Shown here: positions 1 through 64,000 of the stretch, piece after piece | Position numbering within the stretch: position 1 is the first letter of the stretch | Layout of the letters: every line of letters starts with the position of its first letter | IMG/VR virus record: IMGVR_UViG_3300009130_001805 | Span: 1-64,000 of that record | Source: a virus | DNA: 64,000 bases | Reading direction: 5' to 3' (one strand) | Translations under genes and position numbers: made by a program | The notes under the pieces: generated by a model | The model's database searches: none | Told to the model about the DNA's origin: nothing | Seen by the model: only the letters and a program-made list of their open reading frames with translations

Positions 1-174
1 TCTAGTAGGTACTGACCGCTTTCAACTAAGCGAGCGTCGAGCTTGATGCGTTCTGATTCTAGGTAAGACCCTGTTGAGTCTATATCGTCTAGTAGGTACT
101 GACCGCTTTCAACTAAGCGAGCGTCGAGTTTTAATCTTTCTGCTTCTAGGTAAGAGCCTGTAGCTTCCAAATTA
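1..174 (-). repeat. 87-bp tandem repeat in tail-fibre gene
   Basis: Two nearly identical 87-base units (1-87 and 88-174) encode a 29-residue repeat containing KLDARLVESGQYLL and TGSYLE. A third, diverged partial unit (ATGSYLEAERLKLDARLVES) precedes them in the protein. The first 41 bases of both units are identical. The array meets the window edge, so the copy number is unknown. Confidence 0.85.
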
Positions 175-1409
175 GACTCTAGGAGATGGCCTGAGCTTAA
201 AACTTGATATTGTAGCCCTCGTCGATCTTCCCAAAAATTAATTGGAAATTGTCTAAAATAAGCTGTATCATCACCTTTTCCTTGAACGAAAAAGTCTCCC
301 CCCTGCATTACATTAAAAGATTCTGAGCCAGTAACTTGACCAAATATAATTGAATCTCCATAAACAGCTAGAGACGCATTCGTAAGATCTGAAATCCCTT
401 CATGAGACTGCTGTGGGAAATGTTTTGGGTAATCTCCAATGGTAATCCTGCCATCTCCATTTACTACTAGGGATACTCTGTCAATCCCGTCTGCACTCCT
501 ATTTACGAAGCGAATGCCCCCGTCAGGAAAGGGCTCGACTGTATTAAAATCTGTTTTTCTGAAGGTTAAAAAATCTTTTGGAAATGGCGTACTAATTGTA
601 GGTTCACCACCTTCTAGATCATCTATTGTTTCTAGCCCTATTGTATAATAATCTTTAGTTTCATCTCCTACTGGGTAGCCAGATATCATGAACTCTCTAG
701 CTCTAAGTTCTCCAAAAACATCTACGTCAGAGTGAATTTTAAAATCATCTTCTACAGTTAATGAGCCTTTAATATGGGCGTTGCCAGAAATAGATGTGTC
801 TCCTGAGATTACAACATCCCCTCCAACGCTTGCATCCCCGCCAAAAATAGAGTCATCGAAAACTTCGAAATCATCTTCTACCAAAACGTCACCACGAGCT
901 ACCATTTTGTCCACTTTAGTGTCTCCAAGATAAAAATCTCCAGAAACATAAAGATCTCCAGAAACGGTTAGGTCTCTAAATAAATTTACATCTGAACCAA
1001 GTGGGTAGATATCATTCGGTTCTCCTAGGTAAGTTGGCCCTGATACTTTGAGCCAATCAGATATATATAAATGACTTACCGAAGAAAAATCAACGCCCGT
1101 GAAATACTGGCCATTTATGTAAATTCCTGTAAACCAAACATCATGAGTAAATTCCTTTACTCCTGTAATAGTTCCTATTCCATCTCTTTTTGTCTGGTAT
1201 TTAAAGTCTGGCGCTATTCTTTCTCTGTCTGCGAGCGTGCGCATCTCGTAAACATAAGGAATATTTTCATTAAATCCACCGGTAATAAAAAACGCTTGAA
1301 GATCAGCAACTGCAACCTGAGTCGTTAATACATTAGGCTTAGCGATGACAAGTTTGTCCATCGCATGTAGTTGTCCTAACGGCAATTCTGATATTTTTTT
1401 GTTTGGCAT
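1..1409 (-). CDS. Tail fibre / receptor-binding structural protein, N-terminal part (truncated by window edge)
   Basis: The reading frame starts with ATG at 1409 (MPNKKISELPLGQL) and stays open to the left edge, so at least 469 residues are present and the C terminus is missing. The start resembles the short N-terminal modules of many phage fibres (ISELP-type), which attach the fibre to the baseplate or tail tip. Residues of about 165-240 form six-residue repeats such as DVVISG, DTSISG, NAHIKG and SLTVED, the pattern of a beta-helical shaft. The last part becomes a 29-residue repeat (87 bp period) rich in LDARLVESGQY that runs off the edge. A trimeric fibre shaft is inferred. A GTGTAA motif lies 10 bases before the ATG. 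The receptor-binding tip is not in view. Confidence 0.72.
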   Translation of the reverse strand, partial: MPNKKISELPLGQLHAMDKLVIAKPNVLTTQVAVADLQAFFITGGFNENIPYVYEMRTLADRERIAPDFKYQTKRDGIGTITGVKEFTHDVWFTGIYINGQYFTGVDFSSVSHLYISDWLKVSGPTYLGEPNDIYPLGSDVNLFRDLTVSGDLYVSGDFYLGDTKVDKMVARGDVLVEDDFEVFDDSIFGGDASVGGDVVISGDTSISGNAHIKGSLTVEDDFKIHSDVDVFGELRAREFMISGYPVGDETKDYYTIGLETIDDLEGGEPTISTPFPKDFLTFRKTDFNTVEPFPDGGIRFVNRSADGIDRVSLVVNGDGRITIGDYPKHFPQQSHEGISDLTNASLAVYGDSIIFGQVTGSESFNVMQGGDFFVQGKGDDTAYFRQFPINFWEDRRGLQYQVLSSGHLLESNLEATGSYLEAERLKLDARLVESGQYLLDDIDSTGSYLESERIKLDARLVESGQYLL

Positions 1410-1457
1410 TGTTTATCTTTTACACTTTATCTTAAATTTATTGCGATCAAAATCAAC

Positions 1458-2156
1458 CTAAGAAGGACAGGGCTGGAAAGACGTCTCTATATCCCCTAAA
1501 TCTTCATCTTTTTTACCGTCTCTTTCTGTGGTAAGTGCATCACTGTAATCAATTGGGCTCTCTTCTCTTACCAACAACGCTTCAGCACCAGATTCTTCTA
1601 TAATCTCGAAGCCGTCGAAATAGTCTCCATTTATAAAAACTCCTTTTTTGAAATCTCTAGCGCTTGCCATTTGGGCCGAGTAAGAAACATCTATAAATCG
1701 CCCTTGATCTCCAATGGAAAGCTGGTAGGATGTTGTATCTAAAACTGCACCGCGAATTTCATAAGACATAAATTCTTTTTTTTGTCTGTAACACATTTTT
1801 TCATCAATGCAATCTGTTCTTTTTAAAGAAATTTTTATATTATGTTTTTCGTTTCTAAGAAGCTCGCTAGTTAGATTAGTCTCGTAGATATCTGAAGCTA
1901 ATGCAGTAAAAGACATGCTGACTGTAAAGGGGAACTCCAACATCTTTGCGTAGTAAAAATTGCAGCCGAGCCTTTGTATTACAAGCCTACCTAATGGAAT
2001 ATCTACTTCAAAGCTTTGTGCGTGAAAATGTTTTGCGCTATAAAGCATTCCTTCATGTGCGAAATTTATAGTTATATCCCCCGGAGATAAAACCGCTGGA
2101 CCTCTTAGTGGGGATGCATCTGGGACGCCAAATTTAGGTACAAGACAATCAGACAT
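1458..2156 (-). CDS. Minor tail protein, tube-like domain B only
   Basis: A 232-residue protein lying 7 bases downstream of the 376-residue gene at 2164-3294. It matches the C-terminal half of the 699-residue protein at 40808-42907: both have an LSPGDI/LRPGDI start, a FEVDIPLGRLVIQRLG / FSLSCPIGRSVIQRLG strand, a hydrophobic FPVTMSVS-type strand, an EL...NLIERL-type helix and a final SIGD...DVSYSAQ / SIGD...DLTFNAQ strand. I infer a structural tail protein with a tail-tube-like beta fold that pairs with the product of its upstream neighbour. The tail after about residue 190 is acidic and ends in CPS. No enzymatic motif is visible. Confidence 0.6.
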   Translation of the reverse strand: MSDCLVPKFGVPDASPLRGPAVLSPGDITINFAHEGMLYSAKHFHAQSFEVDIPLGRLVIQRLGCNFYYAKMLEFPFTVSMSFTALASDIYETNLTSELLRNEKHNIKISLKRTDCIDEKMCYRQKKEFMSYEIRGAVLDTTSYQLSIGDQGRFIDVSYSAQMASARDFKKGVFINGDYFDGFEIIEESGAEALLVREESPIDYSDALTTERDGKKDEDLGDIETSFQPCPS

Positions 2157-2163
2157 TATTTTC

Positions 2164-3294
2164 CTATGTTAAATTTATTGGAACTCCACTAGTTAAAGAG
2201 CCATTGAAATTGTCCGTCACGGTTAAATTAAGCATGGTGGAAACACTTCCTAGGCTTTGCTCGTCTATAGGCATAGTTATTTGCCCTGAAACTGTGTTAA
2301 CTCTTTCGAAATGACCGGGTTCTGGTATATCAAATAAATAAGATTTAATATAACTATTAACTCCTTTGCTTCCTTCGGCGCTAACAGAAACAGTTTCTCC
2401 AAATAGATAATTTCCACCAGTAAAACTAACTGATTCGTCGTCTCTAGTTATTTTTATTTCTGGAATTGGAAGTTCTTGTGGAATGTGGGGTAATAAAGTG
2501 TCACTTTTAAAATTAACTGCAGGGATATTTATTTGATCATAGGCGACATCGCCTTTTATGTTTGACCCCTCCATCGTGAAGGTAGCTGTAGCCGGGCTAC
2601 CAACTTCCCCTTTTGCGGAATAATTAGTTAAGAAGCAATTTCCTATGCTAATTACCGTTCTATTTGATTCTATCTCTCCATCTAGGTATTGATAATCTGC
2701 GCTTTTTTCAAAGTTTATATCTTCTCCTTCAGGAGCGGTGACAATGAATATGTTGCCCCCATCTGTTATTAAGTCCTGATCCCACACGCAATTTGCTTTG
2801 TCCTCTCCTAATTTAAGGCCTATTATGTGTTCATTTTGACCATCAGAAAGATAATAATTTGCCTGAAAGCGAACTACTGGCTCAATAAGTTCTACCCTGT
2901 CAATTCTAGCTAATTGACCAAACTGGTAGACATCTATAAAACTTCTTTCAAAACCATAGTCAGCAGATTGAATTCTTTTTAATTGTCGAACTTTATTGCC
3001 AGCATAAGAAAAGAAATCTCTGTTGCGTTGATCTGGGGCCCAGCTGCCTGTACCGGGGTAATGATTTATGTAGCCTGTTCCCTCTACTGTCCTAAGCTTT
3101 TCTGGAGAACTGTTAGCTAAATCTATAATTTTTTTCGGCAAATCCTCCCAAGGGTAGTTTTTGGGATATGTTTCAAACGCCGCATAATCATGATAGTGAT
3201 TACCTGTACCATCATGACAATAGTATACGGCTTCGGACTGATATATAATTCTGTTCCGACGCTTTTTCTTTGCGAGCTTCCTTATTATGGCCAT
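2164..3294 (-). CDS. Minor tail protein, tube-like domain A plus Ig/PKD-like tail
   Basis: 376 residues. The start RRNRIIYQSEAVYY matches MARNRVIYQSEALF of the 699-residue protein at 40808-42907. Residues of about 105-255 match that protein's first tube-like domain (RIQSADYGF...FGQLARID...YLSDGQNEHIIGL...GNCFLTNYSAKGEVGSPATATFTMEGSNI). The last 95 residues look like an Ig/PKD-type beta module (VSVSAEG, LNLTVTDN). Together with the next gene it reconstitutes the two-domain paralogue, so one ancestral protein seems split into two genes. A GTGTAA motif within a 7-bp hairpin lies upstream (3310-3328). The role as a minor tail component is inferred. Confidence 0.6.
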   Translation of the reverse strand: MAIIRKLAKKKRRNRIIYQSEAVYYCHDGTGNHYHDYAAFETYPKNYPWEDLPKKIIDLANSSPEKLRTVEGTGYINHYPGTGSWAPDQRNRDFFSYAGNKVRQLKRIQSADYGFERSFIDVYQFGQLARIDRVELIEPVVRFQANYYLSDGQNEHIIGLKLGEDKANCVWDQDLITDGGNIFIVTAPEGEDINFEKSADYQYLDGEIESNRTVISIGNCFLTNYSAKGEVGSPATATFTMEGSNIKGDVAYDQINIPAVNFKSDTLLPHIPQELPIPEIKITRDDESVSFTGGNYLFGETVSVSAEGSKGVNSYIKSYLFDIPEPGHFERVNTVSGQITMPIDEQSLGSVSTMLNLTVTDNFNGSLTSGVPINLT

Positions 3295-3309
3295 ACCTTA
3301 TCCCTTACC

Positions 3310-3328
3310 ATTTGTGGATTACACAAAT
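3310..3328 (-). promoter_or_regulatory. Hairpin containing GTGTAA motif upstream of tail gene
   Basis: ATTTGTG and CACAAAT (7-bp perfect stem, 5-base loop) flank the GTGTAA motif at 3319-3324, between the end of the ClpC-like gene and the start of the tail gene at 3294. No T-run follows on either strand, so it is not a convincing terminator. It is one of nine GTGTAA sites next to gene starts in this window. Confidence 0.35.
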
Positions 3329-3343
3329 AACAAAGGATTTGAC

Positions 3344-5809
3344 CTATTTAATCAAAAAAGAATTTCCCTTTTTGGTTATTGTTATATCTCTATCTTCTTT
3401 AGTTTCAGATGAGAGCATATAGCTTGCAATAAGGTTTTCAATTTTATCGCCCAGTATTCTTTTAATTGGGCGGGCTCCTAAATTTTCTTTTTTTGCGAGT
3501 TCGGCAATTAAATTTATTGCGCTTGCAGTATAATTAAGCTTAACCCCTTTTTTAATTAATTTATTTTTAATTTTATTTAATTCAATTCTCGCAATTTTTT
3601 TTAAATCTGAATCAGAGAAGTTTTTGTAAACTACAATTTCATCTAGTCTATTAATAAATTCTGGCTTAAAACTTTTTCTAGCTAAATGTTTAACTTTGTC
3701 TCTAATTTGCTCGGAAGAATCTTCAGTAGATTGATTAAACCCAAGAGTAGCTTTGTTTGATATAATATCTGACCCAACATTACCTGTTAGGATTATTATT
3801 GAATTTGTAAAGTCAGCAGTTTTGCCAAAATTATCAGTAAGTATGCCGTCATCCATGATTTGAAGAAGGGTTTGTATTACTTCTGGATGAGCTTTTTCAA
3901 TTTCGTCAAATAAAACTACGCTATAAGGTTGGCGCCTAATGCTTTCTGTTAATTGTCCGCCCTCTTCATATCCTACATAACCCGGGGAAGCGCCAGTTAA
4001 CCTAGAAGAGCTAATTTTTTCTGAATATTCTGTCATATCAAAGCGAATTAACTTTTCTTCTCCTCCAAAAACAGACTCTGCAAGCATTTTAGCTGTATGG
4101 GTTTTCCCTGCACCAGTAGATCCTAAGAGCAAAAAGCATCCTATCGGCCTATTATCCGCACCAAGTCCACAGCGATTGCGTATGATACTTTTGCATATAG
4201 ATTTTACAGACTCTGATTGGCCGATTATTTTTTTGTTTAAAGTTGTCTCCAAGTTTAATAGCCTTTTTGATTCTGACTTTGATACTTCTTCGTAAGGAAT
4301 TCTCGTTTTGTTGGCGACCACATGATATAAATCGGCAGGCTTCACTAAAGAATTTTTATTGGAAGAACTTTTTACCCACTTCTCAAGAGCTTTCTTATAC
4401 TCTTCAAAAATTTCTGAATTTTCAGCATTAAAATCTTCAAACTCTCCAGACTGAGCTGAGTCTGCAATGGCATCTGCAATCCGCATCTCTAAGTCAACTA
4501 GCTTTTTAGGCTTTTTATTGGAGCGAACTTTTACTCTAGCTCCTGCTTGATCAATTAAGTCTATTGCTTTATCTGGCAGCCTTCTGTCGGGCATATATCT
4601 TTGGCTCAAATCAACTGCAAGATTTAGACACTGCGGTTCATAAAGTAATCCATGGTAATTTTCGTACTTGGATATTATCCCTTCTAAAATTTTGGTAGTG
4701 TCTTGTGTTGAGGGTTCTTTGACTTCTACGCACTCATATCTTCGGCCTAAAGCAGCATCTTTTGCAAAGTGTTTTTTGTACTCATTATTAGTAGTTGCTC
4801 CAATGCATGATATTTCCCCTCTGGATAATGGTGGTTTTAATATGTTTGCCGTATCTAACCCGCCTTCTGAGCTACCTGCGCCTATGATTGTATGAATTTC
4901 GTCTATAAATAAAATTATATTTTGATCTTTTTTTACTTCTGCTAAAACTTTTTTAAGGCGCTCTTCGAATTGACCCCTATATTTAGTTCCTGCAACCATT
5001 GAAGCAAGATCTAGAGCGTATATCTGCTTTGAAGATAAAAAGTCTGGAACAGATCTAGAAACTATTCTCTGAGCCAACCCTTCTACTAAAGCGGTTTTCC
5101 CCACTCCAGCTTCGCCTAGTAGTAAAGGATTGTTCTTTTTTCTTCTGCATAAAATTTCTACCATTTCATTAACTTCATGGTCTCTCCCAATAATAGAATC
5201 AAACTTGCCTTGCTGGGCTAGGGAGTTGTAATTTAGTGCAAAAGCATCTAAGGCTCTACTCGGGTCTTTTGAGTTTGGAGGGGTAGAAGAAAAAGGAGGT
5301 GGTTGGTTTTTTTCTTTTGCGTTACTCGGAGATTCTAAGCCTCTTACGAACTGAACGTGAACTGCATCCATTAATTGATTGATGGAGGCTCCAAACTTAG
5401 AAAAATAAGATAAGCAAACTGAATCGGGGTGATCTAGGAGCGCTAAAAATATATGTTCTATACCTATATAATCATGCCCTAATGTGTCTGAATAATCAGA
5501 AGCCAACTGAAGGGAGTTCACGAAAGATTCAGAAAAATAGCAATCGCTGCTTTTTACTTTTTGAGCACTGGGCACAATATCTTCAGCAATAAAAACTGCT
5601 AAATTATCTGGATCTATTGAACATGCAGATAATGTTTCTCTAATTGGCCCATACCTTAAGTTTAAAATTCCTAAAAAAAGAAATATAGGTGAAACTTCTT
5701 GTCTGTTGTATTCCAATGCAATTTCTTTGGAATATTTTATTACTTGCTGGGCTCTGGGTGTGAAATTAGGTTGTTTTTCTTTCATTCGGATATTTGAATA
5801 TACACTCAT
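3344..5809 (-). CDS. clpC: ClpC/ClpA-type AAA+ unfoldase
   Basis: An 821-residue Hsp100 protein in the family order: Clp N-domain (about 15-155), first AAA+ module with Walker A GEAGVGKT (232-239) and Walker B ILFIDE, a short middle region (about 430-485) like that of ClpC and much shorter than the ClpB coil, and a second AAA+ module with Walker A GSTGAGKT (563-570) and Walker B VVLFDE. An LGF tripeptide at 689-691 sits where ClpC and ClpA carry the ClpP-docking loop, so it could feed host ClpP; ClpB disaggregases lack this loop. It follows the polymerase gene by 5 bases and is probably co-transcribed. An alternative start is Met9 (5785), closer to the conserved N-domain. Substrates are unknown; a role in host takeover or virion assembly is inference. 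Confidence 0.9.
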   Translation of the reverse strand: MSVYSNIRMKEKQPNFTPRAQQVIKYSKEIALEYNRQEVSPIFLFLGILNLRYGPIRETLSACSIDPDNLAVFIAEDIVPSAQKVKSSDCYFSESFVNSLQLASDYSDTLGHDYIGIEHIFLALLDHPDSVCLSYFSKFGASINQLMDAVHVQFVRGLESPSNAKEKNQPPPFSSTPPNSKDPSRALDAFALNYNSLAQQGKFDSIIGRDHEVNEMVEILCRRKKNNPLLLGEAGVGKTALVEGLAQRIVSRSVPDFLSSKQIYALDLASMVAGTKYRGQFEERLKKVLAEVKKDQNIILFIDEIHTIIGAGSSEGGLDTANILKPPLSRGEISCIGATTNNEYKKHFAKDAALGRRYECVEVKEPSTQDTTKILEGIISKYENYHGLLYEPQCLNLAVDLSQRYMPDRRLPDKAIDLIDQAGARVKVRSNKKPKKLVDLEMRIADAIADSAQSGEFEDFNAENSEIFEEYKKALEKWVKSSSNKNSLVKPADLYHVVANKTRIPYEEVSKSESKRLLNLETTLNKKIIGQSESVKSICKSIIRNRCGLGADNRPIGCFLLLGSTGAGKTHTAKMLAESVFGGEEKLIRFDMTEYSEKISSSRLTGASPGYVGYEEGGQLTESIRRQPYSVVLFDEIEKAHPEVIQTLLQIMDDGILTDNFGKTADFTNSIIILTGNVGSDIISNKATLGFNQSTEDSSEQIRDKVKHLARKSFKPEFINRLDEIVVYKNFSDSDLKKIARIELNKIKNKLIKKGVKLNYTASAINLIAELAKKENLGARPIKRILGDKIENLIASYMLSSETKEDRDITITKKGNSFLIK

Positions 5810-5814
5810 CGCAT

Positions 5815-8424
5815 TTAAGAGAGATTAAAATCTGGATTTGTTTTTTCTTTTAAATCGCTAAGCTTCATGTAGATTTTGTGATCAACTATATCCATGTCAT
5901 CCATAAATAATATGTCCTCTCCTTTGCTGCCAGTCATCACGATGATATTATCTTTTTCTGGCCAAGATTTTCCAGAAGATTCATAGTCAGAATATCTTGG
6001 AAATCTCCTATTATCTATAAGCATCGCCTGAAAGCTACCGTATTCGTCTGAGACCACAATTTTATAATATTGATTGCCGTTGACGCTTTTTCTTTTTAAA
6101 AAGTCATCTACAACCCCTATAAATTTACCTCTAGATCTTGGCGATAAGTCATTGAAATCTTCTGAGGTCTTAAGCTTGCCTTCAGAATCAACCATAGACT
6201 CTTTTAGAGTAGTGCTGTAGCTATATCCTAATAGCTTCCTTTCGAAATACCAATTAGCAAATGATTCAAACTTTTTATTTTTTTGAAAAATAGTTTTATA
6301 TCCTGCCCATTTTTTTCTAAAAGTTTCTGACCTCCTTTTTTTCATGATCGGCTTTCCGTCATCCGCAATCATTTTATGGGTATCTCTTTCTGCGTCCAAA
6401 AGAATATCTCTAATGCATAATAGGGTATCATAGTTATACTTTTCTCCAAGAAGTCTTACGTTCCTTTTTTCTCTATCTGTTAAGATATTATAAGCATGTG
6501 CTTCCGCCACCAAGTAACAGCGACTAGTATTATAAGAAGATAGGGCTCCAGCTTGAATTAGTGAAGATAGAGTTCCTATGTTTATCCCGGATTCTTTTGC
6601 CTGCGCAAAAACGTCGTACTTATTGGGTTTATCTTTGTCTCGAAACATACAAAGAGATTCAAAAGTTTTTTCGCTAACTCCTTTTATGCTATTTAATCCA
6701 TATCTTATGTTATTTCCTTCTATGGAAAACTCCATTTTTGATAAAACTAAATCTGGAGAGAGCAGTTTAATGCCGAATCTACCCAGTTCTTGAGAAACTC
6801 TTCTTATTTCTTCTTGAGGGTTAGGCTCGAAGCGGGTCATTTTTAACAAAGATAGGAAAAACTCCTTGGGGTGCTTAAATTTTAGGTGTGTTGTCCAAGC
6901 CGCAAGAGTTGCATAGCACAGAGAGTGAGATTTATTAAAAGAATAGTTAGCGCTATCCTGAGCGACTTTCCATAAAAACTCTCCGACTTCTGGGTTTAGT
7001 GAATTCTCTTCTACTTTTTCTTCAATTTTCTTTTTCCAAGCGGGCATTTGGTCTACCTTTTTCTTGCCAACTATTCTTCTGAGCTGCTCTGATTCATCAA
7101 GCGTAAACCCGACTTTAACTGCCATTTGCATAAGCTGCTCTTGGTAGAGTGGTATTCCGCCTGTATGCATTAAGATGTCATCGAAGAAAGCGTTTTGGCT
7201 TTGGAATTCACTATCGATTGCGTAAAGAGCATATTGATCTAAAAATTCTATTGCGCCGGGCCTAGCAATCGCCACAACAGCGCTAAGCTGATCTAATGTT
7301 TTAGGCTTGATCTTTTTGCATACTCTGTAGTTTGTGTGCGCCTCAATTTGAAATAAACCATGGGGGGATTCTAGGGAATTCAGTGGATCATATACACTTT
7401 CATTTGTAAGATCAATATCTTCTGGTAAGATCCCTAGCTGATTACAGGTGTCTTGAATGACGCTTAAGGTTCTTAACCCCAAGATATCAAACTTAACCAT
7501 TAACTCTGCCACCCAATTCATGTCATAACCTGTCACTAGCGCTCCTTCATTAGTCAACTGCAATGGGCAAAGGCTTGAAGTTTCTAGGTGTGAAATTGCT
7601 ATTCCAGATGGGTGAACTCCAGTATTTTTTATTAAACCTTCGAGCTTTAAGGCTACATCGTAAACTTTCTGATTACTATCTGCCCAAGGTTTAAATTTTT
7701 CACTTTCTTCGTAAGCCGCGCTTAAGGAAGCTATTTTACCAAATTTCTTAGGAATGTAATCGCTTACTAGATTAACATCTTGTTCGCTTAGCTCTCCTAC
7801 AATTTTGCCACATTCTTTTATGCAAAGTTTACCGCTTAACTTGTTTAAGGTTAATATTTTTGCGGTTCTATTTGGGTGTTTTTTTTCAATGTAATCTATA
7901 ACCTTTTGCCTGTGCTCATAGGCTATGTCATTATCTACATCTGCAAGTAAGCTGCCATCAAGGTATACTAAGCCATTTTTTTCTATTTTACGAGCTCTGC
8001 TTTTCGAGACAAATCTTTCAAAAAATAATTCATATTTTACTGGATCAACTTGGGTTACGCCTATTAAGTATAATACTAAAGAGCCTGCGGCTGAACCTCT
8101 TCCGGGGCCTGTAGGAATATCATTTTCGTGACAATAGTTAAGTATATCCCAATTTAGTAAAACATAATCTACGAATCCTAGTTCATTGAGAATCGAAAGT
8201 TCTTTTTTAACCCTGTCATAATACTCCTGTTTGTTTTTTTGAGTATCTATGCCTTTGTCTTTTGAGCCTTTTAAACAAAGAGATCTTAAGAAATCAAAGT
8301 TTGATATATCGCTAGATACGCCAAGTTCATCATAGTGTCTTTGATCTATATCTATCTCTGGAAGCAATACGCCCGGGGGAACGCAATCTTGATAGCTCGA
8401 AAATTCTTTTAAGAAATTACTCAT
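5815..8424 (-). CDS. dnaE: DNA polymerase III alpha, polymerase core (PHP-less part of split DnaE)
   Basis: About 869 residues carrying the DnaE palm, thumb, fingers and C-terminal OB region but no PHP domain. GPGRGSAAGS (106-115) is the nucleotide-binding motif, DVDND (162-166) matches the paired catalytic aspartates of the PDFDVDF motif, and GVHPSGIAI and PLYQEQLMQMA are fingers-region motifs. An OB-like SPRSRGKFIGVVDDF segment lies near the end. The PHP half is encoded separately at 9915-10685; together they give about 1,125 residues, the usual DnaE length. I prefer the ATG at 8424 because it overlaps the exonuclease stop as ATGA; a longer frame begins at 8439. It presumably works with the host sliding clamp and loader, since neither is in the window. 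Confidence 0.93.
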   Translation of the reverse strand: MSNFLKEFSSYQDCVPPGVLLPEIDIDQRHYDELGVSSDISNFDFLRSLCLKGSKDKGIDTQKNKQEYYDRVKKELSILNELGFVDYVLLNWDILNYCHENDIPTGPGRGSAAGSLVLYLIGVTQVDPVKYELFFERFVSKSRARKIEKNGLVYLDGSLLADVDNDIAYEHRQKVIDYIEKKHPNRTAKILTLNKLSGKLCIKECGKIVGELSEQDVNLVSDYIPKKFGKIASLSAAYEESEKFKPWADSNQKVYDVALKLEGLIKNTGVHPSGIAISHLETSSLCPLQLTNEGALVTGYDMNWVAELMVKFDILGLRTLSVIQDTCNQLGILPEDIDLTNESVYDPLNSLESPHGLFQIEAHTNYRVCKKIKPKTLDQLSAVVAIARPGAIEFLDQYALYAIDSEFQSQNAFFDDILMHTGGIPLYQEQLMQMAVKVGFTLDESEQLRRIVGKKKVDQMPAWKKKIEEKVEENSLNPEVGEFLWKVAQDSANYSFNKSHSLCYATLAAWTTHLKFKHPKEFFLSLLKMTRFEPNPQEEIRRVSQELGRFGIKLLSPDLVLSKMEFSIEGNNIRYGLNSIKGVSEKTFESLCMFRDKDKPNKYDVFAQAKESGINIGTLSSLIQAGALSSYNTSRCYLVAEAHAYNILTDREKRNVRLLGEKYNYDTLLCIRDILLDAERDTHKMIADDGKPIMKKRRSETFRKKWAGYKTIFQKNKKFESFANWYFERKLLGYSYSTTLKESMVDSEGKLKTSEDFNDLSPRSRGKFIGVVDDFLKRKSVNGNQYYKIVVSDEYGSFQAMLIDNRRFPRYSDYESSGKSWPEKDNIIVMTGSKGEDILFMDDMDIVDHKIYMKLSDLKEKTNPDFNLS

Positions 8425-9068
8425 AATTCTATCTCCCAAACCTGCTTGTTAAAAACCTCATAATTTTTTTCTATATCATATAAAGCATCATGCAGTTTAG
8501 ATTCGTCAAAATCTATGGAGTATTTTTGGCACAAAAACTTAAGATTAGTTTTGAGGCCCCTTTCTCTGAATCCGTTTAATTTATACTGCCAAGAAGTCAT
8601 ATCTTTTGAAGAATAACTTGGGCATGGAATTTTTCTCTCTATAGCCTTAGCAATACAATTAGTGTCTATAAGCCTATCGACGTAATTATAGTCTGGGCTC
8701 ATTCCTAGTAACTTCCTGTGAATGCCATGAATATATACATCAAATCCAAGTATGTTATGCCCTGCAATTAAGTAGTCTTCATTATACAAATACGACTCAA
8801 AATCTTTTAAGGCTATGGCTGGGTCTATGGAATTTTTGTCGTATATTTTTTTATTGAATCCAGTTATTTTTGCTGCGTCTTTTGACACTTTTATATTATC
8901 CCATTTAAGTAGATAGTTAAACTTTTTATAAATTTTACCACCATGTACTAGGCAAAAAGCCAACTGCCAAGGCTTGTTTTCTTTTGAACCTAAATTAAGA
9001 TTACAGGTTTCGTAATCAAAAAACATGTACTTTTGTGATTTAATGTGTCGTAAAAGATCTTCTCTCAT
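8421..9068 (-). CDS. DnaQ-like DEDDh 3'-5' exonuclease
   Basis: 215 residues with all three exonuclease motifs: DYET (Asp18, Glu20), GHNILGFD (Asp110) and HDALYD (His193, Asp198), the DEDDh pattern of DnaQ/epsilon-type proofreaders. It lies between the two halves of the split DnaE and overlaps both neighbours by 4 bases (ATGA), so the products are probably made together. The likely role is proofreading for the phage polymerase. No clamp-binding or alpha-binding motif could be identified, and a separate nuclease role in host DNA degradation or recombination is possible. Confidence 0.88.
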   Translation of the reverse strand: MREDLLRHIKSQKYMFFDYETCNLNLGSKENKPWQLAFCLVHGGKIYKKFNYLLKWDNIKVSKDAAKITGFNKKIYDKNSIDPAIALKDFESYLYNEDYLIAGHNILGFDVYIHGIHRKLLGMSPDYNYVDRLIDTNCIAKAIERKIPCPSYSSKDMTSWQYKLNGFRERGLKTNLKFLCQKYSIDFDESKLHDALYDIEKNYEVFNKQVWEIEL

Positions 9069-9937
9069 GCGTATTCTAAAAAACTGTTGTGTTTATTTTC
9101 TCTTGCGTCAGAAACACTTTCCGATAAATAGCTAAAAAAATATTCATCTGCATTTCTCTCGTCTATCATGTCTCTGCTAACGGTAATGCTCCTATCGATT
9201 GTCTTTGTAAAATGGCCCCAGCCAGAAGGAAGGTATAACACTTCACCTTTTTTAAGAACGCCATAGTAAGGCTGGTAGCCAGAAAAATATTTTTCCTGCT
9301 CTGCTTTTAATAAATTTTTATCATTGAATTTTATATTTGGGTCAAGACCTCTATCGGACATTTCTATTGAAAAGATTTCGTCAGGTTGTATGTCACATAT
9401 TTTTTCAGACTCTTCTGGATTAAATAAAACAACTTCTTTTTTACCTTCTATTTGCATTAGGCAAGTATGTACTGCGTGGTGGTCTTGATGAAAACTACTG
9501 AGTGAATCTTCTTGGCTCATGAAAAGCCATAGATGTCTGTTTAGGTTTACGATTTTGTCTCTCCATAACTTGCTAAAATGGTCATCAAACCAATCTTCAC
9601 AAAATGAAGGCGGGATTAATATGTCTATTAAATTGGGAACGCTTTCTGATGAAAAAGATCTTACTGCCTCTTTTGTAGATTTGATGTGTGGTAGGAAGAA
9701 ATTATTTACAAAGTAAGATAGCGTGCATTCTTTTGTTTCGCCGCCATCTAAATACTTAGAGTAGCTAACTTTTTGGTCCGCAAAAAGACTCAATATTAAT
9801 TCTAAGCTCAAATTTTCACAGGGGTGCCCTTTTAAGCCATTACAAATTATTGTTGGTTTATTTCTATAAGATAGCTTAAACTCTTCTTTGCTCGGCAAGC
9901 AATTTGTTATGGTTTTAATTGGAAGCGCTCTGTTCAT
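9065..9937 (-). CDS. JmjC/cupin-8-like Fe(II)/2-oxoglutarate oxygenase
   Basis: 290 residues. The C-terminal half shows a JmjC-type core: His150-Gln-Asp152 in SSFHQDHHAVH, a strand LMQIEGKKEVVLFNPEES typical of the family, and the distal His242 in LPSGWGHFTKTI. All three metal ligands are therefore present. The family hydroxylates proteins, small molecules or occasionally nucleic acid parts; the substrate cannot be read from sequence. It overlaps the PHP gene upstream by 23 bases and the exonuclease downstream by 4, so it is embedded in the polymerase operon. No polymerase-related role is known to me for this family; association with replication is inferred from position only. Confidence 0.78.
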   Translation of the reverse strand: MNRALPIKTITNCLPSKEEFKLSYRNKPTIICNGLKGHPCENLSLELILSLFADQKVSYSKYLDGGETKECTLSYFVNNFFLPHIKSTKEAVRSFSSESVPNLIDILIPPSFCEDWFDDHFSKLWRDKIVNLNRHLWLFMSQEDSLSSFHQDHHAVHTCLMQIEGKKEVVLFNPEESEKICDIQPDEIFSIEMSDRGLDPNIKFNDKNLLKAEQEKYFSGYQPYYGVLKKGEVLYLPSGWGHFTKTIDRSITVSRDMIDERNADEYFFSYLSESVSDARENKHNSFLEYA

Positions 9938-10685
9938 ACTCTAAATAGCTTTCGAAAGAAAAATCACTACTTGCTAAATGGTCTTGTTTTGGGGTGCTTA
10001 AGGTTCTTGATGAAGAAAAGCTTCTTCCACAAATGCATTTATAGGTTTGAAACGCTTCAAAGTCCGACCTATGTTTATAGTATATGCTCTTTGTGATTTC
10101 AGTATTCTTATTGTTGGATTTACAGTATGATAAGACTGCTTGCTCAACCATATTGTCAAAAGGCAAACAATTAGATTCTATAAAAAAAGTTGGATCTAGA
10201 TCTAAAAAAGGGAATGCGCAGGCGCTCCCTAGCATGGTCAAGTTGTTAAATATAAAGGAGTCATAAAATGGTACAGCAAGCTTGAGATTTTTAGAGTCCC
10301 ACATATCTATTAAATCTTTTTCGGCAATCGAGCCTTCTGTTTCACAAAAAGCGTGCGTATAAATTTTATTTAAAAGGGCGCAGCCTTCTGAGTTTTTCGC
10401 AAAAACTATTACTTTGTGTTCTGTGTTAAAGTCTTCGCCAATAAGATCTTTGTTAAAGCAAGATAATCTTAGTCCAAAGATTAGATCTTTGTTTATTGAT
10501 TCGCAAGATTTTACCGCCTCCATAAAACCGGTAAGCGAATCTTCTACTAATATAACTTTTGGGAGATTGTACTCTTCCGCTATATCAAATATGCTATCTG
10601 AGCCCTTTGGGGATTTATTTGAAGAGCTGTCTAGCGTAAGGATTGATTTTCCTATGGAGTAGTGAGATTTAAAAAGCGGTAGCAT
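9915..10685 (-). CDS. PHP domain of split DNA polymerase III alpha
   Basis: About 256 residues from ATG 10685 (MLPLFKSHYSIGKS). It aligns with the DnaE N-terminal PHP region: the opening HLHSxYS block becomes LFKSHYS; FGLRL matches the GxEI/GLEL strand; VIVFAKNSEGCALLNKIYTHAF matches the LLAKNxxGYxNLCRL segment; and the end (DFEAFQTYKCI...FESYLEYE) corresponds to the C-terminal edge of the PHP module. Both metal-binding histidines of the first motif are missing, so the domain is probably structural only. The frame remains open to 10703, but the first six codons overlap a promoter whose expected start site is at about 10687, favouring MLPLF. It heads the PHP, oxygenase, exonuclease, polymerase, ClpC operon. 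Confidence 0.75.
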   Translation of the reverse strand: MLPLFKSHYSIGKSILTLDSSSNKSPKGSDSIFDIAEEYNLPKVILVEDSLTGFMEAVKSCESINKDLIFGLRLSCFNKDLIGEDFNTEHKVIVFAKNSEGCALLNKIYTHAFCETEGSIAEKDLIDMWDSKNLKLAVPFYDSFIFNNLTMLGSACAFPFLDLDPTFFIESNCLPFDNMVEQAVLSYCKSNNKNTEITKSIYYKHRSDFEAFQTYKCICGRSFSSSRTLSTPKQDHLASSDFSFESYLEYEQSASN

Positions 10686-10693
10686 TACAGAAT

Positions 10694-10722
10694 ATACTAC
10701 CATAAAAATGGTTTGTTGTCAA
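10694..10722 (-). promoter_or_regulatory. Sigma70-type early promoter of the polymerase operon
   Basis: TTGACA (10722-10717), 17-base spacer, TAGTAT (10699-10694). ATG 10685 begins after 8 bases, so the mRNA would carry almost no leader. Confidence 0.65.
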
Positions 10723-10725
10723 GCT

Positions 10726-11718
10726 TTACCGCTTCATTTCTATAAATTTTTGAGGCGTGCCACCTCTTGATATATAATCTTCTAACTCCGATAAGAATTG
10801 ATCTAAAATTAGACGGTCTTTCTTTGCAGGAGTAATTTCTCTATACTTTCTTATTGATGCTCCTGCAGCCAGTAAAAGTATGACCGCAAGAGGGTCAAAA
10901 ACGCATACTAAAATTAGTATTAAAATTCTTATTGTCCCTGCTAGTTCTACTTTAGTGCCTGATATATCTCCAACAAGCTCTGCTATATATTTTACTGGGC
11001 CAACTTCCGCTTCAATAATCTGTTTGTTTTTCAAGAGTTCTGTGCGCTTGACATTTAACTCTGACTGCTGTGACATTAATTGCTCTATTTCGCTGGATAT
11101 CTTTGAGAGTTTCTCGTCTTGGTCTTCTGATATTCTTACTGAAAGATAGGTTTGCCTGCTTAGTATTTGCTCCCTTTCTTCCTTTTGCCTTTCTCTTTCT
11201 TGCTCTACGTTTTTGCTCCTAGAAAAACCGCCTTTATCAAAAATTTCTTTAATTCTTAAGTCTAAATCTTTTACTCTCGAGGAAAGCGCCGCCATTTCGT
11301 TTACGTTTATATCTCTAGAGGATTCAGACATTCTTATAGAATCCTCTTTTCTTTTTATATTTAAATTTAAATTATTTAATTTAGTTTCAATTAAGTTGAT
11401 CTCCGATTCTTGTTGCATTACGGAGCTGTTGTGCTCAATATGAGATTTAGAAAGGAAACCAAATATACCCATACTTGTAACCGCAATTAAAATTATAACC
11501 GCAAGGGAGAGATAATACCTCATGCCTAGATTTAAATGCTTCCAGCCTTTGTGAACTAAACAGGCACATGCCAGCTTGCCCACCTCTAAGACGCAACCCA
11601 TTATAATTATAGGAAGAAATGCCCCGGGGAACATTGTCGTGAATCCTAGTATGCTGAAATATGCAGCAACAGAAGATATGCTAAGCGCAGAAGCGAGGGC
11701 GATATAAGATAAAACCAT
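10726..11718 (-). CDS. Coiled-coil inner-membrane protein
   Basis: 330 residues with three hydrophobic segments in the first 90 residues (around LASALSISSVAAYFSILGF, FLPIIIMGCVLEVGKLACA and YYLSLAVIILIAVTSMGIFG), a highly charged coiled coil at about 95-235, and a further membrane segment at about 262-288 (ILILILVCVFDPLAVILLLA). This hairpin layout with a long cytoplasmic or periplasmic coil occurs in hypothetical proteins of large marine phages. The function is unknown; holin-related, membrane-anchoring or host-takeover roles are all possible. It lies 13 bases after the RecB-like nuclease gene. A TATAGTGTATTCAC segment precedes the ATG. Confidence 0.65.
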   Translation of the reverse strand: MVLSYIALASALSISSVAAYFSILGFTTMFPGAFLPIIIMGCVLEVGKLACACLVHKGWKHLNLGMRYYLSLAVIILIAVTSMGIFGFLSKSHIEHNSSVMQQESEINLIETKLNNLNLNIKRKEDSIRMSESSRDINVNEMAALSSRVKDLDLRIKEIFDKGGFSRSKNVEQERERQKEEREQILSRQTYLSVRISEDQDEKLSKISSEIEQLMSQQSELNVKRTELLKNKQIIEAEVGPVKYIAELVGDISGTKVELAGTIRILILILVCVFDPLAVILLLAAGASIRKYREITPAKKDRLILDQFLSELEDYISRGGTPQKFIEMKR

Positions 11719-11731
11719 AAAGGTGAATACA

Positions 11732-12799
11732 CTATAAATGTCTAGGACATCCAGCGTACTCCCTTTTTTCTATGTGCTGATTATTTTCTAGCTTAACTTC
11801 TAAATCTAATTCATTATCCGCAGAGCTAAGTATGTTTCCTGAATCGTCTACAATAACAAAATAATCTTTCGCTTTTCTAAAGGGACATATGTAAGCCATT
11901 ACCACCTCTCCGTTTTCGTCTAAAACTGGCTCTCCTCTGCTTATTTTCGGCCCATCTTTTCCGCACATCAACTTGCCACCAAATGTTCCATCTTTAGGAT
12001 AGCCTCGATTTTCTTTGTGTTGATCAAATGCATAATTACTCATGGCAATTTCTTCCGTAAAGGACTCTAAATATTCCTGAATAGAAGACAGTTGTATTTC
12101 TAGCCCTTCTAATTCTTCGTCTGTCACGGTGTCTGCGCACATATAGCCCGACCCTTTTTCATTAAAAAGATCATTGGTTTGTAAGGGGTGCCTTAGAAAT
12201 AGAAATTCCATTTCTCTTTTTAAGAATTCTGGATAAAGGTATTTCACTGCAAGAACATATATTAGGCTCTGCATGTTGTCTGTTATTTCTTTGCCTTTAT
12301 ATACTTTTTTGTTGGTTTTAAAGTCTCTTATAATTGCCTTCGATTCTTTTTTGTAAAAGAACAACTTGTCTATAAACCCCCTTATATTATAACGCTTACC
12401 TTCTTGATCTACTCTTATTTCGAAATTTTCTTCAGATATAGATTGACTAGGTTTTGAATCGGTGTCTCCAAAGAAATCATATTTTAAGCCTTTTAATGTC
12501 ATCTCATTTATTTGGCCAAGGCATCCATCGTTATTTACTGACAGTTTTTTAGCGTGATAGATAACTAGTTTTTTTATTGGCTCAGAAGACCATATGCTAT
12601 CGTTTTTAAGAATATTGTTGTAGTGTTTTTTGTGACGAGGATTTCCTAAAATTTCAAAAATTAAATGGCATATCCATCCCATGCTCGCACCATCATTAGA
12701 AGAATCTGGAAGCTTGAGGTGGTACTTACACCAGTATGTCCAAGAACAATCTTTTGCAGTTTTTATTCTGCTGGCAGAAAGAAATAAATCTTTTTTCAT
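11732..12799 (-). CDS. PD-(D/E)XK exonuclease, RecB/Cas4-like
   Basis: 355 residues. The N terminus (LSASRIKTAKDCSWTYW) is the signature start of RecB/AddB/Cas4-type nucleases. The active-site region follows at about 140-185: GFIDKLFF (motif-II-like Asp), IIRDFKTNKK (D...K) and a QSLIYVLAV helix containing the conserved Gln. One or two N-terminal cysteines (KDCSWTYWC) and three C-terminal ones (MCGKDG, YICPFR, AGCPRHL) could ligate a 4Fe-4S cluster as in AddB and Cas4, though spacing alone does not prove it. It overlaps the primase gene by 4 bases. The likely role is DNA end processing for recombination or host DNA degradation. Confidence 0.8.
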   Translation of the reverse strand: MKKDLFLSASRIKTAKDCSWTYWCKYHLKLPDSSNDGASMGWICHLIFEILGNPRHKKHYNNILKNDSIWSSEPIKKLVIYHAKKLSVNNDGCLGQINEMTLKGLKYDFFGDTDSKPSQSISEENFEIRVDQEGKRYNIRGFIDKLFFYKKESKAIIRDFKTNKKVYKGKEITDNMQSLIYVLAVKYLYPEFLKREMEFLFLRHPLQTNDLFNEKGSGYMCADTVTDEELEGLEIQLSSIQEYLESFTEEIAMSNYAFDQHKENRGYPKDGTFGGKLMCGKDGPKISRGEPVLDENGEVVMAYICPFRKAKDYFVIVDDSGNILSSADNELDLEVKLENNQHIEKREYAGCPRHL

Positions 12800-13887
12800 G
12801 AAAAAAACCTTTCTAGATCTTTATACTTTTGAATAACATCACTCTTGTTTTTGAATTTGCTTTTTAAGTTTGCTTTGAAGTATCTTAGGATATACTTTGC
12901 TTGTTCGTCTTGATCTCGATTGAGTAATCTTTCTTTCCAATCTTTAAAGTCTGAAGCGCTCATATCTCCGAAATCGTTTTTACCATTACAAGGCAAGCAT
13001 ATGACTATATCTTCATAGTTGAAGTAGTCTAATAATTTAAAATAATTTAAAATTGAGTGGTCATGACCCCTGTTATCACTAGAATTTTGATCATTATTTA
13101 GGGATATTATAATCTTATCTATATCTAGCGAGCAAAGTAAACATATTATAGAAGAAGAAATTGATAAGCCGAATGTTACTAAAACATTTTTATGCCCATT
13201 TTCATATAGGCTTAGCATATCTCCGATGCTTTCCACCAAAATGACTGAGCGTTCTTTTTGTATGGCTTCTTGCACTGGGTAATAGTCTTCTTGTGTTCGA
13301 GCATAATATGGGTATATCCACTTACTCTTCGTGCCCATATGTTTCCATTTTGCTTTTTTGTTGCCAGAGACATCTCTTCCGCTTACGCCATGAATCTTAC
13401 CATGCTTGTTGAAAATTGGAAACGTAAACCTGTTAGCCATGTCGCCTTTTGAATCTAGTCCGCAGCTAAAATTTGAAAGAGTGGCGCTTGATATACCTTT
13501 TGAGTTGTAGAACGAGTAATCTTTTTTAAGCCCATCTAAACAGCTGTCCGAGAAAATTTTCTCTACTGTTTTATTGTGTTGTGGCGACCTGCCGATAAGG
13601 CTTGATTGAGCATCATTAGATATAGAAATGTTATGAGACTTTATGAAATTGTCTATATCTTTTTTTTCAGAGGTTTCTAAGCTTAATTTTATTAACTCGT
13701 AGAAAGGAGAAAAGGTTGTGCTTTCTACGTAATCAATCCAGACCCCAGAGTCTTTGTAGATTTGTACTGCAGTCGGATTGTCTCCCCCTCTATAAGCGGC
13801 ATTGGCTTGCCAATAAGCCCCCGAATCAGAAAGATTGTAGCCTAAAGACTCTAGTGCGCCTTTAATGTTTAATGAAGAATTGTTCAT
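12796..13887 (-). CDS. dnaG: DnaG-type primase (Toprim), apparently without a zinc finger
   Basis: 363 residues. The Toprim core is visible as RSVILVESIGDMLSLYENG (catalytic Glu219) and IIISLNNDQN (Asp266), preceded by a DnaG-like N-subdomain (RFTFPIFNKHGKIHGVSGRD). The first 55 residues resemble the DnaG zinc-binding ribbon in strand layout (NPTAVQIYKDSGVWIDY) but lack the CHC2 cysteines and histidine. It makes RNA primers for the helicase encoded just upstream, with which it overlaps by 4 bases. The total length is shorter than bacterial DnaG (about 580) because the helicase-binding C-terminal domain is reduced. Confidence 0.85.
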   Translation of the reverse strand: MNNSSLNIKGALESLGYNLSDSGAYWQANAAYRGGDNPTAVQIYKDSGVWIDYVESTTFSPFYELIKLSLETSEKKDIDNFIKSHNISISNDAQSSLIGRSPQHNKTVEKIFSDSCLDGLKKDYSFYNSKGISSATLSNFSCGLDSKGDMANRFTFPIFNKHGKIHGVSGRDVSGNKKAKWKHMGTKSKWIYPYYARTQEDYYPVQEAIQKERSVILVESIGDMLSLYENGHKNVLVTFGLSISSSIICLLCSLDIDKIIISLNNDQNSSDNRGHDHSILNYFKLLDYFNYEDIVICLPCNGKNDFGDMSASDFKDWKERLLNRDQDEQAKYILRYFKANLKSKFKNKSDVIQKYKDLERFFS

Positions 13888-15419
13888 ATACCTTCTGGGA
13901 GTCCAAGATTGTCTTCTGCGCCGCCTTGCGCTGGCTCAACAGTGTCAGTCCTATCGGAATTTATAAAATCTACTAAATCCCCTTTTTCAATAACAGAAAA
14001 TCCATTAATCTCTAAGTTAATTTCATTTCTTCTTTGCCTGTTATTTGGCATTAATACTCTTTCTGTTGCTCTTGAAGCGTTTTTGCCTAAGAATCTATTT
14101 TTAAGTGGTTTTAATTTGTGTGTTCCAAAATCACTCTCCCTTTCCATTTCGTCTAGAGTTTTTTCTCTAAGAAGGAACATGTGTGAGCATTGCTGGGTAA
14201 TCATGTCTGACAATCCAACTTGGCCTGTATCATCATCTAGGTCAGCACTATTTCTGTTGCCCACTATACCCCCTCTATTTGCTTGAACGCTGGTTATCAT
14301 GGGGATTATAGGTTCTCCATGATGAAGTAGCTCTGCCTGAATAAATGTTTTATATTTTTGAATCATGGTTCCGACTTCCTGCCATTGAGAATTAGAACCT
14401 CTGCCCTCTATTGGGGATTTTATATAATCATAGCTAAAGATCATTGGGTTTCCCCTGCCAACCTCAGCATAATAAAATTTTTGGAGTAAATTAAGCTGCT
14501 CTTCAGTTGTATGGTTTGCTACATTATAATAGAAAAATTTCATTTTTTCTAGTTTTGGCCACCATCTTCTGACTGATTTTTGGACTTCTTCACTAGACAT
14601 ACCTCCATACTCTATGCTTCTCCATTTGCCTGTTTCAAAGTAATAAGGTGGTATTCCTGTTAATGCGGACATCTGTCTGAACATTAAGTCTCTTTTGCTC
14701 ATTTCCCCGTTGTCAAAATGAAGAATGGGGATATCGTTATATTGAGCTGAAACTTTTGTACAAAAATCCATGCAAAATTTTGTTTTACCAACCCCGCTTC
14801 TAGCCACTATAACGGTAATGTCTCCGGGCCTAAGTAGAGATCCGAAAAGCTCATGAAGCCTTTTGTGTGGGCCGACATAACCAATCTCACCAACAGGGTT
14901 GTTGCCTAGATCTTCTATCAAATCTTTGATGTCTTCGTATATATTCTCGGGGCCAGAATTGCCTTCTATATAAGAAATTTGGTTATTGTGCGCTTTATCT
15001 GCGACCGCTATGATCTCTTCTATACTGCAGTTTTTAAGAGATTTCATTTGCTCCGCAGTATTTAGCGAGCTATTATAGTACTGCCTTCTTACGGTAAATG
15101 TTTTTAGATCTTTAGCATACTGATCTATTAGCGATTCGTTGACTTGGCTATCATAGAGATTGCTTACAAAATCATAGGCATCCATTTTTTCATCCAAAAA
15201 ACAGATGCTCTCTTCTTCTAATTTGGCTGTTAGTGTCGTTGCATCTAGTCTTTCACCTTTTTCTATAGACTGCTTAAGATGGTAGAATATTTTTTTGAGG
15301 GAAGATGATGTAAAATCTTCATCTCCAATAAACCTTGCTAGGTCGTAATATTTGTCGGGGAACTTGAGTAGGCCAGCTAAAAGTTGACGCTCAAGTTTTG
15401 GTTTATGTATTAAAGCCAT
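13884..15419 (-). CDS. dnaB: Replicative DNA helicase, DnaB family
   Basis: 511 residues in the family order. The N-terminal helical domain begins KLERQLLAGLLKFP and runs to about residue 110. The RecA-fold motor starts near RPGDITVIVARSGVGKT, with Walker A at 206-213. DnaB motifs such as ILHFDNGEMSKRDLMFRQMSA and a Gln-containing ITSVQANRG sensor follow. It unwinds DNA at the fork and recruits the primase encoded next (ATGA overlap). A consensus promoter lies directly upstream, with 6 bases between the -10 and the ATG at 15419, so a leaderless message is expected. A short acidic tail ends the protein. Confidence 0.92.
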   Translation of the reverse strand: MALIHKPKLERQLLAGLLKFPDKYYDLARFIGDEDFTSSSLKKIFYHLKQSIEKGERLDATTLTAKLEEESICFLDEKMDAYDFVSNLYDSQVNESLIDQYAKDLKTFTVRRQYYNSSLNTAEQMKSLKNCSIEEIIAVADKAHNNQISYIEGNSGPENIYEDIKDLIEDLGNNPVGEIGYVGPHKRLHELFGSLLRPGDITVIVARSGVGKTKFCMDFCTKVSAQYNDIPILHFDNGEMSKRDLMFRQMSALTGIPPYYFETGKWRSIEYGGMSSEEVQKSVRRWWPKLEKMKFFYYNVANHTTEEQLNLLQKFYYAEVGRGNPMIFSYDYIKSPIEGRGSNSQWQEVGTMIQKYKTFIQAELLHHGEPIIPMITSVQANRGGIVGNRNSADLDDDTGQVGLSDMITQQCSHMFLLREKTLDEMERESDFGTHKLKPLKNRFLGKNASRATERVLMPNNRQRRNEINLEINGFSVIEKGDLVDFINSDRTDTVEPAQGGAEDNLGLPEGI

Positions 15420-15425
15420 AAAACA

Positions 15426-15454
15426 ATGTTATCACAGACTGACAATTTTGTCAA
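15426..15454 (-). promoter_or_regulatory. Sigma70-type early promoter of the dnaB operon
   Basis: TTGACA (15454-15449), 17-base spacer, TAACAT (15431-15426), then 6 bases to ATG 15419, placing A of ATG at +1. The -35 is part of a perfect inverted repeat, TGACA-AAAT-TGTCA, a possible operator. Confidence 0.75.
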
Positions 15455-15744
15455 TTTAAATCGTCGTCAAAGTCGGAAAGATCGTCAAAACCTGTTGATG
15501 GGCCTAGTGGTCCTCCTTCTGACTCCTCTGCTTGAATTAGATATTTTTCTAGGGCTTTCCTTAGCCCCATTTCGGTAATTTGAGTATTAAATCTAGATAA
15601 AACTAATGGTTGACCATGTTGGTCTACGCAAGCAAGAATAAAACCTCTAGAAGAATCGTCTGCCCCAGTAAACTCTATAAGTTGGTCTAAAAAGCTCCGG
15701 GGGATATTGAAGTCTTCGAATTCGTCTGGATTAATATCTGACAT
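15451..15744 (-). CDS. Small acidic protein of unknown function
   Basis: 97 residues, strongly acidic at both ends (SDINPDEFEDF...DLSDFDDDLN), with a central segment GFILACVDQHGQPLVLSRFN that reads as a beta hairpin. It is not recognised. It sits between the nuclease at 15770 and the dnaB promoter and has its own GTGTAA motif 9 bases before the ATG. The dnaB -35 overlaps its stop region. The acidity could reflect a DNA mimic or a protein-binding regulator, but nothing in the sequence establishes this. Confidence 0.55.
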   Translation of the reverse strand: MSDINPDEFEDFNIPRSFLDQLIEFTGADDSSRGFILACVDQHGQPLVLSRFNTQITEMGLRKALEKYLIQAEESEGGPLGPSTGFDDLSDFDDDLN

Positions 15745-15769
15745 TAATAGTAGTTACACTAAATAAAAT

Positions 15770-16174
15770 TTAAATTTCTAAACCTTGAGATAGAGAGGCT
15801 GCTACATCTTCGCCATACTCGCATTCAATTAATTTTATTTCATTTATTTTACAAAAGAACCTCTTGCTTTGATCTCTTTTTACTTGGTCTAAAAATTTCA
15901 TCCTACTTTTGTTGTGAAAAAATTTATGGAATTTTGAATGTTGTGGTCCATTTGCTTCTACCGCAAGGGAACGGGTATGGTTGTAAAAGTCAAACCTTAA
16001 TTTAGATCCAACTAAAGGAAATTCTTCATAAACTAAATCATTCTTCCAAATTCTTTGAAGATTTTGTTTAACCTCTGTCTGAAATTTACTTCTGCTAGGC
16101 TCATCCCATTTTATTGAATACTTGGATGCGTTTTTTACTGAAGCGCATTTGCCTGTAGTAGTTTTAAAATTCAC
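15770..16174 (-). CDS. VSR/PD-(D/E)XK-type endonuclease
   Basis: 134 residues with the layout of small VSR-like nucleases: LRFDFYNHTRSLAVEANGPQ gives the active-site Asp and a Glu on the next strand, followed by QVKRDQSKRFFCKINEIKLIECEY, the family's Arg/Asp-rich helix and final strand. In phages such proteins act as nicking, junction or recombination endonucleases. It overlaps the RecA-like gene by 4 bases, so a role in recombination-dependent replication or repair is likely. Substrate specificity cannot be told. Confidence 0.72.
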   Translation of the reverse strand: MNFKTTTGKCASVKNASKYSIKWDEPSRSKFQTEVKQNLQRIWKNDLVYEEFPLVGSKLRFDFYNHTRSLAVEANGPQHSKFHKFFHNKSRMKFLDQVKRDQSKRFFCKINEIKLIECEYGEDVAASLSQGLEI

Positions 16175-17298
16175 TCTTTTTCTTTTATGATAATCTCTTT
16201 AAAATAAGAGGTTAAGAAGTTTGCTAGGCCTGAGTTTTCTTCTAAAAATAAATTAAGCTTTGACTCTCCTTGGATTTTATCTGGGCAATCAAAGCCATTG
16301 TCTTTAAGGAGATTAATAAAGTCTTCGTCAAAGCTAATCCACGCGCCTTTTTGGGAGATGAACTCCCATGCGATAAGCATGTCTATTAATTCTCTTTCAA
16401 CCCAAACTGACTTTCCTCCGGTCCTGCCATACCTTACTGGATATTCTATAGTATAGTTAGTTTTTTCGTTCGGAGATTTTTTTACGGTAACCTTTACATT
16501 ATGACCTAGGATTGGATTTTTTTGAGGGTCTATTGGTTGATTAGGCAGGGATAGTATTAAATCTTTTTTAAATCTAGGCTCAAATTCCAGAATAAAATTA
16601 GCAAAGTGAAGTAGTGCATTCCCCCCTGTGGCAGTAGTTTGCCTTATTGGGGCTTTGCTGTAAGGGTCAAGTTTTATGTCTGCGCGAACTTGAGATATAA
16701 ATATTGCCATGTGGCCTCTTTTAGCTAAGGCAATGCTCATTTTTTGCATAAACTTTGCACCCAAAAGAGCGCCTCCCGCTACTTTATGCGCATCGTCAAA
16801 AGATTTATTGAGATCATCCTTCATAATTAATCCATCAATAGAATCTAAGATAAAACAATACCTTACATTTTCTGGATTATCCATTATTAGTGTGCGCATT
16901 ATGTCTAAAACAACCTCGAATATATTACTCTCAAAAATAAAACATGATCCTGAGTCCCACTCTTCATCGCTAGAACAAAAGTTTATTCCAGACCTAGTTT
17001 TCATTTCCTTGCTTAACCGACCTTCTGCGGTAATATAAAGACCTCTAGAATTGGGCTGCTTTAGGAAATTTTTCATAACCTCTAGAGATTCCGAAGATTT
17101 GCCTCCTTCATTCATGCCGACAAATCTATGTAGGCCGGGGCCGAAGCCCCCGTTGAGTTCGAAATCCATTTTTAAACTTCCGCTGGAAATTTTATAACTT
17201 ATTTCTTCTTCAAAATTATAATGGTGTTCTTTATTTTGCTTTAAAAATCCTTTGAGCACCGATTTAGTAGACTGTTCTTCTTTTAATTTTGTAGCCAT
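16171..17298 (-). CDS. recA: RecA/UvsX-like recombinase
   Basis: 375 residues. Walker A is GMNEGGKS, Walker B FILDSIDGL, and FISQVRADI corresponds to the conserved RecA/UvsX loop-L1 region; a TTATGGNALLHFANFILEF segment follows, as in phage UvsX proteins where the ATGG block precedes DNA-binding loop L2. It forms filaments on single-stranded DNA for strand exchange. It overlaps the unknown gene before it and the nuclease after it, within the operon that starts with the acyl carrier protein. The assignment to the RecA/UvsX family is firm; which of the two it is closer to was not tested. Confidence 0.88.
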   Translation of the reverse strand: MATKLKEEQSTKSVLKGFLKQNKEHHYNFEEEISYKISSGSLKMDFELNGGFGPGLHRFVGMNEGGKSSESLEVMKNFLKQPNSRGLYITAEGRLSKEMKTRSGINFCSSDEEWDSGSCFIFESNIFEVVLDIMRTLIMDNPENVRYCFILDSIDGLIMKDDLNKSFDDAHKVAGGALLGAKFMQKMSIALAKRGHMAIFISQVRADIKLDPYSKAPIRQTTATGGNALLHFANFILEFEPRFKKDLILSLPNQPIDPQKNPILGHNVKVTVKKSPNEKTNYTIEYPVRYGRTGGKSVWVERELIDMLIAWEFISQKGAWISFDEDFINLLKDNGFDCPDKIQGESKLNLFLEENSGLANFLTSYFKEIIIKEKE

Positions 17299-17687
17299 TC
17301 TCTTATGTTTTTTGGTTTCTTTATTATATCATAATCCCTACCGCTTTTTCCAATTTCTTTCGCTTCTTTTTTCTTTGGGGGCTGATAGTTGTATTCCGTA
17401 TACATTTTTTTTACCTCCTGATCCCCTTCTTGAGTAAAGAAGTGAGCCAAGCTTCTAACCTTATAGTCAAATTCTATTTTGCTCCAAAATTTTTGATTAG
17501 GATACTTCTTGACTAAGTTAACAAGCATTCCCGCTTCTTTCTTCATTTCAGTGGGGTTTTTCTCCTTGGGGTTTAGTAGGAGAGAGTACAAAACTTTTCC
17601 GACGTTAAAAGTTAACTTTTTGTTTTTGTTATTTTTTTTAGGGCAAGGAACTTCGGAAAGGAATGAGAACTCATCTTGGTCACTCAT
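17283..17687 (-). CDS. Unknown basic protein in the recA operon
   Basis: 134 residues, lysine-rich, mostly predicted helix, with a FWSKIEFDYKVRSLAHFFTQ block. The start overlaps the end of the preceding 93-residue gene by 8 bases and the end overlaps recA by 16. Not recognised. The position immediately before a recombinase is where some phages keep a recombinase loader (UvsY-like) or SSB-interacting protein; that is only a hypothesis based on context and charge. Confidence 0.55.
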   Translation of the reverse strand: MSDQDEFSFLSEVPCPKKNNKNKKLTFNVGKVLYSLLLNPKEKNPTEMKKEAGMLVNLVKKYPNQKFWSKIEFDYKVRSLAHFFTQEGDQEVKKMYTEYNYQPPKKKEAKEIGKSGRDYDIIKKPKNIREWLQN

Positions 17688-17961
17688 ATGGTGATTTTAA
17701 ATCTTTAGATTTATAGTAGTCCGTCATTAGCATTTTGAATTTAGAACTAGCTATTTGTAGTCTAATTTGCTCTCTCCTTCTATATTGATCTTTATTATCG
17801 TAGGAAGCTGCAATTTGTCTTTGGAGGTGGCCAAGGATGACTGTGCAAGCATAAAGGCGCGCTTCTTTTTCATTATCACTTATTTCAGATAAATTCTTTA
17901 AAGCCTCTATATACAAGCCTTTATCGTTTTTTTCTGTACCCAAATCTTTTGTTTCACTCAT
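17680..17961 (-). CDS. Unknown small helical protein in the recA operon
   Basis: 93 residues, almost entirely helical by composition, with a central EKEARLYACTVILGHLQRQIAA helix and a basic YRRREQIRLQIASSKFKM helix. It lies 1 base after the acyl-carrier-protein gene and overlaps the next gene. Not recognised. A recombination mediator or structural accessory role is possible from context only. Confidence 0.5.
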   Translation of the reverse strand: MSETKDLGTEKNDKGLYIEALKNLSEISDNEKEARLYACTVILGHLQRQIAASYDNKDQYRRREQIRLQIASSKFKMLMTDYYKSKDLKSPYE

Positions 17962-17962
17962 T

Positions 17963-18460
17963 TTATTCTTTTAACTTTAACTCCATTTCCTCTACGGACA
18001 TACCAAATACATCAGACGGGTTGAGTTTTTTCTCTTTAACTAAGCGAATTCCTAAATCTAGCTCTTTGGTTTTTTCTTTTTTAGCCTCCCCTTCTGGAAG
18101 CATATCCACCATGCTTTTTAGTTTATCGATTTCATAATCAATTCTTTCTTCATCACTCATGCTTGATATGCGAGCTTCTTCTTCAAGCTTTTGCTTAAGT
18201 TTTTCTTTGAAGTTGTCTATAAAGTTATAGACGTCTCCCATGTCCTTGACTACCATGAAGTCGTTGATATCAAAGTCGAAAGTTTGACCTAACGTTGCCT
18301 CTAGGGATATTACTATCTCTACTAAATCTAGGGAATCTAGGCCTAAATCTTCTATGAAATCTGTTTTTTCGTTTATTGAGTCTGGATCTACTTCTAGGCC
18401 GCGTTCCTTGCACTGCTTAGAAATAATTTCATGAAGAAGTCTTTTTTCTTTTTTTGTCAT
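17963..18460 (-). CDS. Acyl carrier protein domain with C-terminal helical extension
   Basis: 165 residues. The first 85 or so residues are a complete acyl carrier protein: FIEDLGLDSLDLVEIVISLE contains the DSL motif with Ser43 as the expected phosphopantetheine site, followed by the acidic helix III region. Residues 86-165 are a charged helical extension (KLKQKLEEEARISSMSDEER...) absent from ordinary AcpP. It heads an operon with two unknown genes, the RecA-like recombinase and a nuclease, and has a near-perfect promoter whose expected start site is the A of the ATG. No other fatty-acid gene is in the window. It may be charged by host enzymes, or serve as a protein-interaction module; several E. 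coli proteins bind ACP. Confidence 0.85.
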   Translation of the reverse strand: MTKKEKRLLHEIISKQCKERGLEVDPDSINEKTDFIEDLGLDSLDLVEIVISLEATLGQTFDFDINDFMVVKDMGDVYNFIDNFKEKLKQKLEEEARISSMSDEERIDYEIDKLKSMVDMLPEGEAKKEKTKELDLGIRLVKEKKLNPSDVFGMSVEEMELKLKE

Positions 18461-18466
18461 TGACCT

Positions 18467-18495
18467 ATATTAGCACAAGATGAAAATCTTGTCAA
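18467..18495 (-). promoter_or_regulatory. Sigma70-type early promoter of the ACP/recA operon
   Basis: TTGACA (18495-18490), 17-base spacer, TAATAT (18472-18467), 6 bases, then ATG at 18460. An inverted repeat ACAAGAT-GAAA-ATCTTGT (18475-18492) fills the spacer and touches the -35: a possible operator. Leaderless start expected. Confidence 0.82.
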
Positions 18496-18503
18496 GCTTT
18501 TAA

Positions 18504-19511
18504 TTACAAAAGAGTTTTAAAGCTTTGGTCTGATAAGTTGTGAGAGCTGTGCAAGGGTATAGCCCATTTTTTCGAAAGGTAAGATTCTATCTCGTCTTTT
18601 TTTGAGTCATCTCCATGAATGACGCACTCAGCAAATTCTCCTGCGGGGAATTGGGTTGAGTTTCTATTTGCAAATATTCTTAAGTTAAATGTATCGGAGA
18701 TATTGTGAGAGTAGGGGGTTGTGGAACTATATTCTCCATCTACAGAGAGAGAAAGCTGTTGGAGAGTCGGATCTAAAAAGGCGCCAAAAATGTGAAAGCC
18801 TCCAAGGTGGTCAGTTGTTCCAAAATCAAGAGTTGATGATCCAGATCCAGATCCGGTTAAATTGGCGCCAGCGAACCTGTGTAGAAATTTACCTGAAGCT
18901 TTCGCGGCAAATTGAAAGTGTGTTCCTGAGCCTCCCTGCCCTATGGAGAATATGGAATCACCTCCGTTGTTGATGGCTGTAACTTTCGCTACAACATAAA
19001 TCAAGTATCTTGCGGAGCTGTTAGGAAAACCTGTATTCGAGATATTAGCTTCAAAATAATCTCCTTCTTGAATTACTGCGGTGGTGTGATTATTGTGAGA
19101 GGATGTATTTGCAAAACTGTTTGCGCTACTTTCAAAAGACACGTCGTTGTTATTTCCGCTTTGGTCGTTGAGTTCGATAACTTTTTTTAGGGTTGGATCT
19201 AGTTTGGTATCGTTTAGGTTAACCCAAAAATTCAAAGGGGAGACTGAATTTTTATGTCTATTGATGCTTAAGTTAAATGGGGTTGGCCTAAATCCAGCAT
19301 CAAAATCATCTTTAATTTCTGCAGCCAAGTCTAGATTGTACAACTTTCTGAAAAGCTCTCTGCCAGTGTGGTTTTGAAAATAAGTCTCCTTCTCCTCGCC
19401 ACCCGAAGCGAGTATGTTTTTAATTTCGCTTTTAATTGTGGCGAGCTTGGATTGCATCTCTGGTTTATCTCTTATGGTGTGAATTTCTTTATTTAACTCC
19501 TGCAAGCTCAT
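18504..19511 (-). CDS. LamG/concanavalin-like structural protein
   Basis: 335 residues: an N-terminal coiled segment (LQELNKEIHTIRDKPEMQSK), then from about residue 90 a beta-rich LamG-like jelly roll (LNDQSGNNNDV, YLIYVVAKVTAINNGGDSIF, FHIFGAFLDPTLQQLSLSVDGE). It ends with the IESYLSKKWAIPL helix typical of this family. In phages such modules decorate capsids or tails and bind glycans. It stands alone between a terminator (19539-19575) and the ACP promoter, which suggests its own late transcription unit. An AGGAAT ribosome site precedes the ATG. Virion location is inferred. Confidence 0.7.
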   Translation of the reverse strand: MSLQELNKEIHTIRDKPEMQSKLATIKSEIKNILASGGEEKETYFQNHTGRELFRKLYNLDLAAEIKDDFDAGFRPTPFNLSINRHKNSVSPLNFWVNLNDTKLDPTLKKVIELNDQSGNNNDVSFESSANSFANTSSHNNHTTAVIQEGDYFEANISNTGFPNSSARYLIYVVAKVTAINNGGDSIFSIGQGGSGTHFQFAAKASGKFLHRFAGANLTGSGSGSSTLDFGTTDHLGGFHIFGAFLDPTLQQLSLSVDGEYSSTTPYSHNISDTFNLRIFANRNSTQFPAGEFAECVIHGDDSKKDEIESYLSKKWAIPLHSSHNLSDQSFKTLL

Positions 19512-19538
19512 GACTTAGTTTATTCCTGTTTAATTTAA

Positions 19539-19575
19539 AAGGCGGGGAGAGGGACATCCCATTCCTCCCCGCCTT
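19539..19575. terminator. GC-rich hairpin terminator, usable on both strands
   Basis: An 11-bp perfect stem AAGGCGGGGAG / CTCCCCGCCTT around a 15-base loop that itself contains GGGA-CA-TCCC. On the minus strand it lies just after hsp20 and is followed by TTTTAAATT, ending the hsp20 transcript before the LamG gene. Confidence 0.85.
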
Positions 19576-19592
19576 AGTTTTATATGTAGTTA

Positions 19593-20078
19593 CTACAAAA
19601 TCTTAATTTTCTTGGGTTTCGCTGGCTCTTTTTTTGGTATCGTTATTAGTAATATACCATTATTGAAATCAGCCTTGATTTTTTTAGAATCAGTATTATC
19701 TCCTAATTTAAAAGACCTTTTGAATGAAGACCTTTTAAGTTCTTTTCTGATATACCTTGTTTTAGTATCAGTATCATAGTTATGTCTTAATCCTGATATG
19801 GTAAGGATATCTTTTTCTAGGTCAACCGAAACCTCTTCTTTTGATAGGCCGGGGATCTCTGCCTCAATCGTTATTTTTTCGTCGTGATCAATAGCGTCAA
19901 TCTTGGGGTAACTATTTTTTTCAAAAAACTCTAGACCAAACTCTTGACTGAAACTTGGAAAAGCTTTAGAGATTACGTTATCAAACATCGCATCAAAAGG
20001 CGTGAGAAATTCATCTCTACTGAATGATGCTACTGTGGGCGACGCCTTTCGGCTTTTGGTAATAATATTATGTGTCAT
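19593..20078 (-). CDS. Small heat-shock protein (Hsp20/alpha-crystallin)
   Basis: 161 residues. The alpha-crystallin domain covers about 55-150: ITIEAEIPGLSKEEVSVDLEKDILTISG, FKRSFKLGDNTDSKKIKADF and NGILLITIPKKE, the last being the GxLxIxxPK signature. ATP-independent holdase that keeps unfolded proteins soluble; Hsp20 genes are common in marine T4-like phages and may assist virion protein folding. It has its own extended -10 promoter with a leader of about 64 bases and its own terminator, so it is an independent unit. Confidence 0.93.
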   Translation of the reverse strand: MTHNIITKSRKASPTVASFSRDEFLTPFDAMFDNVISKAFPSFSQEFGLEFFEKNSYPKIDAIDHDEKITIEAEIPGLSKEEVSVDLEKDILTISGLRHNYDTDTKTRYIRKELKRSSFKRSFKLGDNTDSKKIKADFNNGILLITIPKKEPAKPKKIKIL

Positions 20079-20148
20079 TTTAACTCTGTTTTGATGTTTA
20101 TAAGCCCTTTTAGGTGCTTGAAAGCCTCTTTTGAGTACTTCTAATATT

Positions 20149-20176
20149 ATTATAACACAACTCGTGCCAAAATCAA
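20149..20176 (-). promoter_or_regulatory. Promoter of hsp20 (extended -10)
   Basis: TTGATT (20176-20171), 16-base spacer, TATAAT (20154-20149) preceded by TGT, an extended -10. The predicted start is near 20142, giving a leader of about 64 bases, unlike the leaderless early promoters. Confidence 0.65.
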
Positions 20177-20721
20177 ATTTTATTTTTCGTTAAAATGTAT
20201 GTTGATACTATTTTTGTATGGTCATTAAAGAAATTATTGATCTCTTTCTCACTGCTATTTGGCCAACACATCCAGTGCCAATCTTGAAGATCGCTAAAGC
20301 CTTTTACTAGAATTATAGCTACGTCAGTTTTTTTTAAATTTTTAAAATTAATTTTTTTAATTAAGAAATTATTTTTGCGAAGATATTTTTTTAGCTCTAG
20401 TGGACAAGTTATCTTTGTGAACTCGTGTGATATAATCCCCATTATTTCTCTATAGTGGGTGTGATCTGAATCTTGGATTTCAATGCCTATCTGTATTGGA
20501 TTTTTATTTATACCGAAGTGGGATAAAGCTTGGCTGATCGCAAGAGGCCCACAGCTCACTAAGTGGCAATACTCGTAGCCCTTAAGTCTGTAGGCCTTAT
20601 GTTTTTCAGACTCTTTTGTGAAATACAGTGGGCCGCACCCGAGCGAAAAAAAGAAAAAAGTTAGGATTGTAATTTTAAGCGTGAGTTTAAGCATATTCAT
20701 ACATGTGAATACACTCTTCAT
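20173..20721 (-). CDS. Lipoprotein with C39-like cysteine peptidase fold
   Basis: 182 residues. A signal peptide with a hydrophobic run and lipobox FSLGC (Cys29) indicates a lipid-anchored envelope protein. The mature part begins with a papain/C39-like block, YCHLVSCGPLAISQALSHFG (candidate nucleophile in SCGP), and later shows DWHWMCWPN, a position where the catalytic His of the family would lie. The usual oxyanion Gln before the Cys is not evident, so activity is uncertain. An AAGGAGTG ribosome site supports the start at 20721, 4 bases after the serine protease gene. Superinfection exclusion or envelope remodelling are possible roles; neither is shown. Confidence 0.62.
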   Translation of the reverse strand: MKSVFTCMNMLKLTLKITILTFFFFSLGCGPLYFTKESEKHKAYRLKGYEYCHLVSCGPLAISQALSHFGINKNPIQIGIEIQDSDHTHYREIMGIISHEFTKITCPLELKKYLRKNNFLIKKINFKNLKKTDVAIILVKGFSDLQDWHWMCWPNSSEKEINNFFNDHTKIVSTYILTKNKI

Positions 20722-20725
20722 CTTA

Positions 20726-21643
20726 TCACTCCTTTAAGCTTTCTGGTGAATCTTGCCTAATTAAAAAGGGGAAGTTCTTGTTGAAAGATTTTTTATTTCT
20801 TGAAACTTTTAAATTACCTGTGACCGCCGAAGTTTCTATTGGTAGGTTTAATATCTCAGGTATTGATGGGGGTTTGATGGATGGATCTAGCGCCCACATA
20901 ATTCTGTGTTCTTTTGCCCACCTTTCAATTCTCCTCACTGGAACCATTAGGTTAAAACCTTCTCCTGCGCCTCTCACTATCATTCCTACGTATTCACCTG
21001 TCTGTAAGTAAACTCCACCTCCTGATGAGCCCGGAAATGCTGTAACAGTAGTTTGATCAAATTCAACTTTTCCGTGGATTCTGCCAACTTGAGAGATTAT
21101 ACCACTAGTCATACTATTGGACCCCATTTGTCCAAGTAAAGATCCTACGTGAAATAGTCTGGTTCCTATGGGTATGATGGGTTCATCTTTGTTTAGATAA
21201 AATTTGGCGCTATCTTTGCCATAGTCAAGGGCTCTGACCATGAGTAGAGCTAAATCTTCTCCGTCGTCTGCGTCGCTGTATTTAATTACAACTGCGTCCA
21301 TTTTTATTTCTCCGACCCTTCTGCCGCCTTCAATTAATTCTTTAATTATTTGAACGTCTCCAAACTCAACTAATTTTTTAGGGTTTCCATCTTCGATAAC
21401 AGTCCTAACAGATCTAAGGTTATCAACAACATGTGCGCAAGTCCAAACAAAGGTAACTGTATCCTTGCCTATTTTTCTGGTAATGAGTACTCCAGAGCCT
21501 TCTGATTTACTGTGGTAGTTTTGAGACCTTATTGTTACGGATATATCTTGTAAGTGTTTTGAAACTTTCCTTCTTTCTTCTGGATTTATAGCTAAACAGG
21601 GGAGTTGCGAGCATACCGCAATAAATAACAATAGAGTTTTCAT
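20726..21643 (-). CDS. Secreted trypsin-like serine protease
   Basis: 305 residues. A Sec signal peptide (MKTLLLFIAVCSQLPCLA) ends near residue 18. The chymotrypsin-fold catalytic triad is clear: His in FVWTCAHVV, Asp in DGEDLALLMV, and Ser in AFPGSSGGGVY. There is no PDZ domain, so it is trypsin-like rather than full HtrA. It would act in the periplasm or outside the cell. It is co-transcribed with the C39-like lipoprotein (4-base gap). A GTGTAA motif lies about 40 bases upstream. Maturation of virion proteins by an exported enzyme is unlikely; host envelope targets are more plausible. Confidence 0.85.
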   Translation of the reverse strand: MKTLLLFIAVCSQLPCLAINPEERRKVSKHLQDISVTIRSQNYHSKSEGSGVLITRKIGKDTVTFVWTCAHVVDNLRSVRTVIEDGNPKKLVEFGDVQIIKELIEGGRRVGEIKMDAVVIKYSDADDGEDLALLMVRALDYGKDSAKFYLNKDEPIIPIGTRLFHVGSLLGQMGSNSMTSGIISQVGRIHGKVEFDQTTVTAFPGSSGGGVYLQTGEYVGMIVRGAGEGFNLMVPVRRIERWAKEHRIMWALDPSIKPPSIPEILNLPIETSAVTGNLKVSRNKKSFNKNFPFLIRQDSPESLKE

Positions 21644-21716
21644 AACTAGTTGGGTTTTAGGTTTTACTAAGTTCTAGTTATGATTACACAAGCTAAAAGC
21701 CTGTTCGTTTTATTTT

Positions 21717-22730
21717 TTAAAAATCGTCTTCTAGAGATCCGTTTTGCTGATAGTCTCTGGATCTTCTTTCAAAGAAATTACCCATAGCTTGAACATCAAC
21801 AACTTCGCCTAACCAAGGGAAGGGGTTGTTGTCGCTTGGAAATCTATAATCAAGACCTATTGACTCTAGCCGGCGGTTGCCAATGTAGTGCATATAGTCT
21901 ATGAACATTTCTGCATTTAAGCCTAATATGCCTGTCGGTAAAACATCTCTAGCATATGCAATCTCAAGCTCTACGGCTTTCTTGATATGCTCGACAAATT
22001 CTTCTTGTATTTTCTTTGTCCAGATAGAAGGGTTTTGCTCTATTAAGGTATTAATTAGATACACTCCGAAAGCTATATGAGAGCTTTCGTCTCTTAGGGT
22101 ATACTTAATTTGATCTGAAATTCCTTGAAGCTTGTTCTGCCTCCCTAATGCGAGTAGCATAGCGAATCCACTAAAGAAGAAAGTCCCCTCGCAGACAATC
22201 CAGTAAGTTAGGAAATTTCTCAAAATTTCTTGCTTGCCTTCTTTGGAGTGAGCGTTAAAATCTTGCCTGCTTATATCATTGGTGATCTCCATTAAGAAAT
22301 CATCTTTAGCTTTAATGCTAGGTATATTTTCGTACGCAGCGAAAACTTCATCTATATCTAGATCTAAACTATCACAAATGTATACTACCGTGAGATTGTG
22401 AAGACTTTCTTCAAACGCTTGGCGCAATATGTACTGGCGGCATTCAGCGTCAGTAATATATCTAAAGGCACTAAGAAGAAGATTGTTACCAACCAAAGAC
22501 TCACTTCCAGCAAAAAATCCAAGACAGCGTTTAACAAGTAATTTTTCATCTTCTGTAATCTCATTGTTTTTCCATTGTTTTATATCCTGCTGCATTGATA
22601 TTTCTGTGGGCATCCAGTTGTTTGCGCAGCTCTTAAGAAACAATTCCCAAGCGTATTTGTGTTTATGTGGAAGTATTCTGTTTACTCCAGCTATATTTTT
22701 AGTTAATAATTCTCCGGTTTTGTCTTCCAT
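21717..22730 (-). CDS. nrdB: Ribonucleotide reductase small subunit, class Ic-type (tyrosine-less)
   Basis: 337 residues with all R2 metal-ligand blocks: Glu77 (AGSESLVGNN), Glu108 and His111 (FEESLHNL), a Glu in VCEGTFFFSGF, and Glu/His in RDESSHIAFG. The first ligand is Glu rather than the Asp of class Ia, and the radical-tyrosine position, four residues after His111, is Val115. The same Glu plus non-Tyr combination defines Chlamydia-type class Ic R2, which uses a Mn(IV)/Fe(III) centre instead of a tyrosyl radical. The C terminus keeps a Tyr (RDYQQNG) for radical transfer. It forms an operon with nrdA and a Nudix gene. Function: reduction of ribonucleotides to dNTP precursors together with NrdA. 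Confidence 0.93.
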   Translation of the reverse strand: MEDKTGELLTKNIAGVNRILPHKHKYAWELFLKSCANNWMPTEISMQQDIKQWKNNEITEDEKLLVKRCLGFFAGSESLVGNNLLLSAFRYITDAECRQYILRQAFEESLHNLTVVYICDSLDLDIDEVFAAYENIPSIKAKDDFLMEITNDISRQDFNAHSKEGKQEILRNFLTYWIVCEGTFFFSGFAMLLALGRQNKLQGISDQIKYTLRDESSHIAFGVYLINTLIEQNPSIWTKKIQEEFVEHIKKAVELEIAYARDVLPTGILGLNAEMFIDYMHYIGNRRLESIGLDYRFPSDNNPFPWLGEVVDVQAMGNFFERRSRDYQQNGSLEDDF

Positions 22731-22754
22731 TTTTTCTTATGTGTTTATGATTGT

Positions 22755-23183
22755 TTAAATACAACGAATATTTTCTAAAGAGAGTTTAATATTTTTTTTA
22801 ATTTGTGGGTCCATGGGTTGGGGTAAATTTTCTGGAGAGAAAAAACCATATTCATCGTGCTCAAAGTTTATCTTGACTTTGGGTAGGTAATCAATAGATA
22901 GGGCGTATGCCCAAAAGTCGTATCTATTATATGTTTTGTATTTTCTTATAAATATTGGATCTCCTTTGATTTCTATACATGTTTCCTCTTTCATTTCTCT
23001 TACTGCGGCATCGAGGGGCGACTCGCCTTGCTCGATGCGACCGCCAAATAAAGACCAATTTCCTCCAAATGGAACTTTTTCTCCTTTATAAAATTCAATT
23101 CTCCTGCCTAGAAGGATTGAACTTTTACAAAAAAGAGCAATGGCTGCAGCCTTCTTATTGGCAGCTTTCACATGTTCCACCAT
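22755..23183 (-). CDS. Nudix hydrolase
   Basis: 142 residues with a Nudix box beginning GGRIEQGESPLDAAVREM and continuing KEET-C-I. It fits Gx5Ex7REUXEEXGU except that the last Gly is Cys. It would hydrolyse nucleoside diphosphates linked to another moiety, for example damaged dNTPs; the substrate is unknown. It lies between nrdA (29-base overlap) and nrdB (24-base gap), so it may sanitise or tune the nucleotide pool made by the reductase. Confidence 0.87.
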   Translation of the reverse strand: MVEHVKAANKKAAAIALFCKSSILLGRRIEFYKGEKVPFGGNWSLFGGRIEQGESPLDAAVREMKEETCIEIKGDPIFIRKYKTYNRYDFWAYALSIDYLPKVKINFEHDEYGFFSPENLPQPMDPQIKKNIKLSLENIRCI

Positions 23184-25605
23184 TTGCCATAGCCTCTAGG
23201 CTACAAGCAGAAGCTTCTGTGTTTGGTTTGGCTTCGGAGTCTGTTGATTTTTCAACTTTACTTGCAGCCCTATTTCTTAAGTAGTAAGTTGTCTTGAGTC
23301 CAGCTTCCCAGCATGCAGTATAAATATCATTTAAATATTTTAATGATGTGTTTTTATTGTAAAGGTTGAAGCTGATTGCTTGGTCTAACCATTTTTGTCT
23401 GACTGCGTTACACTCTATTAGTTTAAACATATCCCTGTCGAAGGCTGTTTTGTACTTATCTTTTACCCAAGAGGGTATTTCACCATTAAGGAGGTTAATA
23501 TCTCCGTCTACATTTTTAACCATTTTAGATAAATCATCAGACCATAACCCTAGATTTTTCATATCTTTTACAAAATAAGGGTTTGTTATATAAGAATTTC
23601 CGCTTTTATTTTCATAAACAAACAAAACTGAAAAATTTGGCTCGATACTCTGTTCCACTCCATTTATATAGCCAATAGTTGCAGTCGGTGCGATTGCCAT
23701 GGTGTTGGAATTTCTCATTCCATGTTCTTTTATTAGACCTCTAACATCCGTCCAATCAAAATTAGTTTTTTGAGATCGTTTTTTTCCTCGATAATCCATG
23801 AGGTTATTCCAGCTATCTAGTGGAAGTATGTCTTGATCCCAGAGTGACCCGGAAAAAGACTTATAAGCACCTCTTTCCTTTGCAAGCAAAGCGCTAGATC
23901 TTATTGCGTGTAAACTAAAATACTCAAATAGTTTGTCATTGAATGACACGCTATCTTTTGAATCTATATTGATATTGAGAGTATGAAGGACGTCGTGAAT
24001 GCCCATCATACCAAGGCCTATTGGTCTATGAGTTAGATTTGAATTAGCAGACTCCTTGGTTGGATAAAAATTTAAATCTATAACATTATCAAGCATTCTT
24101 ATTGCTGTAGAAATAGTACTTGATAATAATGTCCAGTCGATATCAACTCGTGATACTGAGCCATCTCTTTTATATAAGGTTCTCAGATGGTTTAAAAGAT
24201 TAATTGAACCTAGATTACATACTGCAGTTTCCCCAACTTCCTCCTTCTCTCCATTTTTGTACTTAGAGGGTTTTGTGTGCAATGTTATTTCTGTACACAA
24301 ATTAGAGCTATTAACTGGACCTTCGTGCTGATTGGTGTATCTAATATTGCAGGAGTCCTTAAAAGTATTCCACGGATGAGAGGTTTCAAATAAAACTCTA
24401 AGCATTTTTTTCCACAGGTCTTTAGCTTTAATTTTTCTGAAAGACTTTATCTCGTTATCTTCCGCCTTGCGACAATAGTAAGCGTATTTTTTGTCAAAAT
24501 CTGCGCCAAAAAGACTGTGAAGATCTTTGCATTCGCTGGGGTCGAACATATACCAGTCATCTTCATTTTTAACCCTCCTCATGAATTCATCGGGTATCCA
24601 AGAGGCTGTATTCATGTCGTGGCATCTGATTCTGTCGTCACCAGTATTTTTTCTTAGATTCAAAAAATCTTCAAAATCTAAATGCCAAGGCTCTAGGTAA
24701 GCGCACCCAGCTCCGGGTCTTTTGCCGCCTTGGTTGACTGCAATTAATGTATCATTAAAGATTTTTAGCCAAGGAACTAGACCGCTTGATATGCCATTCG
24801 TTCCCTTTATGTGAGATCCGGTTGATCTAAAATTTGTTACATCTAGACCTAGCCCTCCGGCATATTTTGATTTTCTAGCCTCTTGCCAAACTCCATCAAA
24901 AATTCCATCTATACTATCATCAAAAGTATTTAGGTAGCAGGAGCTTAGTTGAGAGTGGGTGGTGCCGCTATTAAATAATGTTGGAGTCGAGGGCGTATAC
25001 ATGAATTGACTCATTAAATTATAAAACTCAATAGCTTTATCATCTTTATCTTTTTCGTTAATTGCTAGACCCATAGCAACCCTCATCCAAAAAGATTGTG
25101 GAGCTTCAAGTATTTTCCCTTCGGATCTTATTAGGTATCTATCAAAAATAGTCTGTATCCCTAGGTATTTAAAGGACTTGTCTCTGGATATACATAAAGA
25201 CTCTGATAGCTTTTTTAAATCAAAAGATAAAAGATCCTTAGAAAGTCTGCCAAGAGAAACTAGAGATTTGACATTTTGTATAAAACTCTTTCTGTACTGC
25301 AATTCAAAGGCGTCTGAGTCGACACCCTCCTTAAATACTTCTTTGTATAAGCAATTTAATAAAATTCTTGCTGCCGCGAATGAATAATTCGGCTCTTTTT
25401 CTATTTTTTCTCTGGCTGATAGGATGAGAGCCTTATCGATTTCTTGGGTTGTTATTTTGTCAAACAATTGAAGTTTTGCATCTAAAACAATTTCACTGGC
25501 GGATATATCATCTATGTCCTCGCAGGCCCTAATTGCGCATGCGTTAATCTTGTCGACGTTAAACTCTTGCAAGCGTCCGTTTCTTTTTTTTACTTTAATG
25601 TCCAT
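23155..25605 (-). CDS. nrdA: Ribonucleotide reductase large subunit, class I
   Basis: 816 residues. A single ATP-cone occupies about the first 90 residues (KKRNGRLQEFNVDKI). Catalytic motifs follow: SSCYLNT (first redox Cys), NLCTEIT (active-site Asn, Cys, Glu), ETAVCNLGSINL (second Cys), and a C-terminal CESC shuttle pair ending in Gln. With NrdB it converts ribonucleoside diphosphates to deoxy forms in the cytoplasm. Its own TTGATA-N17-TATTAT promoter lies upstream, with a GTGTAA motif just past the -10. It heads the nrdA-Nudix-nrdB operon. Confidence 0.95.
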   Translation of the reverse strand: MDIKVKKRNGRLQEFNVDKINACAIRACEDIDDISASEIVLDAKLQLFDKITTQEIDKALILSAREKIEKEPNYSFAAARILLNCLYKEVFKEGVDSDAFELQYRKSFIQNVKSLVSLGRLSKDLLSFDLKKLSESLCISRDKSFKYLGIQTIFDRYLIRSEGKILEAPQSFWMRVAMGLAINEKDKDDKAIEFYNLMSQFMYTPSTPTLFNSGTTHSQLSSCYLNTFDDSIDGIFDGVWQEARKSKYAGGLGLDVTNFRSTGSHIKGTNGISSGLVPWLKIFNDTLIAVNQGGKRPGAGCAYLEPWHLDFEDFLNLRKNTGDDRIRCHDMNTASWIPDEFMRRVKNEDDWYMFDPSECKDLHSLFGADFDKKYAYYCRKAEDNEIKSFRKIKAKDLWKKMLRVLFETSHPWNTFKDSCNIRYTNQHEGPVNSSNLCTEITLHTKPSKYKNGEKEEVGETAVCNLGSINLLNHLRTLYKRDGSVSRVDIDWTLLSSTISTAIRMLDNVIDLNFYPTKESANSNLTHRPIGLGMMGIHDVLHTLNINIDSKDSVSFNDKLFEYFSLHAIRSSALLAKERGAYKSFSGSLWDQDILPLDSWNNLMDYRGKKRSQKTNFDWTDVRGLIKEHGMRNSNTMAIAPTATIGYINGVEQSIEPNFSVLFVYENKSGNSYITNPYFVKDMKNLGLWSDDLSKMVKNVDGDINLLNGEIPSWVKDKYKTAFDRDMFKLIECNAVRQKWLDQAISFNLYNKNTSLKYLNDIYTACWEAGLKTTYYLRNRAASKVEKSTDSEAKPNTEASACSLEAMANGGTCESCQ

Positions 25606-25621
25606 CGGTTTCTTTACACGA

Positions 25622-25650
25622 ATAATAGCATATTATTGGAGAGATATCAA
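25622..25650 (-). promoter_or_regulatory. Promoter of the nrdA operon
   Basis: TTGATA (25650-25645), 17-base spacer, TATTAT (25627-25622), then 16 bases to ATG 25605, so a leader of about 10 bases. GTGTAA (25619-25614) overlaps the expected start site. Confidence 0.72.
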
Positions 25651-25666
25651 GAATAAAATTAGGATG

Positions 25667-26362
25667 TTAATAACATTCTGCATTACTAGGCTTAAAAAAT
25701 TTGCAACGGTTATAAAGATCATTAAATTGACTGCGCCTTGGGGTGTCGAAATAATCCTCGAGCTCTTTGTTTGCTCGAATTTTACTTGACTTTTTAACTT
25801 TAGAACAATCGAAAGATAAATTTTTCATTTTACTTAATGTTTTGATGTAGTTTGAAAACTCATTGAATGAATCGCAAATATTTTCGTATTCAACGATAGC
25901 CACATTCTCCTCTGGTAGTAATTTGACTTGGCTATTTATATAAAGAAGGTTATCTTCTTGAACTCTAGCAGCATGCAGGAGCGTCATTCCATTATGCTTA
26001 TCAAATCTTTCCCAAGAGGATAAAGTTGATTGCACAATATCTCTTAAGCAAATTATAAAAAAAAGTTTTAAATTAAAATTTTTAGAAAATAAATCATTAA
26101 ACAGTTTTATGTCAAATCTTCTCAAGGGGTCAAGTGGTCTATTGTATGGGAATGACGCTCTTTCTATGTGGTCTAAGTTTGGATGGGATGTTAAGTAATT
26201 ATTTATTTCACTCTCCTTGGTTTTATTTGAATGAAATGAAGATTTGTTAGAGAAGTAATCTAGTAATAAATCATGAAATACTTTGTCTTGTTTGAATGAG
26301 CAAGTTTCTGCGAATAGATGATGCCCTGAGCCTTCATTGCCGATTAAGAACAATATATTCAT
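25667..26362 (-). CDS. P-loop sulfotransferase-like protein
   Basis: 231 residues. GNEGSGHHLF (8-17) matches the 5'-phosphosulfate-binding loop of PAPS-dependent sulfotransferases, and FFIICLRDIVQSTLSSW carries the Arg and Ser of the 3'-phosphate-binding motif. It would transfer sulfate from PAPS to a hydroxyl, probably on a glycan given that it ends a run of glycosyltransferase genes. It overlaps the preceding gene by 4 bases. The APS-kinase-like fusion at 34389 could supply PAPS. The acceptor is unknown. Confidence 0.72.
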   Translation of the reverse strand: MNILFLIGNEGSGHHLFAETCSFKQDKVFHDLLLDYFSNKSSFHSNKTKESEINNYLTSHPNLDHIERASFPYNRPLDPLRRFDIKLFNDLFSKNFNLKLFFIICLRDIVQSTLSSWERFDKHNGMTLLHAARVQEDNLLYINSQVKLLPEENVAIVEYENICDSFNEFSNYIKTLSKMKNLSFDCSKVKKSSKIRANKELEDYFDTPRRSQFNDLYNRCKFFKPSNAECY

Positions 26363-27009
26363 TGGGCCTTATTGCTTTTGGTTAAAATTGATTCTGTGGA
26401 CCCTGAGCAAAATCTATATATATGCAGCGCGTCGTTTTCTAGGTAAATACTAGAGGATACTTTGGGGTAAAGCCTTTTGAGCCAATCTATGTCTTCCATG
26501 GATTGACCTGAGTCCCCGCTTGAATATACGCCTTTAAAAGATTCTGACCGAGCTAGGGAAGATTTCCAAACGCACCAGTGATATGGTGGGCGAAGGGTGT
26601 CTTTATACTTGCCTGTGAAAGGGTTTATTCTTACGTCTTCATGTGGGTTGCCCATCTTTGCGAAAACCTTCGCTTCTAAACCATCTAAGTAACACTGCTG
26701 GTTAAATGAGATTACATCAGTATCTGGGTTGCTGGATATAGCTTTTATTATTTTTTTAATATAATCCTCGGATATGTCGTCATCATCATCCAGAAATGTG
26801 AGATGGCCACCTCTCGCAATATTCATGAGTTCATTTCTTTTTTCAAAAATATGCAATGATTTATTGTCTAGTAATGAGAGTATCTCTACTTCGTCACTTT
26901 CTCCTATTTGAGTTGATAATTTATTTAATAAAGGTAAGAATATCTCTAGCCTACTAGGTATAGATAGAATTAAAATACTTAACTTAATGTTGTTGGGATC
27001 TTTAGGCAT
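26359..27009 (-). CDS. Glycosyltransferase, GT-A/GT2-like
   Basis: 216 residues. LSILILSIPSRLEIFL is the GT2-type first strand, and HLTFLDDDDDISEDY carries the DxD metal-binding motif. A later PPYHWCVWKSSL segment fits the acceptor region of family 2 enzymes. It adds a sugar from a nucleotide donor to an unknown acceptor. It overlaps both neighbours in the glycan operon by 4-8 bases. Confidence 0.8.
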   Translation of the reverse strand: MPKDPNNIKLSILILSIPSRLEIFLPLLNKLSTQIGESDEVEILSLLDNKSLHIFEKRNELMNIARGGHLTFLDDDDDISEDYIKKIIKAISSNPDTDVISFNQQCYLDGLEAKVFAKMGNPHEDVRINPFTGKYKDTLRPPYHWCVWKSSLARSESFKGVYSSGDSGQSMEDIDWLKRLYPKVSSSIYLENDALHIYRFCSGSTESILTKSNKAQ

Positions 27010-27673
27010 TGTATTCTCTGGTTATAAAGTCTTGAAAGTATTCTTCCGCATCTAGTATTCTTCCGCATCCAGCATAAACCTGACCGACAAAATGCTTGGG
27101 GTCTCTAATGCCCGGCAGTGGGATTTTTTGAAAAAAAGTGTCATGTGTGTGGGATTTAGATTTGACTATTGGGTATATAATATCTCTTAGGAAATTTTGG
27201 TCGACTTGCCAGAAGTTGCCTTTGTGATATTCCTCGCATAAATCTTTCATATTTTTAAGTAGACCATTGCGTACTCCCCACATGCCTCCGAGGATGGGGA
27301 CATTATGGAATTGGTGGTCTTTTATGATATGAAAATCTTTATCACTTTTCAACCATTCTTCTACCGCTAATTTCTCTCTGAACCATAATCTGGAATCACA
27401 GTCCCTTACAATAAGGGCGTCAACGCTTTGATCGCTTGCAGCCCAAAATCGCCAAAACATACCTTTCCAGTCGCCCTCTTCATCCATATTAATAATTTCA
27501 ACATTATTGAACTCCGAGAGGTAGGTTACTATATGTTCTGGGACGCTTTTTCCTACATAAAATCTGCATACCCAATCTGGGTAAACAGACTTAGCTAGGG
27601 AGGCATTATGTAATGCACCCATAGTATATCTAGGGTTATCACCCCACAGGCTGAAAGAGATTATTTTTTTCAA
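27002..27673 (-). CDS. Glycosyltransferase-like protein (GT-A with DCD motif)
   Basis: 223 residues. The order of blocks (ISFSLWGDNPRYTMGALHNA, DWVCRFYVG, ALIVRDCDSRL, GGMWGVRNG) is that of a GT-A fold with DCD in the DxD position, as in capsule-type or GT8-like transferases in which the donor domain begins SLWG. It ends with a cysteine-containing GCGRILDAEEY. It overlaps both neighbours. The donor and acceptor sugars cannot be told. Confidence 0.68.
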   Translation of the reverse strand: MKKIISFSLWGDNPRYTMGALHNASLAKSVYPDWVCRFYVGKSVPEHIVTYLSEFNNVEIINMDEEGDWKGMFWRFWAASDQSVDALIVRDCDSRLWFREKLAVEEWLKSDKDFHIIKDHQFHNVPILGGMWGVRNGLLKNMKDLCEEYHKGNFWQVDQNFLRDIIYPIVKSKSHTHDTFFQKIPLPGIRDPKHFVGQVYAGCGRILDAEEYFQDFITREYNA

Positions 27674-28356
27674 AACTTTTTTAAGCTGAAGGTTAAAAAG
27701 CCATCCCCACCTTGTTTTTCTTTACTGGTTAATAGTTTATTGAAATCTACAGCAGGCCAAACATAGGAGCAATTTATGTTGAATTTAGAGGATAGGGCTA
27801 GCTGTTTACTAATGGTGTTATGTTTATGTTGGGAGTGAGTTGCTATTATAAGGTTTTTAATTATCCCGGTATCTAGGTAGTCTTTTTTAAGGTCAAGGAT
27901 AACTTTGTCTTCAGACCCTTGGATGTCCATGTGGAGTAGGTCTATGGAGGTTAAACATTCGTTTTTAAGAATTTGCTTCAAGTTAAGTTCTGGACCAAAT
28001 TTTTTAAGATTGGGTTCAATGAATAATCCTCCCCAGTGGCTGGAGCAATTGTAGCCATTAAGCCTGAAGTTATTTTTACCCCATTCGTAAAGCGGTTTTT
28101 TTAATTCTACGGTTATGTTTCTGCCGTGTGGAAACTTTTGCCTAAAAAGCAAAGACCACATACAGCAATGGCTACCTAATTCAACCATTGTTGGTGTGTT
28201 GCTTTTTATGTTTTTTATAATTTTATAAAATTCGTTTTGTTCAGCATGGGGCATGCAGATACGCTTAAAGCTGTCAAATCCGGAGCAGATTTGTGGGTCT
28301 TTAAAGTCGGCAAAAAGAAGACCTTTGTATTTGTGTATGGTGCTTGACTTGTTCAC
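27670..28356 (-). CDS. FkbM-family methyltransferase
   Basis: 228 residues. MVELGSHCCMWSLLF is motif I of a SAM-dependent Rossmann methyltransferase, NITVELKKPLYEWGKNN the acidic second strand, and IDLLHMDIQGSEDKVI the FkbM signature with its Asp. FkbM enzymes mostly O-methylate sugars or polyketides, so methylation of the glycan built by the neighbouring transferases is likely. It overlaps both flanking genes by 4 bases. Confidence 0.82.
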   Translation of the reverse strand: MNKSSTIHKYKGLLFADFKDPQICSGFDSFKRICMPHAEQNEFYKIIKNIKSNTPTMVELGSHCCMWSLLFRQKFPHGRNITVELKKPLYEWGKNNFRLNGYNCSSHWGGLFIEPNLKKFGPELNLKQILKNECLTSIDLLHMDIQGSEDKVILDLKKDYLDTGIIKNLIIATHSQHKHNTISKQLALSSKFNINCSYVWPAVDFNKLLTSKEKQGGDGFLTFSLKKF

Positions 28357-29018
28357 TTAGGGAATCCCTCGCTTTGTCTAGATAGGAAAGTTCTTTTATC
28401 TTCTTGGTCTAACTTTTCGTTCCTGAGGTAAAGCAGGTCATAACTTGTTTCGTTGTTTGGTACTGAGTGGTGTCTGTGTCTGATTATTATGTCGTTAAAA
28501 TATTTGTATTTACCTGTCTTTTTTAGGACGTCTGTGAATTCTCTATCACACCATAAGGATTTGTAAGAGGGGTGGTATATATACCCAAATCGATCATAGT
28601 ATTTTTTACCTAATATGGATAGAGTATTAAGGTTGGAGCCTTGTATTCCATCGTTAAACCATAACACCCCGTCTGTGTCAGGGAAGAATTCTTTCATGCA
28701 GTTTACAATGATTGAGCCAAAGCCATCTACTTCTGGGTACATGTCATCACTGGCTAACAGACAGATGTCAAAATCTACATCGTCCATATCCGCATTGACC
28801 GCCTCTATCTTAGATGCATTATCTCCATGGATAACTGTGGTATTACTGAAGCCTCTGAAATAAGCTTCCATCGCTGGGTTCTGGAATGATGGGTCGTCTT
28901 TATCGCAGGATATGATAAACTTTGTGTCTTTATGTCCACACATTCTTTGATACCTCTGGAAGACCTCCATGAACCTTCCGGCTCTATTTCTTGTTGGGAA
29001 TTTAATTAGTAACTTCAT
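28353..29018 (-). CDS. Glycosyltransferase-like protein
   Basis: 221 residues. LLIKFPTRNRAGRFMEVF starts a GT2-like first domain; DFDICLLASDDMYPEVDG provides a DD motif in place of DxD; a conserved SLWCDREFTDVL follows. A family-2-like transferase is inferred; similar proteins are often annotated only as hypothetical. It overlaps the GT2 gene before it by 17 bases. Confidence 0.65.
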   Translation of the reverse strand: MKLLIKFPTRNRAGRFMEVFQRYQRMCGHKDTKFIISCDKDDPSFQNPAMEAYFRGFSNTTVIHGDNASKIEAVNADMDDVDFDICLLASDDMYPEVDGFGSIIVNCMKEFFPDTDGVLWFNDGIQGSNLNTLSILGKKYYDRFGYIYHPSYKSLWCDREFTDVLKKTGKYKYFNDIIIRHRHHSVPNNETSYDLLYLRNEKLDQEDKRTFLSRQSEGFPK

Positions 29019-29658
29019 TTATTCCAATATCGTGGCCAAAGCCTTTTGAGTGAGTGCCGAAAGCGCCAATGTGTTGGGCGTATGTTTTTTCGCTGCAAAG
29101 CAACTTTTTATTTTTATTCTTAAGTAACTCGAAAAGCTCCCAATCCCAGTTAAACGGATCTTTATTATAGTCTACTTCTCTAAGATATTCGCAGTTAACT
29201 AGCGATGCAAAACCACCCAAGGTTTTCTTTTCATTTAATTCGTCATCATAATTTGAAATTATTTGATGGCTTTTTGTGTTAAATAAAGAGACTACACCTA
29301 TATCTGATTTAGATGTAGCTTTGGCGTAGCAGGATCTTAGGAAGTCTAACCAACCGGAGAGGTATACCCCATCTGTTTCGGCCATAAATATGTAAGGATC
29401 TTTTGTTTTGTGGTAAACAAAGTTTAATGCCATAAAGCTGTTTGCGTCGCAACCTGCATTTTCTTTAGATTGGAATATGTGTATATCTTTAGCCTTGGGG
29501 ATTTTAAAATTATTAATTAATTTTACAGTCTTTGGGTTAGAGCTAAAATCATCAAATATCCAAAGCGTATCTTCTTTGGTGAATGGAGATGACGCTAAGG
29601 ACTCAAGACATTTCTCTAAATAGTCTGGACGATTATATGTTGTTAAGATAAAATTCAT
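29002..29658 (-). CDS. Family 2 glycosyltransferase
   Basis: 218 residues with a classic GT2 start: FILTTYNRPDYLEKCLESL, then LWIFDDFSSNPKT, NAGCDANSFMALNF, and PYIFMAETDGVYLSGWLDFL, where ETD sits at the DxD position. Adds a sugar to an unknown acceptor. It overlaps the upstream gene by 26 bases. Confidence 0.8.
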   Translation of the reverse strand: MNFILTTYNRPDYLEKCLESLASSPFTKEDTLWIFDDFSSNPKTVKLINNFKIPKAKDIHIFQSKENAGCDANSFMALNFVYHKTKDPYIFMAETDGVYLSGWLDFLRSCYAKATSKSDIGVVSLFNTKSHQIISNYDDELNEKKTLGGFASLVNCEYLREVDYNKDPFNWDWELFELLKNKNKKLLCSEKTYAQHIGAFGTHSKGFGHDIGINEVTN

Positions 29659-30394
29659 TATTTGTGAAGTTGAAGTTGCCTGCCCAATCTTTTACTTTTA
29701 TTGTCTCTTCGTGATCTTGGGGTGTGATTGAGTGAACACCTCCGATTGCGCCTATGTTTTGGACTCTACTCATTGTTGGAATAATTTCTTTCCGATTTTT
29801 TCTTAAGAAATTGTTAAGTAGAGCATCCCATCCTCCGTATTTGTATTGCACTTGATATATTGATCCTAAAATTAGCTCTCTATTTTCCCAAGTGCTTTTC
29901 ATTCCTCCTTTTTCTTCCCATCTATCTATCCATGTCCCCCACCCTTGATTTGAGAATCTATTTTGAAATTCATATGAAAAGTGAAGTTCCTTGGGTATAG
30001 TTTCATTTGGGTTTCTGTAATGACCTGCGCTAACTGTGTAGATCGAGTCATCGTTTTTAAAGTTTTCCCTGCAAAAATTGTGAAATAATAAAAAGTCTTG
30101 AGCTAGAACTGTATCATCTTCAATCAATATTACATAGTCACAAGATTCGAATCCTTCTTTGAGTGCGTTGTAGGTATTTAATGTATGTCCAACTCTTTGG
30201 TTATTTACTGTTAGCTTTACATCGCAAAAATCTATTGATTTAAATAGTGATATTACCTCTTCACTCATTGGCTCGACATGAGGAATGAGGGTTGCGTTTT
30301 CTACTCCTATACAACCACTTAAGGAATTAATAACTTTCTTTGTATAGTCAGGTCTATTGCAGGCCGTCATTACGATGGTGTTACTTATCGACAT
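29633..30394 (-). CDS. Glycosyltransferase, GT2/GNT-I-like
   Basis: 253 residues. MTACNRPDYTKKVINSLSG opens the donor domain, VGHTLNTYNALKEGF follows, and YVILIEDDTVLAQDFLLF carries the EDD metal motif typical of GNT-I-like and GT2 enzymes. FSNQGWGTWIDRWEEKGG matches the WGWATWRDRW block of this group. First transferase of the glycan operon, overlapping the regulator gene by 10 bases. Confidence 0.82.
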   Translation of the reverse strand: MSISNTIVMTACNRPDYTKKVINSLSGCIGVENATLIPHVEPMSEEVISLFKSIDFCDVKLTVNNQRVGHTLNTYNALKEGFESCDYVILIEDDTVLAQDFLLFHNFCRENFKNDDSIYTVSAGHYRNPNETIPKELHFSYEFQNRFSNQGWGTWIDRWEEKGGMKSTWENRELILGSIYQVQYKYGGWDALLNNFLRKNRKEIIPTMSRVQNIGAIGGVHSITPQDHEETIKVKDWAGNFNFTNNEFYLNNI

Positions 30395-30693
30395 ATTTTT
30401 CCCTTAATGAAAGTTTGTTGATTCTTTACTACAGTTTCTAATTTCGTTGTATAACCAGACCAATTTCTTTTACGGGAGAGGTGTCCGAGCTTACATAGCC
30501 TGTTGAGGCTGCTGCGAACTGTATTCGGGTGGCACTTAATCTCCTTGGCTAAGGATTCTATGTTTAGATGGAACTCTTTGCCGTTGTATGATTTTCTGCA
30601 AAGAGCGTAATATAGCGTGCCGTCTTTGTCTTTTAGGTTGCCTGATACGATGTCTTCATGTAAGGCTTCTGGTATCATTCTGAAAAAACTCAT
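30385..30693 (-). CDS. Winged helix-turn-helix regulator
   Basis: About 102 residues from ATG 30693 (MSFFRMIPEAL). The central LNIESLAKEIKCHPNTVRSSLNRLCKLGHLSRKR is a winged-helix DNA-binding module with a recognition helix at NTVRSSLNRL. The frame extends to a TTG at 30732, but that stretch holds the -35 and -10 of its own promoter, so the ATG is preferred. First gene of the glycan operon and next to a divergent control region with operator-like repeats, so autoregulation and control of the early switch are plausible. Confidence 0.75.
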   Translation of the reverse strand: MSFFRMIPEALHEDIVSGNLKDKDGTLYYALCRKSYNGKEFHLNIESLAKEIKCHPNTVRSSLNRLCKLGHLSRKRNWSGYTTKLETVVKNQQTFIKGKICR

Positions 30694-30700
30694 TCCGCAT

Positions 30701-30729
30701 ATCTTACTACGAAAACAGAAAGAAGTCAA
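30701..30729 (-). promoter_or_regulatory. Sigma70-type early promoter, leftward
   Basis: TTGACT (30729-30724), 17-base spacer, TAAGAT (30706-30701), 7 bases to ATG 30693. Drives the regulator and glycan operon with no leader. Confidence 0.75.
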
Positions 30730-30747
30730 CAAAAAAATGTGGGAGGG

Positions 30748-30787
30748 TCACAGAAAATTGTGAGTCACCTACTTTTTGCTGTGAGTC
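30748..30787. promoter_or_regulatory. Operator-like repeats in the divergent control region
   Basis: TGTGAGTC occurs at 30759-30766 and 30780-30787, exactly 21 bases apart (two helical turns). The first copy is also the right arm of an inverted repeat TCACA-GAAAAT-TGTGA (30748-30763), and GTGAGTCAC (30760-30768) is a near-palindrome. Located between two divergent promoters, they look like binding sites for a dimeric regulator, perhaps the adjacent winged-helix protein. The remaining intergenic sequence to 30872 is AT-rich with no further clear signal. Confidence 0.55.
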
Positions 30788-30872
30788 TCCCTACAAAAAA
30801 TTGTTACTTCAATATATATTATAGCCTTAATAGAGGAAATATACCCTTTATAGATGATGTCGACTTAAAGTC

Positions 30873-30901
30873 TTGACAAACAACTGGAAATAAGTTATTA
30901 T
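30873..30901 (+). promoter_or_regulatory. Sigma70-type early promoter, rightward
   Basis: TTGACA (30873-30878), 17-base spacer, TATTAT (30896-30901), 6 bases to ATG 30908. The first rightward operon would start with A of ATG at +1. Confidence 0.83.
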
Positions 30902-30907
30902 AGACGG

Positions 30908-31210
30908 ATGCTACTCAGAAAAGAAAAAGAAAAAGAGAGAATGTTTCTAGTGTCCTGCGCTGATTGGGAATTGGCAGTTAAGGCTAGGGACGCAGAAGAA
31001 GCTTGCACTAAAGCCATAGAAAAAATGCTGGAAGAATACGGGAAAAGAGTTAAGGTCTCGCCCGTTATGCTATCCTTTGATTTTTCTTCCTACGCAGAAG
31101 ATGCTGACTCGGATTCAGCAACTAAAATAGTAACTGCCTCATCCATGCTGGCAAACGCTGGTCACCATAAGTGGGCAAAAGGAATGAACTCTATATTCGG
31201 GAACAAATAA
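30908..31210 (+). CDS. Small protein of unknown function heading the rightward early operon
   Basis: 100 residues if ATG 30908 is used (leaderless), or 89 from ATG 30941, which has an AAGAGAGA ribosome site and gives the natural-looking start MFLVSCADWELAVKARDAEE. The second half has FDFSSYAEDADSDSATKIVTA and ends MNSIFGNK. Mostly alpha/beta, no known motif. It ends 1 base before the dUTPase gene. Not recognised; an early takeover function would fit the position but is unsupported. Confidence 0.6.
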   Translation: MLLRKEKEKERMFLVSCADWELAVKARDAEEACTKAIEKMLEEYGKRVKVSPVMLSFDFSSYAEDADSDSATKIVTASSMLANAGHHKWAKGMNSIFGNK

Positions 31211-31211
31211 A

Positions 31212-31712
31212 ATGGAAATAAATGTAAACTCAGAAATTAATAGTTTTAATATGCCTGCCAATCCGGGGGATGCAGGGTACGATATTACTGCACATTCAGA
31301 CCCGCACATTGAGGGCAAGAAGCACAAGTCTAGCCTGTACTCAGAAATAAGCTATATAGAGTACGATACAGGCGTAAGCCTATCTCCCAGCGAGAACCAG
31401 ATATTCACACTACTCTACCCAAGATCTTCTATCTCGAAATACAATCTCTCACTAGCTAATAGTGTTGGAGTTATTGACTCAGGCTACATAAACACAATAA
31501 AAGTCAGGTTTAAATACTACCCACAACCAGCAGATATATCGCTTGTTGATAACAAAATTTATTTTAAAATTAATAAAAATAAAATTTATAAAAAAGGGGA
31601 TAAAATAGGACAACTGATTTTTACTTACCATGTTCACCCTCAAGTAAATAGAGTTAATCAGCTAAACAATACAGTAAGGGGATTTTCCGGCTTTGGGAGC
31701 ACAGGTCTATAA
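31212..31712 (+). CDS. dut: dUTPase
   Basis: 166 residues with all five trimeric dUTPase motifs: PGDAGYDIT (I), YPRSSISKYNLSLANS (II), VGVIDSGYINTI (III, with the catalytic Asp), KKGDKIGQLIF (IV) and RGFSGFGSTG (V, C-terminal arm). Hydrolyses dUTP to dUMP, keeping uracil out of DNA and feeding dTMP synthesis. It shares the TAATG stop/start junction with the next gene. Confidence 0.95.
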   Translation: MEINVNSEINSFNMPANPGDAGYDITAHSDPHIEGKKHKSSLYSEISYIEYDTGVSLSPSENQIFTLLYPRSSISKYNLSLANSVGVIDSGYINTIKVRFKYYPQPADISLVDNKIYFKINKNKIYKKGDKIGQLIFTYHVHPQVNRVNQLNNTVRGFSGFGSTGL

Positions 31713-32278
31713 TGAACTTTCCTAAAGTCATAGGAGTCTCAGGGGTAGCGCGTTCAGGAAAAGATACATTCTGTGAAATAGCTCTTGCTTATTTTTCCCA
31801 ATGGGGTATATTAGGTCGTAGAGAAGCATTTGCGGATGAGCTAAAAAAAGACTTAGATCAATTCTTGATTGAAAAATTTAACATCAGCTCATTTACTACC
31901 AACGATGAGGAAAAGAAAATAATCCGCCCAATGATGGTTTCATATGGAGAATCCAAGCGAGACCTCACTAAGGGAATGTGCTGGATTGATAAGCTTAAAA
32001 AAAATATAGAAAAAAATATAGATCAAAATATAATAACCTTTATTAGCGACGTGAGGTACCCGAACGAATCTAATTGGATTAAAAAAGACTATAATGGAAC
32101 CACAGTACACATCAGTAGGGAAAATAACCTCCCCGCGAACGAAGAAGAGGCATACAATGATCCGTTGGTTCAGGACGTATCTGAATTCAAAATACAATGG
32201 CCTAACTTCGAAAGTGATATAAAATTAGCTAATCCCTATGTGCTCGAAACCCTTCAAGAAATCTCAAGATCCTCTTAA
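31712..32278 (+). CDS. Deoxynucleoside monophosphate kinase
   Basis: 188 residues. GVARSGKDTFCEIAL is the P-loop form typical of phage dNMP kinases (T4 gp1-like), followed by RREAFADELKKDL, the substrate-region Lys/Arg block, and TFISDVRYPNESNWI. Converts dNMPs to dNDPs for DNA synthesis. The gene begins on the dUTPase stop and overlaps the sigma-factor gene by 41 bases. Confidence 0.82.
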   Translation: MNFPKVIGVSGVARSGKDTFCEIALAYFSQWGILGRREAFADELKKDLDQFLIEKFNISSFTTNDEEKKIIRPMMVSYGESKRDLTKGMCWIDKLKKNIEKNIDQNIITFISDVRYPNESNWIKKDYNGTTVHISRENNLPANEEEAYNDPLVQDVSEFKIQWPNFESDIKLANPYVLETLQEISRSS

Positions 32279-32864
32279 AAATCTTTCAGACTTAGAGTTG
32301 ATTGAAAATATTCGCAATAAAAAGAATGCAGACCAGTGTTTTAATTCTATAATGTGCAGGCATAATGGCATATACTTAGACATGGTTCATACCTACAACC
32401 AAAGAGTTGATAATGAATCTCACAAGAAAGAGTTAATTGATGAAATGCATTATAATATATATAAAGCCGTAATGAAATACGACCCCAGTAAAGGCGCGAA
32501 ATTTTCCACCCATTTAGGTAATGAAACAAAGTGGATGTGCCTAAATAGGCATAATAAAAATAGAAAAACAAAAACTTTTTTACTTGACGAAACCACTAAA
32601 AGTATGTTATCATGTTCTAATGATGGAGAAATAGCCAGATCAATCAATAACGAAATAATAGAAAAAGTTTTAGAGATTGTAGGAGATCATCCAGACAAAA
32701 GAGTAAAAAAAATATTTAAAATGAGATATATTATTGGCAATAAAAACAAGGTTATGCCTTGGAAACAAATAAGTAGCGCTATGGATATAAGCGTTCAAGG
32801 TTGTATCAATATTCATAACTCAGCTTTAAACAAGATTAAAACCAAATTAGCAAAGGAGACTTAA
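32238..32864 (+). CDS. Phage RNA polymerase sigma factor
   Basis: 208 residues. Region 2 is recognisable at about 70-110: YKAVMKYDPSKGAKFSTHL...KWMCLNRHNKNRK, matching the YDPxKGxxFSTYAxxxIR block that contacts the -10. The end MPWKQISSAMDISVQGCINIHNSALNKIKTKL is a region-4-like helix-turn-helix. It would redirect host RNA polymerase, probably to late genes, as gp55-type factors do in marine T4-like phages. The start overlaps the kinase gene by 41 bases. Its recognition site is unknown; the GTGTAA motif shared by several late genes is a candidate. Confidence 0.8.
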   Translation: MCSKPFKKSQDPLKNLSDLELIENIRNKKNADQCFNSIMCRHNGIYLDMVHTYNQRVDNESHKKELIDEMHYNIYKAVMKYDPSKGAKFSTHLGNETKWMCLNRHNKNRKTKTFLLDETTKSMLSCSNDGEIARSINNEIIEKVLEIVGDHPDKRVKKIFKMRYIIGNKNKVMPWKQISSAMDISVQGCINIHNSALNKIKTKLAKET

Positions 32865-32865
32865 A

Positions 32866-33276
32866 ATGTTCAATAAGTTCATCGCAGTAGGAAACCTAAC
32901 TAGGGATCCAGAAACAAAATCAACAAACTCTGGTCACAGCATTTGTGAGTTCAGAGTCGCCGTAAATAATCCAAGATCTAAAGAGGATGTCCTTTTTATT
33001 GATGTAGAGACTTGGGATAAGCTTGCAGATATCTGCTCTCAGTACCTTGCTAAAGGCAAGAAAATCATCGTAGAAGGAAGGCTTAAGAATAATAGCTGGA
33101 CCACAAAAGAAGGCGAAAAAAGAAATAAAATCTTTTGCGTCGCGGACGATATTCGCTTTGTTGGTAGTAAGTCTGAAGAAGCGGAATTAACCACTCAATC
33201 AAAACCCCAAAGCAAGGCAGCTCCAGCCACAGAATCAGAGGAAGATGTTGCTGCCATGGAAGACATTCCATTCTAA
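32866..33276 (+). CDS. ssb: Single-stranded DNA-binding protein
   Basis: 136 residues. The OB fold covers about 1-105 (FNKFIAVGNLTRDPETKSTNSG, VDVETWDKLADICSQYLAKGKKIIVEGRL). A flexible Gln/Ser/Ala linker and the acidic tip MEDIPF follow; this is the bacterial SSB tail that recruits partner proteins. Coats single-stranded DNA at forks and during recombination. One base after the sigma gene, and immediately followed by a glycosyltransferase. Confidence 0.95.
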   Translation: MFNKFIAVGNLTRDPETKSTNSGHSICEFRVAVNNPRSKEDVLFIDVETWDKLADICSQYLAKGKKIIVEGRLKNNSWTTKEGEKRNKIFCVADDIRFVGSKSEEAELTTQSKPQSKAAPATESEEDVAAMEDIPF

Positions 33277-33277
33277 T

Positions 33278-34363
33278 ATGTCTGACTTTGTCTTTAAAGC
33301 TCCTTTAAATTCATTAAGCCTTGGAAACGTCTCCTTTAACATACTAAGGGAGGCGTTTCTGCATGGATCTAATGTCTCGCTTTTTAATATAGGGCAAAAC
33401 CCAGACCTATCTGCCTACAATAAAATTGACAATGATTTCAAAGATTGGATTATAGAATCTCATAGCAAGAGATACTCTACTTCAAATAGGGATACCCCAA
33501 GCCTCCAGCTCTGGCATATCAATGGGAGCGAAAACAGAATAACTTCTCCGCAAACTCTGTTTACTTTTTACGAAGTTGATTCTCCCACTGAAACCGAAAA
33601 AAATATCGCCAACCTACAGGATAACATTGTATTCAGCAGCTCCTACGCAAAAAGAAACTTTGAAAACTCTGGGTGCAAAAATGTACATAACATCCCCCTA
33701 GGCTTCGATAACGATTTCTATATAACCAACAAAAAGTATTTAGAGGATAAAGTCCATTTTGGATTAATAGGCAAATTTGAAAAGAGAAAACATACCGCTA
33801 AAATCTTAAAAGCATGGGCTTCTAAATATGGAAATAATTATGACTACCAATTAACTTGTTGCATAACCAATCCATTCTACAAGCCAGAGCAAATGAATCA
33901 AGCTATTTCCCAAGCGTTAGACGGAGAGTCCTACGGAAATATATCTTTCTTGCCTTATTTAAAAACGAACTCAGAGGTTAATGATTTAATGAATGCTGTA
34001 GATATAGACCTTAGTGGCTTAAGCGGCGCAGAAGGTTGGAATCTTCCATCCTTTAATTGTACAGCTCTAGGTAAATGGAGTATTGTATTAAATTGCACTT
34101 CTCACTTAGACTGGGCGGATTCATCAAATTGTATACTTGTTGAGCCCGATGGTAAAATACCAATCTACGATAGCGTCTTTTTCAAGGAGGGCGGAGCGTT
34201 TAATCAAGGAAGCATGTATGACATTTCTCATGAAAAATTAATTGAAGCTTTTGAAAAAGCAGAAAAACTAGCTGGAGTTGAAAACAAAAATGGGATAAAA
34301 TTGCAGAAAAAATTTACATACAAGAAAACTTTTAGCAAACTATTAAAAATCTTAATTCCCTGA
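33278..34363 (+). CDS. Glycosyltransferase, GT4/GT1-like
   Basis: About 361 residues from ATG 33278 (MSDFVFKAPLN), one base after the SSB stop; an in-frame ATG at 33245 lies inside ssb and is unlikely. A GT-B architecture is suggested by FTFYEVDSPTETE, NIVFSSSYAKRNFENSGC and NIPLGFDNDFY in the acceptor half. The donor half has HFGLIGKFEKRKHTAKIL and the LSGLSGAEGWNLPSFNCTALG block with its GAEGWxLPSFE-type motif. Retaining transferase with unknown sugar. It is separated from the main glycan operon but may share its pathway. Confidence 0.8.
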   Translation: MSDFVFKAPLNSLSLGNVSFNILREAFLHGSNVSLFNIGQNPDLSAYNKIDNDFKDWIIESHSKRYSTSNRDTPSLQLWHINGSENRITSPQTLFTFYEVDSPTETEKNIANLQDNIVFSSSYAKRNFENSGCKNVHNIPLGFDNDFYITNKKYLEDKVHFGLIGKFEKRKHTAKILKAWASKYGNNYDYQLTCCITNPFYKPEQMNQAISQALDGESYGNISFLPYLKTNSEVNDLMNAVDIDLSGLSGAEGWNLPSFNCTALGKWSIVLNCTSHLDWADSSNCILVEPDGKIPIYDSVFFKEGGAFNQGSMYDISHEKLIEAFEKAEKLAGVENKNGIKLQKKFTYKKTFSKLLKILIP

Positions 34364-34388
34364 TTATCACTGCAGTGTAATAGACTGC

Positions 34389-35192
34389 ATGGTAAGAAAA
34401 ATACTAATTATGGGTCTTCCGGGCTCCGGAAAGACAACTCTTGCTGAAATTTTAGTAAGAAAACTTAACGCCTCTTGGTTTAATGCTGATGCAGTCCGTC
34501 AAGATATATACTCAGAGCTTGGCTTTGCTGAGTCTGATAGACTTGAGCACGCCAAAAGAATGGGTAAACTTTGTGAGTGGGCTTCCTTAGGAGGAAATTA
34601 TTCCATAGCAGACTTTATTTGCCCCACTCAAGATACTAGAGATGCATTCAATGCAGACTTTACTATATGGGTTGACCGTATCACAGAAGGAAGATACGAA
34701 GATACAAACAAAATGTTTGAAAAACCCATGAATTATGATGTTAGATTAATTGAAGGGTCTGCAGAAGAATGGGCTGAAAAAGTTATTTCTAAATTAAATG
34801 AAACAGAAAAATGGAATAACCAAGCCCCCACAGCGCTACTTATTGGTAGGTATCAACCTTTTCATGTCGGCCATAAAACTCTTGTAGCCGAATCAATTAA
34901 ACGTTCAGGGCAATGCTGCATTGCACTTCGAGATGTCGGAGGTATAGACGACAGTAATCCATACGACTTTGAGAAAGTTAAGGCTGAAATTCATGCTGCT
35001 TGCATCGAGTTTGGAGATAAAATAAAAGTTGTTGAACTCCCTAATATCACGGACGTATTTTATGGAAGAGGCGTGGGCTATAATATAGAGCAATTAGAAT
35101 TAAGCAAAGAACTCCAGTCTGTATCTGCTACCAAAATTAGAGCAGGAGAAATTGGTCAAGATGGAAAACCTTTAGGAAAACGCCCGGAGTAA
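34389..35192 (+). CDS. APS-kinase-like / nucleotidyltransferase fusion
   Basis: 267 residues in two domains. Residues 1-135 resemble adenylylsulfate kinase: P-loop GLPGSGKT (9-16), FNADAVRQDIYSELGFAESDR matching the family's LDGDNVRxxLxxDLGFSxxDR, then ADFICPTQDTRDAF. Residues 146-267 form a cytidylyltransferase-like Rossmann domain with GRYQPFHVGH (His159, His162) and a C-terminal SATKIRAGE matching IS(T/S)TxIR. ATP sulfurylases belong to the same HxGH superfamily, so a PAPS-making enzyme is possible; a cofactor adenylyltransferase/kinase is the main alternative. GTGTAA lies 8 bases before the ATG. Confidence 0.7.
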   Translation: MVRKILIMGLPGSGKTTLAEILVRKLNASWFNADAVRQDIYSELGFAESDRLEHAKRMGKLCEWASLGGNYSIADFICPTQDTRDAFNADFTIWVDRITEGRYEDTNKMFEKPMNYDVRLIEGSAEEWAEKVISKLNETEKWNNQAPTALLIGRYQPFHVGHKTLVAESIKRSGQCCIALRDVGGIDDSNPYDFEKVKAEIHAACIEFGDKIKVVELPNITDVFYGRGVGYNIEQLELSKELQSVSATKIRAGEIGQDGKPLGKRPE

Positions 35193-35193
35193 C

Positions 35194-35221
35194 TTTACTT
35201 TTTTTAAAAAAGGCATATAAT
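35194..35221 (+). promoter_or_regulatory. Sigma70-type promoter of the FmdB-like gene
   Basis: TTTACT (35194-35199), 16-base spacer, TATAAT (35216-35221), 5 bases to ATG 35227; leaderless geometry again. Confidence 0.6.
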
Positions 35222-35226
35222 AAAGT

Positions 35227-35613
35227 ATGCCAATATATCTCTACGAGCATCCAGAGACTCAAGAAGTTATAGAAATCGTTCAGGGCATGAACGATGATCA
35301 TACTTTTACTGATAAAGAAGGTGTAGAATGGAATAGAATATATTCTCTTCCTCAGCTTGCTTGCGAGCAAATTAATATCGATCCTTGGGATAATAAGTCA
35401 TTTGTTCATAAAACTGGAACAATGAAAGGCAGTTATGGTGACCTCCTAGACTATAGCGCAGACCTATCAAAACAAAGAGCGCAAGAGAATGGGGGAGTTG
35501 ACCCAATCCAAAAGAAGCATTTCAAAGAATACGAAAAAAGAACTGGCCAAAAGCATTTAAAAGACAGAAAGAAAACAATTGAAAACAAAAACTTCAAAAT
35601 AGACTTTGATTAG
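35227..35613 (+). CDS. FmdB-like protein without zinc-ribbon cysteines
   Basis: 128 residues. MPIYLYEHPETQEVIEIVQG and NDDHTFTDKEGVEWNRIY match the N-terminal part of FmdB-type proteins often seen in marine phages, but the CxxC pairs of the bacterial zinc ribbon are absent here. The second half is lysine-rich (KEYEKRTGQKHLKDRKK). Function unknown. Its stop overlaps the stop of the convergent tail-fibre gene (TTAG at 35610-35613), leaving no room for a terminator between them. Confidence 0.65.
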   Translation: MPIYLYEHPETQEVIEIVQGMNDDHTFTDKEGVEWNRIYSLPQLACEQINIDPWDNKSFVHKTGTMKGSYGDLLDYSADLSKQRAQENGGVDPIQKKHFKEYEKRTGQKHLKDRKKTIENKNFKIDFD

Positions 35614-38600
35614 CCTTTAAGTTTCTTAATATCTTTTTTCAGTTCTTCAATTTGTTTTTGCTGTTCCTGTATTGCCCCACATAATACAGGTATGATTTGT
35701 TCATAAGAGATTGATAACGTATTCTCTAGCCCTCTTGTTTCTATCTCTTCTTCCCTTGTAGACACAGCTTCAGGTATAATTTTCTCAACCTCTTGAGCGA
35801 TAAACCCGAGACTCGTTTTGTTTTCTTCGTTTTGTATTTTATTCTTGAAAGATGAAGGCTTTAGCTTCAATGCTTTTTTCAGCAACTCTGCTGAGTTTAG
35901 TTTTTTAATATCTTTCTTTAGTCTTCTATCTGATGTTAACTTGACCGAAAGAGCATAAACTCCAGTCTTTTTTATGGCGGCCATCTCAGTATAACCTTTA
36001 GATAAATCATTTACATCCTTGGTTGTACGAAATACGAAATGCCCGTCCGTTGAGGAACCCGGCGGATTAGCTGTATCAAGGCTCCCATGCTTTCCAGACC
36101 CAGCATAAAGACACGCATGACCATTACCATCTGCAATTCTCATATGCTGATTTGTAACAAGCATTTTTTCGCCTATATATAAGCCAAGAACCTTACTGTG
36201 TTCATGACCTATTCTTAACACATCTCGACCTAATTCTTTACTCGCAGCATTAGCCGTAGCAGCATTATACCCATTATCTGAATTTAACTCAGACGGTGAG
36301 ATGGTCCAGTACCCATTATCTGTGTCTCTATATGAGTCAATGATATAATCACCCGAAGAGGTTGCGGAGCCCGGCTTTTTTAAAGTTACTTGCCCACCTT
36401 CTACTCCAAAAGTGGCATTTACATTGCTTTGGGGTGTAGGGTGGCATACTACTGCATGAAAATGCGCCGTAGCCGCCGTCGTTTCTTTTGTTGACAACCT
36501 AAGTCCATTATCATCATCAAATTCTAGACCGCAATGTCTATTCGGCAAATTGTTTATAAAATCTAAAGCGAACGAGGTGCTCGGAGAAACCCCGAGGTTA
36601 ATCTTAATATTTCCATCAGCATCCCTCTCAAGACCCTGCCCCGGATTGACTCCCGCCGAGTTTCCGTTGCTATCAATAATTGTAGCTCCGCTGGCTAAAG
36701 TAATATTTTTATTAAAAACCGGACTTTCATTAAAAACCGTGCTCTTAGTAAAAGTAGCACTTTCTTTAAATGTTGCAGCTTTATTAAATGTTGCAGTATT
36801 AGAAAATTGAGTTGTTCCACTAAATACAGTAGCTGCTGAAAAACTTGTCGAGCTACTAAATGTGGCAGCATTTTTTACTGTTAAAGCTTGTGTGGTAGTA
36901 GACCCGGTTAATGTCAAGTCACCCCCTGCGCTTAGTGAAAATTTTCCACCACCACCCGTTATTGCTTTCTGCACAGCAAGACTGTCTTTAAAATCCGCGC
37001 CTCCTTTGTAGTTTATTGCAAATTTTAAACTCCCATCAATATCTCCATCTATAAAATTGTTACTAGTCGTCTCCGTCGCCCCAGTTAACCGAAGAGTATT
37101 TTCTCCGCTTGATTGTTGAGCAAACCCAACTAAATACCCTTTTCTGGCTTTAGCTCCTTTTACTGTAAAAGGATACTCACTGGTCGGATTCCAGTTAAAA
37201 ACACCATCAAACCCAATCCCAACAGACCCATCGTTACCTAACTTAATTCCCTGCTTTGTGCCACCAGAATGGGTGATAAAATAATTCCCCATTTTTAAGT
37301 TTTGCGTGGCTACATGATTTCCCAAGTCATCTCCACTAACCGCAGCATTTACATACTCCCATATGCTATACACCTCTCCATTTACTAAATTACCAAGTGT
37401 CCCATTTGTTCTCTGAATTTTTAAAAAATCATCACTTAAAAAAGTCTTAGGTCCACCTATTAACTGAGGATAATTTTGTGTCAAAAAACCTCCAGTAGAT
37501 ATACCATCCTTAGATTGCCCCATGTCAGACATTAGAGCTTTCGACATATCCTTAAATTTAACCCTTCTTGCGGATTTTGAATTATCACTTTCTATAGTAC
37601 TTAATAAAAATAAATCGTGTGCTGCGGGGATTTCTTTAGTACCTAAATCGTATATATGTCTACCAACATCATTTCGTATTGACACAGCCCCTTGTGCAGG
37701 CAACGGTTCATTTTCAGATACTGAAGAGTGCCCAGAAACACTTCCATCTGTAAATGTTATAACAGTTCCATTTATAGATTCTATTACTTTATGAACACCA
37801 TTATGCCATACTAATTGCCCAACTACAAAGATCGTATTATTTGGAGGGCTAGATGATACTCCAGCAGCTCCAGCAGAACTTCCATCTGTAAATGTTATAA
37901 TAGACCCACTTATAGAATCTATTTGTTTTTGAACGCCATTGTGCCAAACCGTTTCCCCCACTGAAAAAGATGTGGTATTTGATAATTGAAATACAGCAGT
38001 ATACTCTTTGCTGCTATTCATTGTTATAGCTAAAGGATTAACTGCGCTTTGAAAAACACCTGCCGTATTAGTCCAATTAAGAAATTGATACCCTGAACTA
38101 GGTGCTGCAGTTAATGTAAGGCTAGTTCCTTCTTCATAACTTCCTGATGTCGCTCCAGATACAGAGCCTCCAGTAGAAGCAGAGACTTGTAAATTATAAG
38201 TTATCGACGGTATTTCCCTAATTACGGCATAGTGCTGAACATTCCAGTCCTGACCTGAGGGGGCGCCAGAGTCCCAGCGTCCTACGTCGCTTGCGTTATT
38301 AGGATTAAAAGTTCTTGAAAGTTGGCTTGGATTAGTGTCGTTATTATAGGTGGTAAGACTAAAGCTATCCTTTCCAAACCACCCTAAAAATTCATAACCA
38401 GCGGGAAGGTTGGAATATGAATATGTAATCGTAGAGCTACCATCGTATTCTCCAAATCCTGATAGTCTGCCCCAACTAGAATTCGATGATTGCGGACCAC
38501 TTGATCCGATTCCCCTCAAAGTGTCTTTTATTTCTACATCACTGTTGCTACCTACTCGAAAAGTAGAAGGATGGCTTGGATTGGTGTCGGTATATGTAAA

Positions 38601-39434
38601 GGTTGAATCAGACCCAATCCACTCAATGATTCCTAATTCTACTGTACCGTCGATAATAATTTTTTCCTCGAAAACCGCATAAAAACTATTATTCATAGTC
38701 ACGGTGTGAGAAAAGGTTTTATTAGTAGTTATTTGAGTTCCACTCGCATCACTTCCACTCACCCACTTAACAAATCGATGGCTATTCTGTGGTGTCGCTG
38801 TAATAACGGCAGTTTCACCTTGTGTGTAAGTAATATCAGAGGTGCCATTTGATACAGCTGAACCGGAAGCATCTGTTTCCACTGCGCCACCTGCATTACC
38901 TCCGATGGTTATGGTATATTGCGGGGTATCTTGCTCAAAAATTGCCTGAATGATCATGTAATCATCCTCATCTACCCCGATATGAGTAGGAGTTATGTCG
39001 ACGCTATTGCTGGCAGTTGTGACCATTCCTTCGTCTACAGTACGCGTCAATGGATTCTCTGTTACCACCCGACTTAGGGTATAATTTGGATGAACATGCG
39101 TTCGATCCCCGACTTCAAGAAGATAATCTATTATCCCGAGAGAGAAAAGATACCACCCTTTAAATTTATACCCTGCATTCGGCGTTGCCGTAAGTGTTAG
39201 CTGAGTATCATCTTTAATATATTCTCTGAAGTCAAGACCGGACGCCACCTTATTTACAGCGTCATCTGCGCCACCCGGCTGCACTGTCTCACTGAAAGCG
39301 GTACCGTCGACCTTAGTTCCATTGACTTGAACCGAGCCCTGACCTATAGCCTCCCCAAACTCTGCTTTGGCGTGAGGCCTCCATTTCAGTTCGTCAGTCT
39401 CATGATTCGGAATATTTACATGTAGTGTAGCCAT
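35610..39434 (-). CDS. Tail fibre/spike with S74 intramolecular chaperone
   Basis: 1,274 residues. The N-terminal third contains several InlB/bacterial-repeat-like beta modules (YTITIGGNAGGAV...ITATPQNSHRFVKWVSG; LQVSASTGGSVSG...LTAAPSSGYQFLNW). A tandem WHNGV...IITFTDGS module is repeated with a 46-residue period. About eleven six-residue repeats (NTATFN, KAATFK, ESATFT and others, near 36700-36880) form a likely triple beta-helix shaft. The C terminus is a peptidase S74 chaperone domain: TSDRRLKKDIK, SLGFIAQEVEKIIPEAV and a final coiled coil. The chaperone self-cleaves, probably at the Ser of TSDRR, after trimerisation. Host receptor binding is inferred. Confidence 0.88.
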   Translation of the reverse strand: MATLHVNIPNHETDELKWRPHAKAEFGEAIGQGSVQVNGTKVDGTAFSETVQPGGADDAVNKVASGLDFREYIKDDTQLTLTATPNAGYKFKGWYLFSLGIIDYLLEVGDRTHVHPNYTLSRVVTENPLTRTVDEGMVTTASNSVDITPTHIGVDEDDYMIIQAIFEQDTPQYTITIGGNAGGAVETDASGSAVSNGTSDITYTQGETAVITATPQNSHRFVKWVSGSDASGTQITTNKTFSHTVTMNNSFYAVFEEKIIIDGTVELGIIEWIGSDSTFTYTDTNPSHPSTFRVGSNSDVEIKDTLRGIGSSGPQSSNSSWGRLSGFGEYDGSSTITYSYSNLPAGYEFLGWFGKDSFSLTTYNNDTNPSQLSRTFNPNNASDVGRWDSGAPSGQDWNVQHYAVIREIPSITYNLQVSASTGGSVSGATSGSYEEGTSLTLTAAPSSGYQFLNWTNTAGVFQSAVNPLAITMNSSKEYTAVFQLSNTTSFSVGETVWHNGVQKQIDSISGSIITFTDGSSAGAAGVSSSPPNNTIFVVGQLVWHNGVHKVIESINGTVITFTDGSVSGHSSVSENEPLPAQGAVSIRNDVGRHIYDLGTKEIPAAHDLFLLSTIESDNSKSARRVKFKDMSKALMSDMGQSKDGISTGGFLTQNYPQLIGGPKTFLSDDFLKIQRTNGTLGNLVNGEVYSIWEYVNAAVSGDDLGNHVATQNLKMGNYFITHSGGTKQGIKLGNDGSVGIGFDGVFNWNPTSEYPFTVKGAKARKGYLVGFAQQSSGENTLRLTGATETTSNNFIDGDIDGSLKFAINYKGGADFKDSLAVQKAITGGGGKFSLSAGGDLTLTGSTTTQALTVKNAATFSSSTSFSAATVFSGTTQFSNTATFNKAATFKESATFTKSTVFNESPVFNKNITLASGATIIDSNGNSAGVNPGQGLERDADGNIKINLGVSPSTSFALDFINNLPNRHCGLEFDDDNGLRLSTKETTAATAHFHAVVCHPTPQSNVNATFGVEGGQVTLKKPGSATSSGDYIIDSYRDTDNGYWTISPSELNSDNGYNAATANAASKELGRDVLRIGHEHSKVLGLYIGEKMLVTNQHMRIADGNGHACLYAGSGKHGSLDTANPPGSSTDGHFVFRTTKDVNDLSKGYTEMAAIKKTGVYALSVKLTSDRRLKKDIKKLNSAELLKKALKLKPSSFKNKIQNEENKTSLGFIAQEVEKIIPEAVSTREEEIETRGLENTLSISYEQIIPVLCGAIQEQQKQIEELKKDIKKLKG
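36690..36885 (-). repeat. 18-bp/hexapeptide repeats in the fibre shaft
   Basis: Roughly eleven consecutive six-residue units of form xx(T/S)xFx, e.g. GTTQFS, NTATFN, KAATFK, ESATFT, KSTVFN, each encoded by 18 bases. The period and the inward-facing Phe/Val positions fit a triple-stranded beta-helix. Confidence 0.75.
37740..37962 (-). repeat. 138-bp tandem duplication in the tail-fibre gene
   Basis: Two copies starting at 37740 and 37878 encode WHNGV(H/Q)K...SI(N/S)G(T/S)(V/I)ITFTDGS. The offset is 138 bases (46 residues) and the copies share CCATCTGTAAATGTTATAA. Confidence 0.75.
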
Positions 39435-39446
39435 AACTAAATAGAG

Positions 39447-40727
39447 TTACACAAAAAACCTCTCTCCTCTGTCAGAAATAATCCAAGCAGATTCATCCCT
39501 CAAAAATCTCTCTTCATCGTACATATATATACCATTAAATCCATCATCATCCGGCGCAGAGTCAACTTCAAATTGTATAGTCGACATCATATTATCTCCA
39601 ATTCCTACGTTAAAAGACTGTCCCGCAAGGGTCGCCCCTTTATAAATCATACCCAACACTAAACCATGGCGTCCGTCACAATTAGTTTTTCTTTCGTAGC
39701 CCCAAATATCATCATTATTGTAAGGGTTTGTCAAGTTCATCTTAGGGTAATAACATCGAATACCAACATTATATGTTTTATCGTCAGTCAATATCGACTT
39801 AAGAGCACCAACCTCCAGCTCTCTAACCAAGACATCCATATTTAAATTAGACACAATTGGAAATCTAATCTTTCTATCACCAACATAGTTACTGCCAAAC
39901 CTCCTAATAGCCTTCCTATTCATACTTAATGAAACATCTACAGACTGTATTGCGGTTTTCTCAAAAGAGACTAAAGAATTTCCTCCAATTCCTTTTTCAA
40001 AATCTTCATTTAATGACTCGTATATATCAACCCTTATATCTCCCCTTCCAAAAGTTGGAACACTAACGCCATTACTAAAAGGCCTAACAATTTTAGGGTT
40101 TAATGAGGCTCCGGAAAATCTTCCATAAGAAGCGTGATTTGGATCTTCCGTTCTTGGCTTCCCTAAGTAGGAGTTTACTGACGGAAGCTCTGCCCCAGTA
40201 TTAATATTAAATGTCTGAAAGCTCATGTTTGACCCAAGCAAACCAAGCTCAACAGTAGGAAAAGAATCTACGCCCAACCTTAAATTATAAGAATTTAAAT
40301 AACAATTACCGAACCCGATAACATCATCCCCATGATAATTATCTTTAAAATATGCATCCTCACCTTCATTAACGCCAACGACAACAAAATCCATTGAATC
40401 GTCAATTCTATTAATGTTATTCTGGATCATGTCGTTAAACATTCCATACCAACCATTTGGTCCGTTTACGTAAAATCCTAAGTTCTTTTCATTATTTCCA
40501 TCACTTAATAAGTAAGACACCGATAAATTTACATCTGGAGCTTGTAGCACTTGGTTTGCCGCTAACCCAAACTTACCAACCTGTCCAGCCTTAAACCTGT
40601 TTGCCTCAAAATTAAAACCAATAGACTGCACCCTGTCTAGATTCTTAAAGTCTCCAGCGGCATCAGTAAACCCGTGGCCTTTGCCAACCGCAACAGCCAA
40701 ACTTGGGTAGTGAAGTCTATTCCTCAT
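39447..40727 (-). CDS. Tail-tube-like structural protein (two-domain paralogue)
   Basis: 426 residues. Domain A (about 28-190) aligns with the 699-residue protein at 40808: RVQSIGFNFEANR, QAPDVNLSVSYLLSDGNNEKNLGF, GFGNCYLNSYNLRLGVDSFPTVELGLLGSNM. Domain B (about 240-420) matches its second half: IQSVDVSLSMNRKAIRRFG, IRFPIVSNLNMDVLVRELEVG, FNVGIGDNMMSTIQFEVDS. Each domain has the same strand order, suggesting a tandem duplication of a tube-like fold. Placed after a strong terminator, so its expression is separate from the 699-residue gene. Minor tail or tube-end protein by inference; no sheath or baseplate signature is seen. An AAGGAATAAGGATAAC ribosome site precedes the ATG. Confidence 0.65.
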   Translation of the reverse strand: MRNRLHYPSLAVAVGKGHGFTDAAGDFKNLDRVQSIGFNFEANRFKAGQVGKFGLAANQVLQAPDVNLSVSYLLSDGNNEKNLGFYVNGPNGWYGMFNDMIQNNINRIDDSMDFVVVGVNEGEDAYFKDNYHGDDVIGFGNCYLNSYNLRLGVDSFPTVELGLLGSNMSFQTFNINTGAELPSVNSYLGKPRTEDPNHASYGRFSGASLNPKIVRPFSNGVSVPTFGRGDIRVDIYESLNEDFEKGIGGNSLVSFEKTAIQSVDVSLSMNRKAIRRFGSNYVGDRKIRFPIVSNLNMDVLVRELEVGALKSILTDDKTYNVGIRCYYPKMNLTNPYNNDDIWGYERKTNCDGRHGLVLGMIYKGATLAGQSFNVGIGDNMMSTIQFEVDSAPDDDGFNGIYMYDEERFLRDESAWIISDRGERFFV

Positions 40728-40755
40728 TTGTTATCCTTATTCCTTGTCTATAAAC

Positions 40756-40792
40756 AAATACACCACAGCCCGAAGACTGTGGTGTATTTTTT
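40756..40792. terminator. Strong bidirectional hairpin terminator
   Basis: AAATACACCACAG and CTGTGGTGTATTT form a perfect 13-bp stem around an 8-base loop. T-runs follow on the plus strand (TTTTTT) and, after the minus-strand copy, TATTTGTTT. On the minus strand it ends the 699-residue tube-like gene, suggesting a separately terminated, abundant mRNA. Confidence 0.9.
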
Positions 40793-40807
40793 AAAATTTA
40801 CTTTTAA

Positions 40808-42907
40808 TTATAAGTCTACCCAGTTGTCCCCCGAATCAAAGTAACGAGGATTACGCTTAGATCCGCTTCCGAAAATAAACAATCCATTACTCTTATCATT
40901 TGGACCACCAAGTTGAGCATTAAAAGTGAGATCAACAGTCTTATTGTCTCCAATTGAAGAACTGTAGTTTTCACTTTCAAGTCTTGCTCCAGCAATAATG
41001 TAAACCAATTTCTTCGCTGGCCTAGTCTTAGGATCTGGGCAGCGTGGGTCTTTTGGTTCATTAAGAGCAATAGCTAAGTTGCATGTAGGATTAGTATAAA
41101 GTCTTTCAATTAAGTTAGCTTCTTCAAGCTCAGAAAGAATAGCATTAACTGAAACTGACATAGTTACCGGGAAGTCAATTGATCGACCAAACCCAAACTG
41201 GTTACCAAGCCTCTGAATAACACTTCTTCCAATCGGGCAACTAAGCGAAAAGCTTTGAATGTGAGATCCGCCTTCTCCATGGATGTCAGCTAAAAGCGAG
41301 CTTTCATTCCCTGATCCGGGCACATCTCCAAGATATAATTCAATATCTCCGGGACGAAGTGCGGAAATTTCTCCAGCCTCATTGTCTTTTACGGCTGGAG
41401 GAAGTTCAAAGTACTCATCACAGATCATCAATCCATCATTGCCTGCACTTTTTCCTTCTGTATCAACAGCGGGGATACGCAATCCATCTGCAGTTGCGCT
41501 AGCAATAGAATCGCTCTTGATATTAAATCCCTCTACTGTAAGACTTGCTGTTGGTAAACCCCCAACCGCAGCCTCAATAGAATAGTCAGTAATATATCCA
41601 TTCCCTACAGAAATAACGCTCTTATCTGCGTCAGCAGCGTTTGACCCAATAGCATCATCTCCCTCAGGAACCGTAAGTACGAAATAGTTGTTTCCGTCTT
41701 TAGAATCTTCACTTGCGTGCCAACTTAAAGCAGAAGTAGCTCCGGCGAGCGCTGTATTAATATCAGCTGTACCCAACTTTGATCCGGGGAGTGATCCTGC
41801 ATCATTAGTATTAAAACCTAGCAATCTTTCATTTTCTCCGTTTGTTAACAAGTAACTAAAGTCGAGTCCGACTGTTGGAGCTTCAAGAACAAGACTATCA
41901 ATTCGACCAAGCTGACCAAATTGATTAACGTCTGTACGATTGATTGTGAAATTATAGTTTGCAGTTTGAACTCGGCTAAGTTGTGTAACTACCGTTTCTC
42001 CATCTGTGCCAGCCGGTACAACGCCAGTCACAGCTGAAATTTCTAGCTCTTCTTCAACGTCTTCAAGACCCACTGTGCCATCATCAACTTCAAATTGTTT
42101 AAGAAATCTTACGATTTCATCAGTAACACCAGCCGCATGCACCGCGTATCCATTTCCAGCGGTAGAAATATCAACTTCGGTGATGTAACCAACTTCTTCC
42201 GTTACTTCTTCCCAATCCGCAGAAGTTCCGGGCAATTGGTTACTTGGTACTCCAGCGCCAACAAATGTTGGTGACAAAGTTCCTGCCCCCCCGAGGCCAA
42301 GGTTAACTCTTTTCCAAATTTTGCCATTGTATTTAACCAAGGGAATATTACCGGGATCTTTTCCGTAGTCAAATTGACCATCGACATTTCCTGCATATTC
42401 CCATAAAGCTAGCGCGTTTAAATCGGTTGCCGCTCCACCTGTGGCTGCCGAATCAGTACAAGGGGACCAGTCAGCTACTGTAGTAGGATTACTTCCAACA
42501 GCTGCTCCAGCAGCATTAGTCACAACATATAGAGCAAGAGCTCCGCCAGTTTCATAGGTAACTATCTCTCCGACAGTGTAAGCTTTAGTTGCATCATAAA
42601 GATCAGCTCCGCCATAGCAGTCTTGATCTACTTTACTGATTGTAACAACTCCGCCCTGTCCGCCGCTATCAGAAACAGTGGTTACACTTTGTTCTCCAAC
42701 CTTCCATACAGGATAAAAGTTTTCGGAGGTTTGCGCCCGAATTGCACCCTTAGTAGCAGGGATCGTTAATGTTTTAATTCCATCGTTAGCTCCCGGCGTG
42801 CCTTTACTGGATAAGCCTTTGTTGCCTGCGGATTTAAAGTGGAAAGATGTCGAATTTGGGCTTACAAACAAAGCCTCACTCTGATAAATTACTCTATTGC
42901 GTGCCAT
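40808..42907 (-). CDS. Candidate major tail-tube protein with two tube domains and carbohydrate-binding insertions
   Basis: 699 residues. Domain A spans about 312-482 (RVQTANYNFTINRTDVNQFG, GLDFSYLLTNGENERLLGF, SVGNGYITDYSIEAAVGG) and domain B about 517-675 (FSLSCPIGRSVIQRLGNQFG, FPVTMSVSVNAILSELEEAN, SIGDNKTVDLTFNAQLGG). Residues 103-150 (YDATKAYTVGEIVTYE...ADW) and 179-235 resemble CBM5/12 chitin-binding modules. It has paralogues at 1458-3294, 39447 and 60500. The strong terminator directly after it and a separate transcription unit suggest high expression, as for a major tube protein; its size is large for one. Two domains per chain would allow trimeric rings with six-fold pseudo-symmetry. 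All structural statements are inferred. Confidence 0.6.
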   Translation of the reverse strand: MARNRVIYQSEALFVSPNSTSFHFKSAGNKGLSSKGTPGANDGIKTLTIPATKGAIRAQTSENFYPVWKVGEQSVTTVSDSGGQGGVVTISKVDQDCYGGADLYDATKAYTVGEIVTYETGGALALYVVTNAAGAAVGSNPTTVADWSPCTDSAATGGAATDLNALALWEYAGNVDGQFDYGKDPGNIPLVKYNGKIWKRVNLGLGGAGTLSPTFVGAGVPSNQLPGTSADWEEVTEEVGYITEVDISTAGNGYAVHAAGVTDEIVRFLKQFEVDDGTVGLEDVEEELEISAVTGVVPAGTDGETVVTQLSRVQTANYNFTINRTDVNQFGQLGRIDSLVLEAPTVGLDFSYLLTNGENERLLGFNTNDAGSLPGSKLGTADINTALAGATSALSWHASEDSKDGNNYFVLTVPEGDDAIGSNAADADKSVISVGNGYITDYSIEAAVGGLPTASLTVEGFNIKSDSIASATADGLRIPAVDTEGKSAGNDGLMICDEYFELPPAVKDNEAGEISALRPGDIELYLGDVPGSGNESSLLADIHGEGGSHIQSFSLSCPIGRSVIQRLGNQFGFGRSIDFPVTMSVSVNAILSELEEANLIERLYTNPTCNLAIALNEPKDPRCPDPKTRPAKKLVYIIAGARLESENYSSSIGDNKTVDLTFNAQLGGPNDKSNGLFIFGSGSKRNPRYFDSGDNWVDL

Positions 42908-42964
42908 TTTATTTTCTTGATTAGGTTATAAAAGGTTGGATTGTTTGAATTTACAAGAAATATA

Positions 42965-43008
42965 TCTTTATGGGAAAGTTTTTTTTCTTTTTTTTAAATT
43001 TTTTAAAA
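42965..43008 (-). other. Homopurine/AT-rich tract upstream of the tube-like gene
   Basis: The 105-base gap 42908-43012 holds a minus-strand A-rich run interrupted by short T stretches (AAAAAATTTAAAAAAAAG, then AAAAAAAAC). It could act as an UP element for transcription of the gene at 42907. No hairpin terminator or clear -35/-10 pair was found; a loose TATAAC lies about 20 bases before the ATG. Confidence 0.35.
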
Positions 43009-43012
43009 ACTG

Positions 43013-43924
43013 TTAGGCTCGGGGGTATCTAAATTTTGAAACCTCAATATCTATGAAACCTATAAATAAACTGGGACTAATCTTTGTATCCACCTTATCA
43101 CTAAGCTTTGAGACCACTACATTTGATATTACATAGGGGCTCTTAATTTCTTCAAAAGGTAGGTCGCAGTATTTATATATACTATTTGTAGCGACGCCAT
43201 TAATTACACTTTTTACGTCCCCAAACTCATCTACAGGGTGATCGTCATATGATACTTGATAAAATATTTCATCCTTTGAATCATTAAATACGGATAGTGC
43301 GCCGTCTAGTTGGTATAAGTTCTCAGCGAATACCACACATCTAAACATTGTTATTGTATTATTCAGACCCCCAAAAGCCATAGGTTCGTTCCTGCTTCCT
43401 TGATTGGCGATGAAAATTGCTGGAACTACTTGAGTATATGGATCAATTGGCGTAACAACCTCAAAAAACCTGCTATTTGTATCATATTTATCTTCTACAA
43501 CAAGAGATTCTTCAGATTCATCTGTCGCATATATATTAAAATCTTTAACTGCAACTCCTGATATTGAAACATTTCTAGCAGATGTTATATCTTTATTAAA
43601 AATAACCCTACCATTTAAATAATCTATTGACATTTTAGGGTCTACTCCCGCTCCATCATTAGTTGTACTCCTATTCCAAGTCGCTCCATCTACAGTAACT
43701 TCACTAACTATTGTGGCTCCAGCTATATCTGAATCAAAAACCCACTGCTTATAAGGACTAGAATAAGCAATATAAGCAGGATCCAACCTTCCATCATTTA
43801 AGTATTGCAACTGCATAGTTCCACTTGTAGGTAAATTCCTATAAGCCTCTCCTTTTTTAAGAAGAAAATGATCAAACCACAAGGTAAAACTATTTGTAAG
43901 AGTGTGCTGGAACAGTGGTTTCAT
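43013..43924 (-). CDS. Tail/neck structural protein, unknown family
   Basis: 303 residues, beta-rich, opening MKPLFQHTLTNSFTLWFDHFLLKKGEAYRNLP and ending ISPSLFIGFIDIEVSKFRYPR. The middle (INGRVIFNKD-like strand, NVSISGVAVKDFNIYATDE) reads as virion protein. The neighbours in the same 4-base-overlapping set (43921-44969) are of similar nature and all precede the tube-like genes, a position typical of head-tail joining and tail-completion proteins. No family recognised. Confidence 0.5.
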   Translation of the reverse strand: MKPLFQHTLTNSFTLWFDHFLLKKGEAYRNLPTSGTMQLQYLNDGRLDPAYIAYSSPYKQWVFDSDIAGATIVSEVTVDGATWNRSTTNDGAGVDPKMSIDYLNGRVIFNKDITSARNVSISGVAVKDFNIYATDESEESLVVEDKYDTNSRFFEVVTPIDPYTQVVPAIFIANQGSRNEPMAFGGLNNTITMFRCVVFAENLYQLDGALSVFNDSKDEIFYQVSYDDHPVDEFGDVKSVINGVATNSIYKYCDLPFEEIKSPYVISNVVVSKLSDKVDTKISPSLFIGFIDIEVSKFRYPRA

Positions 43925-44520
43925 AAAATTAAGTTTTCTATTTTACTTCTAGCGCTTGCTATGATCGCCGACATATACTGCACAGGCCTGTAGTTCGCTG
44001 TTCTAAGATTATTCTCAGACTGAACGGCGGTTCCAGACCTACTATTTTGAATTGTTTTTTTACTGTATGCGTATTGGCCTAAGCCGGACATCCCTGCTTC
44101 TATCCCTCTCGCCCAACTTCTTCCTGCAGCCCAAGGCATTGGAGTATTCATATATACCTCTTCTATATCAGGCAAGAAAAACTCAAAATATGTCATTCCA
44201 GCTATTGGTGGCGCTAGCCTTACATATGATCTAGTAATTAGTCTCCTGATCGGCTCTACAGGTTTAGTTCCTCCTTCGAACCCTATAAAGCTAAAAAGAT
44301 TTCCCTTTCCTCCAAGCGTTCCACTTATGTTAGCCGATCTTGCCCCGCCTTCTATCTCTCTAGTAACAGGATGGGAATTAAAATCCCTAAGCATTTCTCT
44401 TTTTATTCTTTCAAAAGAAATTCTAACCCTCCTTAAAGCGGAAGGCCCAATAGCTACAGCAACCTGCTTACTTGTAAGCTGGTTAATATTTTTAATAGAA
44501 TTTGCTTTAGCCATAATCAA
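43921..44520 (-). CDS. Probable tail-completion/neck protein
   Basis: 199 residues (or 197 from a second ATG), basic. Blocks RVRISFERIKREMLRDFNSHPVTREIEGG and NLFSFIGFEGGTKPVEPIRRL resemble gp10/neck-type proteins of long-tailed phages in length and charge, but the match is by impression only. The final third is MSGLGQYAYSKKTIQNS and a terminal helix. It overlaps its neighbours by 4 bases on each side. Confidence 0.5.
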   Translation of the reverse strand: MIMAKANSIKNINQLTSKQVAVAIGPSALRRVRISFERIKREMLRDFNSHPVTREIEGGARSANISGTLGGKGNLFSFIGFEGGTKPVEPIRRLITRSYVRLAPPIAGMTYFEFFLPDIEEVYMNTPMPWAAGRSWARGIEAGMSGLGQYAYSKKTIQNSRSGTAVQSENNLRTANYRPVQYMSAIIASARSKIENLIL

Positions 44521-44969
44521 TCTGCCGGCTGAAGATAAAAACTATAAATATGAGGAGAAAAAACTCCATGAGGCCTCTCCTGCCCTGTCATTATAAAAGT
44601 CTTTCCATCAAAAGTTACTCTTTTTGCATCCTTTAAATACTCATACGCGTCTTGTTTCACTTTTATTCTCACGGACCCCACAGGAAGCTCTACTTTTATT
44701 TGTGCATTTGCTTCATCTACATTTTCTTCGTCCTGATATTTGCCGTATAAAATCGTAGCCTTAAACTCCTGAACCACAGGAACATTATCTATACTCTCCT
44801 GCTTTCCTCTTACATTGTTGTACAGCATGTTATAGTTTTCATTTTTTGTGGTTATTAAAACCCTTTGGGCTTCCTTGTAAACGAAAATACTCCTAGAGAA
44901 AGTGTCATGCACGGTTTCAACCGCCGCCTTCATTGCCGCCTTCGCAGCGTCTGATATTAAACTTGCCAT
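44517..44969 (-). CDS. Probable head-tail connector or tail-completion protein
   Basis: 150 residues. An N-terminal helix (SDAAKAAMKAAVETVHDTFSR) is followed by beta strands (IFVYKEAQRVLITTK, FKATILYGKYQDEEN, SVRIKVKQDAYEYL, RVTFDGKTFIMTGQERPHG). This helix-then-barrel layout occurs in tail-terminator and connector proteins. First gene of the leftward structural block. GTGTAA lies 8 bases before the ATG, in the divergent gap with the rightward promoter. Confidence 0.5.
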   Translation of the reverse strand: MASLISDAAKAAMKAAVETVHDTFSRSIFVYKEAQRVLITTKNENYNMLYNNVRGKQESIDNVPVVQEFKATILYGKYQDEENVDEANAQIKVELPVGSVRIKVKQDAYEYLKDAKRVTFDGKTFIMTGQERPHGVFSPHIYSFYLQPAD

Positions 44970-44988
44970 AAATTATTTTACACTTAAA

Positions 44989-45016
44989 TTGAATTTTTTC
45001 TCACTGTCTTTATTAT
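44989..45016 (+). promoter_or_regulatory. Candidate promoter of the rightward tail operon
   Basis: TTGAAT (44989-44994), 16-base spacer, TATTAT (45011-45016), then 15 bases including AGGAATAAGG before ATG 45032. Divergent from the gene at 44969. Confidence 0.5.
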
Positions 45017-45031
45017 TACTTAGGAATAAGG

Positions 45032-45322
45032 ATGCAAGCAAGCGATTTTTTAGCAGATATCTGTAGTAAGAACACTACGACTCTCTTTAAAGGTTTTCTA
45101 CACTTAGTGGAAGATCTTAAAAGCGAGCACGACTCTAATTTTAAAAAACTTAAGGAGGCTTTGCCCGAAGAATATCACAGCTTAATAAATCAAGCAGACT
45201 ATTTTGACGACGCTAAAATGCAACATCTTAGAAAAAGAATTCTAGATGTAGGCAACGAGAGTTTAAGAAATATTTTATACGAAGTTGAGAATTTTACTAT
45301 AACTTTTGATTTTGGAAATTAA
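45032..45322 (+). CDS. Small acidic helical protein, start of the tape-measure operon
   Basis: 96 residues, mostly helical (FLADICSKNTTTLFKGFLHLVEDLKSEH, MQHLRKRILDVGNESLRNILYEVEN), ending with a beta-like FTITFDFGN. A strong AGGAATAAGG ribosome site supports the start. It lies 22 bases before the next gene. Not recognised; tail assembly chaperone or scaffold-like roles fit the position. Confidence 0.55.
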   Translation: MQASDFLADICSKNTTTLFKGFLHLVEDLKSEHDSNFKKLKEALPEEYHSLINQADYFDDAKMQHLRKRILDVGNESLRNILYEVENFTITFDFGN

Positions 45323-45344
45323 TATATTATAAGGAAAAAGGAAA

Positions 45345-46142
45345 ATGGCAGACTCAGATACAAAAAAAGAACAAAAAACGATTTATAGCTTCTTGGTTGA
45401 AAAAGAAGAAGAAGTCGAGCAGACTGAAACCAAGAAGGTCAAAAACGAAGACACTGGTAAGACGGAAGAAGTCAAAGAGACCCGCAAGGTTAAAGAAAGC
45501 GTGCCCTATAGAGTTATCATCCGACAGCCCGGCAGAAGGGAAATGGAAGAAGCGGACATGGAGTACAGCATAGAGATGAGTAAATGCATCAAGAACGGCA
45601 TTCTCACAAAAGCCATGCTTGCTAAACAGTACAGTGATACAGGAGGGTTAATGACAGAAGAGGATGCTAAATTTCTAGACAGAAAATACGGCACCCTTGC
45701 AGATCTTCAAAATAAATTTACCAAACTTAGCGCCAAACAAAAGCGCACAGACGCAGACGAGCAAAAAATTAAAGAAATTACAGAGGAGCTTGCTGCGACA
45801 AGAAAAGTGATTATCGACCTAGAGACAAACTACTCCTCTCTATTTAATCACACCGCAGATTCGAAGGCTCAAAACAAAGCCATCATGTGGTATCTCGTCA
45901 ATCTCACTTCAATCAAAAAGGATGAAGATGAAGACGAAATGTTAGAGCCTTTATTTAAAGGAGAGTCTTTCGAAGAAAAGAAAGATTACTACTATGATCT
46001 TGAAGAGACTGGAGAAGACGAAATTTTTAATCTAGTTAATAATAAACTTACCACCCTTTTAAGTTTCTGGTATTTTAGCACATCAGCAACGAAAGATGAC
46101 TTTGAGCGTTTAGAAAAAGACATCGAAGAAGGTAACGTTTAA
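45345..46142 (+). CDS. Candidate tail assembly chaperone (first of pair)
   Basis: 265 residues, very acidic and lysine/glutamate-rich, with coiled regions (LVEKEEEVEQTETKKVKNED, DADEQKIKEITEELAATRKV). Two genes between a tail promoter and the tape measure are where lambda gpG/gpGT-type chaperones lie. An AAGGAAAAAGGAAA ribosome site precedes the ATG. No slippery site leading into the next frame is usable, because the next gene's frame has a stop at 46147-46149. Chaperone assignment is by position and charge only. Confidence 0.5.
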   Translation: MADSDTKKEQKTIYSFLVEKEEEVEQTETKKVKNEDTGKTEEVKETRKVKESVPYRVIIRQPGRREMEEADMEYSIEMSKCIKNGILTKAMLAKQYSDTGGLMTEEDAKFLDRKYGTLADLQNKFTKLSAKQKRTDADEQKIKEITEELAATRKVIIDLETNYSSLFNHTADSKAQNKAIMWYLVNLTSIKKDEDEDEMLEPLFKGESFEEKKDYYYDLEETGEDEIFNLVNNKLTTLLSFWYFSTSATKDDFERLEKDIEEGNV

Positions 46143-46155
46143 ACTCTAAAATCAT

Positions 46156-47181
46156 GTGGCTGAGTCAACTGAGCCAGAGAGCTTCTTTAGGAAGATCTTT
46201 AGAGATATATCTAGAGGCTTTTCTAAAGAAAAGCTAGGTAATGATATTATATACATAAAACATCTTTCCCAAGATGATCAAGTTGAGCTTGATGATATTG
46301 AAGATGAATACCTAAAGGCTGCAAAAAAAAGAGGCCTACCATCCGAGCAGGAAATGCTTGACCTCCTAAAAGAACAGGGTGTCTGGGGTGATAAAGAAGA
46401 GGATGAGATAGCTGCAGACAGATTATTCATACAAACTCTTACTGACGCAAAAAGAACGCTTGTACTAAAGAGTCAAATAGACAAGAAGAATCAACAGATT
46501 GAAGAAGCCTCAAAAGAGCTTGAAAAAAAAGTTCACGATAGATATCAAGTTTTAGGTAATACTGCTGAAAAATATGCAAAAGAAAAATCCAATGACCACT
46601 ATATAATTCGTTCGTTTTTTAGTAATAAGAAATTAGATAAACCAATCTTTACTGAAAAAGACTTTTGGAGTCTAGATGACCGCCACCTACAAAAGGCGGT
46701 AGTTAAATACAACTCATTTTTTTCATCTTTTTCTGAGGATAATATTAGGCATTTATGTCTACAGGATTTTTATTATTCGTATTTCCCTTTTTCTGAATCT
46801 CCGGTAGATTTTTTTGGGCAAGCGATTGTAAATTTAACCTATAATCAATTAAGGCTTATAGTATATACTAAAATTTTCAAAAATATCTTTGAGAGAAATG
46901 ACGCTATACCTTATCAAATAAAAAAAGATCCAGACGCCTTATTAGACTTTGGCAGTATCTCCGAAGAAACCAAAGAAAAAATTAAAGAAAAAATGGATGT
47001 TGATGGTGCTACAAGTTTCGTTGGCGCAACGAAGGAAGACCTTGATTATCTTAACCTTAGGGAGAAAAAAGAAGGTGATAGTGTAAGGACTGTATCACTA
47101 ACAGAAGAGGCCAAAAAGAAAGGTGGAAGCTTAAACATGGAAGACCTAATGCGGATGCAGGGAATGGATGTAGGAGATTAA
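46156..47181 (+). CDS. Candidate tail assembly chaperone (second of pair), GTG start
   Basis: 341 residues from GTG 46156 (MAESTEPESFFRK). Charged and helical (LDLLKEQG, LKSQIDKKNQQIEEASKELE), then a FFSNKKLDKPIFTEKDFWSLDD region and a FPFSESPVDFFGQAIV aromatic block. There is no strong ribosome site before the GTG, and an out-of-frame ATG at 46154 would give only a 27-codon frame. Low initiation could keep its amount below the preceding protein, as frameshifting does in lambda. Function inferred from position before the tape measure. Confidence 0.5.
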   Translation: MAESTEPESFFRKIFRDISRGFSKEKLGNDIIYIKHLSQDDQVELDDIEDEYLKAAKKRGLPSEQEMLDLLKEQGVWGDKEEDEIAADRLFIQTLTDAKRTLVLKSQIDKKNQQIEEASKELEKKVHDRYQVLGNTAEKYAKEKSNDHYIIRSFFSNKKLDKPIFTEKDFWSLDDRHLQKAVVKYNSFFSSFSEDNIRHLCLQDFYYSYFPFSESPVDFFGQAIVNLTYNQLRLIVYTKIFKNIFERNDAIPYQIKKDPDALLDFGSISEETKEKIKEKMDVDGATSFVGATKEDLDYLNLREKKEGDSVRTVSLTEEAKKKGGSLNMEDLMRMQGMDVGD

Positions 47182-47203
47182 TTTAGTAAAGACGCTTTTT
47201 TCT

Positions 47204-47209
47204 GTGTAA
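47204..47209 (+). promoter_or_regulatory. GTGTAA motif upstream of the tape measure gene
   Basis: TTCTGTGTAATTCC precedes ATG 47235 by about 25 bases; same motif as at seven leftward genes and at 34375. Function not established. Confidence 0.35.
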
Positions 47210-47234
47210 TTCCCCGTTGGAAAAAGGAATTAAA

Positions 47235-50200
47235 ATGGCACGCCCAGTAAGGATACCAGCACAGCAACAAGGATTTGAGAAGTCCGTTATGGACGCCGTT
47301 AATCGGCTGAACAGAAGCGGACAGCTCAAACTTAATGTAAACTCTAGATCTTTTACCCAACCTCTGGGGAAGATCACTGCCAGCGCGGATGAGTTTACAA
47401 AGTCTCTCGAAGCTTCTAATGCTCGTGTTATTGCTTTCGGGGCTTCTGTAGGAATCATTAATGCGGTTAGCAATGCTTTTAAAAGTTTGGTGATCCAAAC
47501 AATGGAAGTCCAAAAGCAAATGGCTGAAATTAACGTCGTTATGCAGACAGGAACCGAAGGGCTTCAGAAAATGCAGACTGGGTTATTTAAAATAGCCAAA
47601 GAAACTGCTCAATCTTTTAGTGTTGTCACCGAGGCTGCTCTTGAATTTTCGCGTCAAGGCTTGTCTATGGAAAAAACTCTTCTTGCTACAAAGCAAGCCA
47701 TGATTCTTACTAGAATTACAGCTCTGGATGCTGCCGAAGCTGTAAAAGGTCTTACTGCTGCGGTCAATGGATTTGTAGATGCAGGCATTAGCCACACTCA
47801 AGTTGTTAACAAAATGTCTGCTGTCGATGTTAATTTCGCAGTCAGTACGGAAGATTTAATTCACGGTCTTGAGCGAGCTGGAGCTGTTGCTCAGGACGCT
47901 AAAGTAAATTTTGATGAGCTAATGGGCGCCATTACTGCTGCGCAGCAAATAACCGCTCGAGGTGGTAATGTAATAGGTAACTCATTTAAAACTATTTTTA
48001 CCCGTATACAAAGAAGCTCCACAATAAACCGACTAGAAGAGCTTGGCATCGCTGTTAAAGATCTGGAGGGTCGTACGCTTCCTGCGATGAAAATACTAAA
48101 GGAGCTTGCTATAACATATGACGGCTTAGCAGATTCAACAAAAGCTGCTGTAGCCGAGCAAGTCGGTGGGGTTTTCCAGATTAACATTTTAAAAGCTGCC
48201 CTTAAAGACCTTGGCAGGGAAAATAGCGTATTCGCTAGAGCTACAGAAATATCTAATAGAGCTACAGATGAAGCCACAAAGAAAAATGAAGCCTTAAATA
48301 AGACTCTTTCAGCTCTTGCGGCCCAAACAGGCACATCAATCCAGCAGCTTTCAGAAGCTATTGGAAAGCTCTCAATGGGAGGAGGAATTGAAAAAGTTTT
48401 AAAAACTATCAATACTATCGCAGAAGGAATGTTCAAAGGCATAGAGTCTGAAGGCATTGGTGGAGATCTAGCTAGAGGACTGCTAAAAGGTATGGGCAAT
48501 ATACTTTCTGGGCCCGGATTAATACTTGTGGGCGGCATGTTTGTTAAACTATTTGGTGAGGTTACAAAGTTTGCCACAAAAAGTATGGCTAACATTATTG
48601 GGATTACCACTCAAAAGCAAAAACAAAAAGCGGTAGAAGAAGCGATCCTTAAGGTTATGATGGAAAATGAAGGCATTGAAGCTTCATTGCTTGCGATGGG
48701 TAAAAACAGAGTTCTGCAAGAAGAGCATGTACTGAAACTTATAAAACAGCAAGCAGCTGCTGCTCGAGAAAGAGCTGCTATAGCTGCGGCAGTTGCCCCG
48801 GGCCTAGTTAGGTCTGGAGTTAAAGGGCCTAGTCTTTCAATTAAGGGTGGCGCTGCTGGAGGAATCATTCCAGCTTCTGAAAGAAATGCAGAGAGAAAAG
48901 GCGCAATATCAGCTGGATACTCTCCCGGAAAAGTTTCTTCTACAAAAATAAAAGGAGTTGGAGATGTCGTATATAACAAAGCTGAATCGATAAAAGAATT
49001 TCCGGGTATGCAGCAAAAGGCTATCATGCCTCCAGAGTCTAGCAGAGCTGGCTCTAAATATGCAAAAGCGTTCAAGAAAGCTCATGGATTTGACCCCTAT
49101 GCGCCATCAGGCTTTATTCCTAATTATGGAATTGTTGGCGCTCGTGGCTCAGCTTCACTAGCTTTATCCAGAACAAATATGGTGACCCATGGAACCGGGC
49201 GAGGGCAAAATACTCGTGCCATGGACAAGAAGTATGGAGAAAGCGGAGAAAAGTTATTTGCAACAGAGACTGCTAGATTTGTAAATAAAAACACTCCAGA
49301 AGAAAAAAGAAACCTATTAGGCAGGATAATGACACGCTTGCTAGACAAAGGAATTGTTAACTTTACTCGCCCCGGATATTTTCAAAAAGAGTCTTTTAAA
49401 ACAAATAGAAGAAGCTCCGAAAAAGATTTCGATCAATTCGAGAGGCATATGGTCAAACAATTATCTAGCGAAGGATATAAAAGCACAGGTAGAGTTATAG
49501 ATCCCAAAACAAGAAAAGTCGAAGCAGGAAACAATCAATACCCTCAAGATGCTTTTGCCAAAGGCAAGGTTCCTCGAGAATTTAAAATTAATAGAATTGA
49601 CGAGAAAGACATATTAAGTAAGTCAATAAGAAGGACTACCGATCTCGACCCTCAAGACATCCTTAATGGCAAATATACAAGGGGAGATATTACAAAAGGC
49701 AATGAATTTATACAAGTCTTAAGAAATAACTTCGGCCCAAGCTCAGGCAATCACGATGAAATCTTAATGGGTTTAGTAAACAAGTTTCAAAAGTCTAACC
49801 TAGATTCAGCTTTGAATTTATTACGCCAGAAAAAGATTGATGTTCCCGCTGGAGAAGAAGCTTACACTGCCGCTATTCATGGCTTACATCGGGGCTTTAT
49901 TCCTAACTATATTGGAAGAAGGCGTATGCCGTCAAAAGCGCATCTCGAAAAAGCAAAAAAATCTATAGATATATACAGAAAGCTTACATTAAGCAGAAAA
50001 AGATCAAGAGACTACGACGGGAACCTTGCCACAGAAATTAGTAATGCTTGGGGACTTAAAGACCCAACTCACTCTACAATAGTAAAAACTTTCGGAAGGA
50101 TTAAAACCGATAAGTCGGCCCACAAAACTGTCAACGAGGAAGTTCTTGACATAATGGCAAACCCCGCAAAATATAAAGACCTTTTTAAGAAAAATAATTT

Positions 50201-53200
50201 ACCTGCACCAGACTGGTCGGCGAGCCAAGGCAAATCTGCACTAAACCTTTTTACAAAAGAAGGAAAATTTGGCACCCTAGATAAGGTAAAAATGGGCCAA
50301 AAGAGCAAGCTTGATGGAGACGACTGGGAGCAGACGGTAAGGGATATTTTTAAGAAAGGAATCAAATCTGGCTCAATAACCGACCTTAATACTATTAAAA
50401 AGAATTTTCCTTTAGACTTCAAAGGTGACAAGGGATTTCTCGATGCAACTCTAAATGTTCACAAGCTGAGAGTTATGCACCATAAAATTGCGAGAACACT
50501 AGCTCAACAAAACCCCTCTGCACTTAAAAGATTACTATTAAAAGGAAAGGATTTTGATGGGGTTGAAGCTCTTGGAGGGTTGGCGGAAATCTCTAAAGTT
50601 TCTTCTGGCATTAGAAGTCTTTCTAGAATGAAAAATAGTCGCTCTTTATTCCCTGAAGGTAAATTTGTCGGAGGCGTCGGGCAATCTACTGAAGATTTTT
50701 CTAGAAACATGCAAAAATGGTATGATGGATTAACTCCTGCCCAACAGAGTACAGCTCAATCGTCCCAAATGAGTGGATCTTGGAAGGTTCAATCTCCCCA
50801 AGAGTATCAAATGGCCGCAAGCGGGTTTGTGCCAAACTTTATTAGGATGATAAACCCATCAAAAGACAGAAGTTTTTTGCTTAAAATGTGGCAAGATAAG
50901 CTCAAGAAAGCAAAAAGCATTAGTCGTTCAGGCAAACCTAGAATAGAAACAGACCCTCAAGTTTCAAAACTTAACGCTGAAGCAAATCACATATGGGATC
51001 AAATACAATTACTAAAGAAGGGTAAGCCATATTCTATTCCTAATTTTGCAAACATATCAAAAATTAGAGAGCTAGCCAAGAGGGGTAAAGGTGGAGAAAA
51101 AGCTAATGCTCAAAGAATGCTAGAGAAGTTTTCTATAAAATCTAAAGGCATGTTTGATGATATGATTATTGATGATTTCTTAAGGGATCCAAAGATGTCA
51201 TATAAAGGGCCTTGGGGGGACACAGTAACAGATTACTTATTAAGCAAAGGTTACGATAAAAATCAAATATTAAAAGCCTCAAAAAGTCCTAGTTCATATG
51301 CCCGCGCCGCAGGAGGTGTGATCCCAAATTTTGTCCGCTGGATTAAAAATCCCAAAGGGGGCAAAGACCTTCCCAGTCCAGATATAGATCCAAGAACAGG
51401 TAGGCCAAGCGGAATATACACCAGCAGAGATATCCACGAAATGAAAGCCAAAGGCTACATGCGAACAGACGAAAAAGGCTGGCACTATGTAGGAAAAGGA
51501 AAAGTTAAATCCGCAGAAGCTAAGATAAAAGAAGAGCGCCGTTTGATGGCCATGGCTACGATTGGCCTCAGGGGAAGCGGAAAAGCTTGGATGCATCCAA
51601 AAACAGGCAAAATGTATACTGGGTCCGACCACCAACAAATTGCTGCAGATAACGGCTTATTTAACAATGGCATGGTTCGTGACTATGTTCGAATAACAAA
51701 ATCAGACCGCTCTCTTTACATAGATAAAAAAGGCCTTGATGTTAGTTCTGAGGCGATGGGTAAGCTTAAAAATATAGCTCAAGACGATTACTATAAAATC
51801 ATAGAAGACCGAGGCATACTGGGCGAAAAAGTATTATTTGACCCAAAAACAGGACCCTTCTCTGGAGGACACGTTCCTAATTTCGCAATGGCGGATGTGA
51901 TAAGAAAATATCAATCAAGAAAATCTTCCAGATTAAATAAAGATCAATTTAACGCTACAAGCGCTGCGCTAACTAAATTTAATGCCGTTAATGGATTGTT
52001 TGCTCGTACGGCCTTAGCTGGAACTAGCAGAGTTAGACTCACTGAAAGAAATTTTAATAAAGTTAGGCAATTCATTAACAGTAAAGAATTTAGACAATTA
52101 GACAAATTAACACAAAATAAAGTACTTGTCGATTTAAAATCTCAGTCCCAGTCTTTAGGATTGCCAGATGTTACTAGGGGCTACGGCCAGCATCGCAACC
52201 CTCTATTCGAAGGTCGAATTGCCGCCTCAAGCGGATTAATCCCGAACTTTTCAAACCCCCTTTCTCAGGCAATATCTAGAGAAAAAGCTGCGGGCGTGCC
52301 TGAAAACATGATAAGAATTTCTCAGTCTGACAGGCTTAAGGGGCCTAAAAACCCTAGTGGGCTTGCAGTAATAAATACTAGAGATGAACCGATGGGGATA
52401 AATCAAGGTATCAATAGATCTATTTCAATGGGGATTGACCCTAAGAGCCATGGAGCAAGCCAAGGCGTTGTTCCTAATTTTACAAATCCTCTTGCTCCCG
52501 GTAGCGTTGGACCCGCCGGCAGTCAGCTTTCAGATATATTAAAAAAAATAGGGGTATCAGGAAACCAATTAGTTTCCATCCTTACTCAATTAACTCCGGA
52601 GTTTAATAAATTTAGAGCCAACTTAAGTTCGGGCGGTACAGCAGCCAATCAACACGCCAGAAAAGTTACCTCAATGATTTCAAGTCTTGGGCTGGAAGAA
52701 GCCCAGACTAAACAGCTTATGAGGGAATTTTCTAATTTGGGCACCACTGCCAACACGGGGGCAAGCAAGCTAAAATCTTTCATAAGTCAGCTGGGCGCCA
52801 AATTAGGCCAAGGCCCACTTGGTCAAGCCGCCTCTGATGTAATGAAAAGCGGGCCAGTTCAAGCTGTAGCAGGTTCAGGCGGAATGTTTTCTATGTTCAA
52901 TCAGGGCCTTCAAGGGAATGTAACTCCATCCACTTCTAGGGCCGGTCGAGCGGGGCAAGCTGTCAATAAGTTACATGGTAAAGTCTCAAGCCCGGGAATG
53001 CAAATGGGAATGATGATGGCTCCCATGATGACTGAAATGATGGCGGAGAGCATCAGGGGCAATAAACCAAAATACGAAAGAAGTAAAGCTTCAAGAGCAA
53101 CGACAGGCGCTATATCTGGGCTCGGAGATATTGCTATGTATACAGCAATGGGAAGTATGTTCGGGCCTTGGGGAACGGCAATAGGAGCTGCGGTTGGCGC

Positions 53201-56200
53201 AACAATTGCATTAACAAAAGTTTTTAACGAAGCTTCATTATCACTAGAAGATATACAACAAAGGAACGCCAGTTACGCCGCAGAAATGCAAAAAGTCACG
53301 GGCTCCATACAGGGTTATGAAAAATCAGTTGCTGCAGTTAATCAAGCCAGAAAGTCAGGAAACTTTAACGCCACAGTAAGAGCTTCTCAAAATGAAATGA
53401 ACGCCCGCGCAGATCTGAGATTGTCAATGGGCTCTAGCTTTGCGGATAAATATATAAAAGAAACTGATAAAAATAAGAAAGCAGAATTAGCTCTAAAAGC
53501 TTTTGATGCGCAGGCTGCAGTTTCCTCCCTAGCGTCCTCCGAAGAACTTATCAAAGGACTCTCAGAACAAGATTTAGCGGGTTGGTCCCTTGTAAACTTT
53601 GGCGGAGAAGCTAGCGATGATATCAGACAGGCTGCGAATGATAACAGCAAAAACGCACAAGCATACCAATCTGCAGAAAACTCAATGATGAGAGCGGGTC
53701 GAAACTTGCAATCACTTGAAGGCGTTCTAGATGACCGAGGCAAGGAAGAATTAAAAGACTTTTTTAACGACGACAGATTCAACCGACTTGCAACGGGAAC
53801 TGGGACAGGCCCGAGCTACTCGAACGACGTAGCTGAAGATATGGCAGAAGAACTCAGCGAATTAATGCTTAGGCTTCAAGGCAATATAGATGACGATATT
53901 GGAGGTGAAAACCTAGCTCTTATTCAAAAACAATTACGTGCATTTTCTGACACAATAGGAGATCTAGATGAATCAGATGAAATTCAAGCTACCTTTGGCA
54001 ACTTAAAGAAAGGTATGGATTTGCGAGTAAGAGAAGAGCTTGATCTTCGAAGCAAGCATGCAAGACAATTAATGCAGGAATTTAACCGCTTTGAAAGGCA
54101 ACTCTCTGTGGTTTTCGCGGATATAACTCATCAATTTAAATCCATAGACATTATGGACGGTGCAATCTCTGCCGGGCAAAGACAGAGTTCAGAAATGATG
54201 ATGAGGTCTGTTGAATCTACTGGAATGCTCGGACTAGAGACTCAAGCTAGGCTGCGCGGAAGTTTACAATCAGACCAGATTAGCTCAAAATACTCGCAAG
54301 AAATTTCTGGCGCTCGCAGAGACGCTCAATTAGGATTTTCTAAACAGTTAAGCGGCAAGAATTTTTCTGAAGCCCTAACCGGCTCCCTAGGTGACCCAAG
54401 CAAATCAGGTAAAACCATGCTCCCTAAAGTGATGGGGGAATTTCTTAAAGACTCTAGTCAGTCTATTGAAGAAAGAGAGAAATTAATGCAGGGAGAAATT
54501 ACAGACGGCTTCAAAAATTTTGTTTTAAATAGAACTGAAGATTTAAACTTTAAAGCATTAAAGGATGAAATTGAGAGTGAAGGTTTTTCTAAAATAGACA
54601 AGCAAATATCTGACTCTGAGGGGCTGCTAGCAAAATACAGGAAGGGTAATGACGGAAGGACAGAATTTCAAGGAGGCAAGTCCGAATCCATATATAGAAG
54701 TCAAGGAGAGGGCATGCCGGGAGTGGGCCAAGATCTTATAAATAAAGGAGGTACGGTAGCAAAAGATTTTGCATTTAAAGGAAGTGGGAGTTCATATGAA
54801 TCGCTAAGTCATCTTTTCGATATTAAAGGTCAGGAAGGAAAAGGCTCTATAAATAATGCGAGAATACGAAGAAACTTAACTTTTACAGACACTGAAAAGG
54901 ATTTAAACGACATTTCGTCGGGAGGAATAAATTATTTTAACGATACGATAAAGCATCTTATAAAAAAATCTCTTGGATCCGACCCGAAAGTTGCAGGCTT
55001 TGAAAATGTAGACGAGATCAATCAGGCTTTTGATGATTTCATGCAGCGAAAAGTTACAGAGACGGCCACGATAGTAGGCGCAGGAGTATCCTACTCAGAA
55101 CAAGGGACTTTAGATTTTTCTGATGTGTTAAATGATGAGATCAAGTCACAAGTAGAATCCATTAGGCAAAGCGCTATAGACAAAATTAAAAAAGGGAATG
55201 AGCTGGATCAAATAAAGTCAATGCTTGACCCATCGAGCGATGGATTTTCAAAAGACATAAAAGAGATCTCAGAGTCATTAAAAACGACAGATGTAGGAAA
55301 GGAGCTTTTTAAAAGTCTCGAAGAGTTGGACCGAGTACAATCTCTTTTGAAGCAAAGAATGGCCGCAGAAGAAGCTTTACTAAAACAACAGACTGAATTT
55401 GCTATTGCTCAAGCTGGGATAATGGACGCAAGCCAAGCTCAAATTAGAGAAGCACAAAGAAGTCTCTCAAGAGTAGAATTAAATAATCAAGGGCAATTTG
55501 TTAACAAAGGAATAGAAGCTGAAAAAAGAGCTTTGAAGGCTGCCAATGCTAGAGAGCTTGAAATGTCAGCAGCTCAAGCTAATTATAATAATATAGGGCT
55601 AACATCTGGAAGCAAAGAGTTTCTTGCTACCCGAGCGGTAGAAGATAAACGAAAACTTCAAGAGCCAGCATTAATTGCAAAAGAAACAGAGATAGCATCT
55701 GAAAAAATTAATCAATTATTTACTCCAGAAAAATATGCTACACTCCTTCCTCCTGCTTTAGAGCTTGGAGAAGTGGCAAAAGAAAGAGCGGCTGATTTAG
55801 AGCGCCAGAGAAAAGACAATGAAAAAAATATTGAAATATTCAAGAGATCTTTCAGAACAGTCATGGGTGTCGCTGAAGATGCGGAGATTGAAGGCAAGGG
55901 AGGCGTTAAGGCTCAATACACAGAAGCATCCACGACAGACAAACCACCATCACAAGCCCAAACTGACGCATATAATAATTTAATTAATGCCGAATCAAAA
56001 AGAGGTTTCTTAGCTGATCAACAAAGCAAAGCAGGAGGCCCACATACAAAAGTAGTCCTAGATGCAATGAACTCCTATCAAGAGGATATCACTGCTTATA
56101 ACGACTCATTCAAAGGTATTTCTGACGCTTTCAAAAATGCTCCACGCGACAATGAAAAAGACCTGAGTGCAGCCGTAGAAGGCCTGAAGGCTAGCATTGG

Positions 56201-59200
56201 AGAAGAGATATTAAAATTTTATAGCAAAGATACTGCATTTGGTACTAAAGATCAATTTCAAAATTTATTAAAAGGAGCAGGGGAGGGCACTGCTGACTAT
56301 CAAGCCCTACAGGTTGCCAACAACCAATTCCAATCCAATAAAGAAGCCTTTATAACTAAAAATGGTGAAGCTAATATTGGAAAATTGGGGGAAAATTTTG
56401 AGGATATGCTCAATGAAGCGACAACATCAGTAGCAAACCTCAGAGAAGCCTTCCAACAAGCGGGTAAGGATGCTTCAGCTGCGGAGAAAGAAATCGCCCT
56501 ACAAAGAATCGCAAACGACAAAGCTGCTACTGCTGCTACAAAACTTGCGGCACGAACTAGATCTGTAGCAGACAGCATGACCGATCTTGGTTCAGCCTTG
56601 TCCCACATTAATGAACTTAGCTTGCAATTCATACAAGCTTCCCTTGATACAGATATGGGTCAAGCGGGAATGACTTCCTCGCAGATCTCCAAGAGGCAAA
56701 GAGATTTTGATTTAATTCGCGAGGTATCACAAGGTCGAGACCAATTACAAAGACAAAGCAAAGAAGCCACGTCGAGTTTTATTAGCCAAATTCAAGGGTT
56801 AGACATTGACGATTCAATCAAAAAAGAATTTCTTGGCAATTTCGATAACAAAGAAACTAAAGCAGGGATTGTAAATGCAGAAAGCTTCAAAGCCGCTGCG
56901 GAAAATGTTCTAAGCAACACTAATTTTTATTCTGATGCAAAATTTGCACAAGGGGTTCCAGCTTTTGGTAAAAAAGGAGCCAGCGAGGAAGACATAAACA
57001 ATTTCGCAAACAACACTTCCGCCCGAGAAGCGCTAAGAGCAGAAATTGAGAAGTCAACAAATGCTATTAAATTAAATGAACAAACAATTGGTAGAGAAGT
57101 TTCTTATAGACAAAGACTTAATTCTCTATTAGATCAAAATGCTAGATACATGCAAAGCTTTGGGGCAGGAGTCTCTGGAGCAATGAGCTCAATTAAGGAG
57201 AGATTAGAAAACTTCCGCCGTACCGAAGGAGAAACCTTAGTTAGTTCGATGAACGAAGGATTCAAGAGAAATGCCATGGGCGACTACGGAGAAGGAGAAA
57301 GTTTCTTTTCTATAATAAATGATCGCAATAGAGAGATCGTAGCCCAAAGAAATGCAGACGCTGCTACAAATATTGTATTTGGAGACCAAATTGGAAAAAC
57401 ATTGGAGGCTTTTGGGGTTGAGGGTGCCGCTGAAAAATATGACATGGGCAAATTCTGGGACCCAGAAGGTAACGAGCAAAAGCGTGCAAACGAAAAAATG
57501 CTCACAAGCTTTAATGAAACAGGAAGCCTTGGAGACGACAGTCTAGATTTCTTAAGAAGCGATCTTTTAAGCTCAAAAGATATTCAAGCTGTAACCGCAG
57601 ATAATACCCGTAAAATGGTTGAGCTACTTCAGAGCATGAAAGAGCAAGGTTTCGCGGGTGGAAATATGGGGGACGGCTCTACAGTCATGAGCCAAGAAAC
57701 CGCCACAAAAGAAGGGCAGCAAAGAATGGTTGGGGCATTAAACAACCAAACAAAACAAGACGCAACAAACACAGACTCGCTCAAGAGCACTGTCACTCAA
57801 TCAAGCAGTGATAGCGCAGGCGTAATTAGCACCATGCTTGGATCTGCGATTGGTACGTTTAAAAGCGTAAGCGGAATTAATAACGATTTCCAAAGCGGGC
57901 AGTGGGGCGACGCAGGAAGAAGTGTTTTTGACGGAGCAAGGGCTGCTACTACAAAAGTCGGAGATTGGCTTGATGATGATGAAAAGAAAGCTTTTCGCGG
58001 AGGATATATTTCAAGATTTAACTTCGGTGGGCGCGTTCCTCAATTTGGAGGAGATCATAATACCGATAATGTTCCTGCATTACTTACTGGAGGAGAATAT
58101 GTTATAAGAAAAGATTCGGTAGAAAAATATGGAAAAGATTATTTTGAAAAACTTAATAAAGGATTAATCCCTAAAGAATTTGAAGACGGGGGTGATGTCA
58201 AGAAGGCGGAAAGAAGCTGGCTTTCGAAGAAAATAACTAAAATGCAAAGTAATTTTTCTAACGAAATGAATCAGTTCAAAAACATGAAGCAGGGCATGGA
58301 GGCAAGCGAAGGAAGTTTTGCTAGCATGTTTGGAAGTGGCAAGACAAATCGCCGATCCAAAGTAAACATGGGTATGACCAAAAATGAAGGTACTGGCAGT
58401 TTTTGGACTCAACCAAAAGTTTCTAAGGACGATTTTGGTAATGACGTGGTTGAGCTTAACAGTGATCTCACCGGCCCTGCAGAAACTGAAATGAACTGGA
58501 GTAACATTGGAAATGCAGCACAACAAGGTTTAAACTTAGTAGGTAACGTTGCTAAAGGTTATCAAAACTATAAACAAGGTAAAAAAAATAGAGCCGCCGA
58601 ACTAGCCAAAGCAAGAGCGCAAGAAGACGAAAAACGTAGAAAAAGAGATTATCAGCTACTTAAACCTTTAGAGTATTATGATATGGCTGCAACTCAAATT
58701 GATCTAGGCGGACTATCAGGAAAAAGTTCAATTGACCAAGGCAAGCTTAGGCTTTCTGCCGCAGCAATGACCGGACAAATTCAAGGAGATCGATACGGAA
58801 CACTTTTAGTTAATGTTCAAAGAGCTACTCATCAAAATAAAATTAATGATAGACTTTTTGATATTGAATATGCAAAACAGGCAGCCTACGCAAAAGCAGT
58901 TGATAAGTACGAAAAGAAAAAAATGATTGCTGATTCTCTGATTCAAGTTGGTGGGTCTATAGCTAGTTTTGCTGGAGCTGGACAATTCATGCAAGTAGCA
59001 AACATGACAAAAGATTTAGCGGGAGGAGCACAAGCTTTATTTGGAGTTCAAGACCGAAGCCAAGTAAAGCCAGCAAGCCTCAGTGAAGTCATGAAGCAAT
59101 CCAAAGAAAGAAGAGAAGATTTTTCTGGCCCAGCAATGGATATCCATCAGTACGGAAGTTTTCAAAGATTGCAACAAAGATACGCAAATGTTAAATCTGG

Positions 59201-60494
59201 ATCCACTAGTGGAGCAGATTTATACCTTGGAGGATTTGAGTTAACCCAACCCGGACAGAGAGTAAGAAACCCAGCTTTATATGGTAAGACGAGAAAAGAA
59301 AGACAAGGAAAATTTTTAGGAGGATTAATAAAGCTCGCCGGAGGCGGAACTGTTAATTATGACGCTTCAAGAGTTACAAGGTCTTCTCGCCCCGATGTGG
59401 CTGGCTCAGAAAGGTCAGGAAGGGCGATGACAGGATATGATACAAAAGGTAGAGATATATATAACTCTTTTGCGATGGGAGGCCAAGTCCCGACACTTCA
59501 GAAAAAAGATATTTCTATTGGGCATGATTTAATAGATAGAATCTCTACCCCAGATAGCTTGAATCTTAACCTTGATGACTTTGAGGTTCAAGAGGTGGAT
59601 AATGCTTTTCAGCTTCCTGATTCTATTCTCAATTCTGTTTCTAATAAAGGTTCTGTTTTTAATCCCGCTATAATTTCTACGATGGCAAAAGGGTTTGACT
59701 ATCTTGCCTCAAGAAAGCAAAAGGGTGGAGATATAACTGCCCCGCTAGACCCCATGGGAATGCTGGCGCTAGCGCTTGGCGGAGTAGTTAACTCTTCAAA
59801 AAAAATTGCATCTTCTGTTTTAGGTTTAGCAAAAGGAGGTTTAACAAATTTAAAAATCAAACCTGATCTTTCTACTGGGGTCACTGCTCACTTATTAAGT
59901 ACCTACAAAAATAGTAATCGCCATGGCAAGGCAGGCGCAGACTCTATGTTCTCACAACTAGGAGCAACGATAAAAACCGCAGGACTAAGACATAACAATG
60001 AAAATCAAACTACAGGCAAAATACAGAAATCTCACATCCTTAGCGAAAAGGCTCTCGGAGGCCCCATTGAATTACAAGCGCTAACAAAATATTCTTCTGG
60101 AGGCAATGTAACCGGAGGTTCTGGAGTAAGAGATGATGTCCCTGCTCTCTTATCTGAGGGAGAGTATGTTATAAGAAAAAGCTCTGCCCAAAAATATGGA
60201 GCAAACTTTCTCAACCAACTTAATGCGGGTACTAAAGCGGTTAGCAGATTTGCTGAAGGCGGGGCAGTTGGGGAAACAGAATCTTCTCCGTCCATCTCTG
60301 AGTCTAAAGAAGTCACTCATAATATATCTCAGAATTTTACTTTTAATATTTCAAAAGATGGGTCAAGCTCCGAAAGTGAAGAAGGTGACGACATGAGCGA
60401 AAACGAAAGAGAAAAAGAATTTGGAAGAAGGGTGCGCGTAGCCTGCCTTAAGGTTATAGAAGAAGAGCGCAGAATTGGAGGCTTACTGCATTAA
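47235..60494 (+). CDS. Giant tail tape-measure protein
   Basis: About 4,420 residues from ATG 47235, with AAGGA six bases upstream. The N-terminal 400 residues carry the phage tail tape-measure signature (LQKMQTGLFKIAKETAQSF, LTRITALDAAEAVKGL, FDELMGAITAAQQ, KTIFTRIQRSSTINRLEELG). From about 620 to 1750, eight (G)x(I/V)PN(F/Y) motifs separate domain-sized segments. A Gly/Ala-rich hydrophobic stretch at about 1956-1995 could cross a membrane. A long, largely helical Gln/Lys/Glu-rich region follows. Near the C terminus two copies of the DxVPALLxxGEYVI(R)K motif occur (about 3,610 and 4,297). The protein sets tail length; at about 0.15 nm per residue it implies a tail near 660 nm if fully helical, less if the PNF region is globular. 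No lysozyme or peptidase motif was seen. Confidence 0.93.
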   Translation: MARPVRIPAQQQGFEKSVMDAVNRLNRSGQLKLNVNSRSFTQPLGKITASADEFTKSLEASNARVIAFGASVGIINAVSNAFKSLVIQTMEVQKQMAEINVVMQTGTEGLQKMQTGLFKIAKETAQSFSVVTEAALEFSRQGLSMEKTLLATKQAMILTRITALDAAEAVKGLTAAVNGFVDAGISHTQVVNKMSAVDVNFAVSTEDLIHGLERAGAVAQDAKVNFDELMGAITAAQQITARGGNVIGNSFKTIFTRIQRSSTINRLEELGIAVKDLEGRTLPAMKILKELAITYDGLADSTKAAVAEQVGGVFQINILKAALKDLGRENSVFARATEISNRATDEATKKNEALNKTLSALAAQTGTSIQQLSEAIGKLSMGGGIEKVLKTINTIAEGMFKGIESEGIGGDLARGLLKGMGNILSGPGLILVGGMFVKLFGEVTKFATKSMANIIGITTQKQKQKAVEEAILKVMMENEGIEASLLAMGKNRVLQEEHVLKLIKQQAAAARERAAIAAAVAPGLVRSGVKGPSLSIKGGAAGGIIPASERNAERKGAISAGYSPGKVSSTKIKGVGDVVYNKAESIKEFPGMQQKAIMPPESSRAGSKYAKAFKKAHGFDPYAPSGFIPNYGIVGARGSASLALSRTNMVTHGTGRGQNTRAMDKKYGESGEKLFATETARFVNKNTPEEKRNLLGRIMTRLLDKGIVNFTRPGYFQKESFKTNRRSSEKDFDQFERHMVKQLSSEGYKSTGRVIDPKTRKVEAGNNQYPQDAFAKGKVPREFKINRIDEKDILSKSIRRTTDLDPQDILNGKYTRGDITKGNEFIQVLRNNFGPSSGNHDEILMGLVNKFQKSNLDSALNLLRQKKIDVPAGEEAYTAAIHGLHRGFIPNYIGRRRMPSKAHLEKAKKSIDIYRKLTLSRKRSRDYDGNLATEISNAWGLKDPTHSTIVKTFGRIKTDKSAHKTVNEEVLDIMANPAKYKDLFKKNNLPAPDWSASQGKSALNLFTKEGKFGTLDKVKMGQKSKLDGDDWEQTVRDIFKKGIKSGSITDLNTIKKNFPLDFKGDKGFLDATLNVHKLRVMHHKIARTLAQQNPSALKRLLLKGKDFDGVEALGGLAEISKVSSGIRSLSRMKNSRSLFPEGKFVGGVGQSTEDFSRNMQKWYDGLTPAQQSTAQSSQMSGSWKVQSPQEYQMAASGFVPNFIRMINPSKDRSFLLKMWQDKLKKAKSISRSGKPRIETDPQVSKLNAEANHIWDQIQLLKKGKPYSIPNFANISKIRELAKRGKGGEKANAQRMLEKFSIKSKGMFDDMIIDDFLRDPKMSYKGPWGDTVTDYLLSKGYDKNQILKASKSPSSYARAAGGVIPNFVRWIKNPKGGKDLPSPDIDPRTGRPSGIYTSRDIHEMKAKGYMRTDEKGWHYVGKGKVKSAEAKIKEERRLMAMATIGLRGSGKAWMHPKTGKMYTGSDHQQIAADNGLFNNGMVRDYVRITKSDRSLYIDKKGLDVSSEAMGKLKNIAQDDYYKIIEDRGILGEKVLFDPKTGPFSGGHVPNFAMADVIRKYQSRKSSRLNKDQFNATSAALTKFNAVNGLFARTALAGTSRVRLTERNFNKVRQFINSKEFRQLDKLTQNKVLVDLKSQSQSLGLPDVTRGYGQHRNPLFEGRIAASSGLIPNFSNPLSQAISREKAAGVPENMIRISQSDRLKGPKNPSGLAVINTRDEPMGINQGINRSISMGIDPKSHGASQGVVPNFTNPLAPGSVGPAGSQLSDILKKIGVSGNQLVSILTQLTPEFNKFRANLSSGGTAANQHARKVTSMISSLGLEEAQTKQLMREFSNLGTTANTGASKLKSFISQLGAKLGQGPLGQAASDVMKSGPVQAVAGSGGMFSMFNQGLQGNVTPSTSRAGRAGQAVNKLHGKVSSPGMQMGMMMAPMMTEMMAESIRGNKPKYERSKASRATTGAISGLGDIAMYTAMGSMFGPWGTAIGAAVGATIALTKVFNEASLSLEDIQQRNASYAAEMQKVTGSIQGYEKSVAAVNQARKSGNFNATVRASQNEMNARADLRLSMGSSFADKYIKETDKNKKAELALKAFDAQAAVSSLASSEELIKGLSEQDLAGWSLVNFGGEASDDIRQAANDNSKNAQAYQSAENSMMRAGRNLQSLEGVLDDRGKEELKDFFNDDRFNRLATGTGTGPSYSNDVAEDMAEELSELMLRLQGNIDDDIGGENLALIQKQLRAFSDTIGDLDESDEIQATFGNLKKGMDLRVREELDLRSKHARQLMQEFNRFERQLSVVFADITHQFKSIDIMDGAISAGQRQSSEMMMRSVESTGMLGLETQARLRGSLQSDQISSKYSQEISGARRDAQLGFSKQLSGKNFSEALTGSLGDPSKSGKTMLPKVMGEFLKDSSQSIEEREKLMQGEITDGFKNFVLNRTEDLNFKALKDEIESEGFSKIDKQISDSEGLLAKYRKGNDGRTEFQGGKSESIYRSQGEGMPGVGQDLINKGGTVAKDFAFKGSGSSYESLSHLFDIKGQEGKGSINNARIRRNLTFTDTEKDLNDISSGGINYFNDTIKHLIKKSLGSDPKVAGFENVDEINQAFDDFMQRKVTETATIVGAGVSYSEQGTLDFSDVLNDEIKSQVESIRQSAIDKIKKGNELDQIKSMLDPSSDGFSKDIKEISESLKTTDVGKELFKSLEELDRVQSLLKQRMAAEEALLKQQTEFAIAQAGIMDASQAQIREAQRSLSRVELNNQGQFVNKGIEAEKRALKAANARELEMSAAQANYNNIGLTSGSKEFLATRAVEDKRKLQEPALIAKETEIASEKINQLFTPEKYATLLPPALELGEVAKERAADLERQRKDNEKNIEIFKRSFRTVMGVAEDAEIEGKGGVKAQYTEASTTDKPPSQAQTDAYNNLINAESKRGFLADQQSKAGGPHTKVVLDAMNSYQEDITAYNDSFKGISDAFKNAPRDNEKDLSAAVEGLKASIGEEILKFYSKDTAFGTKDQFQNLLKGAGEGTADYQALQVANNQFQSNKEAFITKNGEANIGKLGENFEDMLNEATTSVANLREAFQQAGKDASAAEKEIALQRIANDKAATAATKLAARTRSVADSMTDLGSALSHINELSLQFIQASLDTDMGQAGMTSSQISKRQRDFDLIREVSQGRDQLQRQSKEATSSFISQIQGLDIDDSIKKEFLGNFDNKETKAGIVNAESFKAAAENVLSNTNFYSDAKFAQGVPAFGKKGASEEDINNFANNTSAREALRAEIEKSTNAIKLNEQTIGREVSYRQRLNSLLDQNARYMQSFGAGVSGAMSSIKERLENFRRTEGETLVSSMNEGFKRNAMGDYGEGESFFSIINDRNREIVAQRNADAATNIVFGDQIGKTLEAFGVEGAAEKYDMGKFWDPEGNEQKRANEKMLTSFNETGSLGDDSLDFLRSDLLSSKDIQAVTADNTRKMVELLQSMKEQGFAGGNMGDGSTVMSQETATKEGQQRMVGALNNQTKQDATNTDSLKSTVTQSSSDSAGVISTMLGSAIGTFKSVSGINNDFQSGQWGDAGRSVFDGARAATTKVGDWLDDDEKKAFRGGYISRFNFGGRVPQFGGDHNTDNVPALLTGGEYVIRKDSVEKYGKDYFEKLNKGLIPKEFEDGGDVKKAERSWLSKKITKMQSNFSNEMNQFKNMKQGMEASEGSFASMFGSGKTNRRSKVNMGMTKNEGTGSFWTQPKVSKDDFGNDVVELNSDLTGPAETEMNWSNIGNAAQQGLNLVGNVAKGYQNYKQGKKNRAAELAKARAQEDEKRRKRDYQLLKPLEYYDMAATQIDLGGLSGKSSIDQGKLRLSAAAMTGQIQGDRYGTLLVNVQRATHQNKINDRLFDIEYAKQAAYAKAVDKYEKKKMIADSLIQVGGSIASFAGAGQFMQVANMTKDLAGGAQALFGVQDRSQVKPASLSEVMKQSKERREDFSGPAMDIHQYGSFQRLQQRYANVKSGSTSGADLYLGGFELTQPGQRVRNPALYGKTRKERQGKFLGGLIKLAGGGTVNYDASRVTRSSRPDVAGSERSGRAMTGYDTKGRDIYNSFAMGGQVPTLQKKDISIGHDLIDRISTPDSLNLNLDDFEVQEVDNAFQLPDSILNSVSNKGSVFNPAIISTMAKGFDYLASRKQKGGDITAPLDPMGMLALALGGVVNSSKKIASSVLGLAKGGLTNLKIKPDLSTGVTAHLLSTYKNSNRHGKAGADSMFSQLGATIKTAGLRHNNENQTTGKIQKSHILSEKALGGPIELQALTKYSSGGNVTGGSGVRDDVPALLSEGEYVIRKSSAQKYGANFLNQLNAGTKAVSRFAEGGAVGETESSPSISESKEVTHNISQNFTFNISKDGSSSESEEGDDMSENEREKEFGRRVRVACLKVIEEERRIGGLLH

Positions 60495-60499
60495 TTATT

Positions 60500-62491
60500 A
60501 TGAGCATTCGTTCTAGCTTAGGCTCTTATGAGCAGAGAGTGCTAATCAACAACACTTTTATACCCGGCGTAATAAGTTTTGATGCGTCATACCAAACCTC
60601 CGAAGTTCCTGTAAACGCAATCGGAAAAGGGTATGCCCAAAGCTTAATCGAGTCTCCTCCAGCAGGAGCCTTTAGTATGACAAGGAACCTTATCTACGCC
60701 GACCCATTAATAAATTTTACAGGAGACAACCCAATGAAAATAAGAGTTGTTTATCCTGATGGCAGCAATGTCGGAGATGGATCTTTAGACATCAAGGACG
60801 CCTATCTAGGCGAATATTCAGTCAACTGCTCAATAGGAGATTTACCTAAAATATCAACGACTTTCGATGTTTATGATGAGATGGGGTCTACTATATTTTT
60901 TGATGATAATTATATAGACCCAAATTTTTTAAATCGCTCCGTATGGAAAAATGAATCAGTAGAAATCAATCCCGATACTAATGGCTTTCCCACTGAAAGT
61001 CCCCGAGGATTAGCAGAGGCAGCTGTAATCAAATTTGGAAATGACTCGACTGGCAAATCAAGAATTAAAGCGCTCTTGCAAGGAGCAGCAATGCAAGACT
61101 CTTTTCTTTTAAGCTTTCAAGTTAAACCTATAACCACCCCATTAGGAAGCCAGCTATCTATATATCTAACTGGTTGCAATGCCGGCTCAAAAGGCAGGAA
61201 GGATATCGACATAAATCAACTCACTGAAGGGGAGTGGACAAAAGTTAGCGTAGAATTAGTTAGGGATCAAACAGACGGCATAAGTGCAAACCCAGATCTA
61301 ATCATAGAAGGAACTCCGGACTTAAAGCTTGGATTATTTAATTTTAACTTTATTAAAACTGAAGAATTAGAAATTCCAGAGAAAGAAATTATTCCTACTA
61401 TGGGAAGCATTCATGTATCTTGCGATGGGAGTGAAACAAACTCAGTCACTAGTTTCAACTATTCTATAAGCATAAACCGAAAACCTTTTCATGTCGTCGG
61501 TGACCTCAAGCCGAAAGAGATAGAAACAATATACCCATTTGCTATTTCTGCAGACTTCACTATGGAATTGAACGATTATGAAGTTCGGAATATGAAAGAC
61601 GTATTTACCGGAAGGAGAGAAAGAGACGTCAATATCAAAATAAAAGGGAGGCAAAATACAATCAATGCAGAATCTGAATTCTCCCATATAACAGATACTA
61701 TGAGTAGGCCTGACAGCAGGCCATTTAATAGCTTACTTAATGGACTTACTTCTAAAGATTCTACAAATCTTTTTAGCGACACAAATTACGGTGGAACACC
61801 GATTCCAGTAACACCCAGTTCGCCAGCTAAAGGAGCTAGCGTATGGAGAATTTTTAAGAAACGAGCTTTTAAGAATGATCGCTCTTTTTTAGTCGGCGTA
61901 ATAGGCAGATCAATTAAAGATTATTTCGGTTTTGGAACTCCTTATACATTTTCGACTCATGCATGGGTTCCAGCTTTCATGAATGCAGGTAATGATTTTC
62001 AACAAATTACTGCGGGACAATATGATAGCTCAAGCTTGACTAGCATAGATCAAATTTTAGTTAAAATTGGAACTCCAGAAGTCATAGACATAGCAGACCC
62101 CTCAAGCGTTAATCCAATAAACAATTTTGACTTAGAATTTTGGCAGAGACCATCTATAAGTTTTACTCCATCCGCAAGCGATTCAACCACTCACCCTGAC
62201 TTTTTTGTAATTTATTCTGTGGATCTTCCTGATACCCTTGACGCTTATATTTATCTTTCTTCTCTGCAAATCGAAAACGCGTCAAAACCTTCTTCTGTTG
62301 GTGAAGACACAGTTTTCAATCTTTCAGTAACAAACGCTCAACTGGTCGGCGAAACTTTTGGTGGAGATTCAAATGATGGATCAGTTGTTAATTTATCTTA
62401 TAAAGGCTATATTAATAAACCCCCTCCAAAGTGCGTTGGCGGCGGATCAACAATGGAAAGCTTTAAAGAAATTAATTGGGACGCAGTATGA
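60500..62491 (+). CDS. Distal tail / tube-like structural protein
   Basis: 663 residues. The first 130 residues (RVLINNTFIPGVISFDASYQT...LGEYSVNCSIGDLPKISTTFDVYD) and the later FNYSISINRKPFHVVGDLKPKEI...FAISADFTMELNDYEV follow the strand order of the tube-like paralogues (surface strand, R/G loop, FP-type strand, SIGD strand). A long insertion of about 300 residues precedes the last strands. Located right after the tape measure, where distal-tail proteins are encoded. It starts 6 bases after the tape-measure stop with no clear ribosome site. The paralogy is judged by eye and is weaker than that of 40808 versus 39447. Confidence 0.6.
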   Translation: MSIRSSLGSYEQRVLINNTFIPGVISFDASYQTSEVPVNAIGKGYAQSLIESPPAGAFSMTRNLIYADPLINFTGDNPMKIRVVYPDGSNVGDGSLDIKDAYLGEYSVNCSIGDLPKISTTFDVYDEMGSTIFFDDNYIDPNFLNRSVWKNESVEINPDTNGFPTESPRGLAEAAVIKFGNDSTGKSRIKALLQGAAMQDSFLLSFQVKPITTPLGSQLSIYLTGCNAGSKGRKDIDINQLTEGEWTKVSVELVRDQTDGISANPDLIIEGTPDLKLGLFNFNFIKTEELEIPEKEIIPTMGSIHVSCDGSETNSVTSFNYSISINRKPFHVVGDLKPKEIETIYPFAISADFTMELNDYEVRNMKDVFTGRRERDVNIKIKGRQNTINAESEFSHITDTMSRPDSRPFNSLLNGLTSKDSTNLFSDTNYGGTPIPVTPSSPAKGASVWRIFKKRAFKNDRSFLVGVIGRSIKDYFGFGTPYTFSTHAWVPAFMNAGNDFQQITAGQYDSSSLTSIDQILVKIGTPEVIDIADPSSVNPINNFDLEFWQRPSISFTPSASDSTTHPDFFVIYSVDLPDTLDAYIYLSSLQIENASKPSSVGEDTVFNLSVTNAQLVGETFGGDSNDGSVVNLSYKGYINKPPPKCVGGGSTMESFKEINWDAV

Positions 62492-64000
62492 ATTACATTA
62501 ATTACAGTGAATGCATTGTCACCCTGAACAATCGCCGAGTATTTGCCACTAAAGCCTCGATTTCGGTAAACAACAATGTTAAAGGCACTAGAAATATTGA
62601 CTCTACTCCTCATAGGCAAGTTATGTCTAGCCCTATACAAGGCAAAATGGATTTAGACTTTTACATCACAGATGAATTTGAAGATCTAAACCCAATGAGA
62701 ATTTCAAATTGTTCCGTGGAGGCGAACATAGTTAGAAACTCTAATTTTAGTAGCTCCAGACAAAACCCATTAATAAACGAATACGAGCGGAGCTCTAAAT
62801 ACCCCAGAGGAAACTACGGAGAGTTTTCTTCAAATAACCAAATGCTTGCAGGATGGAATTTTAAAACTAGCCATAAGACTATAGAGGTAAAAGTTGGACT
62901 TCCTGAATTCAAAGAGGGTGGGGCAAATTATCAGGGGCATGGAATAGGTAATGGCTCAGCATTGGTTATAATAAATAAAAGAGACAATCATCCCGATTGG
63001 GACAGCGAAAATAATTACGCCGAAAAAGATGTAGTAAAATTCGGCCAAAATTGGTGGAGAAGTTTATCTAACAATAAAAATTCAATGCCTCAATTAGGTT
63101 TAGATTGGGAAATTTACCCCAAAAACTGGGACTCTGATAGTGATTACAAACTCGGGGACATAGTATCCTATAACAGCATTCACTGGAGAGCTAAAAGAGC
63201 AAGCAGAAACATAGATCCTGCAACTGGAGATTACTGGGAAAAGTATCACAGTTTACTCGGCGCTGGCGCAGCAGAAATTTCTCAAAAGGATATTTTTGAA
63301 GTTGGGGAAAATTATATGGTAGAGATCATTGCCAAGTCTAAGATTGGCAAAATGAACACAGCCATCCGAGTAAACGATGCGAATGAAGTGGGCATTTTGT
63401 CCGATCAATATCAGACTTATTTATTTGAAGTTACCGCCAGCAGTAAAGACTTAAGGTTTCAATTTAAAGGAGATGATTTTTTTGGCCAGACAGTTTATAT
63501 TGGGTCGGTTAAGGCTTACTTGAAGAAAGGCGATAGATTCCACGATGGATTTTCTGGATCTATTGGAGCCTTAACTTTTAGCGATGCCTACATGACTAAA
63601 TTTTCTTTTTCGGCAAGGCCTTTTTCTCCCATTTTAGCTAGCGCATCATTCGATATATATGGGCCAGTATCAGGTCAACCTTCTAGAGATAGCTTTTGCG
63701 AAGGGAATTCAAATTTTCATAATAATGGAATACTTAATGTAAATGACAATGAAGAAATTTTTGACTCTAATATTCCGCACTCCGCGAAGAGTTTATTTTA
63801 TTCTCTTACTGATGTAGGCATATCAGACAGCCTTGAATTTTCATATAACCTTTCTATAGGCCGGAAAGCTAGTCATCAAATTGGAGATTTATTTCCCCGT
63901 ACAGTTACCAGAGGAAGTAGTTCTGTCTCTATGACCCTCAGGGGAGAAGGCCTGAAAGACGCCTTATCGTTTAACGGCAATGACGCATCAATCTCAATCT
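62488..64000 (+). CDS. Distal tail protein with two CBM5/12-like modules (truncated by window edge)
   Basis: The ATG overlaps the previous stop (ATGA); 504 codons are open to the right edge. Residues about 171-252 hold two tandem carbohydrate-binding-like modules: WDSENNYAEKDVVKFGQNWW...DWEIY and WDSDSDYKLGDIVSYNSIHW...YWEKY, with the aromatic and Asp-x-Val pattern of CBM5/12. Flanking segments (VFATKASISVNNNV, FSFSARPFSPILASASFDIY, FSYNLSIGRKASHQIGD) again resemble tube-like strands. A glycan-binding tail-tip component is likely. The C-terminal end is missing. Confidence 0.6.
   Translation, partial: MNYINYSECIVTLNNRRVFATKASISVNNNVKGTRNIDSTPHRQVMSSPIQGKMDLDFYITDEFEDLNPMRISNCSVEANIVRNSNFSSSRQNPLINEYERSSKYPRGNYGEFSSNNQMLAGWNFKTSHKTIEVKVGLPEFKEGGANYQGHGIGNGSALVIINKRDNHPDWDSENNYAEKDVVKFGQNWWRSLSNNKNSMPQLGLDWEIYPKNWDSDSDYKLGDIVSYNSIHWRAKRASRNIDPATGDYWEKYHSLLGAGAAEISQKDIFEVGENYMVEIIAKSKIGKMNTAIRVNDANEVGILSDQYQTYLFEVTASSKDLRFQFKGDDFFGQTVYIGSVKAYLKKGDRFHDGFSGSIGALTFSDAYMTKFSFSARPFSPILASASFDIYGPVSGQPSRDSFCEGNSNFHNNGILNVNDNEEIFDSNIPHSAKSLFYSLTDVGISDSLEFSYNLSIGRKASHQIGDLFPRTVTRGSSSVSMTLRGEGLKDALSFNGNDASISI
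62998..63246 (+). other. Two tandem CBM5/12-like modules in the distal tail gene
   Basis: Each about 40 residues: W-x5-Y-x3-D-x-V-x-(F/Y)-x4-W-R, then W-(E)-x-Y. Similar insertions occur in the 699-residue protein at residues 103-150 and 179-235. Chitin or other beta-glycan binding is the known function of the family; the target here is unknown. Confidence 0.5.

Follow-up and report, generated by a model that had tools for sequence, protein, structure and literature searches.

A probable cassette array of exchangeable modules, bounded by a GxIPNF peptide, within a phage tape measure protein

Tape measure proteins are known as rulers and as conduits for DNA entry, and a few fusions with enzymes have been described. 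We analysed a stretch of viral DNA of 64,000 nucleotides (the window; positions 1 to 64,000 of IMG/VR record IMGVR_UViG_3300009130_001805), in which a very long open reading frame (ORF) contains a short peptide, GxIPNF, eight times. An earlier note on this DNA had taken the segments between the copies for separate small domains, and had considered that the peptide could be a linker between cargo domains delivered with the DNA, a protease-processing site or a docking site for the tube lumen. What does the peptide do, and what are the segments that it separates?

As judged from profile matches, the ORF encodes a phage tape measure protein of the TP901/PhageMin_Tail type. Its N-terminal domain exceeds the curated cut-offs of TIGR01760 (E 2.5e-23, 82.7 bits, cut-off 28.8) and PF10145 (E 1.6e-21, 77.5 bits, cut-off 33.2), and the ORF also matches phrog_4211 (E 2.4e-50). 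Counted from the TTG at position 47217, the protein has 4425 aa, and the array follows the N-terminal tape-measure domain and precedes the remainder of the protein (Table 1; handles such as L002 denote related tape measures). All eight copies of the motif were recovered where they had been described, in frame within this single ORF, and the residue numbers given for them agree if counted from the ATG at 47235. Among the known phage families in INPHARED, nothing resembles the array, and homology is limited to the N-terminal tape-measure part, with at most ~31% identity.

Table 1. Features of the tape measure gene and its array (positions in the window)
Feature	Position	Strand	Remark
Tape measure protein ORF	47235..60494	+	ATG start; stop codon included; upstream TTG 47217 also open
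N-terminal tape measure domain	47463..48419	+	TIGR01760; aa 83-401 in TTG numbering
Pre-module before motif 1	48894..49109	+	VVYNxxE...AIxPPxxSxAG...HGFDPY
Motif 1	49110..49127	+	GFIPNY
Module A	49128..49892	+	PD-(D/E)xK-like domain
Module A conserved Glu	49440..49442	+	E111 of alignment A6; putative active site
Module A invariant Asp	49548..49550	+	D147; putative active site
Module A invariant E-x-K	49578..49586	+	E157 and K159; putative active site
Motif 2	49893..49910	+	GFIPNY
Module P	49911..50822	+	Homologues in L001 and L002 only
Motif 3	50823..50840	+	GFVPNF; L001 has three additional modules here
Module L	50841..51032	+	
Motif 4	51033..51047	+	SIPNF; variant without Gly
Module C	51048..51314	+	Homologues in 24 tape measures
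Motif 5	51315..51332	+	GVIPNF; 5' joint of two-module difference to L002
Module V	51333..51866	+	Absent in L002; sole homologue partial (L154)
Motif 6	51867..51884	+	GHVPNF
Module D	51885..52232	+	Helical; 20 tape measures have homologues; lacking in L002
Motif 7	52233..52250	+	GLIPNF; predicted disordered linker joining folded D to B; L002 difference has its 3' joint here
Module B	52251..52463	+	NPL..INTRDEP; last or near-last module
Motif 8	52464..52481	+	GVVPNF; array end
Rest of tape measure	52482..60491	+	Presumed ruler and tip part
C-terminal cousin of motif	58029..58046	+	(G)GRVPQF, preceding D.VPALLTGGEYVI

Chance or low-complexity recurrence of the motif is ruled out by its copy numbers. 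In composition-preserving shuffles the motif occurs on average 0.076 times in the whole protein and 0.042 times in aa 600-1800, against eight observed. Moreover, 679 copies were observed in a set of 119 related tape measures from uncultured, mostly marine phages, where 24.7 are expected; the consensus across this set is [AS]xG[FLYH][IV]PN[FY]A. The remaining pattern matches in a six-frame translation of the window lie in other reading frames and belong to no genuine genes.

The motif is conserved in the related tape measures. When 80 of them were retrieved via the N-terminal domain alone, 77 had at least one copy and 70 at least three, and two of the three motif-less proteins have a sequence that ends before the array. 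Four to 13 motifs per protein are the norm, and when IMG/VR was searched with nothing but the motif DNA, 70 of 80 loci belonged to this tape measure family. Across the 119 proteins, the modules between motifs measure ~60-400 residues. BLAST clustering of modules gave 34 families and 39 singletons, in changing order. The motifs separate distinct small domains in these relatives, as the earlier note had proposed from the window, and whole modules are exchanged from one protein to another. L022 and L024 differ by a single swapped module whose flanks are 100% identical in protein, and whole-module differences also separate the close pairs L012/L013, L012/L008, L010/L008 and window/L002; in the last pair two modules (V and D) differ, with joints at motifs 5 and 7. 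At the DNA level, 168 of 241 high-identity breakpoints (70%; those of related genomes are not independent of one another) lie within 15 nt of a motif vs 7.7% expected, and ~30% lie away from it. A role of the motif as a recombination seam is an addition to what the earlier note had considered.

In 511 copies, [IV]PN[FY] is encoded by 123 different 12-mers, and the use of Gly, Asn and Phe codons at the motif is that of the whole ORF. Since codon choice varies freely, it is the peptide, and not a DNA site, that is under selection; an att-like or programmed recombination site at the DNA level is ruled out for the same reason. The peptide at every boundary also serves as a place of recombination for the modules, because it provides short in-frame DNA homology there. 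As far as sequence comparison goes, modules, a conserved motif, whole-module exchange with joints in the motif DNA and selection on the peptide are demonstrated.

Structure prediction agrees with the reading of the segments as separate domains, the motifs falling outside the folded domains in two AlphaFold models. Module A is predicted with a pLDDT of 88.8 and a pTM of 0.84, with both flanking motifs below 50. When D and B were modelled together, both came out folded, and the linker that contains motif 7 was disordered (pLDDT ~34-42); this model gave no significant structural match in the PDB. Both models thus suggest that the domains are joined by disordered linkers and that these hold the motif. 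Being conserved and, by prediction, placed in such linkers, the motifs are neither embedded in one continuous fold nor peculiar to one protein.

Of the 119 tape measures, 95 contain the pre-module, which some of them have at later array positions too, and 105 contain a homologue of module B. Modules A, L, C and B are under purifying selection between the window and L002 (dN/dS 0.03-0.17). For modules P, L, C, V, D and B no function was recognisable, as for most modules of the family. Module A, which has homologues in 42 of the 119 proteins at varying array positions, is a putative PD-(D/E)xK nuclease. Across 29 divergent sequences, no columns but D147, E157, K159 and K171 are invariant, and E111 is conserved in at least 90%; module A thus has the residue pattern D ... 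(D/E)xK, and in its model helix-strands-helix surrounds the putative active-site residues. Structural searches (Foldseek, VIA) of the PDB and BFVD gave no significant match, the weak BFVD rows (E >1) including a Holliday junction resolvase and a PD(D/E)XK endonuclease, and a profile search among PDB sequences gave none either. In consequence, the nuclease assignment rests on residue conservation.

Several modules of the relatives also look enzymatic. Module M (L011, L019, L021, L031, L127) is an SNase domain by PF00565 (21.9 bits, cut-off 21.0), and thermonuclease chains match positions 15-135 of the 216-position profile with E 8.8e-7. Module Q (L008, L010, L012, L154) looks like a polynucleotide-kinase 3'-phosphatase of the HAD type: phrog_415, polynucleotide kinase, matches the L010 module with E 3.7e-5, and the HAD motifs DFDET, TAR, K and DDAPEN were seen by eye, the NCBIfam HAD model reaching E 0.067 only. 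Five GNAT models match one module of L065 under their curated cut-offs (best PF13673, E 4.2e-4). Module G and its relatives show an ART-like R-S-ExE pattern, in which LYRG and E-x-E are invariant in eight sequences and STS is mostly kept; no ART was matched among PDB sequences. By eye, HExxH-type modules were noticed in the arrays of L065 and L066. Kinase-like modules spotted by eye in L041 and L042 are not claimed, as they had no Pfam, NCBIfam or PDB support. Defence-gene profiles run on the arrays gave no match, and the Pfam-scanned arrays showed no recognisable cell-wall hydrolase. Measured against the polyvalent proteins discussed below, the relatives have SNase and polynucleotide-kinase-like modules and candidate GNAT and ART-like ones, and the enzyme signature of the window is that of module A only.

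We consider that the region is probably a cassette array within the tape measure, with the modules as cargo and the motif as a conserved peptide of the linkers, probably a docking or processing site. The modules, of which several resemble enzymes, would be folded and strung on disordered linkers that each bear the consensus peptide; they would leave the virion with the tape measure and act in the host early in infection through nucleic-acid- and protein-modifying activities, as has been proposed for the RNA polymerase fused to the tape measure of phage P23-45. The idea of linkers between cargo domains is thus partly supported, by the enzyme-like modules and by a published enzyme-tape measure fusion. 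With less certainty, the peptide might be the recognition site for a partner that serves the tape measure alone. Docking or retention, at a tail chaperone, the tube wall or another tape measure copy, is a tentative assignment with somewhat less than an even chance; we favour it over proteolytic release and over a pure linker or seam without a partner. The odds seem evenly balanced for the wider proposal of plug-and-play delivery, in which the tape measures of this large group of phages store exchangeable enzymes for injection, like a magazine, and GxIPNF, as a universal peptide, keeps each in place or sets it free and also lets them be exchanged by recombination.

Four other explanations were weighed. 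A phage or host protease could cut each GxxPNF and release the modules as separate proteins, which we regard as unlikely. The exposure of the motif in predicted disordered linkers, its conservation at the peptide and not the DNA level and the HExxH-type modules are all consistent with cleavage, and separation by peptidases of their own has been argued for polyvalent proteins (PMC5512222). However, among the loci searched the strict motif was not found outside the tape measure, so that no other virion substrate is seen; the peptidase-like module occurs in two arrays only, and no conserved protease was identified beside the gene. Somewhat less probable still is a purely flexible linker without a binding partner, its sequence kept as homology for in-frame recombination of modules. 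The joints within the motif DNA and the predicted disorder would fit, but the free choice of synonymous codons weakens DNA homology while P-N-[FY] stays fixed, and a pure linker would have no need of this fixed core. We find it improbable that the array is part of the ruler, with modules as structural spacers tuning tail length and a vestigial resemblance to enzymes. The array does lie inside a tape measure, and motif number follows protein length (Spearman 0.74); however, A and D are predicted to be compact and not long helices, and most invariant columns of module A are putative active-site residues. Moreover, the post-array part is of near-constant length between close relatives with differing arrays (2071-2112 aa in L008, L010, L012 and L013, whose arrays range from 938 to 1755 aa). 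Finally, an invasion of the gene at a conserved site by selfish, homing-endonuclease-like elements is very improbable: nuclease-like modules are present, and the boundaries of phage genetic exchange are reported to carry nuclease genes (PMC10448857), but most modules lack a nuclease signature, module order is shuffled with 4-13 motifs usual, and no splicing element was recognised, the modules remaining in frame within the protein.

If the modules are cargo, these widespread uncultured phages hold in their tails a fast-changing set of enzymes for early infection, and metagenomes can readily be searched for such phages by the motif. Two questions would then become testable: how a folded enzyme gets through the tube of the tail, and whether cargo inserted in the tape measure adds to the tail length.

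Shuffled protein fragments have been described before: in a study of domain mosaicism in phage proteins, tape measures showed a mosaic signal, which its authors were unable to confirm as genuine recent mosaicism (PMC10684548), whereas the joints found here are at base resolution and tied to the motif. Enzyme domains within tape measures are also found in Staphylococcus phage phiIPLA35 and in pb2 of phage T5, as peptidoglycan hydrolases (references in PMC6145125); these act on the cell wall and, unlike the modules here, do not form arrays bounded by a motif. Phages and conjugative elements also have polyvalent proteins, for which entry together with the DNA is proposed (Iyer et al. 2017, PMC5512222); these likewise combine many catalytic and other domains in changing order in one polypeptide, and ART and GNAT domains are reported for them (PMC7824862). 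In our case, by contrast, the carrier is a tape measure and one peptide stands at every boundary; the terms 'tape measure' and 'PNF' are absent from the main text of PMC5512222. The closest precedent is gp96 of Thermus phage P23-45, likewise a giant tape measure (5002 aa), whose fused virion RNA polymerase is N-terminal and proposed to act during genome entry (PMC10770324). Whereas gp96 has this one RNA polymerase domain, the array has many exchangeable small modules placed after the N-terminal domain, every one of them bounded by the same shared peptide.

The eight GxIPNF-type motifs that the earlier note placed in the tape measure of the window were all confirmed, its residue numbering starting at the ATG at 47235, whereas shuffled versions of the protein contained a mean of 0.076 copies. 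The motifs bound a string of segments, hereafter modules, lying between the N-terminal domain and the rest of the protein; the viral record containing the window is 78.9 kb long. From non-redundant copies, the consensus is [AS]-x-G-[FLYH]-[IV]-P-N-[FY]-[A>S], and the core [IV]PN[FY] is represented by 123 different 12-mers among 511 copies. Codon choice at the motif Gly, Asn and Phe equals the background of the same ORFs, and that at Pro and Val is moderately biased. The conserved entity is the peptide rather than the DNA. A cousin of the motif, GGxxPxF, is found near the tape measure C-terminus (GGRVPQF in the window, often AGGxIPGF/Y in relatives, L043-L058).

Coordinates of the tape measure ORF and associated features
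Feature	Coordinates	Strand	Basis or remark
Tape measure ORF, 4425 residues	window 47217/47235-60494		profile matches: TIGR01760 (E 2.5e-23), PF10145 (E 1.6e-21), phrog_4211 (E 2.4e-50)
Eight motifs	window 49110-52482
Module A	window 49128..49892
Motif 7, GLIPNF	window 52233..52250		between modules D and B
Module B	window 52251..52463		last module
Motif cousin GGRVPQF	window 58029-58046		immediately ahead of GEYVI element
Large tail fibre gene	window 35610-39434	minus	tail fibre PHROGs matched, down to E 3.8e-27
Tail tip genes (locus L078)	G000 60452-78877		JAB/K-like, I-like and J-like proteins, by eye
Downstream ORF, 912 residues	G000 67960-70695		contains GGIVPNLN

The array was found in none of the INPHARED phages, whose homology to the tape measure is N-terminal only (identity at most about 31%). 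IMG/VR yielded two relatives through the N-terminal part and 63 through the last module, B; all relatives are uncultured and many loci are fragments. A selection independent of the motif, by alignment of the N-terminal region's conserved core, kept 80 IMG/VR relatives of 164. At least one PN[FYWL] motif was present in 77/80 of their tape measures and at least three in 70/80; two of the three motif-less proteins end before the array. The merged set of 119 tape measures holds 679 copies against 24.7 expected, and in 84 complete proteins the first motif lies at mean residue 583 (standard deviation 54). Conversely, when IMG/VR was scanned with a back-translated GFIPNFA pattern alone, the pattern fell, among the matches listed, within an ORF homologous to this tape measure family at 70/80 loci (partly the same contigs as in the earlier sets) and mostly in short ORFs at the remaining 10. 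In an earlier subset of the loci, every strict-motif ORF was a tape measure; a near-match, GGIVPNLN, occurs in a downstream ORF. The last module was also found in GTDB genome contigs (L075, L076, L077) from metagenome-assembled bins labelled Halobacteriovorax, Verrucomicrobiales and Flavobacteriaceae, which are possible host hints, binning of phage contigs being weak host evidence.

By BLAST, the inter-motif segments form 34 families and 39 singletons in variable order: A-P-L-C-V-D-B in the window, and A-J-C-Q-B, A-J-C-G-N-B or A-J-C-R-Y-K-Q-N-B elsewhere. In relative L002, which shares 88% identity with the window across aa 1-1372, modules V and D are missing and the joint falls at a motif; L001 carries three additional modules at motif 3. 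Between L022 and L024, one module is wholly different while the flanks on both sides have 100% protein identity, and DNA identity stops and restarts inside the motif. An assembly chimera is made less likely by the separate assembly L023, which has the module family of L024 there. In all-pairs DNA matches of at least 85% identity, 168/241 breakpoints are no more than 15 nt from where a motif starts, compared with 7.7% of random array positions, although the 241 are not independent because related genomes repeat events. Modules move between lineages, as the Y-K stretch of L010 and L029 has ~90% DNA identity and their N-terminal parts only 64% protein identity. These comparisons reveal a motif-bounded array of exchangeable domains inside the tape measure. 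Separately, L022 and L024 carry two tandem K modules (aa 658-996) with 100% DNA identity to each other across both loci, a recent tandem duplication.

For modules A, C, L, B and P, dN/dS between the window and L002 is 0.03, 0.06, 0.10, 0.17 and 0.21, respectively; the N-terminal domain has 0.03. Both the motif peptide and the proteins of the modules are under selection. In L008, L010 and L012, module J (around aa 868-1236) has a dN/dS of 0.67-0.93, versus 0-0.16 for the remaining comparable modules of these proteins, a possible sign of diversifying or relaxed selection.

Module A is present in 42 tape measures. Among 29 aligned, ~14-28% identical to the window except the two closest, the sole invariant residues are D147, E157, K159 and K171, with E111 nearly invariant: a PD-(D/E)xK signature. 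Relatives carry an SNase module (PF00565 above cut-off; thermonuclease E 8.8e-7), a polynucleotide kinase-like module (phrog_415 E 3.7e-5, plus HAD motifs), a GNAT match scoring under cut-off, ART-like residues (17 tape measures by profile) and, by eye, HExxH-type modules in two arrays. For most modules no function was recognised. AlphaFold2 with 29 sequences modelled module A at pLDDT 88.8 and pTM 0.84; in the motif on either side most residues score under 50, a weak sign alone as termini often score low. In the D+B model, motif 7 is internal, within a joining stretch at about 34-42 between two folded domains (D near 90, B near 80-87). Neither model had a significant structural match.

The tail tip genes downstream look lambda-type, pointing to a long non-contractile tail; a large tail fibre gene is also present. 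We infer that the modules are cargo delivered together with the tape measure. Because P-N-[FY] is strict and the motif restricted to the tape measure, a putative dedicated docking partner for the peptide is favoured over a general virion protease. A plain ruler is unlikely, because post-array length is steady (2071-2112 residues in L008, L010, L012 and L013, the last three as present in their loci) while the array varies from 938 to 1755. In our reading of a limited search (open-licence papers, without preprints), such a motif-bounded array has not been described before. The best precedent for cargo on a tape measure is P23-45, whose 5002-residue tape measure includes, within the N-terminal part, a virion RNA polymerase (PMC10770324), and the best analogue for the domain mix is the polyvalent proteins (PMC5512222).
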